A DNA stretch of 42,558 nucleotides from contig JARIAR010000021.1 in NCBI GenBank assembly GCA_029257805.1, positions 1 to 42,558 of the forward strand, written 5' to 3'. This document shows positions 1 to 42,558 of the stretch, in pieces. The first letter of the stretch is position 1; each line of letters begins with the position of its first letter. This stretch comes from Blautia sp. Its GTDB lineage: Bacteria > Bacillota > Clostridia > Lachnospirales > Lachnospiraceae. Under the pieces are notes generated by a model. The model was given only the letters and a program-made list of their open reading frames with translations. It was not told the origin of the DNA and did no database searches. The position numbers were made by a program, and so were the translations under genes.

Positions 1-17
1 AAAAAGAGGTGATTTTT

Positions 18-1490
18 ATGTATACAGTTATGCTGGCAGATGATAATAAATTTGCACTTTCTCATTTTGCAAATCTGGTAAACTGGGAAGAATTGGGATT
101 TTCTTTGGCAGCTTCCGCTGTGGATGGGATTGAGGCATGGGAAAAATTTTGTGCATATCAGCCGGACCTTGTAATTACAGATATTCAGATGCCGGGAATA
201 AACGGCATACAGCTGGCAGAAAAAATAAGGGAACGATCGCCCGATACGATTGTAGTGTTTCTTTCCAGTTATGATGAATTTGATTATGCCAGATCTGCCA
301 TTAGTCTGAATGTATGGGGGTATATTCTGAAACATGAATTAAATAAGGCATTGCTGGAAGAGAAGCTTTGTGAGATTGCAAAGTATATACAGGAAGAAAA
401 GGAAAAGAAAGAAAGAGTTTTGGGCGGGCAGATGTTTACCTTGTTTCAGACGCCTTTTGAAGATCTGGATAAAGATTATTTCCCGGCTCTTATGAATGGA
501 ATGTATGACTTTCTTGTTTTGGAGCAGGATCATATTCCCCGTTTTCTTGCGAAAAAATCCCGGTTAGATACAGAGGAAGGGGATTATCGCACATGGATTC
601 CTCAAATAAAGAAGAAGCACGGGGAAATCTCCTGCCTTTTTCGTTTTAGCCGTTTTCGGTGGATTTGTCTGTTGGAATGTGAAAATCATCCGGAAGAGCT
701 GGGGCGCAGAATGCAGGAGGAACTTTATGAAGAATATGGCGCTTCTTTCTCCGTATATATTATGGCAAAGGGATGTTCTCCCTGGCAGTGCAAAATGGAG
801 TATGAAAACAGGAAATATATTTTTGACCAGAGGTATTTTGAGGGTGTGCGGACAGTAATGTCTCTGGAGATGTATGAACAACCGGATTCATTTCCTGTAC
901 CGGATCTGGATCTTTCCTGTGTGACGCAAGATCTTGATAAAATTTTTCGGCCTGTTTTATACAGCTATGATTTTCAGGCATTTGAAACATGTTGTCTTAG
1001 GATTCTTGGGTATCTGGAAAAGATTTTTCCAAAGGATATGCAGGAAGAACTTTATGATGAGGAAGTTTTATACTTATTCACAGTAAAACGGATCATCAGG
1101 TGGATAAAAGGAAAATGTTTGGACGGGGCTGTGTATAACCGGCAGAAAAAAGTGTCAGATTATCATATCCTAAAGACTGCAGAAGAGTTTATGGAAAAAA
1201 ACTATGGAAATTCTCTTCTTAGTGTGGAAGAGGTTGCCCAGGAAGCCGGGGTCAGTGTGAACTGGTTAAATGACCTGTTTAAAAAAGAGCATAACGAAAC
1301 GGTGGGACGCTTTCTTACCAGGATTCGCATGGAGAAGGTCAGGGATCTTCTGGAAAAGGGAGAGTACAGAATCAGTGAGATTGCCGGGAAAACCGGATAC
1401 AATTCTCCGTCTTATCTGGCGAAGGTCTTTAAAAAAACATATGGACTTTCTCCTCAGGAGTACTATGAAAGAAGTATGGGGAGGAAATGA
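18..1490 (+). CDS. YesN-type response regulator, receiver plus AraC HTH
   Basis: Cytoplasmic transcription factor of a two-component system, predicted to be phosphorylated by the kinase encoded next. The N-terminal receiver domain (about residues 1-120) shows the acidic pair D8-D9, phospho-acceptor D55 in TDIQMPG, and a Lys after the switch Ser/Thr region. The middle 250 residues are a poorly conserved linker typical of YesN proteins. The C-terminal AraC-type double helix-turn-helix spans about residues 385-488. At about 490 residues it is the usual length. I chose ATG 18 because AGAGGTG lies 7 bases upstream; an in-frame GTG at 9 overlaps that site. The stop overlaps the kinase start, so the two are translationally coupled. 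The likely target is the downstream esterase-MBL gene, but this is inference from position. The gene's promoter lies outside the window. Confidence 0.9.
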   Translation: MYTVMLADDNKFALSHFANLVNWEELGFSLAASAVDGIEAWEKFCAYQPDLVITDIQMPGINGIQLAEKIRERSPDTIVVFLSSYDEFDYARSAISLNVWGYILKHELNKALLEEKLCEIAKYIQEEKEKKERVLGGQMFTLFQTPFEDLDKDYFPALMNGMYDFLVLEQDHIPRFLAKKSRLDTEEGDYRTWIPQIKKKHGEISCLFRFSRFRWICLLECENHPEELGRRMQEELYEEYGASFSVYIMAKGCSPWQCKMEYENRKYIFDQRYFEGVRTVMSLEMYEQPDSFPVPDLDLSCVTQDLDKIFRPVLYSYDFQAFETCCLRILGYLEKIFPKDMQEELYDEEVLYLFTVKRIIRWIKGKCLDGAVYNRQKKVSDYHILKTAEEFMEKNYGNSLLSVEEVAQEAGVSVNWLNDLFKKEHNETVGRFLTRIRMEKVRDLLEKGEYRISEIAGKTGYNSPSYLAKVFKKTYGLSPQEYYERSMGRK

Positions 1491-3316
1491 AAATGGCTGG
1501 AGAAAAACGGTCCAATATAACATTGATCAAAAAATGTTTTCTGGCAATCTGCGGGGTGACCCTTGTTCTTCTTCTTGTTGTAAATCTTGCAATGCCGGAT
1601 CTTTTATATCATTTCCTGAAACCAAGGATGAAACAGAATGTTTCTGTATTAACAGAATCCGTATCTACAAGGGCAAGTTATCTGCTGCACCAGAACTGTC
1701 AGTATCTTCTGCGCTTTTTCCGGGACCCGGATTTTGAAAAGAAGGCGCTTCTTCTGGCGAAAGAAGCGGGACAGGCGGATTCTGCTGATTTTGGGGAAGC
1801 ACAGGAAATGCTTCGTTTGAAACTGGAAGAGGAGAAGCTGGGTGCCAAAGAGCCCGGTTCCATAAAATCTACAAGAAATGTGATTTTTCTGGCAGACTGG
1901 GAGGAAAGTACCATTACCTGCAGGGAGGGAATGGAAAAGTACCGGGACATATTGTTTCGTTCAGACTGGTACCGGCAGCTTGGAGAGGAACTTGAGGAAA
2001 TAGAAGAAGCGTATCCCGGAAGTTTGTTAAGGTGTTATTCTCCTGTTTTTGAAGGAACAGAAGATACGGAGGAATTTATTTCGTTTGTCCTATGCCAGGA
2101 AGTAAAGGGGCATACGTTTTTCTTATTTCTTATAGAGCCGTTTTCGGATTTTCAGGCTCTTTTTTCCGGATTTAGAGATGCAGACATTACCGATTATGCA
2201 CTTGTGGGAAATCATGAAGAAGTGTTGTTTCAGAATCAGAAAAATTCAGTAATAAAAACATTGTCTTCAGATGAGAGAAAGAGACTCTTTGATAAAAATC
2301 AGAATACCGCCCAGCTTTTTGAAACAGACAGGGAAATGCTGATTGGCGTGCGTATTTCCTATCAGATCGAGCAGCTGAAAATAGCAGCATCTTTATCAAA
2401 AGAAGCGTTTTTACGCCCGTATCAGATGTGGATCAACTGTTGTTTTTTAATTATTGTAGTATTTGCGGTGATTCTTGTCTTTCTTATTGCCCTGATTCTG
2501 CGTCATGGATTTCGGAATCTGAGCATCCTTACAGAGCAGATGCGGAAAATCCGGGATTACCGCCAGCCTATTTCTGCGAAAATTCAAAGCAGGGACGAAG
2601 TGGGAATCCTGGCAGATACGTTTTATGAAATGATGGAAGAGATTAAAAAGCAGGAGGAAGGAAAAAAACAGATTGAGTACAGCCTTATGGTGTCTCAGAT
2701 CGATCCCCATTTTATTTATAATACTCTGCATACCATTACGTATCTGGCGGAATTAAATCAGACAGAAGACATTATGATTTTGAACAGAGCTTTGATCGGA
2801 ATGTTAAAGGACAGGCTGAAAATCAGCAAGCTGCAGGCTTTTGACACTTTGAAAAGGGAAAAACAGCAGCTGGAAGATTATATTACCATTCAAAGTTATC
2901 TTTGCAGCAACTGCCTTTCCATGGAGTTTGCTATAAAAGAAGAGTGTGAAAATCTTCTTTATCCTAAAAATGTGTTCCAGCCTTTTGTAGAAAATTCCAT
3001 TCTTCATGGAATCCTTCTCCACAGAGATGAAAAAGGCGGTTTTATACCAGGGGAGATCCGTATTCGTGTCTGGAAGGAAAATGGAAGTGTGGTAACAGAA
3101 ATATGGGATAATGGTGTGGGAATGAGTCAGGAGCAGATCCAGTTGTATTTTTACGATACACCACGGAATGATTCCCAGGGAGAGCACATTGGGATCCACA
3201 ATATCCGCATCCGAATGGCGTATTTATTTGGGGAAGACTTCCATATTTGGGCAAAAACACCAGAGAACGGCGGGCTTCTGATAGGATTCTCCTTCAAAGA
3301 GAGGAAAAATACATAA
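1487..3316 (+). CDS. YesM-type sensor histidine kinase
   Basis: Membrane histidine kinase of the His_kinase (PF06580)/HATPase_c class, which normally pairs with YesN regulators. Visible order: membrane segment at about residues 17-36, an extracytoplasmic sensor region to about 310, a second membrane segment at about 315-340, a HAMP-like linker, then the phospho-acceptor H408 in DPHFIYNTLH. An N box follows (FVENSILHG, N503), then DNGVGMS and a GIHNIR G box. All catalytic motifs are intact. The ATG overlaps the regulator stop by 3 bases. A second in-frame ATG at 1493 is possible, but GGGGAGG lies closer to the first. The ligand cannot be read from the sequence. In related gut Firmicutes such pairs often sense carbohydrates or peptides at the surface. 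A strong terminator follows. Confidence 0.9.
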   Translation: MKMAGEKRSNITLIKKCFLAICGVTLVLLLVVNLAMPDLLYHFLKPRMKQNVSVLTESVSTRASYLLHQNCQYLLRFFRDPDFEKKALLLAKEAGQADSADFGEAQEMLRLKLEEEKLGAKEPGSIKSTRNVIFLADWEESTITCREGMEKYRDILFRSDWYRQLGEELEEIEEAYPGSLLRCYSPVFEGTEDTEEFISFVLCQEVKGHTFFLFLIEPFSDFQALFSGFRDADITDYALVGNHEEVLFQNQKNSVIKTLSSDERKRLFDKNQNTAQLFETDREMLIGVRISYQIEQLKIAASLSKEAFLRPYQMWINCCFLIIVVFAVILVFLIALILRHGFRNLSILTEQMRKIRDYRQPISAKIQSRDEVGILADTFYEMMEEIKKQEEGKKQIEYSLMVSQIDPHFIYNTLHTITYLAELNQTEDIMILNRALIGMLKDRLKISKLQAFDTLKREKQQLEDYITIQSYLCSNCLSMEFAIKEECENLLYPKNVFQPFVENSILHGILLHRDEKGGFIPGEIRIRVWKENGSVVTEIWDNGVGMSQEQIQLYFYDTPRNDSQGEHIGIHNIRIRMAYLFGEDFHIWAKTPENGGLLIGFSFKERKNT

Positions 3317-3360
3317 AAAACACTTTGAAAAATTTCTTTTTCAGGTGATTTTTTACAAGA

Positions 3361-3420
3361 AAAAGAGGGATATTTACCACCTGTTTTGATATTTTACGGT
3401 GGTAAGCCCCCTCTTTTTTT
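3361..3420 (+). terminator. Intrinsic terminator after yesMN pair
   Basis: A long stem ends the two-component operon: AAAAGAGGG (3361-3369) pairs with CCCTCTTTT (from 3409) and TTACCACC (3374-3381) pairs with GGTGGTAA (3398-3405), followed by a T run. It separates the regulators from the esterase-MBL gene, which therefore needs its own promoter. No convincing sigma-A -35 is visible in 3421-3468, although TAGAAT at 3436-3441 could serve as a -10. This would fit activator-dependent transcription. Confidence 0.85.
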
Positions 3421-3468
3421 GTTACGCTGAATACATAGAATGGTATCGGAAAAAAAGGAGGGTTTTTA

Positions 3469-6318
3469 ATGAGAAACAGAAGGAGAATGGCTGCATCATT
3501 TATGGCAGCTGTACTGGCAGCATCCTCTGTTATGGGGACAACAGTTTTGGCTTCAGAAGGAACAGATTCCGCTATTGATATTGTAACGGTAGAAGGAGGA
3601 CAGGTGCAGGGAATCCCGTCTGATACAGAAGGGGTTCAGCTTTTTAAGGGGATTCCATATGCAGCAGATACATCAGGGGAAAATCGCTGGAAAGCCCCTC
3701 AGGAAGTGGAAAGCTGGGATGGAGTAAAGGTATGTGATACATGGGGAGACCAGTCCATGCAAAAAAGTGCCGCAGAATTAAACCCTGTAGGCGGTTTCTG
3801 GGGAGATGAATTTTATTTTGATGAGTCTTACAATCCGGATATTAGTGAAAATGGTTTGAATTTAAATATTTACACACCGGCAGAAACAACAGAGGAGAAA
3901 CTTCCTGTTCTTGTTTATATTCATGGTGGAGGAAATAACCATGGACATGCTTCTGAAATGGAATTTAATGCTTCCAAGCTTGCAGAGAAAGGGATTGTAG
4001 TTGTCTGTGTGCAGTACCGTCTTAGTATGTACGGATTCTTAACGCTTCCGGGACTTTCTCAGGAAAATGAAAATGGTGTTTCCGGAAACTATGCACTTCT
4101 TGACCTTATAAAATCATTGCAGTGGGTACAGGAGAATATTGGTGGATTTGGCGGAGATCCTCAGCAGGTAACGGTTTCCGGACAGTCTGCAGGAGCTATG
4201 AATGTAACGGCTCTTCTTCGTTCTCCATTGTCAAAAGGACTGTTCCGGAATGCCATTATCCAAAGTGGATTTTCCGGACTTCTCACACCGGAAGGGATGC
4301 CTGTATACGGCGATATGGAAACTGTACAGACAGAAGCGGAAACAGCAGTAAAAAGTGCAATGGGACTTCCGGAGGATATGACTTCAGAAGACCTTGTAAC
4401 AGAGCTTCGTTCCCATGACGCACAGTATTATATGGACACAAAATCCGCAGAAGATGATACACTTTCTTTGTATGATGCAATTTCCAAAGCAAGCCCGAAA
4501 TACGTAATTGATGATTACGTATTTACGGAAGAATCCGTAGATCTTTCCCGTGAAGGTGCGTTGGATGGTATTAACATTATGATCGGTGGAACTTCAAATG
4601 AATCTACTTCTCTTTCAGGAGATCCGGAAGGAACGACGACGTTAGAGGAATTTGCGGCTTCCATGAAAGAGGAATATGGAGAGGGATATGCAGAAGCATA
4701 TAAGCCGCAGGATGAAAAAGAGGCATATCGAATGGCTCTTCGTGCAAAGAGTGATGCTTCTTTTGCAAAATACCGTGTATCTGCAGAAGAGGTAGGAAAG
4801 AACAGCGATACCAATGTTTATACATATTATTTTAATCAGGATCTTCCTCATCATAAAGATCCTGTAAGAGATGAAGATTTCTACGGCTCTTTCCATTCTT
4901 CAGAGCTGTGGTATACCTTTAACTCCATGCGTGATGTAGAAGGACAGCGGCAGTGGACAGAAGCAGATCATAATCTGGCAGACCAGATGTCTTCCTATAT
5001 TGCAAACTTTGTAAAAACAGGAGATCCAAATGGAGAAGGCCTGGAAAAATGGGATGTTTGCACAGAGGACACAAACGGAGCGTTTATGTGGTGGCATGAA
5101 GGAAAATCCCAGTGTGTAACAAATGGGGAATTTCCGGAAAGAGAAAATCTGCAGATGGAACTTTTTAAAAATAAGCTAGGATTAAAAAATAAAAAAGAGT
5201 CTGCACATTTTACAGTGGAAACAATTGTGTCAAATGCCAACAGCGAAGAAATAAACCAAAATCCGGATTTTACAGTTTATGAAATTGATGATTATACAAA
5301 AGAAACTCCAATGGCAGATAGCTACGATGCGAATGGAGCTACAGAAGATAATAACACAGCCTCTATGTATCTTGTTACGACAGATAAAAAGGCGGTTCTC
5401 ATTGATATGGGAAATGGGGCGGCTGTGACAGCGACTCATTTTGGGGAAGATGCTGAAAACAAAGAAGTTTTATCTGCTTTGGAAAAAGAATATAAAGAGT
5501 TGATCGATACACTGGTAGGAGATCGAGAACTGGAAATTGCGGTTACCCATAATCATGGAGATCATCTTGGATATTATAGTGCACTTGCAGGAAATAATAT
5601 AAAACTGTATTTTCCTGAAGGAGATTATACAGATGCTGTGGTAGAAAAATATGGTGATCTGTCTAAAGTATATAATTTGGAACTGTTTACACCGGGTGAA
5701 TTTGATATAGCGTTAAGTGATGATTTAAACTTAAATACAATTTCTTGTGCGGGACATACAGATGCATCTACACTTTATGTATTGGATGTTCCGGTAGTTT
5801 CTTATGAGACCGATAAAAATGGAGAATATTCCGGTTCAAGTGCTCAGTATTTAGTATTTACTGGAGATGCATTAGGTTCTGGTTCCAGCGGCTGGATTTT
5901 TACAGCGGAAGGAATGAAAAAATTAATGGATTCTATTGGCCCGGTATATGATAAGCTGGCTTCTTATAATTCTTATAATGATTATCTTGGAGAAGAATCA
6001 AAAGAGGCAGGTATTTTGATTAAAGGTGGACATTCCTGGCAAACCACAAATCGTTTTGGAGAGATGAGCATGGATCTTAGTTATGTAAAGAGTATGAAAG
6101 ATCTGTGTGAGAAAATAAAAGAAGGTAACTGGGTAAAAGACGGAGATGAAGGAAAGTCAATAGAAGAACTTTTGAAGGAAGGGAAACTTGTTACAAAACC
6201 TTTGGAACATCCATTTTTAAATGTAACAATCTACTATGGAGAAGAACCTTCTTCTATAGCAGGAATAACAACATCTGAAGAAGTTTTAAAAGAAGTTGTA
6301 GAAAGCTTTAAAAAATAA
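3469..6318 (+). CDS. Secreted carboxylesterase / metallo-beta-lactamase fusion
   Basis: Predicted exported two-enzyme protein. Residues 1-29 are a Sec signal peptide (RNRRR, hydrophobic core, cleavage near VLA-S) without a lipobox. Residues about 35-560 are a type-B carboxylesterase: nucleophile S240 in GQSAG, probable acid E378 in GGTSNES, and catalytic H476 in FHSSEL. After a linker (about 565-620), residues 625-870 form a metallo-beta-lactamase fold with the full dinuclear metal set: H694, H696, D698 and H699 in HNHGDH, H763, D800 and H855. Type-B esterases are normally about 500 residues and stand alone, so the second domain is a true addition. Codon and base usage look more AT-rich after about 5170. 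A good ribosome site (AAGGAGGG) precedes the ATG. Substrates are unknown: the esterase could release a product (lactone, thioester or phosphoester type) for the second domain, but that is speculation. Confidence 0.88.
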   Translation: MRNRRRMAASFMAAVLAASSVMGTTVLASEGTDSAIDIVTVEGGQVQGIPSDTEGVQLFKGIPYAADTSGENRWKAPQEVESWDGVKVCDTWGDQSMQKSAAELNPVGGFWGDEFYFDESYNPDISENGLNLNIYTPAETTEEKLPVLVYIHGGGNNHGHASEMEFNASKLAEKGIVVVCVQYRLSMYGFLTLPGLSQENENGVSGNYALLDLIKSLQWVQENIGGFGGDPQQVTVSGQSAGAMNVTALLRSPLSKGLFRNAIIQSGFSGLLTPEGMPVYGDMETVQTEAETAVKSAMGLPEDMTSEDLVTELRSHDAQYYMDTKSAEDDTLSLYDAISKASPKYVIDDYVFTEESVDLSREGALDGINIMIGGTSNESTSLSGDPEGTTTLEEFAASMKEEYGEGYAEAYKPQDEKEAYRMALRAKSDASFAKYRVSAEEVGKNSDTNVYTYYFNQDLPHHKDPVRDEDFYGSFHSSELWYTFNSMRDVEGQRQWTEADHNLADQMSSYIANFVKTGDPNGEGLEKWDVCTEDTNGAFMWWHEGKSQCVTNGEFPERENLQMELFKNKLGLKNKKESAHFTVETIVSNANSEEINQNPDFTVYEIDDYTKETPMADSYDANGATEDNNTASMYLVTTDKKAVLIDMGNGAAVTATHFGEDAENKEVLSALEKEYKELIDTLVGDRELEIAVTHNHGDHLGYYSALAGNNIKLYFPEGDYTDAVVEKYGDLSKVYNLELFTPGEFDIALSDDLNLNTISCAGHTDASTLYVLDVPVVSYETDKNGEYSGSSAQYLVFTGDALGSGSSGWIFTAEGMKKLMDSIGPVYDKLASYNSYNDYLGEESKEAGILIKGGHSWQTTNRFGEMSMDLSYVKSMKDLCEKIKEGNWVKDGDEGKSIEELLKEGKLVTKPLEHPFLNVTIYYGEEPSSIAGITTSEEVLKEVVESFKK

Positions 6319-6330
6319 AAATATTTTAAC

Positions 6331-6372
6331 AAGGGGTGTGACCGAAAGGTTGCACCTCTTATTTTGTCTTTT
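6331..6372 (+). terminator. Intrinsic terminator with GAAA tetraloop
   Basis: A 13-bp stem (AAGGGGTGTGACC with GGTTGCACCTCTT, some G-U pairs) closed by a GAAA tetraloop lies 12 bases after the esterase-MBL stop. It is followed by the T-rich stretch ATTTTGTCTTTT. Confidence 0.85.
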
Positions 6373-6387
6373 AATACAGGAATTTTG

Positions 6388-6425
6388 TCCGTTAGGTATC
6401 ACCCATTTACAATTTAAAGTATAAT
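6388..6425 (+). promoter_or_regulatory. LytTR/AgrA-type direct repeat and -10 box
   Basis: TCCGTTAGG (6388-6396) and ACAATTTAA (6409-6417) are separated by 12 bases, a 21-bp period, and the second copy ends 2 bases before a perfect TATAAT (6420-6425). No usable -35 is present. The layout matches the S. aureus agr P2/P3 promoters, where AgrA dimers bind two nine-base repeats (ACAGTTAAG type) 12 bases apart beside the -10. Autoregulation by the LytTR protein encoded next is inferred. Confidence 0.6.
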
Positions 6426-6463
6426 GGATATATTGAAGTGGAAAGAAAGGAAAGGTTGCGAGG

Positions 6464-7189
6464 ATGTATAAAATTGCAGTTTGTGATGACGAAGAATCTG
6501 TTTCTGCAGAGGTGAAGCGTCTTATAACAGAATGGGATCCCACCGTTGAGGTTGTATGTTTTTCTTCCGGAGAAGAACTTTTGGAAGGCTATCAGTCTTA
6601 TGAAGCAGTGTTTCTTGATATTGATATGAAAAATATGAATGGCATTGAAACAGGAAGGGCAATCCGTAAAATAGATCGTGATACAAAGATCGTGTATCTT
6701 ACGGCATATCGTGATTATGTGTCCGGGGCTTTTGGGGTTCATGCTTTTCAGTATCTTTTAAAGCCTGTAAATAAAAAAGTGATCTGGAATGTACTGGAAG
6801 AAATTTTTCGTTATCTGGAAACCTCAGAGAAAAAGACAATTCTTGATTTTCATACGGTGGAGGGCGTTGTGTGTCTTCCGGTGGATTCCATTTATTTTTT
6901 TGAGTATGAAAACCGGAAGGTCCGCCTTGTGACAGAAGAAGAACAGTTTTATATGGCAGACAGAATTGGAAATGTGGCAAAGAGGATGGAGCAGTTTGGG
7001 TTTTCCGTACCCCATCAAAGCTTTGTGTTGAATATGTTTCATGTTAAAAATGTAAAAAACAGTCACATTTTACTGGATAACGGAATGGAAGTTCCCCTTT
7101 CTCAGAAAAAGCAGAAAACATGGAAGCAGGAACTAATGCAATATTTGTCCGAGCGTCTGGAAGAAGGGAAGGGAGGTTGGAAGAAATAG
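6464..7189 (+). CDS. LytTR-family response regulator (AgrA-like)
   Basis: Cytoplasmic DNA-binding response regulator of 241 residues. The receiver domain (1-120) has D8-D9, phospho-acceptor D52 in VFLDIDM, a TAYRDY switch and the LKP Lys. The C-terminal LytTR domain covers about residues 135-238. It is the first gene of a five-gene operon, and its stop overlaps the likely TTG start of the kinase, a common arrangement for agr-type pairs. The start has only a weak ribosome site (GCGAGG), but the MYKIAVCDDE N-terminus is canonical. Its own promoter carries a matching direct repeat, so positive autoregulation is plausible. No agrB or agrD is seen in the window, so the inducing signal is unknown. 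Confidence 0.92.
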   Translation: MYKIAVCDDEESVSAEVKRLITEWDPTVEVVCFSSGEELLEGYQSYEAVFLDIDMKNMNGIETGRAIRKIDRDTKIVYLTAYRDYVSGAFGVHAFQYLLKPVNKKVIWNVLEEIFRYLETSEKKTILDFHTVEGVVCLPVDSIYFFEYENRKVRLVTEEEQFYMADRIGNVAKRMEQFGFSVPHQSFVLNMFHVKNVKNSHILLDNGMEVPLSQKKQKTWKQELMQYLSERLEEGKGGWKK

Positions 7190-8436
7190 CAGTTGTAACT
7201 ATTTTTTTAGTAGGTCTGGGAATGTTTTCTTATACTTTTTGTGCAGTGTGGTTTCTTCGTGCAGGAGGGTTTGAACCAAAGGGAGCCGGATGGGTAAGAG
7301 CACTTATCTGGATTCTGTATGCTGTTTTAAATGTACTGATCCCGAATCTCTTTCTTAGCGATATAATCTCCATGGTGGTACTGTCCATTTATTATCTTCT
7401 TGTTGGATGGTTCTTTTATCACAGAAGCAGGAACTGGCTTTTGTATCAGCTTTTCTTTTTTACTGTAACGTATGCGGCTCAGATTATTGCTATTTATTTT
7501 GTAGTGAGAATAGCGAAGTGGATTCCTATGGATAGCGTTGTCAGAAGTTATAGTATGCTTTTAATGAAAATACTGCTGGTGGTGGCTTCCACAGCAGGAC
7601 TGCGGATTCTTGTGAGAAAGCGTGGAGTGGGAGACAGGAAAAATTTAAAAGTCAAAGGGATGATGCTTGTCCCTGTTATTAGTTTTGTGCTGATTTTTAT
7701 GTACATGCAATCAGGGGATGTGTTCTTTGTGAGGTTTGGATATGAATGGATCATTGTATACAGTATCCTTCTTCTTATTGTAAACGGATACTGTGTTTAT
7801 GTGTGGTACGATGTGGCGGCAAACCGGGAATTAAAGCACAAGATTGAACTGATGGAGCAGCAAAACGACCTTATTCATCAGTATTATGAGGACATTGAGC
7901 AGAATTATAATCAGTCAAGAAAAATCATTCATGATATACGAAATCATCTTCATGCACTGGAACAGTCTGTGAAAATAGAAAACAACCGGTATTTTCAGGA
8001 TGTTCATGAAATGCTGAATTCTCTTGGTCTGAAATTTTATTCGGATAACCGTATGTTAAACATTATCTTAAATGATAAGTTAAAAAAACTTTCTCCGGAA
8101 CAGGTAGAATGCAATCTGGGAGGCATTTGTCTGGATTTTGTTTCCGATATGGATATTACAACGATTTTTGCAAATCTTCTTGATAATGTTATAGAAGAAG
8201 GAGAAGGAAAATGTGACTTCTGGGTTAAGATAAGAGGCGAACAGATCCAGGATTTTACAGTGATCAAAATCTGGAATCCTGCTTCGGGAAGTTATCACCC
8301 CAACTGTTCCCAAAAAAGCGGTCACCAGGGGATTGGGCTTTCCAATGTCCGTTATGCCATGGGGCATTACAATGGGGAACTGAAAATTGAATATAAAGAA
8401 AATATTTTTTCTGCTACTCTGGTATTTCCGGGATAA
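7177..8436 (+). CDS. AgrC-like GHKL sensor histidine kinase
   Basis: Membrane sensor kinase of the quorum-sensing class. Residues 1 to about 225 contain six or seven hydrophobic segments, then a helical linker leads to H252 in IIHDIRNHLHAL. The N box (FANLLDNVIEE, N333/N337) and the short G box GIGLSNVRYAM show a GHKL ATPase of the HPK10 type. The start is uncertain: TTG 7177 follows a purine-rich GGAAGGGAGG and overlaps the regulator stop by 13 bases. ATG 7222 would cut the first membrane segment, and an upstream ATG (7120) lies deep in the previous gene. Partner is the LytTR regulator upstream. AgrC relatives sense cyclic peptides, but no peptide gene was found beside it. Confidence 0.87.
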   Translation: MEEIAVVTIFLVGLGMFSYTFCAVWFLRAGGFEPKGAGWVRALIWILYAVLNVLIPNLFLSDIISMVVLSIYYLLVGWFFYHRSRNWLLYQLFFFTVTYAAQIIAIYFVVRIAKWIPMDSVVRSYSMLLMKILLVVASTAGLRILVRKRGVGDRKNLKVKGMMLVPVISFVLIFMYMQSGDVFFVRFGYEWIIVYSILLLIVNGYCVYVWYDVAANRELKHKIELMEQQNDLIHQYYEDIEQNYNQSRKIIHDIRNHLHALEQSVKIENNRYFQDVHEMLNSLGLKFYSDNRMLNIILNDKLKKLSPEQVECNLGGICLDFVSDMDITTIFANLLDNVIEEGEGKCDFWVKIRGEQIQDFTVIKIWNPASGSYHPNCSQKSGHQGIGLSNVRYAMGHYNGELKIEYKENIFSATLVFPG

Positions 8437-8461
8437 AGCAGAAGATAAGGAGGAAAGAAAT

Positions 8462-8875
8462 ATGAAAAAAGCAGGTGTGTTTGGGGCAATGGCAGTTCTT
8501 GCAGTTTCTCTTTTTGCAGGGTGTGGAGAAGCAAAACTTCCGGAAGGGTTTCAGGAAGAAACCGTAAAGGAAGAAGCAATGAAATCCATTTCTTTTTTTA
8601 ATGAAAGAGATTATGAAAGTATTATAGAAATGGGGTCGGAGAAGTTAAAGAAAGGGATTACGGAGGAACAGTTTGCAGATGCCTGCGATCCGTATCTTGA
8701 TAAATGCGGAAAGTTTAAGGAAGTTCAGAAAACAGCCATTGTAGGTGGTACGGATAAAGGGGAAGGGATCGATTATGCAACCGTTGTAATGGTAGGCGCT
8801 TATGAAGAGGGAAAAATACAGTTTACCATAAGCTTTGATGAAGATATGGAATTGATCCAGTTTTTGATTAAATAA
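8462..8875 (+). CDS. DUF3887-type lipoprotein
   Basis: Small exported protein of 137 residues. It opens with a Lys-rich start, a hydrophobic segment and the lipobox LFAGC, so the Cys would be lipidated and anchor the protein outside the membrane. The rest resembles the DUF3887 fold: an amphipathic helix with the FFNERDY pattern, a central acidic loop and a C-terminal beta strand pair. ATG 8462 is chosen because it follows a very good ribosome site (AAGGAGGAAAG); an upstream in-frame ATG at 8387 lies inside the kinase gene. It sits 25 bases after the kinase and 19 before the CPBP protease. DUF3887 proteins have no settled function; here one may act at the membrane with the kinase or the protease. 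Confidence 0.8.
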   Translation: MKKAGVFGAMAVLAVSLFAGCGEAKLPEGFQEETVKEEAMKSISFFNERDYESIIEMGSEKLKKGITEEQFADACDPYLDKCGKFKEVQKTAIVGGTDKGEGIDYATVVMVGAYEEGKIQFTISFDEDMELIQFLIK

Positions 8876-8894
8876 GTAAAGGAGCGGGAAGTTT

Positions 8895-9944
8895 ATGGAG
8901 ATGACAAAGGAAAAGAAAAGGCAGATATGGATTTTTGTTCTTATTGCATACGGGATTACATATGCCATGGGGCTTTTGATGTGGTACGGTTCTTCAAAAG
9001 GAATAGATATCAGTGTTTTTCCCATTGCACAGATGATGTATCCGGCAGCAGGGGTTTCTCTTGCCTATCTTGTGACAAAAAAGGGAGAAAAACAAATGCC
9101 GAAATGGTTTTATCTGTGGTTTTTGATTGCCACGGTGATCATGATGGCAGTATCCGTTCTTTCTGTTGTGATGCCAAAGGAAAAGACGATGTTAAATGGT
9201 GTGGATATTTCTGTGTGGACTCTGATATCCAATAACTTCCTTGTTGTTGCAGGTATCCTTTTTTGGATCTTTCTTCTGGCTGCCGGGAAAGAAAGACGGC
9301 GTTTGTATGGACTAAATGGAAATCTGTGGAAAAAATCCATACTTTGTGTCCTTTTGTTTGTTGTTTTATATATAGGAAGACTGATTCTTTCGTCTTTTAT
9401 AGAAGGACAGACAGATCTGCTTTGGATTATTTTGACAACACCGTCCACATGGGTTATGATGGGGGCAATACTTCTTAATTTCTTTTTTTCGGTTCCTGCA
9501 TTTTTCGGTGAGGAATATGGATGGAGATATTATTTACAGCCTCTTCTTCAGGAAAAATTCGGGCTTCGGGGTGGTGTGCTCCTTCTTGGGGTTGTGTGGG
9601 GCCTGTGGCATCTTCCGGTTGACTTTTTTTATTATACCTCTTTTGATATGGGAATCATCATGGCAGTGGCACAGCAGATCACATGTATTACACTGGGAAT
9701 CTTTTTTGCCTATGCTTATATGAAGACAGGGAATATCTGGGTTCCGGTTATCCTGCACTTTTTAAATAATAACCTGATCGCTGTTTTTTCAGGAAATTAT
9801 TCTTCGGATGTTCTGCAGAATCAGGTGATTTCCTGGTCCGATCTTCTTCCGGCCCTGGCAGTAAATATGGCGCTTTATGGATGGTTCATATTTGCAAAAC
9901 CTTTCCGTAAAAAAGAAAAAGAGGAAATAACGTGCGGAGAGTAG
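8895..9944 (+). CDS. CPBP-family intramembrane glutamic protease
   Basis: Polytopic membrane protein of 349 residues with about eight hydrophobic segments. The CPBP (CAAX protease and bacteriocin-processing) motifs are complete: E206-E207 and R211 in EEYGWR, a His in GLWHLP, and HFLNNN in a later helix. Such enzymes cut substrates inside the membrane; relatives act in prenyl-protein processing, bacteriocin maturation or immunity, and signalling. Its place behind an AgrC-like kinase and a lipoprotein makes a role in processing a signal or guarding against a peptide attractive, but this is inference. Only 3 bases separate it from hydE. The start MEMTKEKKR follows AAAGGAGCGGG. Confidence 0.88.
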   Translation: MEMTKEKKRQIWIFVLIAYGITYAMGLLMWYGSSKGIDISVFPIAQMMYPAAGVSLAYLVTKKGEKQMPKWFYLWFLIATVIMMAVSVLSVVMPKEKTMLNGVDISVWTLISNNFLVVAGILFWIFLLAAGKERRRLYGLNGNLWKKSILCVLLFVVLYIGRLILSSFIEGQTDLLWIILTTPSTWVMMGAILLNFFFSVPAFFGEEYGWRYYLQPLLQEKFGLRGGVLLLGVVWGLWHLPVDFFYYTSFDMGIIMAVAQQITCITLGIFFAYAYMKTGNIWVPVILHFLNNNLIAVFSGNYSSDVLQNQVISWSDLLPALAVNMALYGWFIFAKPFRKKEKEEITCGE

Positions 9945-9947
9945 AAA

Positions 9948-10988
9948 ATGAGAGAAATAGCCAGCAGATTTCTGGAAAATCCGGATTTTACAAAAGAAGA
10001 GTTTGAAGAACTTTTAAAAGGTTGGGAAAATAGAGAGGAGAGAGCTGCTTTTCGTGAGAAAGCAGCTTTTCTTCGTGAGAAATATTATGGGAAGAAAGTT
10101 TTTACAAGGGGACTGATCGAATTTACAAATTACTGCAAAAATAACTGTTATTACTGCGGGATTCAAAGAGAAAACAGAAATGTAGAGCGTTATCGTTTGA
10201 CAAAGGAAGAAATCCTGGAATGCTGCAGGGAAGGATACCGCCTTGGATTTCGTACTTTTGTGCTGCAGGGAGGGGAAGATCCCTGGTTTACAGATGACAG
10301 GATGGTGGATATCATCTCCGCCATTAAGGAGGATCATCCGGATTGCGCCCTTACTCTTTCCATTGGAGAAAAGTCTTACGAAAGTTATAAACGTTTTCGG
10401 GAGGCTGGTGCAGACCGCTATCTCCTTCGCCATGAAACGGCAGATGAAGAGCATTACAGAAACCTTCATCCTTCCTCTATGAGTCTGTCTCGCAGAAAGG
10501 AATGTCTTTTTGCATTAAAAGAGCTGGGTTATCAGACAGGAGCCGGTTTTATGGTGGGTTCTCCGGGACAGACGTTTGCCTGCATCGGGGAAGATCTTGT
10601 GTTTTTAAAAGAGCTGCAGCCGGAGATGGTGGGAATTGGTCCTTTTATTCCTCACCACGATACTGTGTTTGCAAAAGAAAAAGCAGGGAGTGTGGAGTTA
10701 ACCCTGTATCTTCTTTCTGTTGTGCGGATCCTTCTTCCAAAGGTTCTTCTTCCGGCAACAACAGCTCTTGGAACCATGGACACCCAGGGAAGGGAAAAGG
10801 GACTTTTAAGCGGTGCAAATGTAGTCATGCCTAATCTTTCTCCATTAAGAAACAGAAAGCAGTATGAGCTTTACGATCACAAGATCTGTACAGGGGAAGA
10901 AGCTGCGGAAAGCCGATCAGAACTTGGAAAACGAGTGGAAAAAATAGGGATGTATCTTGTGGAGGAACGTGGAGATGCGGCTATATAA
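9948..10988 (+). CDS. hydE: [FeFe]-hydrogenase maturase HydE, radical SAM
   Basis: Cytoplasmic radical SAM enzyme of 346 residues. The 4Fe-4S motif is CX3CX2C at C63, C67 and C70 (NYCKNNCYYCG). Stretches such as RYLLRHETA, VGIGPFIPH and LLPATTALGT follow T. maritima HydE closely as I recall it, favouring HydE over BioB or PylB. HydE helps build the organometallic H-cluster of [FeFe] hydrogenase together with HydF and HydG. The C-terminal second cluster of some HydE proteins is not evident, since only one Cys lies in that tail. No hydA, hydF or hydG occurs in the window. It is the last gene of the LytTR/kinase operon, with GGAGAG before the ATG. Confidence 0.9.
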   Translation: MREIASRFLENPDFTKEEFEELLKGWENREERAAFREKAAFLREKYYGKKVFTRGLIEFTNYCKNNCYYCGIQRENRNVERYRLTKEEILECCREGYRLGFRTFVLQGGEDPWFTDDRMVDIISAIKEDHPDCALTLSIGEKSYESYKRFREAGADRYLLRHETADEEHYRNLHPSSMSLSRRKECLFALKELGYQTGAGFMVGSPGQTFACIGEDLVFLKELQPEMVGIGPFIPHHDTVFAKEKAGSVELTLYLLSVVRILLPKVLLPATTALGTMDTQGREKGLLSGANVVMPNLSPLRNRKQYELYDHKICTGEEAAESRSELGKRVEKIGMYLVEERGDAAI

Positions 10989-10994
10989 CAGTAG

Positions 10995-11023
10995 TTGCAG
11001 ATTTACTACAAAAATGTTAATAT
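10995..11023 (+). promoter_or_regulatory. Putative sigma-A promoter of the glycan locus
   Basis: TTGCAG (10995-11000), a 17-base spacer ending in a TG extension, and TAATAT (11018-11023) lie just after hydE and 47 bases before the first glycosyltransferase. The design resembles the minus-strand promoter at 20626-20654, which also has TTGCAG with a 17-base spacer. No clear terminator separates it from hydE. Confidence 0.5.
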
Positions 11024-11069
11024 AAAGTTACTTATGTAGCGAAAAGTATGTTTTTTAGGAGGAGAATTA

Positions 11070-12992
11070 TTGAAACAGCCAATCGTATCTGTCATTATGC
11101 CTGTTTACAATGGAGAAAAATATTTGCGACAGTGCCTTGACAGTGTAGTAAATCAGACTTTAAGAGAAATTGAGATTATTTGTGTAGATGATGGTTCCAG
11201 CGACGGTTCTATGGAAATCTTAAAAGAATATGCTGCAAAAGATGATCGTGTAAAAGTGATCCGCCAGGAGAATGCGGGAGCAGGAGCAGCCAGAAACAAC
11301 GGACTTGAAAGAGCGACAGGACGTTACCTTTCTTTTCTGGATTCTGATGATTTTTTTGAGACAACCATGCTGGAAAAAGCGGTGGCACAGCTTGAGAAGG
11401 ACAAGGGAGATTTTGTTGTATTCCGCTGTGATCACTACCTGAATGATACGAATACATTTAAGAAAGCTGCTTATACCATGAAGAAGCAGACACTTCCCCC
11501 GTATACCCCGTTTAATTTCAGACAGATCACAGATAATGTGTTTAAAGCTTTTGTAGGATGGGCATGGGACAAGGTTTACGACAGAGAGTTTGTTATGAAG
11601 AATGGTCTTCGGTTTCAGGAACAGCGAACAAGCAATGATATGCTTTTTGTATTTAGCGCTCTTGTACTTGCCAAAAAGATCACGTATCTGGATGAGGTTC
11701 TTGCCCATCAGAGAAGAAATAACGGAGGTTCTCTTTCCAATACCCGTGAGAAATCATGGTTTTGTTTTTACAATGCCCTTACAGCCCTTCGGGATGTTTT
11801 GAAAGAAAAGGGATTGTATAAAGAACTGGAGAAGGATTTTGTAAATTATGCCCTTCATTTCAGCCTTTGGAATCTGAATACCATAACAGGGGAATGTTAC
11901 GGGAAGCTGTACAACAAGCTGAGAGAGGAATGGTTTGGGAATCTGGGAATTACAGGACATGATGCCTCTTACTTTTATAATAAGGAAGAATATAAACAGC
12001 TTGTGGATATCCTCTCTTATGATCTTGAAGGATATAATATGCAGATATCGGTTGTTATTCCTGTTTATAATGCAGAAAAATATATCCGTCAGTGTCTTGA
12101 CAGCGTTCTTACAAAGCAGGATGTAAATCTTGAAGTAATCTGTGTGGATGATGCATCTACAGATCAGACTCCGGAGATCCTGAAAGAATATGCGGAGAAG
12201 TACCCGAATGTGCAGGTGATCCGCAATGAGACAAACCTGTATGCCGGAACATGCCGGAACAAAGGTCTTCTGGCGGCAAAGGGACATTATGTACATTTTC
12301 TGGATTCTGATGATTATGTGGAAGAGAATGTTTACGGGAAACTGTATAAACTTGCCAGAGAAAACGATCTTGACTGGCTGAAGACAACAGCGGAAGGGTT
12401 TGATGATGCAACAGGAGAGATCGTGGAGAATCCACGGTACGAAATGAGCAACCTGTATGTGGGATTTGACAGGACCCTTCTTGATTTTCATAATTTTCCA
12501 AAGAAATTTCTGGATCACATGGCAGTTGTGCCGTGGAACGGAATTTATAAAAGACTCTTTTTACTGGAAAAGAATATTCGGTTTAATACACTTTTCTGTG
12601 TGAATGACCGTTCTTTCTTTGTGGAGACATGTGTAAAAGGAGAAAGGATGATGTATACAAGAGACAAGATCGTGCGTCACAGAATGAACGTAAGCGAGTC
12701 TCTTGTTGCAAAACGTGCCCAGCATTTTGATTGTCAGTTTGAGTCTTATCGCATTATGAAGAAAATCTGCGAGGACAATCATGTAAATGATAAAGTGAGT
12801 TTTGAAGTTCTGGAACATGAAATGTACGATATTTTTGTATGGTATCGGAAGTTTCTGGAACAGGACGTTCATACAGAAAAACTAAAAAAAGAGATGTATG
12901 ATTTTATGATGGAGCGGGACATTTCTTATTTTGAAAAACACGGGAAAAAGAGCCGCTGGCTGAAATATCTTGATCTGGTAAAGGAGAAATAA
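11070..12992 (+). CDS. Tandem two-domain GT2 glycosyltransferase
   Basis: Cytoplasmic or membrane-associated sugar transferase with two complete GT-A catalytic modules. Module 1 starts at residue 5 (SVIMPVYN, nucleotide-binding D40-D41, metal-binding DSD at 91-93). Module 2 starts at M324 (ISVVIPVYN, VDDAST, FLDSDD). Each is followed by its own variable acceptor-binding region. The start is TTG 11070 after a perfect AGGAGGAGA; no better ATG exists. An ATG preceded by GAAGGA sits exactly at the module 2 boundary (12039), so a separate second polypeptide is possible. Module 2 closely resembles the stand-alone GT2 at 18531-19541 (both have PWNGIY and CVNDRSFF). The next gene starts directly after its stop. 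The sugars transferred cannot be read from the sequence. Confidence 0.9.
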   Translation: MKQPIVSVIMPVYNGEKYLRQCLDSVVNQTLREIEIICVDDGSSDGSMEILKEYAAKDDRVKVIRQENAGAGAARNNGLERATGRYLSFLDSDDFFETTMLEKAVAQLEKDKGDFVVFRCDHYLNDTNTFKKAAYTMKKQTLPPYTPFNFRQITDNVFKAFVGWAWDKVYDREFVMKNGLRFQEQRTSNDMLFVFSALVLAKKITYLDEVLAHQRRNNGGSLSNTREKSWFCFYNALTALRDVLKEKGLYKELEKDFVNYALHFSLWNLNTITGECYGKLYNKLREEWFGNLGITGHDASYFYNKEEYKQLVDILSYDLEGYNMQISVVIPVYNAEKYIRQCLDSVLTKQDVNLEVICVDDASTDQTPEILKEYAEKYPNVQVIRNETNLYAGTCRNKGLLAAKGHYVHFLDSDDYVEENVYGKLYKLARENDLDWLKTTAEGFDDATGEIVENPRYEMSNLYVGFDRTLLDFHNFPKKFLDHMAVVPWNGIYKRLFLLEKNIRFNTLFCVNDRSFFVETCVKGERMMYTRDKIVRHRMNVSESLVAKRAQHFDCQFESYRIMKKICEDNHVNDKVSFEVLEHEMYDIFVWYRKFLEQDVHTEKLKKEMYDFMMERDISYFEKHGKKSRWLKYLDLVKEK

Positions 12993-14108
12993 ATGGCAAA
13001 AGTATCAATCATTATACCAACCTATAATGTAGAAATGTATTTAGTGGAATGTATGGACAGCGTTGTGCGTCAGACACTTCATGATATCGAAATAATCTGT
13101 ATTAACGATGGTTCCACAGACAGCTCTCTGGAAATCCTTAAAAGTTATGCAGAAAAGGATGACCGCATTATTATTGTGGATAAAGAAAACGGCGGATATG
13201 GAAAGGCAATGAATATTGGCCTTGATAAAGCTACAGGAGAATATATCGGCATTGTAGAGCCGGATGACTTTGTTCCTATCAACATGTATGAAGATCTTTA
13301 TAATGTTGCAAAAGAACATAATCTTGATTTTGTAAAAGCTGATTTTTACCGGTTTAAGCGAGATGATGAAACAGGAGATATGGATCTTGCCTACAATCAT
13401 CTTTCTACAGAAGCCGGTGATTATAACAAAGTATTTAATCCTTCTATGAACCCTAAGGCTGTTTATTATATTATGAATACCTGGAGCGGTATTTACAGAA
13501 GAGAATTTCTTGATCAGAATGACATCCGTCACAATGAGACTCCTGGTGCTTCCTTCCAGGATAATGGATTTTTCTTCCAGACATTTGCTTTTGCAAAGAG
13601 AGCAATGATCCTTGATAAACCTTATTACATGAACAGAAGGGATAACCCAAACTCTTCGGTACACAGCAGAGACAAGGTTTATTGTGTAAATGTGGAATAT
13701 GATTATATCAGAGAAATTTTGACACAGCATCCGGATACATGGGAACGTTTTAAATATGTGTACTGGAGAAAGAAATATTCCAATTATGTGTTTACTATGA
13801 ACCGTATTGGAAATGAGTATAAGAAAGAATATGTAGAGCAGATCTCCAAAGAATTTAAAAGAGCGGAGCAGCTGGGAGAGCTGGATCAGTCAGCATTTCC
13901 TGTAACCCAGTGGTCCGGTGTGCAGTTCCTGATGAAAGATCCGGAAGGATATTACAGACTGGCCATTGCCCCGGGAGGAGCGGCAGCTGCAGCAGAAATC
14001 CAGAAAATTAAGAATTCTAATTCTTATAAACTTGGATTTGCTCTTACAAGTATTCCGAGAAAAATAAAGAAAAAACTGAAAGCTCTTAAAAGAAAGCTGA
14101 AAAAATAA
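12993..14108 (+). CDS. GT2 glycosyltransferase
   Basis: Single-module GT2 enzyme of 371 residues. The GT-A core covers about 1-110: SIIIPTYN, INDGSTDSS, then EPDDF, in which Pro-Asp-Asp replaces the usual DSDD, a variant found in many GT2 proteins. The N-terminal half after the core has the DNGFFFQ helix. The C-terminal 30 residues are strongly basic (NSNSYKLG then a run of Lys and Arg) and may hold the protein at the inner membrane face. The start follows AAGGAGAAATAA, and the ATG abuts the previous stop. It lies between the two tandem GT2 genes and is probably co-transcribed with them. Specificity is unknown. Confidence 0.88.
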   Translation: MAKVSIIIPTYNVEMYLVECMDSVVRQTLHDIEIICINDGSTDSSLEILKSYAEKDDRIIIVDKENGGYGKAMNIGLDKATGEYIGIVEPDDFVPINMYEDLYNVAKEHNLDFVKADFYRFKRDDETGDMDLAYNHLSTEAGDYNKVFNPSMNPKAVYYIMNTWSGIYRREFLDQNDIRHNETPGASFQDNGFFFQTFAFAKRAMILDKPYYMNRRDNPNSSVHSRDKVYCVNVEYDYIREILTQHPDTWERFKYVYWRKKYSNYVFTMNRIGNEYKKEYVEQISKEFKRAEQLGELDQSAFPVTQWSGVQFLMKDPEGYYRLAIAPGGAAAAAEIQKIKNSNSYKLGFALTSIPRKIKKKLKALKRKLKK

Positions 14109-14148
14109 AGACAACCGTTAAAAGGGCTGCCGGAAACAGGAGGCATAT

Positions 14149-16404
14149 ATGGTAAAAGTATCGGTAATCATACCTGTATATAATGCGGAAAAATATTTGG
14201 ATCAGTGTCTGGAAAGTCTTTGTGTACAGACGTTAAAGGAAATAGAAATCATTTGTGTGGACGATGGTTCTACAGATGGTTCCCCGGAGATCCTGAAGAA
14301 ATTCCGGGAAAAAGATGACAGGATCCAGATTCTTACTCAGAACAATCAGTATGCCGGCGCTGCCAGAAATAACGGAATGAAAGCCGCATCCGGAGAATAT
14401 CTTCTGTTTCTGGATGCGGATGATTTTTTTGAAGAAACTCTTTTGGAAAAAACGTATCTTCAGGGAAAAGAAGAACAGGCAGATATCGTGCTTTTTGGAG
14501 CGAAGCAGTATAATGAAAAAACAGGGGAAGTTTCTTCTGCACCCTGGTATCTGAAAAAAGAATTTCTTCCCCGGGAGCATCCTTTTTCCAGGACTTCTTC
14601 CGGTGTGAATGTTTTGGGAATCGCAACCCCTGCCCCATGGACGAAACTTTTTCGCAGAGAATTTATAGAAAAAGAGAGCCTGTCGTTTCAGGCACTTCAA
14701 AACAGCAATGATGTTTATTTTGTGCTAACGGCCCTTTGTCTGGCAGAAAAGATTACGTATGTGGAGGAAGAACTTGTATTTTACCGTGTGGGAATGAAAG
14801 AAAGCCTTCAGGGAAGCAAGCATCTTCAGCCGTTATGTTTTCTTGAAGCATATTATGGGGTATACAGGGAGCTGAAAACCAGGGGAATTTACGAAGAGGT
14901 GGAGCAGGGATTTTTAAATACATTTCTTTCCGGATGTGTTCACAATCTTCGTACTGCAGCAGATTGGGAAACAAAATCCCGTATCTGCGAGAAGATGACA
15001 GAGCCGGAGTTTCTTGAAACAGGACTGATGGAAAAGCCGGAAGAATATTTCCGCAGAAAAGAAGATCTTCTTTTTGTAAAAGGGATGCAGGCGGCTTATT
15101 CCTGGGCTGAGAAGCATCATCATAAATGTCTTCCTGTAGAGGCGGTGCTTCTTAAAAAAGGAAGCTGGGATTTTGGGATGCCCAAAGTATCTGTGGTAAT
15201 CCCTGTTTATAATGTAGAAAGATATCTGAAGGAATGTCTGGATTCTATATTGGGACAGACATTAAAAGAAATTGAGATCATTTGTGTGGATGATGGATCT
15301 GCCGATCATTCTCTGGATATTCTGAAAGAGTATGGGGATAGGGATTGCCGTATATCTATTATGACACAGGAAAACCGGGGAGCTTCCAGCGCCCGGAATC
15401 ACGGGGCAGATCTTGCGTCCGGAGAATATCTGTACTTTATGGATGGAGACGATATTCTGGAAAAAGAGGCTCTTGAGAAACTGTATGCCATAAGTGAAGA
15501 AAAAGCTTTGGACGTTTTGTATTTTGACGGATGCAGCTTTTTTGAAACAGAGGAATTAAAAGAAAGTAAAAAGAATTATCTTACATATTATACAAGGACC
15601 GGCGATTATTCTCATGTTATGACAGGCTCCCGGATGCTTTATGAAATGATGTGCAGGGACGAATATCGTGTATCTCCCTGTCTTCAGTTTATCAATGCTG
15701 TATATTATAAAAAAGAGAATCTCCGTTTTCAGGAAGGGATCACAGCCGAGGATAATATTTTTACGTTCCAGTGTATTATGCCTGCAGGTCGTGTTTATCA
15801 TACGAAAGAAGTGTTTTTTCACAGAAGGGTAAGAAACAATTCTATTATGACAGCAGACCGGAATTTTGATGAGATATATGGATTTTTTGCAGGTTATCTT
15901 GCCATTGAAAAGGTATTCCGGGATAAAAGTTCCGGAATGGAAGAAGAGGCCATTGAAAAGCTTGTGAAACTGCGTCTGCGTCTTACCAGAAAGCTGTATC
16001 ACCAGTTAAAACCGGAGGACAAGCTGGCTTTTGAGGCAATGGATCCCCGGGAAAAAGCGTATTTTACCATGCTTGTAAAAGATTATGATGATTCTCTTTC
16101 CAGGGAAGAGGAACTTCATGAAAAATATAAGCAGGTCTGCCGGGATAAGACAGAGCGGGGGCTGGAGATCCGTACCCTTCGCCGTGAAAAACAGGAGCGG
16201 GGAGAAGAGATCCGTCAGCTTCGCAGCGAAAAGAAGGAATGTGAACAGGAGATCCGCCGACAGGAAAAAGAAAGAGACAAGCTTTTAAAAGAAAAGGAAG
16301 ACCTTGAGAAGAAGTTGGAATTGTTAAAAGCGTCCTGTTCTTACCGTCTTGGAAGAGGTTTAACGAAACCTTTCCGCTGGATCTGTGGTGCCTTAAAAAA
16401 ATAG
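14149..16404 (+). CDS. Tandem GT2 glycosyltransferase with coiled-coil tail
   Basis: Large protein of 751 residues. GT2 module 1 (about 1-110: VSVIIPVYN, VDDGSTDGS, FLDADD) and module 2 (from M344: VSVVIPVYN, VDDGSADHS, FMDGDD) are each followed by an acceptor region. Residues about 655-730 form a charged coiled coil rich in Glu, Lys and Arg heptads, and the tail CSYRLGRG with basic residues recalls the tail of the preceding GT2. The coiled coil suggests oligomerisation or scaffolding of the glycan assembly complex. As in the first tandem gene, module 2 begins at a Met in the position of a normal GT2 start, which looks like a fusion scar. A clear AGGAGG precedes the ATG, and a terminator overlaps the stop codon. 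Confidence 0.9.
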   Translation: MVKVSVIIPVYNAEKYLDQCLESLCVQTLKEIEIICVDDGSTDGSPEILKKFREKDDRIQILTQNNQYAGAARNNGMKAASGEYLLFLDADDFFEETLLEKTYLQGKEEQADIVLFGAKQYNEKTGEVSSAPWYLKKEFLPREHPFSRTSSGVNVLGIATPAPWTKLFRREFIEKESLSFQALQNSNDVYFVLTALCLAEKITYVEEELVFYRVGMKESLQGSKHLQPLCFLEAYYGVYRELKTRGIYEEVEQGFLNTFLSGCVHNLRTAADWETKSRICEKMTEPEFLETGLMEKPEEYFRRKEDLLFVKGMQAAYSWAEKHHHKCLPVEAVLLKKGSWDFGMPKVSVVIPVYNVERYLKECLDSILGQTLKEIEIICVDDGSADHSLDILKEYGDRDCRISIMTQENRGASSARNHGADLASGEYLYFMDGDDILEKEALEKLYAISEEKALDVLYFDGCSFFETEELKESKKNYLTYYTRTGDYSHVMTGSRMLYEMMCRDEYRVSPCLQFINAVYYKKENLRFQEGITAEDNIFTFQCIMPAGRVYHTKEVFFHRRVRNNSIMTADRNFDEIYGFFAGYLAIEKVFRDKSSGMEEEAIEKLVKLRLRLTRKLYHQLKPEDKLAFEAMDPREKAYFTMLVKDYDDSLSREEELHEKYKQVCRDKTERGLEIRTLRREKQERGEEIRQLRSEKKECEQEIRRQEKERDKLLKEKEDLEKKLELLKASCSYRLGRGLTKPFRWICGALKK

Positions 16405-16428
16405 TGCGGTTTCCGCACTATTTTTTTG
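16398..16428 (+). terminator. Intrinsic terminator overlapping GT stop codon
   Basis: AATAGTGCGG and CCGCACTATT form a perfect stem with a TTT loop, followed by a T run to 16427. The TAG stop of the tandem GT2 gene lies inside the 5' arm. It ends the first transcription unit of the glycan locus. Confidence 0.9.
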
Positions 16429-16457
16429 GATTTCCGGGAATGGGAAAAGGGATAATA

Positions 16458-16486
16458 TTGAAATATAAAAAGGAGTATGGTATATT
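16458..16486 (+). promoter_or_regulatory. Sigma-A promoter upstream of tagD
   Basis: TTGAAA (16458-16463), a 17-base spacer and TATATT (16481-16486) with a TG extension at 16478-16479. This is near consensus and sits between the terminator and tagD, so tagD and the ABC exporter form a second transcription unit. Confidence 0.75.
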
Positions 16487-16544
16487 AATGAATATTGTGT
16501 AAAGTTTTGCAGCTTTAAAAAAGGAAAAGGATAAGTGTGATGAA

Positions 16545-16955
16545 ATGAAAAGAGTGATTACCTACGGCACATTTGATCTGCTTCATTACGGGCATATCAA
16601 TCTCCTGCGCCGTGCAAAGCAATTAGGAGATTACCTTATAGTAGCGCTGTCCACGGATGAATTTAACTGGAGGGAGAAACAGAAGAAATGTTATTTTTCC
16701 TATGAGGAGAGAAAGCAGCTTCTGGAAGCAATCCGGTATGTGGATCTTGTAATCCCGGAAGAAAGCTGGGAACAAAAGCGCACAGATGTAAAAGAATATC
16801 GGGTGGACACGTTTGTTATGGGAGATGACTGGAGCGGGAAATTCGATTTTCTGGAAAAAGAAGGATGCAGCGTGGTGTACCTTCCACGAACTCCCGAAAT
16901 TTCCACAACACAGATAAAAAGTGATTTAAACAGAAAAACAGGAGCAGAGCATTAA
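16545..16955 (+). CDS. tagD: Glycerol-3-phosphate cytidylyltransferase
   Basis: Cytoplasmic enzyme making CDP-glycerol from CTP and glycerol 3-phosphate, the donor for glycerol-phosphate polymers. It is a small nucleotidyltransferase of 136 residues, close to the 129 of B. subtilis TagD. It shows [12 protein letters not shown] with the HXGH motif at 14-17, the RYVD segment, and [11 protein letters not shown] with the family ISTT signature. The presence of two glycerophosphotransferase genes downstream (23808-27432) supports the assignment. It has a strong promoter 60 bases upstream and lies 2 bases before the ABC permease. The ribosome site is modest, but the [10 protein letters not shown] start is canonical. 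Confidence 0.93.
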
Positions 16956-16957
16956 TT

Positions 16958-17740
16958 ATGAAGCGCTTTAAAAAGGATTTTAACAAATATTTCGCCTACG
17001 CAAAATTTTCGGCAAAATCAGATTTGAAATCTGAAGTTGCCAGTTCTTATCTGAACTGGCTCTGGTGGGTTCTTGACCCTATGTTATTTATGCTGGTGTA
17101 TACATTTATTGCTCAGATCGTGTTCCGCAGCAAAGTGGAATACTTTCCGATCTTTGTATTCGTAGGTCTGACTCTGTGGGATTTCTTCAATAAAACCGTA
17201 CAGGGAAGCGTAAAGATGGTACGTAATAACAGTTCCATCGTATCAAAAGTATATATTCCAAAATTTATTCTGATTCTCCAGAGAATGATGGTAAATGGAT
17301 TTAAGATGCTGATTTCTTTTGGACTGATCGTGATCATGATGATCATTTTTAAAGTTCCTGTAACTTTAAAAGTATTTTATCTTATTCCGATCCTGATCGT
17401 TTTATGGCTATTTACGTTTGGACTTAGCTGTATTGTGCTGCATTTCGGCGTATTTGTAGACGATCTTTACAATGTAACAGTTGTCATCCTTCGACTGATA
17501 TTTTATATGTCCGGTATTTTTTATTCCATTGGTGACAGACTGGAAGGAACATTGCGGAACGTTCTTCTGTATTGCAACCCGGTTTCCATGCTGATCGAGT
17601 CAGCGCGAATGAGTCTTCTGTATTCTTCTACACCATACAGAAAACTGATCGTTTTATGGGGTGCGATCTCAGTGCTTTTGTGCATTATAGGTGTGCGGAC
17701 AATTTACAAATATGAAAACAGTTATGTAAAGGTGATGTAA
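16958..17740 (+). CDS. ABC-2 polysaccharide/teichoic acid export permease
   Basis: Membrane subunit of 260 residues with about six hydrophobic helices and a cytoplasmic amphipathic N-terminus with LNWLWWVLDP, typical of TagG/Wzm/RfbA permeases. With the ATPase encoded next it would flip a lipid-linked glycan or teichoic acid precursor across the membrane. It is close to TagG in length (about 275). It starts 2 bases after tagD and ends 1 base before the ATPase, a compact tagD-permease-ATPase unit. Whether the cargo is glycerol-phosphate polymer or a mixed glycan cannot be decided here; tagD next door favours a phosphate-containing polymer. Confidence 0.9.
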   Translation: MKRFKKDFNKYFAYAKFSAKSDLKSEVASSYLNWLWWVLDPMLFMLVYTFIAQIVFRSKVEYFPIFVFVGLTLWDFFNKTVQGSVKMVRNNSSIVSKVYIPKFILILQRMMVNGFKMLISFGLIVIMMIIFKVPVTLKVFYLIPILIVLWLFTFGLSCIVLHFGVFVDDLYNVTVVILRLIFYMSGIFYSIGDRLEGTLRNVLLYCNPVSMLIESARMSLLYSSTPYRKLIVLWGAISVLLCIIGVRTIYKYENSYVKVM

Positions 17741-17741
17741 T

Positions 17742-18473
17742 ATGGAACGGGAAATTGCATTAGAAGTAAAAGACCTGCACATCAGTTACCGGTGTCTGAA
17801 GTCTTTTTCTATTAAAAAAAGTTTGCTGCATTTGAAAAAAGCAGATACAACAGTATATGAGGCAGTACGGGGAGTAAGTTTTTCCGTGCCAAAAGGAGAA
17901 ATCCTTGGTATTGTAGGAAAAAACGGAAGCGGAAAATCTACAATGCTTCGTGCCATTGCGGGAATCTTTTCTCCGGATTCCGGATTTATTGATCTGAAAG
18001 GAAATTCCGTTTCCCTTCTGTCAATTGGCGTTGGTTTCCAGACAAAGCTTACAGGAAGAGAAAACATCATTCTTTCCGGTATGCTTTTGGGATTCTCGGA
18101 AGAGCAGGTTCGTGCAAAGATGGACGAGATCATTGAGTTTGCAAACCTGGGTGAGTTTATAGATATGCCTGTAAAAACATATTCCAGTGGTATGCATTCA
18201 AAACTTGCATTTTCCATTACTGCGATCCTGGAAGCAGATATTATGCTGATCGATGAAGTATTAAGTGTTGGAGATGCCAAGTTTAAGAAAAAAAGTTACA
18301 ACAAAATGAAAGAACTGATCTCAAATGAGGACAGAACTGTTTTGATCGTTTCCCACAGTACCGAAACACTTCAGGAACTTTGTACAAGTGTTTTATGGCT
18401 TCATGAGGGCGAGATGAAAATGATCGGAACACCGGAAGAAGTTCTTCCGGTTTATGACGAATTTATGAGTTAA
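17742..18473 (+). CDS. ABC ATPase for teichoic acid/polysaccharide export
   Basis: Cytoplasmic ATP-binding subunit of 243 residues. Motifs: Walker A GKNGSGKST, a signature in the shortened form YSSGMHSKLAF, Walker B IMLIDEVLS, and a switch His in VSHSTE. The SSGM signature and the N-terminal extension with ALEVKDLHISYR are typical of the TagH/Wzt subfamily. It lacks the long C-terminal extension of B. subtilis TagH and the carbohydrate-binding domain of Wzt proteins, so it would not read the glycan end itself. It pairs with the permease upstream. A hairpin follows 9 bases after the stop. Confidence 0.9.
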   Translation: MEREIALEVKDLHISYRCLKSFSIKKSLLHLKKADTTVYEAVRGVSFSVPKGEILGIVGKNGSGKSTMLRAIAGIFSPDSGFIDLKGNSVSLLSIGVGFQTKLTGRENIILSGMLLGFSEEQVRAKMDEIIEFANLGEFIDMPVKTYSSGMHSKLAFSITAILEADIMLIDEVLSVGDAKFKKKSYNKMKELISNEDRTVLIVSHSTETLQELCTSVLWLHEGEMKMIGTPEEVLPVYDEFMS

Positions 18474-18482
18474 AAATGTATG

Positions 18483-18503
18483 CGGCAGCTTTTTAAGCTG
18501 CCG
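18483..18503 (+). terminator. Hairpin after ABC exporter, weak terminator
   Basis: CGGCAGCTT and AAGCTGCCG form a perfect 9-bp stem with a TTT loop, but it is followed only by TAATTTTG, so termination is probably partial. It could lower expression of the GT2 gene that starts 27 bases later, which has no obvious promoter of its own. Confidence 0.55.
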
Positions 18504-18530
18504 TAATTTTGAAGATAGGAAAATCTGAAT

Positions 18531-19541
18531 ATGAAATTAAGTGTAGTGATTCCGGTTCATAATGCAGAAAAATATCTTTCAAACTGTCTGGACAGTGTTC
18601 TTGGACAGAGTATGAAAGATCTGGAAGTGATTTGTGTGGACGATGCTTCCACAGACGGTTCTGTTTCTGTGATAGAAGAGTATTGCAGAAAAGACAGCCG
18701 TGTGATGCTGATAAAAAACAAAGAAAATATTTTTGCTGGTCAATGCCGCAATATGGGGATTGAGGCGGCAAAAGGCACGTATATCCATTTTCTGGATTCG
18801 GATGATATGGTGGCAGAAGGGGCATATGAGAAGTACTGGAAGCTTGTGGAAACATATGATGCAGATGTGATCAAGGGACGGGGTGTCTGTTTTGACAATG
18901 AAACAGGAACATTATGTGAAACATCACCGCTTCTGGCGCTTACGGAAGTTTCTTCAAAGGATATGGAGCGTCCTTTTTCCTTTCAGGAAGATCCGGAACT
19001 TCTTTCTCACGTAAGTGTAGTGCCCTGGAATGGTATTTACAGAAGGAGTCTTCTTATGGATAAGAAGATTCGGTTTAATGCCCTTGTGTGTGTAAATGAC
19101 CGTTCGTTTTTTAATGAAGTAACTATGACGGCAGGTAAGATCCTGCTTACTCATAAACCTATCGTATGGTATCGGGTAAATAACAGGCAGTCGCTTATGG
19201 GACGCAGGGCAAGAAATTTTTCCTGCCAGTTTGCATCGTACGAAATGGTGCGTCAGCAATGTGAAAAATATGGTGTCAGTGATATGGAAAAAAGGATCGT
19301 TCTGGACAGGGAACTTGCAGATGTATTTCTCTGGTACCGAAGATACCGTCTTATACCGGAGATTAAAAATGAAATCGAAGAGAAGATGAAAGCGTTTTCT
19401 CTGGAACTGGATCTTGCGCCATTTGGAGAAGAAGTGACAAAAATGAGATGGTACCGCACGTACCTTATGGCATCCGGCAAAGAATCTCTTTACCGGAAAG
19501 CCGGTCGTAAGGTAAAAAAATATCTGGAAAAATTTATCTGA
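18531..19541 (+). CDS. GT2 glycosyltransferase, paralogue of a tandem module
   Basis: Single-module GT2 of 336 residues: LSVVIPVHN, VDDASTDGS and FLDSDD in the first 95 residues. The acceptor region with VVPWNGIYRR, CVNDRSFF and VFLWYRRY matches module 2 of the protein at 11070-12992 closely, so the two are probably paralogues that use similar donors or acceptors. The tail is basic (RKAGRKVKKYLEKF). AGGAAAA precedes the ATG at a somewhat long spacing. Its last 8 bases overlap the 3' end of the convergent GT2 gene on the minus strand. It sits downstream of the tagD-ABC unit, after a weak hairpin. Confidence 0.88.
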   Translation: MKLSVVIPVHNAEKYLSNCLDSVLGQSMKDLEVICVDDASTDGSVSVIEEYCRKDSRVMLIKNKENIFAGQCRNMGIEAAKGTYIHFLDSDDMVAEGAYEKYWKLVETYDADVIKGRGVCFDNETGTLCETSPLLALTEVSSKDMERPFSFQEDPELLSHVSVVPWNGIYRRSLLMDKKIRFNALVCVNDRSFFNEVTMTAGKILLTHKPIVWYRVNNRQSLMGRRARNFSCQFASYEMVRQQCEKYGVSDMEKRIVLDRELADVFLWYRRYRLIPEIKNEIEEKMKAFSLELDLAPFGEEVTKMRWYRTYLMASGKESLYRKAGRKVKKYLEKFI

Positions 19542-20595
19542 CGGGAAGTCCGCTTTCGGGGTGAAGTTTTTTTTGAGTGACAACGTATGCTTTTTGGAAA
19601 TACCGGGGTTTTCCGCTGCATACGGTTACAAGGCGCAGCATTTTCTTTCTGGAACTGTAAAGGAAGAGCATGCGGGAAATATAATCATTTAAAAGCGGTG
19701 TAAGGTATGGGTTTTCTTTCCAGTTCGGATATTCCTGTTCCAGATAATCGAAGCAGCCGTTTATAAGACGGTATTTTAAATCTTTTTTATCTTTGTCATA
19801 ATTGGTAATAATCTGTCGGAAGCGGAAGAAGAAGTGCTTTAGAGTCACGAATTCCGCTTCTTTTTTGTATTGTGAAAAACAGTTCATTTCCTGAAGGGAT
19901 TCTTTAAGGAAATCCACAGCTGTTAGAATATCCAGAGTTCCTTCTGTGAGATTGTTTAAAAATCCGATCTGTTTACGGTAGATATACAGGCACTGGCTCA
20001 TATAACCGATGGACCGGGCTTTTACCATAAGAAGAAAAGCAATGGGCAGATCTTCAAAGCGGATGCCCTCCGGAAAAGCAAGACCTTCAAAAAGTTCTCG
20101 TTTTATAAGCTTATTCCAGGGGTAAGGAGATACAAGGGCAAGCTGCCGGGGACTTGTTTCCACACGGAAGTTTTGTTCTGTACATACCTGTGGGCTTGGA
20201 AGCTTTTCTCCTGTTTTTTGATTTTCTTCGTAATAGGGAAAAAGGATCAGGTCGTTTTGATCCTGGTTTGCTTTTTCATAGAGAAGGCGGCAGGCATCCG
20301 GTGAAATATAATCATCGCTGTCTACAAACCAGACATATTCTCCCCGGGATTTGGAAAAACCGTAATTTCTTGCGTGGCTTACGCCTTTATTTTCCGTTGT
20401 GAAGATCTTAAGGATTTGGGGAAAGCGGGATTGAAAATCCTGAAGGATTTCCGGACTTTTGTCAGTGCTTCCGTCATTTACGGCAATAATCTCCATAGAA
20501 TCCAGAGTCTGAGAAGTCAGGCTTTCCAGACAGGGTTTCAGATAGGCTTCCACATTATAAACGGGAAGTATAATGCTGAGCTTACAGTTTTTCAT
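19534..20595 (-). CDS. GT2 glycosyltransferase on the opposite strand
   Basis: Single GT2 enzyme of 353 residues and the only reverse-strand gene in the glycan locus. Motifs: LSIILPVYN, VNDGSTDKS, ENKGVSHARN, then FVDSDD. The C-terminal part (SSRKKMLRLVTV and a basic end) may touch the membrane. It overlaps the preceding forward gene tail-to-tail by 8 bases and is divergent from the sugar-phosphate transferase, with its own promoter. AAGGAGG precedes the start codon. Having its own orientation and promoter suggests it was inserted into the locus or is expressed separately, for example to vary a side branch. The sugar is unknown. Confidence 0.9.
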   Translation of the reverse strand: MKNCKLSIILPVYNVEAYLKPCLESLTSQTLDSMEIIAVNDGSTDKSPEILQDFQSRFPQILKIFTTENKGVSHARNYGFSKSRGEYVWFVDSDDYISPDACRLLYEKANQDQNDLILFPYYEENQKTGEKLPSPQVCTEQNFRVETSPRQLALVSPYPWNKLIKRELFEGLAFPEGIRFEDLPIAFLLMVKARSIGYMSQCLYIYRKQIGFLNNLTEGTLDILTAVDFLKESLQEMNCFSQYKKEAEFVTLKHFFFRFRQIITNYDKDKKDLKYRLINGCFDYLEQEYPNWKENPYLTPLLNDYISRMLFLYSSRKKMLRLVTVCSGKPRYFQKAYVVTQKKLHPESGLPVR

Positions 20596-20625
20596 GGGAA
20601 CCTCCTTGGTTTTTGTAATAGTTTA

Positions 20626-20654
20626 ATAGTAGCAGTGAAAGAAGTTTCCTGCAA
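20626..20654 (-). promoter_or_regulatory. Minus-strand promoter for the inverted GT2
   Basis: Read on the minus strand: TTGCAG (20654-20649), 17 bases ending in TGC, then TACTAT (20631-20626), an extended -10 type. It lies 31 bases upstream of the minus-strand start codon. Confidence 0.5.
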
Positions 20655-20667
20655 GGAGAAAAGGTGT

Positions 20668-20705
20668 AATTCCATAAAATTCCCGGAAAAACTGGACGAA
20701 TTCCC
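20668..20705. repeat. Three phased AATTCC repeats in divergent promoter region
   Basis: AATTCC occurs at 20668-20673, 20678-20683 and 20699-20704, offsets of 10 and 21 bases, close to one and two DNA turns. They sit between and over the divergent promoters of the inverted GT2 and the sugar-phosphate transferase, so they could be an operator. The motif is short and may also be chance. Confidence 0.35.
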
Positions 20706-20722
20706 ATGGAGTACGTTATAAT
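20693..20722 (+). promoter_or_regulatory. Promoter of polyprenyl-phosphate sugar transferase operon
   Basis: TGGACG (20693-20698), an 18-base spacer and a perfect TATAAT (20717-20722). Transcription would start near 20729, downstream of an in-frame ATG at 20706, which supports the GTG at 20760 as the true start of the coding region. Confidence 0.6.
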
Positions 20723-20759
20723 AGACAGGACTATAGAAACAGAAATAAGAGGGATACTT

Positions 20760-22139
20760 GTGAATAGAAGAGAAGATTATAAACGATTTATAGTATTTTG
20801 TCTGGCAAGTCTTATTATTATTGCCCAGGCAGCCGCATTCGCTTATGTGTGGTACGATTATTACAGGGGTCTTATTGATGAACCTTTCTGGAGAAAAGGA
20901 AACTGGGCGCTGATTGCTATTTATGCCCTGATCAATACCCTGTTTTCTAAATTGTATGGTGGATTGAAAGTGGGATACTTAAAGAAGATAGACGTATTTT
21001 ATTCCCTGACCCTTGCTACGATCTGTACGAATATCGTGGCATATTTTCAGATCACTTTGATCAACAGATGGTTTTTAAATGTAACCCCGATGTTGAAAAT
21101 GACGTTTGTACAGATCGTGTTGATCGTTTTGTGGATTTTTGGATCCCGTTTTATTTATTCCCGTTTGTACAGGGCGAGGAAGCTTCTTGTGATCTATGGG
21201 GATCGTGATCCCGGAGATCTTATCAGCAAAATGAATTCCAGAAGCGATAAGTATAACATAAGCGGAAAAGTACATGTCAGTGAAGGCGAAGAAAATATTC
21301 ATGGAAAAATGAAGGAGTACGAAGGTGTCATTATATGGGATCTTCCTTCCTCCATACGAAACCGTTATTTGAAATATTGCTTTGATCATTCCATCCGCTG
21401 TTATATGAGTCCCAAAATATCCGATATCATTCTGATTGGAACAGACAGGATCCATCTTTTTGATACCCCTCTGCTTATGGCAAGAAATCACGGACTTTCT
21501 GTGGAAGAGCGTGGGGCAAAGAGACTTCTTGATCTTATTGTTTCCGGGATCGGGATTATTGTAACGGCGCCTCTTATGCTTTTTATTGCCATTCTTGTAA
21601 AAGCATATGACGGTGGACCTGTTTTTTATTTTCAGGACAGGCTCACCTATGGAGGAAAAGAGTTTCGGATCTGTAAATTCCGCAGTATGTGTGTAGATTC
21701 AGAAAAGAACGGTGCACGCCTTGCTTCCAAGCATGATGCCCGTATTACACCGGTAGGAAAGGTACTGCGAAATCTTCATCTGGATGAACTTCCGCAGTTA
21801 TTTAATGTGTTTAAAGGAGATATGTCTCTTGTAGGACCAAGGCCGGAGCGTCTTGAAATTATGAAAGAATACGAAGAAGAAATTCCGGAATTTCATTACC
21901 GCTTAAAAGTAAAGGCCGGTCTTACCGGATATGCGCAGGTATATGGGAAGTACAATACAACTCCTTATGATAAGTTAAAACTTGATCTTTTTTATATTGA
22001 AAATTATTCGTTTCTTCTGGATATAAAGCTTCTGTTTATGACAGTTAAGATTTTTTTCCAAAAGGAAGTGTCTGAAGGAGTGGAAGATACACAGGTAAAT
22101 GCTCTGAAGGACAGACAGGATGACGGAGAGAAGAAATGA
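20760..22139 (+). CDS. Polyprenyl-phosphate sugar-1-phosphate transferase
   Basis: Membrane enzyme of 459 residues that should load the first sugar-1-phosphate from a nucleotide sugar onto undecaprenyl phosphate (WbaP/CpsE type). Four hydrophobic N-terminal segments and a central loop domain precede the bacterial sugar transferase domain (about residues 255-440): LLDLIVSGIGI with the reentrant helix, KFRSMCVDSE, LDELPQLFNV, and SLVGPRPER. The GTG 20760 has AGAGGG 6 bases upstream; a longer form from ATG 20706 would begin upstream of the predicted transcript start. It heads an operon with licD-like, GT2 and two glycerophosphotransferase genes, most of which overlap. The transferred sugar (glucose, galactose or an amino sugar) is not decidable. 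Confidence 0.88.
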   Translation: MNRREDYKRFIVFCLASLIIIAQAAAFAYVWYDYYRGLIDEPFWRKGNWALIAIYALINTLFSKLYGGLKVGYLKKIDVFYSLTLATICTNIVAYFQITLINRWFLNVTPMLKMTFVQIVLIVLWIFGSRFIYSRLYRARKLLVIYGDRDPGDLISKMNSRSDKYNISGKVHVSEGEENIHGKMKEYEGVIIWDLPSSIRNRYLKYCFDHSIRCYMSPKISDIILIGTDRIHLFDTPLLMARNHGLSVEERGAKRLLDLIVSGIGIIVTAPLMLFIAILVKAYDGGPVFYFQDRLTYGGKEFRICKFRSMCVDSEKNGARLASKHDARITPVGKVLRNLHLDELPQLFNVFKGDMSLVGPRPERLEIMKEYEEEIPEFHYRLKVKAGLTGYAQVYGKYNTTPYDKLKLDLFYIENYSFLLDIKLLFMTVKIFFQKEVSEGVEDTQVNALKDRQDDGEKK

Positions 22140-22981
22140 GAACAGAATTAAGAGAATTACAGCTTGTAGAGCTTGATATATTAAAGGAATTTCTCCGTAT
22201 TTGTGAGAAGTACCATCTTCGATACTATGCCCTTGGAGGAACGCTTCTTGGGGCTGTGCGTCATGAAGGGTTTATTCCCTGGGACGACGATGTGGATATT
22301 GGAATGCCACGTCCGGATTTTATCCGTTTCGAGGAAATTGCAAAAAAAGAATTTCCCGATTATATTCATTACCGTACGTATAAAGAAACACCGGGCTACC
22401 GGTATTATGTGCCACGTCTTACAGACAGCCGTGTGACGGTAATTGACAGTTCCGCAGCAGTGGAGCAGGAAAAAGAAGCATGGATCGATATTTTTCCTCT
22501 TGATGGAATGCCGGAAAATAAGTGGAAGCGGAAGTTTCATTGTTTTCGTCTTCTTGTTGCAAGAGCCAGGGTGAACTACTCTATGTTTTCCACAAATATT
22601 GATCTGAAAAAAACAAATCGTCCTTTGGTGGAAAGGGTGATGATCGCAGCAGGAAAAATACTTCCTGTGGAGAAGATCTTTAAAACAGAAAAAGAATTCA
22701 GAAGGCTTGACCGACTGATGCAGAAATATTCTTATGATGATTCTGCATATCTGATTAATTTTATGGGAATCCATAAATTAAAAGAGATGTTTCATAAGAA
22801 ATATTATGGACAGGGAGCAGATTATCCTTTTGAGGATGTGGTGCTGCGGGGACCTGCAGATTTTGACTTTGTGCTGCATCAGATGTATGGGGATTACAGA
22901 ATGCCTCCATCGAAAGAGGAGATGAATCACCATAATACAAGAATTAAAGAAGGAAAAGACGGAGAGAAGGGAGAACTATGA
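22136..22981 (+). CDS. LicD-family phosphotransferase
   Basis: Cytoplasmic protein of 281 residues with the LicD nucleotidyltransferase-like signature: LGGTLLGAVRHEGFIPW then D50-D51-D52-V-D54, the metal-binding cluster. LicD proteins move phosphocholine or similar phospho-substituents to teichoic acids, and the wider family modifies surface glycans. Because TagD is in the same locus, a glycerol-phosphate or ribitol-phosphate donor is also possible. No licA, licB or licC is present here to supply CDP-choline. ATGA overlaps join it to both neighbours, so translation is coupled across the operon. Confidence 0.85.
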   Translation: MRTELRELQLVELDILKEFLRICEKYHLRYYALGGTLLGAVRHEGFIPWDDDVDIGMPRPDFIRFEEIAKKEFPDYIHYRTYKETPGYRYYVPRLTDSRVTVIDSSAAVEQEKEAWIDIFPLDGMPENKWKRKFHCFRLLVARARVNYSMFSTNIDLKKTNRPLVERVMIAAGKILPVEKIFKTEKEFRRLDRLMQKYSYDDSAYLINFMGIHKLKEMFHKKYYGQGADYPFEDVVLRGPADFDFVLHQMYGDYRMPPSKEEMNHHNTRIKEGKDGEKGEL

Positions 22982-23802
22982 AAAGTCAATATTCCGTTTT
23001 GATGTCTGTATACGAAAAAGAGAATCCTGTTTATTTGCGAAGCAGTATAGAAAGTATGATGAAACAGAGCCTCCCTTTTTCGGATTTTGTCCTTGTATGT
23101 GACGGACCTCTTACAGAGGAGCTGGAAGAAGTGATAAAATGGGCGGAACATTCTATTGGAACCAGGTTTCAATGTGTCCGCCTTTCTGAAAATCAGGGAC
23201 TTGGAAAGGCGCTTTCCCAGGGGCTTCTTCACTGCCGCTGTGATATTGTGGCAAGAATGGACAGCGATGATCTCAGCAGGGAGGAACGATGCAGGCTGCA
23301 GATAGAAGCTATGGAAAAAGGAGGCTATGATCTTGTAGGCGGTGCACTGCAGGAATTTCAGGAAGTGCCGGGAGATACAAAGCAGATCCGCCTTTCGCCG
23401 GAACATCAGGATGAGATCATGGAGTACGCAGGCAAGCGGAATCCTTTTAATCATCCATGTGTGATGTACAGAAAAAGTGCGGTTATGGCAGCAGGAAGTT
23501 ATATAGACTTTCCGGGATTTGAAGATTACTGCCTGTGGGTCCGTATGTTGAAAAACGGGGCAAAAGCATATAATCTTCAGGAGGTAATCCTGGATATGCG
23601 TACAGGAAATGGAATGTACGGACGAAGAGGCGGAGCAGGTTATGTGGCTTCTGTTGTTCGTTTTCAGCAATATTTGAAAAAAGAAAACATGATCGGAACA
23701 GGGACTTTTTTGAAAAATTGTCTTATACGAATAATAGTCGGAATGATTCCCGGAGGATTAAGGGGACATTTTTACCGGCTTTTTTTGAGAAAGAAACAGT
23801 GA
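22978..23802 (+). CDS. GT2 glycosyltransferase, AmsE-like
   Basis: GT2 enzyme of 274 residues with SVLMSVYEKENPVYLRSS at the start, a CDGPL pattern, and MDSDD as the metal-binding motif. The segment FNHPCVMYRKSAV and the later FEDYCLWVRM are typical of the amylovoran/capsule subgroup (AmsE-like). It probably transfers one sugar to a lipid-linked intermediate. It overlaps the LicD gene by 4 bases. Its 3' end, LRGHFYRLFLRKK, is basic. The next gene starts at or a few bases after its stop. Confidence 0.87.
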   Translation: MKSQYSVLMSVYEKENPVYLRSSIESMMKQSLPFSDFVLVCDGPLTEELEEVIKWAEHSIGTRFQCVRLSENQGLGKALSQGLLHCRCDIVARMDSDDLSREERCRLQIEAMEKGGYDLVGGALQEFQEVPGDTKQIRLSPEHQDEIMEYAGKRNPFNHPCVMYRKSAVMAAGSYIDFPGFEDYCLWVRMLKNGAKAYNLQEVILDMRTGNGMYGRRGGAGYVASVVRFQQYLKKENMIGTGTFLKNCLIRIIVGMIPGGLRGHFYRLFLRKKQ

Positions 23803-23807
23803 AAAAT

Positions 23808-25058
23808 ATGAAAAGTATAGAAAAAGCAGCAAAAAAAATAATCAATCTTACGCCGGGATTAAAAGAGGCGGCAATTGGTGTTTATAACAGATATAAGAGT
23901 CATTGTTATAAGAAGTATGCAAAGAAATATCCGGTAGATCCCAAAATGGTGGTTTTTGAATCCTATATGGGAAGAAAATATTCCTGCAGTCCACGTGCAA
24001 TGTTTGAGGCAATGTGCGAAGAGGAAGCTTACCGGGATTATAAAAAAGTATGGATGTTTACAGATCCGGAAAAGTATCAGTGGATGAAAAAATATCCCAA
24101 TACCATTCTTGTGAAATACCGCTCCCAGGAATATTACAAATATTATGCCCAGGCAGGGACGTGGATTACCAACTATCTCCTGAGTTATGGGATTGAAAAG
24201 CGGCCGGAGCAGATTTATGTACAGACATGGCATGGCACTCCCCTAAAAAAAATCGGCTGTGATGTGCCGCGTCTGGAACTTTCTCAAAAAGAAAGAGAGC
24301 GTACCTGCAGGGAGTATGAGCGGGAAGGACAGATGATCGATTATATGCCGTCTCCATCTCCTTTTTATACAGAAAAAGTGAAAAGTGCATTTCGTCTTGG
24401 AAAGCAGGCAAAAATCCTGGAAACAGGATATCCCAGAAATGATGATCTCTTCCGGGTTTCGGATGAGAAGATACGTAAGATCAAGGAAGAACTTCATCTT
24501 CCTTTTGATAAAAAAGTGATTCTTTATGCGCCTACATGGAGGCAGAAACAACATGTAGCAGGAGAGGGATTTACATATGAGCCTGGAATTGATTTTGCCG
24601 GGTTAAAAGAACGCCTTGGAGAGAAAGCGGTGATTCTTTTCCGTACCCATTACTTTATCAGCAATTCTTTTGATTTTTCCGGATATGGAGGTTTTATTGT
24701 AGACGTTTCTTCCTATGATGAGATCAATGATCTTTATCTTGTATCGGATCTTTTGATTACCGATTATTCCAGCGTGTTTTTTGATTATGCAAATCTGGAA
24801 AGACCAATTCTTTTTTACATGTATGATTATGAAGAGTACAGAGAAGAAATGAAGGATTTCTACTTTGAGATGGATCTTCTTCCGGGTCCTGTAATAAAGG
24901 AGAAAAAGGATATTTCCGGAGAGATAGAGGCGCTGCTGAATGGATTTTCTGTGGAAGAAACGTATCAGTGCTTTAACCGTATGTTTAATCCTCACCGGAA
25001 AGTTTGCGGCGGTGAGATGATAGAGGAGATCCTTAGGAGGGGAAAAGATGGGATTTAA
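23808..25058 (+). CDS. CDP-glycerol glycerophosphotransferase (TagB/TagF family)
   Basis: Peripheral membrane enzyme of about 416 residues that moves glycerol phosphate from CDP-glycerol to a lipid-linked acceptor. The family motifs are clear: QTWHGTPLKKIG with the catalytic His, LETGYPRNDDL, ILYAPTWR, RTHYF, and LITDYSSVFFDYA with the donor-binding residues. It matches TagB-like single-domain enzymes in length rather than the longer TagF polymerase. The start is uncertain: ATG 23808 has no good ribosome site; a GTG at 23799 overlaps the preceding stop as GTGA and adds three residues. Its end overlaps the next gene by 11 bases. TagD upstream would supply the substrate. Confidence 0.88.
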   Translation: MKSIEKAAKKIINLTPGLKEAAIGVYNRYKSHCYKKYAKKYPVDPKMVVFESYMGRKYSCSPRAMFEAMCEEEAYRDYKKVWMFTDPEKYQWMKKYPNTILVKYRSQEYYKYYAQAGTWITNYLLSYGIEKRPEQIYVQTWHGTPLKKIGCDVPRLELSQKERERTCREYEREGQMIDYMPSPSPFYTEKVKSAFRLGKQAKILETGYPRNDDLFRVSDEKIRKIKEELHLPFDKKVILYAPTWRQKQHVAGEGFTYEPGIDFAGLKERLGEKAVILFRTHYFISNSFDFSGYGGFIVDVSSYDEINDLYLVSDLLITDYSSVFFDYANLERPILFYMYDYEEYREEMKDFYFEMDLLPGPVIKEKKDISGEIEALLNGFSVEETYQCFNRMFNPHRKVCGGEMIEEILRRGKDGI

Positions 25059-27432
25059 AAGTCTCTTTAAAAATTCCTGGTATGCCCGTTGCTATGAGAA
25101 GACAAAAGTATGTAAAAATGTAGTGCTTCTGGAGTCTACAAACGGGTCTGATGTGGGAAATAATATGCTGCGTATTATGGAGGAACTTTCAAAGCCGGAA
25201 TATGCAGAGTATGAAGTGTGGCTTTCCTGTAATAAAGGTGTGATGCCAAGAGCGGAAAGTCTTCTTCATACGTATGGACTGAAAAAGGTAAAGCTGGTTG
25301 TATGCAACAGTTTTCAATATTATACGCTTCTTGGAAAAGCAGGATATCTTTTTACAGACAGTACGTTATCCAGACGTTTTATTAAGAAACCAGGGCAGGT
25401 TTATGTAAATACATGGCACGGAACCCCTCTTAAAAAAATGGGGAAAGACGTTCCGGGAGGAGCGCATGTAATTGGAAATATTCAGAGAAATTTCTTTATG
25501 TGTGATTATCTCTGTCTTCCAAATGCCTATACAAAAGAGATTTTTCGCCATGCTTATAATCTGGAGAATATGTTCCAGGGGAATTATGTATTTGCCGGTT
25601 ATCCCAGGAATCAGGTTTTCTTTCATAAGAAAGAGCAGGAGAAAATACGGGAAGACCTGGGACTTAAGGGAAAAAGATTATACTGTTATATGCCAACCTG
25701 GAGAGGTACCAGTATAAATCAGACAAAGGAAAGCCGGCAGCAGCAGGCGGATGTTCTAAAAGGATATCTGAGAGAACTGGACAGGGAACTGGGAGAAGAG
25801 GAATTTATGATGATTCGTCTTCATCCTTTTATAGGTCCGCTTATTTCCTGTGAAGAATTTAAACATATCCGATATATGCCGGAAGAAAAAGATCCGTATG
25901 AGATACTGGCAGCAGCAGACTGCCTTGTGACCGATTATTCCAGTGTTTTTTATGATTATGCAAATAAGGAAGAGGGGAAGATCATACTCTTTCTTTATGA
26001 CAGGGAAACGTATGAATGTGAACGTGATATATATGGGGAGATTTCGGATCTTCCGTTTCCTGTTGCAGAAACTATACCGGGGCTTCTTAAGGAACTTCGA
26101 AAGCCAAAAGCATATGAGGACGATCTGTTCCGGGAAACGTATTGTTCCTATGACGGAGCAGACAGTGCAGAAAAAATCTGCAGCCTTGTATTTCGTGGAG
26201 AGGTATCTCCCGATATTTTCGTAGAAAAGGAAAAAACAGATGGGAAAGAAAACATTTTGTTTTATCCCGGAGGTCTTCAGAGAAAGGGATTTACAACTGC
26301 CTACTTAAATCTTATGGAAAATATCGACCGGGAGGCATATCATTATTATGCGGCCTTCCAGGAGTCGCATATGGAGGAAGACCCATCCAGAGTAGACAGG
26401 ATCCCGGATTTTGTGGGTATCATGCCGATGTCAAAAGGGTGGTTTCTTACGTTCCGGGAAGCATTTGCAAGTTTTCTTTTCTATAAGTGCAACATAGAGC
26501 TTCCTTATACCAAAAAATACCTGCATCGTTTTTATAGCAGGGAATATCAGCGGAATTTTGGATTTCTGGATCTTTCCTGGTGTATTCATTACAGTGGATA
26601 TGAACGGAAAGTAATCGGACTGTTTCAGGCTGCCCCTGTAAAAAGAGGGATTTTTGTGCACAGCGATATGCTGATGCAGATTAAGACAAGCCACAATCAG
26701 CACCTTCTTACCTTGAAGCAGGCATACAGGGAATATGATTTTACAGCAGCGGTTTCCCAGGATATTTATCAATGTACCATTCCCATTTGCGGAGAGCATG
26801 GAAAGCTTCATGTGGTAGATAATTGTCATGCATATCGTCAGGTCCTTGAAAGGGCGGAAGAGGACTTTGTTTTTGACAATACCACAACGTGTACATGTTC
26901 TGAAGAGGAACTTCGCAGGCTTTTGGGAAAACCCTGCAAAAAGTTTCTTACAGTAGGACGTTTTTCTCCGGAAAAAAGACATGATATGTTATTGGAGGCT
27001 TTTGCCCGTTATGAGAAAGAAAATCCGGATACTGTGCTTTTTATTGTGGGCGGCGGTGGAAATCTCTACGAAAAAACATGGGAGCATGTGGAAAACCTTG
27101 GTCTTACAGAGAAAGTAGTGCTTCTCCGGTCAATTGCAAATCCCATGCCTGTTATGAAAGCGTGCGACCTGTTTCTTCTTACCTCCCAGTATGAGGGACA
27201 GCCTCTTGTTCTCATGGAAGCAGATACCCTTGGACTTCCGGTTGTATCTACAGACGTAACAGGTTCCGGAAGTTTTATGAGACGTTTTGGCGGGTATCTT
27301 GTGCCGTATTCAGAGGATGGTGTTTATGAAGGTATGAAGGCTTTTGACAGAGGGGAAGTTCCTGTTATGGGCATTGATTTTGAAAAATATAACAAAAATG
27401 CGGCAGAATCTTTTATGAATTTACTGCATTAG
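25048..27432 (+). CDS. Glycerophosphotransferase fused to GT4 glycosyltransferase
   Basis: Bifunctional protein of 794 residues. Residues 1 to about 390 are a second TagB/TagF-type domain: NTWHGTPLKKMG, FAGYPRN, CYMPTWRG, RLHPF and LVTDYSSVFYDYA. From about 405 onward comes a GT-B domain of family GT4: YPGGLQRKGFTTAY, then VGRFSPEKRH, and an E-X7-E in YEGQPLVLMEAD, the nucleotide-sugar site. The fusion could add glycerol phosphate and a sugar in turn to make a repeating glycosyl-glycerol-phosphate unit. AGGAGG lies 7 bases before the ATG, which overlaps the previous gene by 11 bases. No terminator is seen after it; the ribosomal promoter comes 27 bases later. Confidence 0.88.
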   Translation: MGFKSLFKNSWYARCYEKTKVCKNVVLLESTNGSDVGNNMLRIMEELSKPEYAEYEVWLSCNKGVMPRAESLLHTYGLKKVKLVVCNSFQYYTLLGKAGYLFTDSTLSRRFIKKPGQVYVNTWHGTPLKKMGKDVPGGAHVIGNIQRNFFMCDYLCLPNAYTKEIFRHAYNLENMFQGNYVFAGYPRNQVFFHKKEQEKIREDLGLKGKRLYCYMPTWRGTSINQTKESRQQQADVLKGYLRELDRELGEEEFMMIRLHPFIGPLISCEEFKHIRYMPEEKDPYEILAAADCLVTDYSSVFYDYANKEEGKIILFLYDRETYECERDIYGEISDLPFPVAETIPGLLKELRKPKAYEDDLFRETYCSYDGADSAEKICSLVFRGEVSPDIFVEKEKTDGKENILFYPGGLQRKGFTTAYLNLMENIDREAYHYYAAFQESHMEEDPSRVDRIPDFVGIMPMSKGWFLTFREAFASFLFYKCNIELPYTKKYLHRFYSREYQRNFGFLDLSWCIHYSGYERKVIGLFQAAPVKRGIFVHSDMLMQIKTSHNQHLLTLKQAYREYDFTAAVSQDIYQCTIPICGEHGKLHVVDNCHAYRQVLERAEEDFVFDNTTTCTCSEEELRRLLGKPCKKFLTVGRFSPEKRHDMLLEAFARYEKENPDTVLFIVGGGGNLYEKTWEHVENLGLTEKVVLLRSIANPMPVMKACDLFLLTSQYEGQPLVLMEADTLGLPVVSTDVTGSGSFMRRFGGYLVPYSEDGVYEGMKAFDRGEVPVMGIDFEKYNKNAAESFMNLLH

Positions 27433-27458
27433 AGATATGTGAAATTCCTGAAAAAGAC

Positions 27459-27488
27459 TTGACTTTTAGGCTTGATTTGTGGTACACT
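27459..27488 (+). promoter_or_regulatory. Promoter of the rpmG-secE-nusG operon
   Basis: TTGACT (27459-27464), an 18-base spacer and TACACT (27483-27488). It is followed by a 110-base leader (27489-27598) rich in short inverted repeats, for example AAATGATG (27530-27537) with CATCATTT (27545-27552), and CGGGC (27492-27496) with GCCCG (27524-27528). Confidence 0.6.
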
Positions 27489-27598
27489 TTACGGGCGACA
27501 TGGAAGTTAGGTCTTTTTTTTATGCCCGAAAATGATGACGGATACATCATTTCCATAAGGATAAGACCGTGCAAATGAAAACACTGGAGGTGGAAGTT

Positions 27599-27748
27599 GT
27601 GCGCGTTAAAATTACATTAGCATGTACCGAGTGCAAGCAGCGTAACTACAATATGACGAAAGAGAAAAAGAACCATCCGGAAAGAATGGAGACAAAGAAA
27701 TATTGTAAGTTCTGCCGTACACACACAATGCACAAGGAAACGAAATAG
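27599..27748 (+). CDS. rpmG: 50S ribosomal protein L33
   Basis: Small zinc-type ribosomal protein of 49 residues with a GTG start. The four metal-binding Cys residues form two pairs, CTEC near residue 9 and CKFC near residue 37, with the basic [15 protein letters not shown] region between them. This is the C+ form of L33 that binds zinc. GGAGGTGG lies 4 bases upstream of the GTG. The place before secE is the usual one in Firmicutes. It is too short for common ORF length cut-offs. The C-terminus THTMHKETK is standard. Confidence 0.95.
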
Positions 27749-27772
27749 TCACAAGAATTGTGAGGTTAGGCT

Positions 27773-27982
27773 ATGCAAGAAAAAGACAAGTCTGCTGGTA
27801 AAAGCCAGAAGAAAAGTTGGTTTCAGGGACTTCAATCCGAGTTCAGAAAGATTATCTGGACAGACCGTAACACTTTGATTAAGCAGACAGTAGTTGTGGT
27901 AATTGTTACCATTCTCCTGGGCGTGATAATCAGCGTCATGGATGCAGCCATTCTGGAAGGAATTAATCTGTTAGTGAAATAA
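27773..27982 (+). CDS. secE: Preprotein translocase subunit SecE
   Basis: Single-membrane-helix subunit of the SecYEG channel, 69 residues. A charged N-terminal part with FQGLQSEFRKIIWTDR, the conserved amphipathic segment, is followed by the hydrophobic helix VVVVIVTILLGVIISV. It is typical for Gram-positive SecE, which has one helix rather than the three of E. coli. It lies 24 bases after rpmG and 16 before nusG, with GAGG upstream of the ATG. Confidence 0.95.
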   Translation: MQEKDKSAGKSQKKSWFQGLQSEFRKIIWTDRNTLIKQTVVVVIVTILLGVIISVMDAAILEGINLLVK

Positions 27983-27998
27983 GGACAAGGGTGATTGT

Positions 27999-28514
27999 AT
28001 GTCAGAAGCAAAATGGTACGTTGTCCATACTTATTCCGGGTATGAGAACAAAGTAAAAGCCAACATTGAAAAGACAATTGAAAACAGACACCTGGAAGAC
28101 CAGATTCTGGAAGTTCGCGTTCCACTGCAGGATGTAGTGGAAATGAAGAACGGAACTGCCAAGCAGGTTCAGAAGAAACTGTTTCCAGGCTATGTACTTC
28201 TTAATATGGTAATGAATGATGACACCTGGTATGTAGTACGTAATACACGTGGCGTAACAGGGTTCGTTGGACCGGGATCTAAACCGGTACCGTTGACAGA
28301 AGAGGAAATGCTGCCTCTGGGCATTAAAGAAGAGAATGTCCAGGTTGACTTCGCAGAGGGCGATATGGTAGTAGTTACCGGTGGTGCATGGAAAGATACC
28401 ACAGGTGTTGTTTCTGCTATCAATGCGCAGAAGCAGGTTGTGACTATCAACGTTGAGCTGTTTGGCCGCGAAACGCCAGTAGAAATAAGTTTCGCAGAAG
28501 TAAAAGCATTATAA
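27999..28514 (+). CDS. nusG: Transcription termination/antitermination factor NusG
   Basis: RNA-polymerase-binding factor of 171 residues. The NGN domain is at the N-terminus (KWYVVHTYSGYENKV, FPGYVLLNM, WYVVRNTRGVTGFVG), and the KOW domain at the C-terminus (about 122-171, FAEGDMVVVTGGAWKDTTGVV). The length and both domains are standard. It couples transcription with translation and promotes pausing in Firmicutes. It lies between secE and the L1-binding leader of rplK. Confidence 0.96.
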   Translation: MSEAKWYVVHTYSGYENKVKANIEKTIENRHLEDQILEVRVPLQDVVEMKNGTAKQVQKKLFPGYVLLNMVMNDDTWYVVRNTRGVTGFVGPGSKPVPLTEEEMLPLGIKEENVQVDFAEGDMVVVTGGAWKDTTGVVSAINAQKQVVTINVELFGRETPVEISFAEVKAL

Positions 28515-28535
28515 GCAACAAGGTAACACAATATC

Positions 28536-28565
28536 GTGGGAGGGACATACCCCCGCCAATACCAC
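28536..28565 (+). ncRNA. Probable L1-binding leader upstream of rplK
   Basis: GTGGGAGGG, a short loop, CCC and AATACCAC fold as GTGG/CCAC and GGG/CCC around an asymmetric internal loop, directly before the rplK Shine-Dalgarno AGGAGGT (28568-28574). The sequence imitates the L1-binding helix of 23S rRNA, which carries GUGGGAG and AAAUACCAC. L1 autoregulation of the L11-L1 operon by such mimics is established in bacteria and archaea; this copy is inferred from sequence. Confidence 0.7.
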
Positions 28566-28581
28566 ATAGGAGGTGCCGAAA

Positions 28582-29007
28582 ATGGCAAAGAAAGTAACAG
28601 GATATATCAAATTACAGATTCCGGCTGGTAAAGCAACTCCAGCACCACCTGTTGGTCCTGCTCTTGGACAGCACGGTGTAAATATCGTTCAGTTTACAAA
28701 AGAGTTCAATGCAAGAACAGCTGATCAGGGCGACTTAATCATCCCTGTTGTAATCACTGTTTACGCAGACAGAAGTTTCAGCTTCATAACCAAAACTCCG
28801 CCGGCAGCAGTTCTTCTTAAGAAAGCCGCTAACATCAAATCCGGTTCCGGCGTACCGAACAAAACAAAAGTTGCAAAGGTTACCAAAGCTCAGGTTCAGG
28901 AAATTGCAGAACTGAAAATGAAAGACTTAAATGCAGCATCCCTTGAAGCAGCTATGAGCATGATTGCTGGTACTGCAAGAAGCATGGGAATCGAAGTAGT
29001 TGATTAA
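28582..29007 (+). CDS. rplK: 50S ribosomal protein L11
   Basis: Ribosomal protein of 141 residues, standard length, binding the GTPase-associated region of 23S rRNA. The signature is clear: [27 protein letters not shown], with the flexible proline-rich N-terminal domain and the rRNA-binding C-terminal domain. ATG 28582 is preferred over a GTG at 28573, because that GTG lies inside the AGGAGGTG ribosome site. An L1-binding leader precedes it and a second one follows before rplA. Confidence 0.97.
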
Positions 29008-29026
29008 TCAGAAAAATTACAAGTAA

Positions 29027-29055
29027 GTGGGAGGGCTTTTCCCCGCAAATACCAC
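29027..29055 (+). ncRNA. Second L1-binding leader, upstream of rplA
   Basis: GTGGGAGGG (29027-29035), a loop, CCCC and AAATACCAC (29047-29055) repeat the element found before rplK almost base for base, again just before the Shine-Dalgarno (AGGAGG from 29055). The AAATACCAC end matches the 23S rRNA L1 site exactly. Two copies would let L1 repress both cistrons separately. Confidence 0.7.
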
Positions 29056-29069
29056 AGGAGGTTATAGAA

Positions 29070-29762
29070 ATGAAACGAGGAAAGAAATACGTGGAAGCTG
29101 CAAAAGCAGTAGACCGCGCAACATTATATGATACCGCAGAGGCGATCAGCTTAGTAAAAAAAGCTGCTGTTGCGAAATTTGACGAGACAATCGAAGCTCA
29201 TATCCGTACAGGCTGCGATGGACGTCATGCAGACCAGCAGATTCGTGGAGCAGTTGTTCTGCCACACGGAACTGGTAAAAAAGTTCGCGTTCTTGTATTT
29301 GCAAAAGATGCAAAAGCAGAAGAAGCAAAAGCAGCAGGCGCTGAATTCGTAGGAGCAGAGGAACTGATTCCGAAGATCCAGAACGAAGGCTGGTTAGATT
29401 TCGACGTAGTTGTTGCTACACCAGACATGATGGGCGTTGTAGGACGTCTGGGTCGTGTACTTGGACCGAAAGGTTTAATGCCAAACCCGAAAGCTGGAAC
29501 TGTAACAATGGACGTTACAAAAGCGGTTAATGACATCAAAGCAGGTAAGATTGAGTATCGTCTTGATAAAACCAACATTATCCACGTTCCGATCGGTAAA
29601 GCATCCTTTACTGAGGAACAGTTAAGCGACAACTTCCAGACGCTGATTGGAGCTATCATCAAGGCTAGACCAAGCACTCTGAAAGGTCAGTATTTAAGAA
29701 GCGTAACAATCGCTCCGACAATGGGACCTGGTGTGAAAATCAACCCGATGAAATTAGCTTAA
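29070..29762 (+). CDS. rplA: 50S ribosomal protein L1
   Basis: Ribosomal protein of 230 residues, standard length, forming the L1 stalk. Motifs: [18 protein letters not shown] near residue 44 and [20 protein letters not shown], the family signature, near 125. It is also the likely repressor acting on the two leaders in this operon. A strong terminator follows 16 bases after the stop. The usual next genes rplJ and rplL (L10, L7/L12) are absent. Confidence 0.97.
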
Positions 29763-29778
29763 TAGATTGTGAATAAGG

Positions 29779-29813
29779 TATCCCTGCCGGTATTTCCGGC
29801 GGGGATATTTTTT
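29779..29813 (+). terminator. Intrinsic terminator after rplA
   Basis: TATCCCTGCCGG pairs with CCGGCGGGGATA around a TATTT loop, followed by TTTTTTG. It cleanly ends the rpmG-secE-nusG-rplK-rplA operon. Confidence 0.9.
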
Positions 29814-29860
29814 GTTTATACTTTTATAATCCGGTGTATATGGTTTCCCACAGATAATCA

Positions 29861-29869
29861 TGGTATAAT
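29861..29869 (+). promoter_or_regulatory. Extended -10 promoter of the carboxypeptidase gene
   Basis: TGGTATAAT gives a TG extension and a perfect -10 (29864-29869), 40 bases before the ATG. The -35 position (TGGTTT, 29841-29846) is poor, as is usual for extended -10 promoters. Confidence 0.6.
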
Positions 29870-29908
29870 AACAAACAAAAACAGAAATATACACGGAAGA
29901 AGGATAAA

Positions 29909-30886
29909 ATGGCTGCAGGAAAATATAAAAGAAAGAAGAAAAAGAAAAAGTACAATATTGGGAAAATTGTATTCTGCACCTTTGTGGAACTGATCGTGAT
30001 CGCTGCTCTGGTTATTATGATCGGCTGGGATAAAGGGGTAGGAAGCTGGTTGGAGCAATTTAGCCGCCCGGTTGTAAAAGAACTGGATTTAAGCGGTATA
30101 AACAGTCCTTATGCTGTTTTAATGCAGGCAAACAGTGGAAAGATCATTGGAGAGATCAACGGAGAAGAAAGAATCTATCCCGCCTCTCTGACAAAAATAA
30201 TGACAGCAATTGTAGCGATAGAAGAAATTCGGGATCTGAATGAAGAAATCACCCTTACAAATGAAATGTTTGCAGGGCTTTATGAGAGAGACGCCACGCA
30301 GGCGGGATTTCAGCCGGGAGAGACGGTGCGTGCCGTAGATCTGATCTATGGTGTTCTTTTGCCGTCCGGAGCAGAGTGCTGTATTGCTCTGGCGGATCAT
30401 ATCTCCGGTTCGGAAAAGGAATTTGTAGAACTGATGAACAGGAAGGCTGCCAAGATAGGGATGGAAAATACACATTTTTGTGACAGTACAGGACTTCATG
30501 ATCCGGAACATTACAGTACCGTTCTGGATATGGCAGTGCTTTTGAAGTACAGTTTGCGCAATTCAGAGTTTCGCAAAATGATAGAAGCTCCTTATCACTC
30601 CACAGGAGTTACCAACATTCATCCGGATGGCATTACATATTATAGTACAATGTTTAAAAACCTTCCGGATCATTCTGTAACAGGCGGTGAGATCAAAGGA
30701 GGAAAAACCGGATTTACAAATGATGCCGGTCTTTGTCTGGCAAGTTTTGCAGAGATAGAGGGAAGGGATTATATTCTGGTGACTGCAGGAGCTGCGGGAA
30801 ATACGGGAAATCCCCTACATGTACAGGATGCCGTAACCATTTATAACCGGTTGGGAGAGAAGGCGCTTTCTTTAAAAGATGAATAG
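29909..30886 (+). CDS. Serine-type D-Ala-D-Ala carboxypeptidase (S11)
   Basis: Cell-wall enzyme of 325 residues that trims the terminal D-Ala of peptidoglycan stem peptides. A very basic N-terminus (KRKKKKKK) precedes a single hydrophobic segment at about 25-45, so it is probably a membrane-anchored enzyme with its catalytic part outside. Active-site motifs: S93-X-X-K96 (SLTK) and K266-T267-G268. The middle motif reads S153-G-A155 instead of the usual SXN, a substitution that may change activity or be tolerated in this lineage. It lacks the C-terminal membrane-binding domain of DacA/DacF. It has its own promoter and terminator, so it is a single-gene unit. Confidence 0.88.
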   Translation: MAAGKYKRKKKKKKYNIGKIVFCTFVELIVIAALVIMIGWDKGVGSWLEQFSRPVVKELDLSGINSPYAVLMQANSGKIIGEINGEERIYPASLTKIMTAIVAIEEIRDLNEEITLTNEMFAGLYERDATQAGFQPGETVRAVDLIYGVLLPSGAECCIALADHISGSEKEFVELMNRKAAKIGMENTHFCDSTGLHDPEHYSTVLDMAVLLKYSLRNSEFRKMIEAPYHSTGVTNIHPDGITYYSTMFKNLPDHSVTGGEIKGGKTGFTNDAGLCLASFAEIEGRDYILVTAGAAGNTGNPLHVQDAVTIYNRLGEKALSLKDE

Positions 30887-30900
30887 ATTATAAACGAATT

Positions 30901-30933
30901 CCCTCTGCCGGATAAAGGCAGGGGGAGTTTTTT
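30901..30933 (+). terminator. Intrinsic terminator after carboxypeptidase
   Basis: CCCTCTGCC pairs with GGCAGGGGG around GATAAA, followed by AGTTTTTTC. It marks the left limit of the accessory cassette that follows. Confidence 0.88.
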
Positions 30934-30946
30934 CTAAATCTGTATC

Positions 30947-30975
30947 TTGACAAAATGAAAAAAATAAATTATTAT
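30947..30975 (+). promoter_or_regulatory. Sigma-A promoter of the TetR regulator
   Basis: A perfect TTGACA (30947-30952), 17 bases and TATTAT (30970-30975). The iteron array begins 2 bases after the -10 and covers the expected transcription start, so a protein bound there would block initiation. Confidence 0.8.
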
Positions 30976-30977
30976 AA

Positions 30978-31016
30978 AACAGTGTTATAAATAACAGTGT
31001 TTTATATAACGGTGTT
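30978..31016 (+). repeat. Three 15-bp iterons with AACAGTGTT core
   Basis: AACAGTGTT at 30978-30986 and 30993-31001, and AACGGTGTT at 31008-31016, are spaced exactly 15 bases apart. The core is a short palindrome (AACA, one base, TGTT). The array overlaps the transcription start of the TetR gene, so it is probably its operator. Confidence 0.7.
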
Positions 31017-31041
31017 TTACATGTAAATGGGAGGTGAATGA

Positions 31042-31659
31042 ATGGCAAATCGTATTGAAGGGTTTGATGAAAAAATACTGGAATATGCCCGAAAAGAGTT
31101 TCTTGAAAACGGTTTTGAATCTGCATCTCTCCGGGTAATTGCACAAAATGCCGGTGTGAGTACAAGTGCTATCTACACGCGATATGGAGACAAAGAGGGT
31201 CTTTATCGTTTTTTGATCCAGCCGGTTTCGGATGGTTTTCAAGAGATTGTAAAGTGTTCTCTGGGATATTTTACAGCTATGAGCAAGGAAGAACAGATTG
31301 AGCGATATAAGGAATATTCAGACAAGGGCTTTGAGGGAGCATTGTTGTTTATCTATGATCATTTTGACGAGTTCAAGTTGCTGATTAACTGTAATCATGG
31401 CACGATCTATCATGATTTTTTAGAAGAACTGGTTCACATCGACAATGTCTGTACATTAAATTTTTTGAAAACGATAGATAGTAAAGCATACAGAGACGGT
31501 CGAATTACAAATGGTTTTCTCCATGTTGTAGCCAGTTCCTTTTATTCGGGGCTGTTTGAGGTTGTGATTCATGAAATGACACTGGATGAGGCTCGAAGCT
31601 ATATTAATGAGCTGCGTATTTTCTTCAATAATGGATGGGCGGACTATTTAAAGAGTTGA
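31042..31659 (+). CDS. TetR/AcrR-family transcriptional regulator
   Basis: Cytoplasmic repressor of 205 residues. The N-terminal HTH (about 20-52) reads SLRVIAQNAGVSTSAIYTRYGDKEGL, the typical TetR pattern with YTRYGDKEGL at its end. The rest is the ligand-binding and dimerisation region, with no clear known ligand. GGGAGGTG precedes the ATG by 5 bases. Its promoter overlaps three 15-bp repeats, pointing to autoregulation. It is the first gene of a cassette with the KTR protein and the ABC and ECF transporters, so it may sense the imported molecule or a related stress. TetR proteins beside transporters often respond to the transported compound. Confidence 0.9.
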   Translation: MANRIEGFDEKILEYARKEFLENGFESASLRVIAQNAGVSTSAIYTRYGDKEGLYRFLIQPVSDGFQEIVKCSLGYFTAMSKEEQIERYKEYSDKGFEGALLFIYDHFDEFKLLINCNHGTIYHDFLEELVHIDNVCTLNFLKTIDSKAYRDGRITNGFLHVVASSFYSGLFEVVIHEMTLDEARSYINELRIFFNNGWADYLKS

Positions 31660-31672
31660 GAAAGGAAAAACT

Positions 31673-31882
31673 ATGCCAGAATTAGAAGTAATGATCGATA
31701 CTGACGGCTGGGTACTTTGCCCCTATTGCCGAAGTAAAAGCAAAACAAAGATTCGAAAAGACACATATCTCAAAAATTTTCCTCTCTTTTGCCCCAAGTG
31801 CAAGCGAGAAGTTCTGATCGACATTGATCAAAGTTATATAGGATTATCAATAGAGCGAGATGCTAAGACACAGAGCCGATAA
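31673..31882 (+). CDS. Cysteine-rich KTR-type small protein
   Basis: Protein of 69 residues with two CXXC pairs, CPYC and CPKC, probably a zinc ribbon, and the motif KTKIRKDTYLKNFPLF characteristic of the Cys_rich_KTR family (PF14205). Its function is unknown. From memory, members are often found on conjugative and other mobile elements in Firmicutes, which hints that the cassette was acquired. It lies 13 bases after the TetR gene and ends inside a terminator stem, so the two genes form a short operon. It may bind nucleic acid or a partner protein. Confidence 0.8.
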   Translation: MPELEVMIDTDGWVLCPYCRSKSKTKIRKDTYLKNFPLFCPKCKREVLIDIDQSYIGLSIERDAKTQSR

Positions 31883-31919
31883 TTCATCACGGAGAGATCC
31901 GGGTGTATTATCGGTTTTT
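31876..31919 (+). terminator. Intrinsic terminator overlapping the KTR stop
   Basis: CCGATAAT (31876-31883) pairs with ATTATCGG (31907-31914), with an inner stem CACGGA/TCCG and a GAGA loop, followed by TTTTTGTTTT. The TAA stop lies in the 5' arm. It separates the regulator pair from the transporter genes, or acts as an attenuator for read-through into them. Confidence 0.75.
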
Positions 31920-31923
31920 GTTT

Positions 31924-31948
31924 TATATTCAGGTTAGCTTATGCTAAC
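31924..31948 (+). promoter_or_regulatory. -10 box with inverted-repeat operator for transporter operon
   Basis: TATATT (31924-31929) is followed by GTTAGC-TTAT-GCTAAC (31933-31948), a perfect 6-bp inverted repeat just before the Shine-Dalgarno AAAGGAGGAG (31953-31962). The half-site AGGTTAG recalls DtxR/IdeR iron boxes, but the spacing between halves is longer than in the classical 19-mer, so the match is only suggestive. The -35 is poor. Confidence 0.5.
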
Positions 31949-31965
31949 TAAAAAAGGAGGAGATT

Positions 31966-33720
31966 ATGCAAACAAGTAAGAAAGAAAATCCTTTGGTCAG
32001 ATTAGGGAATCTGATCGGGGCGCAAAAATCAGGGTATGGCATCTCTGTATTGTTGGCTGTCCTTGGAGTTACCGCTGGAATCGTTCCCTATTTTGCTGTT
32101 GCAAAAATGATTGTAGCTTTGCTTACTGAAAATTCCGAAATCTATTTTTATATGATATGGTGTGGAGTTGCAGCAGGCGGGTATTTATTTAAGGTACTGT
32201 TTTCCATTTGGTCAACATCTATGTCTCACTCGGCAACGTATCTGGTGTTGAAAGATATTCGTAAACGGATGCTGACAAAACTGACGAAGCTTCCTATGGG
32301 TGTTATTTTGGATACTCCTTCTGGTAATCTGAAAAGCACAATTGTTGACCGTGTGGAGGGATTAGAAACCACGCTTGCCCACATGATCCCGGAATTATCT
32401 GCCAATGTTCTTGTACCGATCATTCTTATTATCTATGTGTTTGTTCTGGATTGGCGGATGGCATTGGTTACTTTGATTACCCTGCCTCTTGGTATGTGCT
32501 TTCTCATGATCATGTTTCGCACTTACCCTGCAAAATATGAAGGTTCGGTAATTGCCAGTAAAAAAATGAACGATGCTGTCGTAGAGTATGTGGGTGGTAT
32601 TGAGGTAATTAAGACTTTTAACCAGAATGCAAAATCCTATCAGAAATATGCGGATGCTGTCACCTATGACGCTTCCTATTATTATAACTGGATGAAGAGC
32701 TGCCAGTGGCCTATGGCTGCCTATACTGCAATTTGTCCGGCAACTTTACTGACGGTGCTCCCGGTTGGCTTACTGTTTTATCTGGGCGGAAGCCTTGCCG
32801 TAGCGGATTTTATTCAGATCATCATTGTTTCTCTGGGGATCATTGGTCCTATTTTGGCGGCAAGCAATTATATGGATAGTATTGCGGCTATGGGAACCAT
32901 AGTTGGTGAGATTTTTGCCATATTGGATGCCGGGGAATTGATTCGACCGGAAAACGATGCACCCATGAATGGCAATGGAATCGAATTAAAAGATGTAACT
33001 TTCTCGTACCATAAAACAGGAGAAGAGATTTTACACGGTATTAATCTTTCTATTCAGCCGGAAACAGTGAATGCTTTTGTAGGTCCCTCCGGCAGCGGTA
33101 AAAGCACCATTGCCAAATTGATTGCAGGTTTCTGGGATGTAGAGGGCGGTGATATTCAGTTTGGCGGAAGCAGTTTGAAAAAACTATCCCAGAAGCAGAT
33201 TTCTGAAAATATAGCGTATGTTTCCCAGGACAACTACCTGTTTGACGATACGATATTGGAAAATATCCGTATGGGAAAACAGAACGCAACAGACGAGGAG
33301 GTAATTGCTGCAGCAAAAGCTGTTGGCTGCGATGCCTTTATCCGTGGATTGGAGAACGGATATCATACAAGGGTAGGCGGTTCCGGCAGTCATCTGTCCG
33401 GAGGAGAACGCCAGCGAATTGCCATTGCCAGAGCTATGTTAAAGAATGCGCCTGTGATTATCCTGGATGAGGCAACTGCTTATCTGGATCCTGAAAATGA
33501 AGCAGTGATTCAAACAGCGATAGCTCAGCTGGTTAAGGGAAAAACGCTTATTGTAATTGCTCATCGTCTTTCCACTATTGTTAATTCCGATCAAATTTTT
33601 GTTGTCCATAATGGTCTGATTGAAAATCATGGAACCCACGAGGAGTTATTAAGCAAATGTGCACTGTATCAGCAAATGTGGAATGCACATGTGGGCGGAA
33701 AGGATGGTGAAACTGCATGA
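31966..33720 (+). CDS. ABC half-transporter with fused permease and ATPase (first of pair)
   Basis: Membrane protein of 584 residues. An exporter-fold six-helix domain occupies about 20-310; the ATPase from about 340 has Walker A GPSGSGKST, Q loop in VSQDNYLF, signature LSGGERQR, Walker B VIILDEAT and switch AHRL. All motifs are intact, so this half can hydrolyse ATP. It would form a heterodimer with the next protein, the gene overlapping by 4 bases. The pair resembles YbtP/YbtQ and IrtA/IrtB, exporter-fold proteins that import ferric siderophores. The presence of an ECF module in the same operon also favours import. Multidrug export is the alternative. AAAGGAGGAG precedes the ATG. Confidence 0.88.
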   Translation: MQTSKKENPLVRLGNLIGAQKSGYGISVLLAVLGVTAGIVPYFAVAKMIVALLTENSEIYFYMIWCGVAAGGYLFKVLFSIWSTSMSHSATYLVLKDIRKRMLTKLTKLPMGVILDTPSGNLKSTIVDRVEGLETTLAHMIPELSANVLVPIILIIYVFVLDWRMALVTLITLPLGMCFLMIMFRTYPAKYEGSVIASKKMNDAVVEYVGGIEVIKTFNQNAKSYQKYADAVTYDASYYYNWMKSCQWPMAAYTAICPATLLTVLPVGLLFYLGGSLAVADFIQIIIVSLGIIGPILAASNYMDSIAAMGTIVGEIFAILDAGELIRPENDAPMNGNGIELKDVTFSYHKTGEEILHGINLSIQPETVNAFVGPSGSGKSTIAKLIAGFWDVEGGDIQFGGSSLKKLSQKQISENIAYVSQDNYLFDDTILENIRMGKQNATDEEVIAAAKAVGCDAFIRGLENGYHTRVGGSGSHLSGGERQRIAIARAMLKNAPVIILDEATAYLDPENEAVIQTAIAQLVKGKTLIVIAHRLSTIVNSDQIFVVHNGLIENHGTHEELLSKCALYQQMWNAHVGGKDGETA

Positions 33721-35447
33721 TAAGTGTATTCAAAAAGATTTGGGATTTTTCCGGAAAGGAACAGCGTAATATCCGGAATTCCATTATTTGGGGATTTCTT
33801 AATGCGATTTTTCATGCGCTTCAAATCACTGCTCTTTTTGTTGTATTGAATGTTCTGGTTTCAGGAAACAGGGATCGAACTGCAGTCTGGATGTCGTTGG
33901 GGATCATGATTCTCAGTATTGCAGGCAAAATAGTCACACAGTATATTTCACAATTACAGCGTACCCATGCCGGTTATTTTATGGTTGCCGAAAAACGAAT
34001 TGGGATTGGCGAGAAATTAAAGATTGTTCCGATGGGATACTTTAATCAAAATAGCCTTGGCAACATTACAGCGGTAGCAACTACAATTTTAAGCGATGTG
34101 GAAAATGCTGCTCCTGTAGTGTTGGTCACTTCACTTGGTGGTTTTTTGAATTCCCTTGTTTTCAGTCTGGCAATGCTGGCAGTAGATGTTCGCATTGGCT
34201 TGATTGTTCTTGCAGGGATTGGGGTATTTCTGATGATCGTTGCGGCTATGGAACGAAAGTCAAGTGAAGATGTTCCAAAGAGGCAGGCTGCTCAAGGGAT
34301 TTTAGTGGAAGCTGTTTTGGAAACCATTCAGGGAATGAGTGTGATTAAAGCGTTCAATCTTGATTTCAACAAGGATAAAAAAGTAGATAAGGCTATTGAA
34401 GAAAGCTATCAAAAGAATCTGAAATTGGAAAAAGCGATGAACCCCTATGTGGCCTTGCAGCAGCTGGTACTGAATCTGTTCAGCGTTGTTATGATTTTTG
34501 CATCCATTGTGTTTTATCTGGATGGCACTCTTAGTCTGGTATATTGCCTGATGATGATGATTTCCTCTTTTATGGTGTATGAACAGCTGAAAGTTGCAGG
34601 CAGCAGTATGGCAAATCTCCGCATCACAGAGAACTCCATTAAAAAAGCCAATGAGATTGACCAGGTACCTACCATGGATATGGGGGGAGAAAAGATTGTT
34701 CCCCAATCGCATGATATTAAATTCGAAAAGGTTAGTTTTTCTTATGAGCAAAAAAGGGTTCTGGATGATATTAGTGTTACGATTCCGGATAAAAAGATGA
34801 CCGCTATTGTTGGAGCTTCTGGTTCAGGCAAGACCACGTTTTGTAATCTGATCGCCCGGTTCTGGGATACGGAAAGGGGCAGGGTGTCCATTGGCGGAAG
34901 AAATGTAAAGGATTATACGCTGGAGAGCCTTATGGATAACATCAGTATGGTGTTTCAGAATGTCTATTTATTTAATGACACGATTGAAAACAATATCAAA
35001 TTCGGCAGACCAGAAGCAACCCATGAGCAGGTGGTAGAAGCTGCAAGAAAAGCCTGCTGTGCAGAGTTTATCGAAGCGCTTCCGGATGGATATCAGACTA
35101 TGGTTGGTGAAGGCGGAGCCTCTTTGTCTGGTGGTGAGAAGCAGCGATTGTCTATTGCACGAGCGATGTTGAAAGATGCGCCTATTGTTATCTTTGACGA
35201 AGCCACTGCCAATATTGATCCGGAAAATGAAGATCGGCTGCAAAAGGCTATTGAAGCACTGACGGAAGATAAGACCATCATTATGATAGCCCACCGTCTT
35301 AAAACAGTTGAGCACGCTGATCAAATCCTTGTTATGGATCAGGGAAAGATCGTACAAAAAGGAACACATCAAGAGTTGGTTACAAAAACAGGAATCTATT
35401 CCGATTTCATCAGGCTGCGTAAGCAGGCGATTGGTTGGAAGTTGTAA
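33717..35447 (+). CDS. ABC half-transporter with fused permease and ATPase (second of pair)
   Basis: Partner of the preceding protein, 576 residues, with the same plan: six hydrophobic helices in about 15-290 and an ATPase with GASGSGKTT, VFQNVYLF, LSGGEKQR, IVIFDEAT and AHRL. Both halves therefore have consensus ATP sites, unlike exporters with one degenerate site. The start ATGA overlaps the previous stop. The next gene follows 17 bases later. The sequence does not tell the cargo; the pairing with ECF S, T and A genes is the main clue, and I infer a metallophore or other small molecule. Confidence 0.88.
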   Translation: MISVFKKIWDFSGKEQRNIRNSIIWGFLNAIFHALQITALFVVLNVLVSGNRDRTAVWMSLGIMILSIAGKIVTQYISQLQRTHAGYFMVAEKRIGIGEKLKIVPMGYFNQNSLGNITAVATTILSDVENAAPVVLVTSLGGFLNSLVFSLAMLAVDVRIGLIVLAGIGVFLMIVAAMERKSSEDVPKRQAAQGILVEAVLETIQGMSVIKAFNLDFNKDKKVDKAIEESYQKNLKLEKAMNPYVALQQLVLNLFSVVMIFASIVFYLDGTLSLVYCLMMMISSFMVYEQLKVAGSSMANLRITENSIKKANEIDQVPTMDMGGEKIVPQSHDIKFEKVSFSYEQKRVLDDISVTIPDKKMTAIVGASGSGKTTFCNLIARFWDTERGRVSIGGRNVKDYTLESLMDNISMVFQNVYLFNDTIENNIKFGRPEATHEQVVEAARKACCAEFIEALPDGYQTMVGEGGASLSGGEKQRLSIARAMLKDAPIVIFDEATANIDPENEDRLQKAIEALTEDKTIIMIAHRLKTVEHADQILVMDQGKIVQKGTHQELVTKTGIYSDFIRLRKQAIGWKL

Positions 35448-35464
35448 ATGGAAAGGAGTATTTT

Positions 35465-36052
35465 ATGAATAAGAAAAAATTGAACGCAAAAGATTTTATT
35501 AACATTGGTGTTTTTTCGGTACTGTATTTTATTATGTTCTTTATTGCAGGTATGATGGGCTACATTCCCATTTTTTCCATATTGATTCCGCTGGTATTGG
35601 GGATCCTGGGAGGCATTCCTTTTGTTCTCTTTTTGACAAAGACGCAAAAATTCGGTGCAGTTACGATTATGGGCATTCTTGTCAGTGTACTGTGCTTCCT
35701 GATGGGACAGAGTTGGATTTCTGTTATCTTTGGTATTGTATTTGGACTTTTGGCAGATTTAATCCTGAAAGCAGGGGAATATAAGAGCGCAAAGCATACG
35801 GTACTGGGCTACTGTGTGTTTACAGAATGGGTTATCGGTTCTATGCTGCCTATGTGGATCATGCGAGATGTGTTTTTTGAAAGCTATCTTAACAATGGCG
35901 GTACAGAGGAGTATATTAATGCCGTTATGAATTTGACGGCTGACTGGATGCTGCCTGTAGTAGTCCTGCTGGGTATTGTTGGAGGATTTGTTGGGGGGCT
36001 CCTTGGAAAAGCGGTGCTTAAAAAGCATTTTGTGAAAGCTGGTATTGTTTGA
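35465..36052 (+). CDS. MptD/Trep_Strep-type ECF transporter S component
   Basis: Substrate-binding membrane subunit of 195 residues with about five or six hydrophobic segments, a Gly-rich helix (LVLGILGGIPFVLFLTKTQ) and a C-terminal KAVLKKHF end. It resembles the MptD/TIGR02185 group of putative S components found with ECF A and T genes in Firmicutes. No substrate is established for the group. ATG 35465 is chosen over an in-frame ATG at 35447, because GGAAAGGAG lies just before it. Its stop overlaps the T-component start (TGATG). Confidence 0.82.
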   Translation: MNKKKLNAKDFINIGVFSVLYFIMFFIAGMMGYIPIFSILIPLVLGILGGIPFVLFLTKTQKFGAVTIMGILVSVLCFLMGQSWISVIFGIVFGLLADLILKAGEYKSAKHTVLGYCVFTEWVIGSMLPMWIMRDVFFESYLNNGGTEEYINAVMNLTADWMLPVVVLLGIVGGFVGGLLGKAVLKKHFVKAGIV

Positions 36053-36783
36053 TGAGGTCAGTGGATCGCTCTCATAAAGGATTCTGGTTAGATCCACGAA
36101 CAAAACTTTATCTTCTGGTAATGTTCAGTATTGTTATGCTGAATGCAAAAAATGATACCTTTGGTCTATGGTTCAAGCCGATGCTTGCATTCCTTCCCTT
36201 TGTGCTCCTGCTTAGCTGCAGGCGCACAAAGGCGGCATGGGTCTATGTGACTGCCTACTACATTTGTTGGGTGTCAGATCTGTATCTATTGAATCTTTTT
36301 CCGCCGGCACTGAAAATTATTCTTTCTCTGCTGACTCAGATGGCTACCCGCTGGATGCCGGGCGCCATGATGGGGTATTATTTTTTTGTTTCCACAAAAA
36401 TTAATGAGTTTACCCTTGCTATGTACCGCATGCATATTCCGGATGCTTTTGTAGTTCCGTTTTCAGTGATGTTTCGCTTTTTCCCTACTGTGCGTGAGGA
36501 AATGCAGGCAATTGGAAATGCTATGAAAATGCGTGGGATCGGGAAAGAAAGATTTTTCAAAAATCCTCAGGCAGCAATCGAATATCGATTGGTACCATTG
36601 ATGGTTTCCGTCACTACAATTGGAAATGAGCTTTCTGCAGCTGCCATAACAAGAGGACTTGGCAGCCATCACCATAGAACAAGTATCGGCAGCATCGGCT
36701 TTCGTATTGCAGACTGGATGTTTATTTTATCGGTGACAGGAATACTGCTGGCTTATGCCCTGCGGATAGGAGGCTTTTTATGA
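36052..36783 (+). CDS. ECF transporter T component (CbiQ/EcfT family)
   Basis: Membrane coupling subunit of 243 residues with about five or six hydrophobic helices. The conserved EcfT feature is seen near the end of the cytoplasmic region: a short Arg-containing helix in MKMRGIGKER (Ala-Arg-Gly type motif), followed by the second coupling stretch with AAAITRGLGSH. These helices dock into the ATPase pair. ATG 36052 overlaps the S-component stop; a TTG just before it is less likely. The gene ends in an ATGA overlap with the ATPase gene. It is a dedicated (group I) module because S, T and A lie together. Confidence 0.87.
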   Translation: MRSVDRSHKGFWLDPRTKLYLLVMFSIVMLNAKNDTFGLWFKPMLAFLPFVLLLSCRRTKAAWVYVTAYYICWVSDLYLLNLFPPALKIILSLLTQMATRWMPGAMMGYYFFVSTKINEFTLAMYRMHIPDAFVVPFSVMFRFFPTVREEMQAIGNAMKMRGIGKERFFKNPQAAIEYRLVPLMVSVTTIGNELSAAAITRGLGSHHHRTSIGSIGFRIADWMFILSVTGILLAYALRIGGFL

Positions 36784-38252
36784 TTCATTTTGAGGAGGTT
36801 ACCTTTCAATATGCCCAGGGAGATACAAGAGGTGGTGTTTTTGACATTGATCTTCACATTAAACCTGGAGAAGTTCTTTTGCTCTGTGGAGAATCCGGAT
36901 GTGGAAAAACAACGCTAACCCGTATGATCAATGGTCTTGTTCCCCATTATTATGAAGGGACAATGAAGGGAAATGTTTATGTGGATGGTGTTGATGTAAA
37001 AAACTCGTCTCTGTATGATTTGACGGATATTGTTGGTTCTGTATTTCAAAACCCGCGAACACAGTTTTTTACTCTGTGTTCTACAGACGAAATCGCTTTT
37101 GGTTGCGAAAACATCGGGCTTCCGAAAGACGAAATTTATAGACGGATCAATAAGGCGGTCCGTGAATTGAAAATTCAAAAGCTTTTAGACCGCAGTTTAT
37201 TTGCGTTGTCCGGGGGCGAAAAGCAAAAAATCGCCTGTGCATCTGTTTCGGCTATGGAACCGGATATTTTTGTTTTGGACGAGCCATCCTCCAATCTCGA
37301 TGTTGCTGCCATTGCGGATCTGAGAGAAGTCGTTGAAAAGTGGAAGTCCATGGGCAAAACGATCATTATTGCGGAGCATCGCCTCTACTATCTTATGGGA
37401 ATTGCAGACAGAGTTATTTACATGAAGAATGGACGAATTGCAAAGGATTTGTCTGCGGAAGGGTTTTCGGCTCTTTCGGAACAGGATCTGCGAAGGATGG
37501 GGCTGCGTTCTCTGCATCCCTCATTCACTTCAAGGCTTCCTGTAGCGGAAACCTGTAACGAATCTATTGAAATCAATGATTTTCATTTTTGCTATGGAAA
37601 AACAGAAGCATTGAACATTCCGAAACTCTCTATTCCAGGAGGCGCTATTGTAGGTATTCTTGGCGATAACGGAGCCGGCAAGACTACTTTTGCAAAATGT
37701 CTGTGTGGTCTGGAAAAATCTGCGGGAGGTACCTTGCGGATTGGCACGCAGTACTTCAATGCGAAGCAGCGTGTTCAAAAATGCTATATGGTCATGCAGG
37801 ATGTTAATCATCAACTCTTTACGGAAAGCGTAGAAGAGGAAATCCTGTTAAGTCTGCCGGGAGATGATGAGAACGCTGATAAAATGCAGATGGAGGTTAT
37901 CCTGTCTGATTTAAATTTATTAGAGTTTCAAAAGCTTCACCCGATGTCTCTTTCAGGTGGGCAAAAGCAGCGGGTAGCAATTGGGAGTGCCATTGCATCC
38001 GATAAAGAGGTTCTTGTTTTTGATGAACCCACAAGTGGATTGGATTATCGTCACATGATGGAAGTTGCTGAAAATCTGAGATCCCTGAGTAAAATGGGAA
38101 AGACGATTTTTGTAATCACCCACGATCCGGAACTGATTGCTCACTGCTGCAATTATTTTATGTTCATAGAACACGGAGAAATTCAATGGACAGGTGGCTG
38201 GACAGAGGAGAATAAGGAAAGACTGTTGACATTCTTTTTTGCAATACAGTGA
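36780..38252 (+). CDS. ECF transporter ATPase, fused A1-A2
   Basis: Cytoplasmic ATPase of 490 residues with two full nucleotide-binding domains in one chain. Domain 1: Walker A GESGCGKTT, signature LSGGEKQK, Walker B IFVLDEPSS, then EHRLYYL. Domain 2 (from about 260): GDNGAGKTT, LSGGQKQR and VLVFDEPTSG, then THDPE. Many ECF systems use two separate ATPases; the fused form is common in the MptD-linked group. It couples ATP use to the S and T components encoded upstream. A bidirectional terminator follows 53 bases after the stop, ending the cassette. Confidence 0.9.
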   Translation: MIHFEEVTFQYAQGDTRGGVFDIDLHIKPGEVLLLCGESGCGKTTLTRMINGLVPHYYEGTMKGNVYVDGVDVKNSSLYDLTDIVGSVFQNPRTQFFTLCSTDEIAFGCENIGLPKDEIYRRINKAVRELKIQKLLDRSLFALSGGEKQKIACASVSAMEPDIFVLDEPSSNLDVAAIADLREVVEKWKSMGKTIIIAEHRLYYLMGIADRVIYMKNGRIAKDLSAEGFSALSEQDLRRMGLRSLHPSFTSRLPVAETCNESIEINDFHFCYGKTEALNIPKLSIPGGAIVGILGDNGAGKTTFAKCLCGLEKSAGGTLRIGTQYFNAKQRVQKCYMVMQDVNHQLFTESVEEEILLSLPGDDENADKMQMEVILSDLNLLEFQKLHPMSLSGGQKQRVAIGSAIASDKEVLVFDEPTSGLDYRHMMEVAENLRSLSKMGKTIFVITHDPELIAHCCNYFMFIEHGEIQWTGGWTEENKERLLTFFFAIQ

Positions 38253-38304
38253 AAATTTTTTGTATCGTTGTTTTTATTTTTCTGTGAAGTGTTTTAGATA
38301 GCAC

Positions 38305-38340
38305 AAAAAATCCGACTGCATTACTACAGTCGGATTTTTT
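38305..38340. terminator. Bidirectional terminator between ECF and sulfur genes
   Basis: AAAAAATCCGACTG and CAGTCGGATTTTTT form a perfect 14-bp inverted repeat around 8 bases. The A and T tracts on both sides let it stop transcription from the cassette on the plus strand and from the CoA-disulfide reductase fusion on the minus strand. Confidence 0.92.
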
Positions 38341-38348
38341 ATATGTTA

Positions 38349-40931
38349 TTAGCAGGTTGCGCCGCCTTTTAAGTGTTTTTTAGCTGCAAGATTTTCGTTC
38401 TTGCGGTCAAGAAGACTGTCGGAAAGAAGCTGTTCCTGTACGTTTTCAAAACCGATTCGATTTACAGTATCTGCAAAACGTTCTCCGGTGATACCCTGTT
38501 CACGGAAAAGAAGGATTGCTTTTTCGATAATGTTCATAACTTCTTCTTTATCAGTAAAGATTTTGTCAAGATAACGTCCCTGTGCTACTTTTTTGCCCCA
38601 TCTTCCGCCGATGTAAATACGGTAGCCATCTGTAGAAGATTCAAAAGCTTTAAAGCGGCAGTTTCCAATACATCTTCCGCAATGGTTGCAGGCTTCCTGA
38701 TCAATTACGATCTTTCCGTCAACCATTTTTGCTGCGCCTACCGGACAGATCAGTTCAATTTTACATTTCTTACATCCGTGGCATTTATCCATATCTACAT
38801 CCGGGATACGCTGTCCTACAATACCAAGGTCGTTCAGGTCAGGTTTTACGCAGTTGTTTGGGCATCCTCCAACCGCAATTTTGAATTTATGTGGAAGGAG
38901 TACATTGTTATATCCCAGGAAGAAGCGTTCATGGATTTCCTCGGAAATTGCAAATGTATCAATTAATCCGTACTGACATGTGGTTCCTTTACAGGAAACA
39001 ACAGGACGAACTTTGGAGCCTGTTCCACCGGTCATAAGACCTGCCTGCATAAGGTATTCACGAAGTGCTTCAATATTTTCATAAGGAACACCCTGGATTT
39101 CCAGAGTAAGACGAGTTGTCATTGTAACTTCGCCGTTTCCGTAAAGCTGTGCAGCTTCTGTAACTGTACGCATTTCTTCCGCTGTGATCTTACCGTTTCT
39201 TGTAATAACACGACCGTTAAAAGTATTTCCTGTACGTTTATCTAATAAAAATCCAAATGCTTTTACTCTTTTGATCTCTTCTTCCGGAAGTTTTGATGCA
39301 ATATTTTTTACATGAACGTCATTGAAGAAGGAAGCGCCTTCCAGAACGAAAGTATTTGTATATCCAAAATGCTGAAGACGATTCTGAAGGAAGTAAGCAC
39401 GTTTTCCTTTTGCGCATACAAGAAGAAGTTTTTCGTCTTTTTCGATTCCAGGAATAGGACCATTTACTTCTGCAAGGTTAATAAAATCTGCACCGGGAAT
39501 GGATGGTGCAAGGTTTACATCAAGAATGCGGTAATCATCTGCCTGTCCGGCAAGATATTCAGAGGGTGTGATGCTTGTCATAGTTCCGTCTAATTTATTA
39601 AGGAGTATGTATACTGCCTGAACAAATGGATGGATTGCAGTGGAGAATGGCGGAGCATAAGCAAAGTCAGCATTTTCAAAATCTTCAAGAACGGCATCCA
39701 TGTTAATTCCCATTACTGCAATATCGATCATTTTATCTACAGCACCAGGTCCGAATACCTGAGCGCCCAGAAGTTTATGTGTTGTTTTATCTGCGATTAA
39801 TTTTGTGATAAAAAAGCCTGCATCCGGGTAGTAGTGTGCCTTGTCATCTGTTACAGAAAGTGCAGTGATCACATCGTAACCTGCTTCCCGTGCCTGAATT
39901 TCTGTAAGACCGGTACGTGCGCAATTCAGATCCGGAAGTTTACATACAGCTGTTCCCAGAACTCCTTTAAAAGATTTTTCTTTTCCTGCCAGTACCTGAG
40001 CGAGAGTACGTCCTTCCAGGTTTGCAGAAGAACCCATAGGAGCCCATTTGGCATCTCCTGTAATACGATTTTTTACCATGACGCAGTCGCCGGCAGCGTA
40101 AATGTCAGGGAGGTTTGTCTGCATTTTTTCATTTACAAAAATGGTTCCTTTGAACATTTCAATACCGGTGTCTGCAAGGAAGCCTGTGTTTGGACGGATT
40201 CCGGCTGCAACCGCAAGAATAGAACATGGAAGGAAGCCATTGCTTGTTTTTACTCCTGTAACCTGATCATTTCCAAGTACTTCTTCTGCTTTTACACCTG
40301 TGATCACGCGGATTCCGTTTTTCTGCAGGTGTTTTTTTACATAGAGAGCCATTTCAGGGTCCAGGATATTTGGCATTACCTGAGAAGCAATATCAATTAC
40401 GGTAACAGAAAGTCCCTGGGATTTCAGGTTTTCTGCGATTTCCAGACCGATAAATCCGGCACCGATCACGACTGCTTTCCGTGCATCATGTGTTTCGATA
40501 TAAGAACGCATGGAAACAGCGTCATCAGGAGTACGCATTTTAAATACACCGCTTTTCTCTACTCCCGGAATAGGGGGAATAACAGGAGATGCACCAGTTG
40601 CGATTACCAGCTGATCGTAAGAATAAGATTCTGTTTCGTTATTTTCCAGGTTTCTTGCCTGAACTGTTTTGGATGCAGGATCAAGACAGACGGCTTCTCT
40701 TCCTGTATAAACGGTAACGCCTGTAAGTCCGGAAAATTTTGCCGGTGTATTTACTACAAGTTCTTCACGGGTTTCAATAAGATTTCCCACATAGTAAGGA
40801 AGACCGCAGCCTGCATAGGAAATATCTTTGTCTTTTGTGATCAGAACAACTTCTGTATCACGATTTTCGCGTTTCAATTTGGCCGCTGTTTTTGTTCCGG
40901 CTGCGACGCCGCCGATGATGAGTACCTTCAT
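38349..40931 (-). CDS. CoA-disulfide/persulfide reductase-rhodanese-sulfite reductase-ferredoxin fusion
   Basis: Cytoplasmic redox enzyme of 860 residues. Residues 1-320: FAD/NAD(P)H disulfide oxidoreductase with GGVAAG (7-12), active-site C42 in YAGCGLP, the second nucleotide-binding motif VVIGAGFIG (154-162) and AAGDC; dimer domain to about 450. Residues 465-540: rhodanese with C506 in LVCAKGKRA. Residues 575-705: a sulfite/nitrite reductase half with C647-X4-C652 and C690-X3-C694, a siroheme/4Fe-4S set, though E. coli CysI uses X5. Residues 711-760: two 4Fe-4S ferredoxin motifs (C717, C720, C723, C729; C748, C751, C754, C758). The last residue is C860. CoADR-rhodanese fusions reduce persulfides; the added part suggests electron flow from NAD(P)H to a sulfur oxyanion or sulfane sulfur. 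GGAGG precedes the ATG, 22 bases after the LysR gene. Confidence 0.9.
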   Translation of the reverse strand: MKVLIIGGVAAGTKTAAKLKRENRDTEVVLITKDKDISYAGCGLPYYVGNLIETREELVVNTPAKFSGLTGVTVYTGREAVCLDPASKTVQARNLENNETESYSYDQLVIATGASPVIPPIPGVEKSGVFKMRTPDDAVSMRSYIETHDARKAVVIGAGFIGLEIAENLKSQGLSVTVIDIASQVMPNILDPEMALYVKKHLQKNGIRVITGVKAEEVLGNDQVTGVKTSNGFLPCSILAVAAGIRPNTGFLADTGIEMFKGTIFVNEKMQTNLPDIYAAGDCVMVKNRITGDAKWAPMGSSANLEGRTLAQVLAGKEKSFKGVLGTAVCKLPDLNCARTGLTEIQAREAGYDVITALSVTDDKAHYYPDAGFFITKLIADKTTHKLLGAQVFGPGAVDKMIDIAVMGINMDAVLEDFENADFAYAPPFSTAIHPFVQAVYILLNKLDGTMTSITPSEYLAGQADDYRILDVNLAPSIPGADFINLAEVNGPIPGIEKDEKLLLVCAKGKRAYFLQNRLQHFGYTNTFVLEGASFFNDVHVKNIASKLPEEEIKRVKAFGFLLDKRTGNTFNGRVITRNGKITAEEMRTVTEAAQLYGNGEVTMTTRLTLEIQGVPYENIEALREYLMQAGLMTGGTGSKVRPVVSCKGTTCQYGLIDTFAISEEIHERFFLGYNNVLLPHKFKIAVGGCPNNCVKPDLNDLGIVGQRIPDVDMDKCHGCKKCKIELICPVGAAKMVDGKIVIDQEACNHCGRCIGNCRFKAFESSTDGYRIYIGGRWGKKVAQGRYLDKIFTDKEEVMNIIEKAILLFREQGITGERFADTVNRIGFENVQEQLLSDSLLDRKNENLAAKKHLKGGATC

Positions 40932-40953
40932 GCGTTGACCTCCATTTGCTTTG

Positions 40954-41850
40954 TCATAGAAAATAGACTTCCTTGTTCTTTTTTAGTTTTTCATAAATTT
41001 CGAGGTAATGGTTATTGAAAATGCTGTTTTCCCGCCAGATAAAAGTGAAGTCGTGAACAATATCCAAATCCTCCATTTGTATTTCGCACAATGTTCCTTC
41101 TGCCAGTTCTTTTTTTACAGCAGTCCGATAAAGAAAAGAAATTCCGCAGCCCTGTTCTACAAGTTGTTTGATCAATCCAATACTGCCTGTTTCTACAAGA
41201 GAATCAAAACTTTCTACCTGAACCCCTTTCATCTGCAGATAATGTTCCAGGATATTTCGGGAACCGGAACCTGCTTCACGGGTGATCAGCCTGTGAGAGA
41301 GGAGATCATCCAAAGAGTATGTTCCTTCTGCAAGGGAATCTTTCGGAGAGCAGACGGCAATATATCGTTCGTGTGTGTAAAGTTCGTGGTGGTAAATATT
41401 TCTTGGAAAGTTTCCTTCTATCAGAGCAAAATCAATTTTACCGTCTTCCAGTTCCTGAAGAAGCTCCTCTGTATTTGCAACAGAAAGATGAAGAGAAGCA
41501 GAGGGGTAATAATTTAAGTAAGCTGCGGCAATTCCCGGAATTTCGAATTCTGCTATTGTGAGTGTGAGTCCCATTTTAATCAGTTGATTTTTGGTACTTT
41601 TTCTCATTTTTTCTTTTAAGGCGAGTATGTCGTGATGCATGGTTGCTGCAGAGTTTTTCAGCATTTCTCCTGCAGGAGTCAGCTGCATTTTCTTTCCTTT
41701 ACAGGTGAAAAGCGGGACACCGTAAGCTTCCTCCAGCCATCGTATATGCTGGGAGACTGCAGGTTGTGTCATATTCAGTCGCTGAGCTGCGTGAGTAAAA
41801 TTCAGATCCTTACATACTTCTAAAAAGGTTTCCACTCTAAAATCTAGCAT
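40954..41850 (-). CDS. LysR-family transcriptional regulator
   Basis: DNA-binding regulator of 298 residues. The N-terminal winged helix (about 1-60: LDFRVETFLEVCKDLNFTHAAQRLNMTQPAVSQH in part) is standard, followed by a periplasmic-binding-like effector domain with RYIAVCSP and LITREAGSGSR. The length is the family norm. ATG 41850 is chosen because the protein then begins MLDFRVETFL; an upstream in-frame start at 41892 lies above the predicted -10. It is co-directional with the sulfur-redox fusion and likely in one operon, so its effector may be a sulfur compound such as sulfite, sulfide or O-acetylserine. Inverted repeats upstream are likely its own sites. Confidence 0.9.
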   Translation of the reverse strand: MLDFRVETFLEVCKDLNFTHAAQRLNMTQPAVSQHIRWLEEAYGVPLFTCKGKKMQLTPAGEMLKNSAATMHHDILALKEKMRKSTKNQLIKMGLTLTIAEFEIPGIAAAYLNYYPSASLHLSVANTEELLQELEDGKIDFALIEGNFPRNIYHHELYTHERYIAVCSPKDSLAEGTYSLDDLLSHRLITREAGSGSRNILEHYLQMKGVQVESFDSLVETGSIGLIKQLVEQGCGISFLYRTAVKKELAEGTLCEIQMEDLDIVHDFTFIWRENSIFNNHYLEIYEKLKKNKEVYFL

Positions 41851-41872
41851 AGTTGTGCGCCCTTTCTCATTT

Positions 41873-41901
41873 ATAATAGTCAATTGTAACAATAAAGTAA
41901 A
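41873..41901 (-). promoter_or_regulatory. Promoter of the LysR-sulfur redox operon
   Basis: On the minus strand: TTTACT (41901-41896), 17 bases, TATTAT (41878-41873). Transcription would begin near 41866, only about 16 bases before the ATG, leaving room for AAAGGG as ribosome site. Confidence 0.5.
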
Positions 41902-41913
41902 ATTACATATTCT

Positions 41914-41947
41914 TATTTTATCATAAAATATTGTTATTGTGCAATAT
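41914..41947. promoter_or_regulatory. Two inverted repeats, likely LysR operators
   Basis: TATTTTAT-C-ATAAAATA (41914-41930) is a perfect 8-bp inverted repeat with the T-N-A symmetry liked by LysR proteins, 13 bases upstream of the -35. It overlaps a second repeat, ATATTG (41928-41933) with CAATAT (41942-41947). The AT-rich base composition makes chance more likely, but the two together upstream of a LysR gene are suggestive. Confidence 0.55.
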
Positions 41948-41994
41948 GAGATGAAAAATGGAAGATGGATTGGTTGTATTGGTGCAAAATTATC

Positions 41995-42028
41995 AAAAAA
42001 AACCCCGATCCGGAAGGACCAGGGTTTT
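41995..42028 (-). terminator. Intrinsic terminator of the rubrerythrin gene
   Basis: On the minus strand, AAAACCC and GGGGTTTT with an inner GGTCC/GGATC pairing are followed by a T tract, 36 bases after the rubrerythrin stop. A small CACTCT/AGAGTG hairpin lies between at 42037-42053. The region from 41948 to 41994 holds nothing I can identify. Confidence 0.8.
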
Positions 42029-42063
42029 GAGATTCACACTCTAAAAGAGAGTGGATAATGTTC

Positions 42064-42558
42064 TTAGCCGAAGTATCTTTCAAGAAGACCTTTGAATGCT
42101 TTTCCGTGTCTTGCTTCGTCTTTTGCCATTTCATGAACAGTGTCATGGATTGCGTCAAGGTTTGCAGCTTTTGCACGTTTTGCAAGATCAAATTTACCAG
42201 CAGTAGCGCCGTTCTCTGCAGCTACACGCATTTCCAGGTTTTTCTTTGTGCTGTCTGTTACAACTTCGCCTAATAATTCAGCGAATTTTGCAGCGTGTTC
42301 TGCTTCTTCAAGAGCAGCTTTTTCCCAGTATAATCCGATTTCCGGATATCCTTCTCTGTGAGCAACTCTGGACATAGCCAGGTACATACCAACTTCAGAA
42401 CATTCACCTTCAAAGTTTGCTCTTAAGTCTGCAAGGATATCTTCGCTTACACCTTTTGCGATGCCTACTACATGTTCAGCAGCCCAGGACATTTCAGAAT
42501 CCTGTTTGGAAAATTTCTCAGCCGGTGCCTTACATACTGGACATACCTCCGGTGCTGT
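42064..42558 (-). CDS. Reverse rubrerythrin, 5' end outside the window
   Basis: Oxygen-stress protein, cut by the window edge on its N-terminal side. The visible part reads [15 protein letters not shown] first, the second half of a rubredoxin-like Fe(Cys)4 knuckle, then a four-helix diiron domain with paired E and EXXH motifs: [17 protein letters not shown] and [10 protein letters not shown]. Rubredoxin in front of the diiron domain defines the reverse rubrerythrin class of anaerobic clostridia, which act as NADH-linked peroxidase or oxygen reductase. The reading frame stays open through 42558 above an internal Met at 42492, so that Met is not the start. It is followed by its own terminator, and belongs with the sulfur and oxygen defence of an anaerobe. 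Confidence 0.92.

Follow-up and report, generated by a model that had tools for sequence, protein, structure and literature searches.

The analyzed stretch of DNA (the window, 42,558 nucleotides) carries on its minus strand, at 38349..40931, a fusion gene for a single chain of 860 amino acids, in which an open frame, profile searches and structure models reveal an Npsr/CoA-persulfide-reductase half joined to a siroheme sulfite-reductase half. On balance, we favor the reading that both active sites of the product are intact and that it works in the cytoplasm as an NAD(P)H-linked sulfur reductase, in which sulfur would be handed over by the C-terminal cysteine, C860, or by CoA, and which would serve in the removal of sulfite or thiosulfate. 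It is very likely that the fusion protein has two working sulfur-reducing sites, and sulfite is probably its main substrate; that C860 acts as a sulfur or thiol relay we propose with some doubt.

The frame opens with ATG, contains no internal stop and is directly preceded by a GGAGG stretch that resembles a ribosome-binding site (40939..40943, minus strand). The original prediction had described a single-chain gene with four parts at this position, and the Pfam search recovered all of them on the minus strand. The N-terminal half comprises an FAD and NAD(P)H binding domain (residues 1-287, 40071..40931; Pyr_redox_2, 216 bits), a dimerisation domain (residues 330-433, 39633..39944; Pyr_redox_dim, 62 bits) and a rhodanese domain with C506 in the motif CAKGKRA (residues 468-532, 39336..39530), which scored 22.0 bits, below the Rhodanese cut-off of 22.2. 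These are followed by a sulfite/nitrite reductase ferredoxin-like half domain with R574 and R607 (residues 565-628, 39048..39239; NIR_SIR_ferr, 52 bits) and by a siroheme and 4Fe-4S domain with R642, C647-X4-C652, K682, K684 and C690-X3-C694 (residues 638-835, 38427..39020; NIR_SIR, 106 bits). An inserted ferredoxin motif for two 4Fe-4S clusters, identified by Pfam and by cysteine alignment, spans C717-C758 (38658..38783); it was matched by Fer4_6 at residues 740-762 with 35 bits and by the two-cluster model Fer4_10 with 24.3 bits against a cut-off of 25.5. Apart from Rhodanese and Fer4_10, all of these models scored above their Pfam cut-offs. Tail alignments place the C-terminal tail GGATC at residues 856-860 (38352..38366, minus strand), with C860 as the last residue. 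Between the 3′ ends of the fusion gene and a convergent ABC gene lies a terminator-like hairpin (38305..38340, listed on the plus strand with an unstranded entry), which is a consensus match only.

Structure was predicted for the full-length protein and for the sulfite-reductase half alone, both as cofactor-free monomers (pTM 0.75 and 0.88, respectively). The predicted structure superposes on AfNpsr over residues 1-538, and the rhodanese region can be aligned with the corresponding domains of Npsr/CoAPR proteins of solved structure. Like these enzymes, the N-terminal half has a dimerisation and a rhodanese domain in addition to the FAD and NAD(P)H fold, and it has a single cysteine beside FAD together with a rhodanese cysteine. 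The former, C42 (SYAGCGLPYY; codon at 40806..40808, minus strand), is present in 30/30 aligned N halves, and the latter, C506, in 29/30, the remaining one being truncated by a contig end; both cysteines are thus where the original prediction had placed them. The C42 motif and the rhodanese motif were each found in 78 of the 80 relatives from named genomes (the best 80 of at least 590). In CoAPR, sulfane sulfur is accepted by the rhodanese cysteine and, according to the proposal, carried to C42 by the swinging of bound CoA, and sulfide is released by NAD(P)H via FAD; the distance from C42 to C508′ is 26.6 Å (PMC9405070). The linear path first suggested, from NAD(P)H through FAD, C42 and C506 to the clusters and siroheme, is not supported by this scheme: the rhodanese cysteine of the characterized enzyme hands its persulfide on to CoA and C42, in the direction of the flavin, and delivers no electrons to clusters (PMC9405070). 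A list of CoA-binding residues, by which to judge their loss and a replacement of CoA by the tail, was not found in the papers searched.

In the C-terminal half, residues 564-834 were predicted to adopt the fold of Fsr, for which the sulfite-binding residues R355, R423, K460 and K462 and the assimilatory-type R388 have been described (PMC10229431). By our own reading of the alignment, the former correspond to R574, R642, K682 and K684, and the latter corresponds to R607. All five residues are invariant in 96/96 relatives, as are the siroheme-cluster cysteines C647, C652, C690 and C694 and the ferredoxin cysteines C717, C720, C723, C729, C748, C751, C754 and C758. The protein therefore has the Arg/Lys set and the four cluster cysteines of siroheme sulfite reductases in general, and, as judged from sequence, the original prediction appears correct in assigning it a siroheme/4Fe-4S half, the sulfite-binding site of which is complete, and a two-cluster ferredoxin. 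With active-site residues conserved in both halves, we rejected the idea that either half is vestigial. From these residues and the genomic context we infer that siroheme would occupy the fusion protein, and its probable substrate is drawn from the same evidence. The first siroheme-cluster cysteine pair is spaced CX4C, with CX3C as the second pair, in 96/96 relatives, whereas CX5C was found in 18/18 proteins fetched from the same bacterial family, AsrC-like ones and those of a second class of about 330 amino acids. Fsr also has CX5C, and CX4C therefore seems to mark a distinct clade. The original description was right about the domain parts and had missed both this spacing and the C-terminal cysteine. 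We also observed that the first ferredoxin motif (residues 717-729, window positions 38745-38783) reads CX2CX2CX5CP, two residues longer before its last cysteine than in Fsr, a spacing common to all 37 rows of one alignment.

A sample of 200 genomes from the same family, one per genus and including that of the window, yielded 18 full-length matches, and a frame check of the family loci showed 15 single fused genes, the window's among them, and 14 loci with two adjacent genes. The expectation that the enzyme works without separate subunits is accordingly valid for the window genome and its fused relatives only; in other relatives, the halves are adjacent genes. At the level of the class, 76 of 391 genomes had the sulfite-reductase half at E 1e-40, the weakest being AsrC-like by identity; the scan gave 81 match rows, one of them the window, from which 56 regions were examined, down to E = 2e-69, and 24 rows at 34-42% identity were left out. 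Named genomes contributed 80 loci matching over residues 1-860 or 2/3-860 (the best 80 of at least 590 relatives, a set biased to full-length fusions), from Blautia, Mediterraneibacter, Eisenbergiella tayi, Fournierella massiliensis, Pseudoflavonifractor, Gemmiger, Angelakisella, Drancourtella and uncultured relatives. One of them, L142, has two in-frame stops and the other 79/80 are stop-free. Because so many independent single frames exist, namely the 15 of the family sample and these 79 of the best 80, we rejected an assembly artefact or a chance join as the origin of the fusion. On the tree, the fused rows fall into more than one clade (5 changes). The distance matrices of the two halves correlate at 0.78 over 47 loci, a value reached in 0/2000 permutations, and the two halves have been inherited jointly. 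In one other arrangement (L212:3268-4617), the sulfite-reductase half carries a C_GCAxxG_C_C putative redox domain N-terminally in place of Npsr, and, by eye, L200:5030-6436 and L072:2853-4211 have similar N-terminal extensions replacing Npsr.

The C-terminal tail follows the presence of the Npsr partner. GGATC is the end of each of the 15 fused proteins in the first alignment and of 78 of the 80 relatives from named genomes (best 80 of at least 590), the other two ending in GGASC and GGAKC. Split sulfite-reductase genes beside an Npsr gene have the same or nearly the same ends (GGAKC, GGASC, GGAQC), and in solo sulfite-reductase genes the tail is usually absent. Over 96 rows, a count that left out L209 (broken frame) and L067 (frames masked), cysteine is the last residue in 50/50 scorable partnered rows vs 4/44 solo rows. 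Two partnered rows were unscored, L025 at a contig edge and L215, the frame of which enters other sequence near the contig end; L056, with its other half on a different contig of the same genome (L057), and L061, with its partner placed next door by genome search, were scored as partnered. The solo exceptions are L212, which ends in GGATC and is the fusion to the C_GCAxxG_C_C domain, L226 (SGATC), L225 (TATC) and L223, which has a short, different LLC end. An unlinked partner in the solo genomes was considered and rejected: none of the 44 genomes, 7 of which miss the limits of 90% completeness or 5% contamination, had an Npsr half above 38% identity at E 1e-90, the matches at this threshold being only 33-38% identical in 17/44 and zero in the other 27. 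The terminal cysteine is thus associated with the Npsr partner. That the tail serves only to dock a partner on a different chain is less likely, because it is kept in fused chains.

On a 92-row tree, the bootstrap of which had not settled, there are 13 changes of the partner and 14 of the tail, and for 12 of these the two can be placed on a shared branch by a parsimony count that favors coincidence. This tree omits four long or odd rows (L225, L235, L240, L241), of which L225 is an exception to the tail rule, and its tail pattern, [GT]AxC, excludes L223, whereas the figure of 4/44 uses the looser definition that the last residue is Cys. Well-supported branches hold only 4 partner contrasts; over 200 random pairings, the tail differed in the same direction in 3.8/4, in the opposite direction in 0 and not at all in 0.2, with a median p of 0.125, four contrasts being too few to reach significance. 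In the full-length model, residues 857-860 have pLDDT <50, as would a mobile arm, and this behavior is restricted to that model: in the sulfite-reductase half modeled alone, the last ten residues average pLDDT 70, with no stretch <50. In a separate case (L208:174-1205), a solo sulfite reductase has, by eye, a rhodanese-like remnant at its start, ends in GGAASL and lacks the terminal cysteine; from its sequence, it looks like a decayed fusion without Npsr half and terminal cysteine.

The neighbors of the fusion gene in the window are LysR, rubrerythrin-like and ABC genes. The LysR-type regulator is encoded 22 bases upstream on the same strand (40954..41850, minus strand), and its nearest families are selenium-associated LysR and YeiE, both below cut-off. 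Between it and the rubrerythrin-like gene (window 42064-42558, start truncated by the contig end) there is a terminator-like hairpin of 13 pairs (41999..42028, minus strand; consensus match only). A converging cluster at window positions 31042-38252 contains a TetR-like gene, two ABC genes (one of exporter type) and three genes that together have the looks of an ECF-type importer, encoding a Trep_Strep membrane protein, a CbiQ-like protein and a double ABC ATPase; no sulfur link was seen there. Neighbors were counted at 91/96 loci, many of them shortened by contig ends, as clusters by similarity with gene centers within 6.5 kb. A LysR gene, which need not be an orthologue, was nearby in 22/31 split, 7/20 fused and 9/40 solo loci, and a YeiH-like gene in 10/31 split, 0/20 fused and 1/40 solo loci; examples of these neighbors scored below the curated cut-offs of YeiE and TIGR00698 and above that of PF03601. 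YeiE is reported to bind sulfite in Cronobacter, and in Salmonella it activates yeiH, which is required for sulfite resistance, sulfite reductases being dispensable there (PMC12880088).

The siroheme-synthase N-domain occurs in 29/32 family genomes with the pair vs 8/104 genomes without any NIR_SIR protein (Fisher p 5e-19, a guide only, since the genomes are related), the three partnered genomes without it being G051, G173 and G186; siroheme or haem pathway genes adjoin the gene in L038, L048, L054, L055 and L058. Together, the siroheme synthase, the YeiE-like regulator and the YeiH-like transporters beside split relatives point to sulfite. The window genome has the siroheme-synthase domain, no second NIR_SIR protein and no PAPS-reductase/CysD (PF01507) match at E 0.001, with 14/14 controls positive. 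The missing PF01507 match also argues, weakly in a genome 94.7% complete, against sulfate assimilation as the sulfite source. The sulfite of this genome is therefore probably of external origin. In addition, a FecBCD-type ABC importer occurs near the clade's sulfite reductase (binding protein cluster at 28/91 loci, permease cluster at 27/91), both with and without the Npsr partner, in L040, L046, L050, L051, L185, L195, L197, L203, L216-L218 and others; its candidate cargo is iron, haem, a corrinoid or siroheme.

In the mechanism that we propose, sulfite would be bound and reduced at the siroheme-[4Fe-4S] center, fed by the two further 4Fe-4S clusters, and sulfur at the zero-valent level would be taken by C860 on a mobile C-terminal tail, or by bound CoA. 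From there it would reach the Npsr half and leave as sulfide through the action of C42, FAD and NAD(P)H. Because CoAPR has a swinging-CoA scheme and the sulfite reductase ends in a cysteine, C860 suggests itself as a second arm, which would unload the siroheme and present sulfur to C506, CoA or C42. C506 itself may admit sulfane sulfur from outside, for example the outer sulfur atom of thiosulfate, with the leftover sulfite passing to the siroheme. The likely role would be removal of external sulfite or thiosulfate and disposal of reductant, under a sulfite-sensing LysR regulator. Assimilatory sulfite reductases have been reported to release zero-valent sulfur directly (PMC13188885), which would make a persulfide-reducing partner useful. 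Taken to its fullest form, the proposal makes C860 a built-in, DsrC-like carrier: the siroheme half would stop at the zero-valent level, a C860 persulfide would swing to the CoA-persulfide reductase of the same dimer, and NADH would finish the reduction. This form we hold as doubtful; if true, a single polypeptide would take sulfite to sulfide without DsrC, and this pathway would be widespread among the fermenting Clostridia of the gut and marked by CX4C. Against a relay, R388 of Fsr, the counterpart of R607, is one of the features taken as signs that all six electrons are transferred with no intermediate released (PMC10229431), and a relay would then be needless. The terminal cysteines without a partner (L212, L226, L225, L223), the YeiH-like gene at 0/20 fused loci, the dispensability of Salmonella sulfite reductases for sulfite resistance (PMC12880088), the 3/32 partnered genomes without a siroheme-synthase domain, the mere 4 firm contrasts and the differing tail pLDDT of the two models also count against our explanation.

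As the main rival, the protein could be an ordinary sulfite reductase that depends on NAD(P)H and has a simple electron path. The flavoprotein half would then serve only as electron donor, with electrons running from FAD via both ferredoxin clusters to the siroheme, as they do in NirB or Fsr, and the rhodanese and tail cysteines would be structural or serve docking. We consider it unlikely: C42 (30/30) and C506 (29/30) stay invariant, and the terminal cysteine is retained in all 50 scorable partnered rows, including fused chains that need no docking peptide. Less likely by far is a protein that acts mainly on nitrite or selenite with a shared sulfite-reductase fold. Many sulfite reductases also reduce nitrite as a side reaction (PMC10229431), in Acididesulfobacillus a 300-aa protein that shares the two siroheme domains has been proposed as a nitrite reductase (PMC10949509), and the LysR regulator is nearest a selenium-associated family, though below its cut-off; however, the persulfide-reductase partner, the rhodanese and the YeiH-like neighbors are in keeping with sulfur chemistry, and an enzyme for nitrite would have no obvious need of them.

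The idea that the fusion protein is a thiosulfate reductase is compatible with our preferred explanation, as an extension of it, and is rather improbable as it stands. The rhodanese would split thiosulfate into a protein persulfide and sulfite, and the Npsr half with two electrons and the siroheme half with six would yield two sulfides. Both functions are present with their residues intact, and sulfite in the window genome, which gave no PAPS-reductase/CysD match, is probably external. Halanaerobium grown on thiosulfate made more sulfide and had three rhodaneses and AsrA more abundant and AsrB less so, and its separate rhodaneses and AsrABC were proposed for the same task (PMC5497025). Nevertheless, the linked regulator and the YeiH-like genes point to sulfite, the neighbors identified included no recognizable thiosulfate transporter, and the rhodanese could prefer either thiosulfate or polysulfide.

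The hydrogen sulfide of the gut is generally attributed to bacteria that respire sulfate and taurine and to the degradation of cysteine. The sulfur reductase favored here is likely to be a sulfite- or thiosulfate-to-sulfide machine of gut Clostridia, including Blautia, Mediterraneibacter, Eisenbergiella, Fournierella and Pseudoflavonifractor, and a search restricted to DsrB or AsrC models above cut-off would miss it. With a terminal cysteine gained and lost largely together with the persulfide reductase, the family also offers a natural test of how sulfur exits a siroheme reductase. Overall, the original interpretation is partly supported: its architecture and both redox cysteines are borne out, the site for binding sulfite is complete and the genomic context points to this substrate, but the linear path and the general claim of an enzyme without separate subunits are not supported.

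Each half of the protein is of a known kind. Residues 1-538 resemble Npsr, CoA-persulfide reductase and CoADR-RHD (6PFZ, 8A56, 3ICR-3ICT, 3NTA) in fold, C42 and rhodanese cysteine, with 35-37% identity to 8A56 and 6PFZ by structural alignment; the solved members stop after the rhodanese, whereas the window protein continues for about 320 residues as a siroheme sulfite reductase, and it scored 386 bits with the CoA-disulfide reductase equivalog TIGR03385 (curated cut-off 578.8). NirB, the large subunit of NADH-dependent nitrite reductase, likewise has an FAD/NADH module and a siroheme module in one chain, and the match to TIGR02374 was below cut-off (237 bits vs 578.35); to our knowledge, NirB has neither rhodanese nor CoA-persulfide chemistry. 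DsrC carries sulfur on a C-terminal arm, and DsrAB works with it, whereas Pfam found no DsrC domain in the window chain, where the tail belongs to the reductase, which it lengthens only slightly. Fsr is alike over residues 564-834 in fold, sulfite-binding Arg/Lys, the inserted two-cluster ferredoxin and one reductase repeat per chain. It differs in its electron module, an F420H2 oxidase (FrhB-like) forming the N-terminal half where the window protein is Npsr-like, and in its coupled-cluster motif, CX5CXnCX3C against CX4C...CX3C in 96/96 relatives; the C-terminal cysteine tail is an addition here. One NIR_SIR repeat with peripheral and additional 4Fe-4S clusters, two extra ones as here, defines group III Dsr-LP / AsrC (PMC3448663), a description that the window protein fits; the fetched AsrC-like proteins, however, have CX5C where CX4C is found here, and the AsrC model TIGR02912 gave 116 bits vs a cut-off of 324.1. 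Among the matches listed from the open-access (PMC) literature, the nearest fusions are Fsr, the haloarchaeal NirA-rhodanese proteins (PMC11237513) and a DsrE-Npsr-TusA fusion (PMC7887784). In these listed matches, we recognized no description of the architecture as a whole, and the combination is in that sense without recognized precedent. Because it misses the CoA-disulfide reductase, AsrC and NirB cut-offs and two defining features of Fsr, we conclude that the fusion protein is a variant built from known kinds and a member of none of these four.
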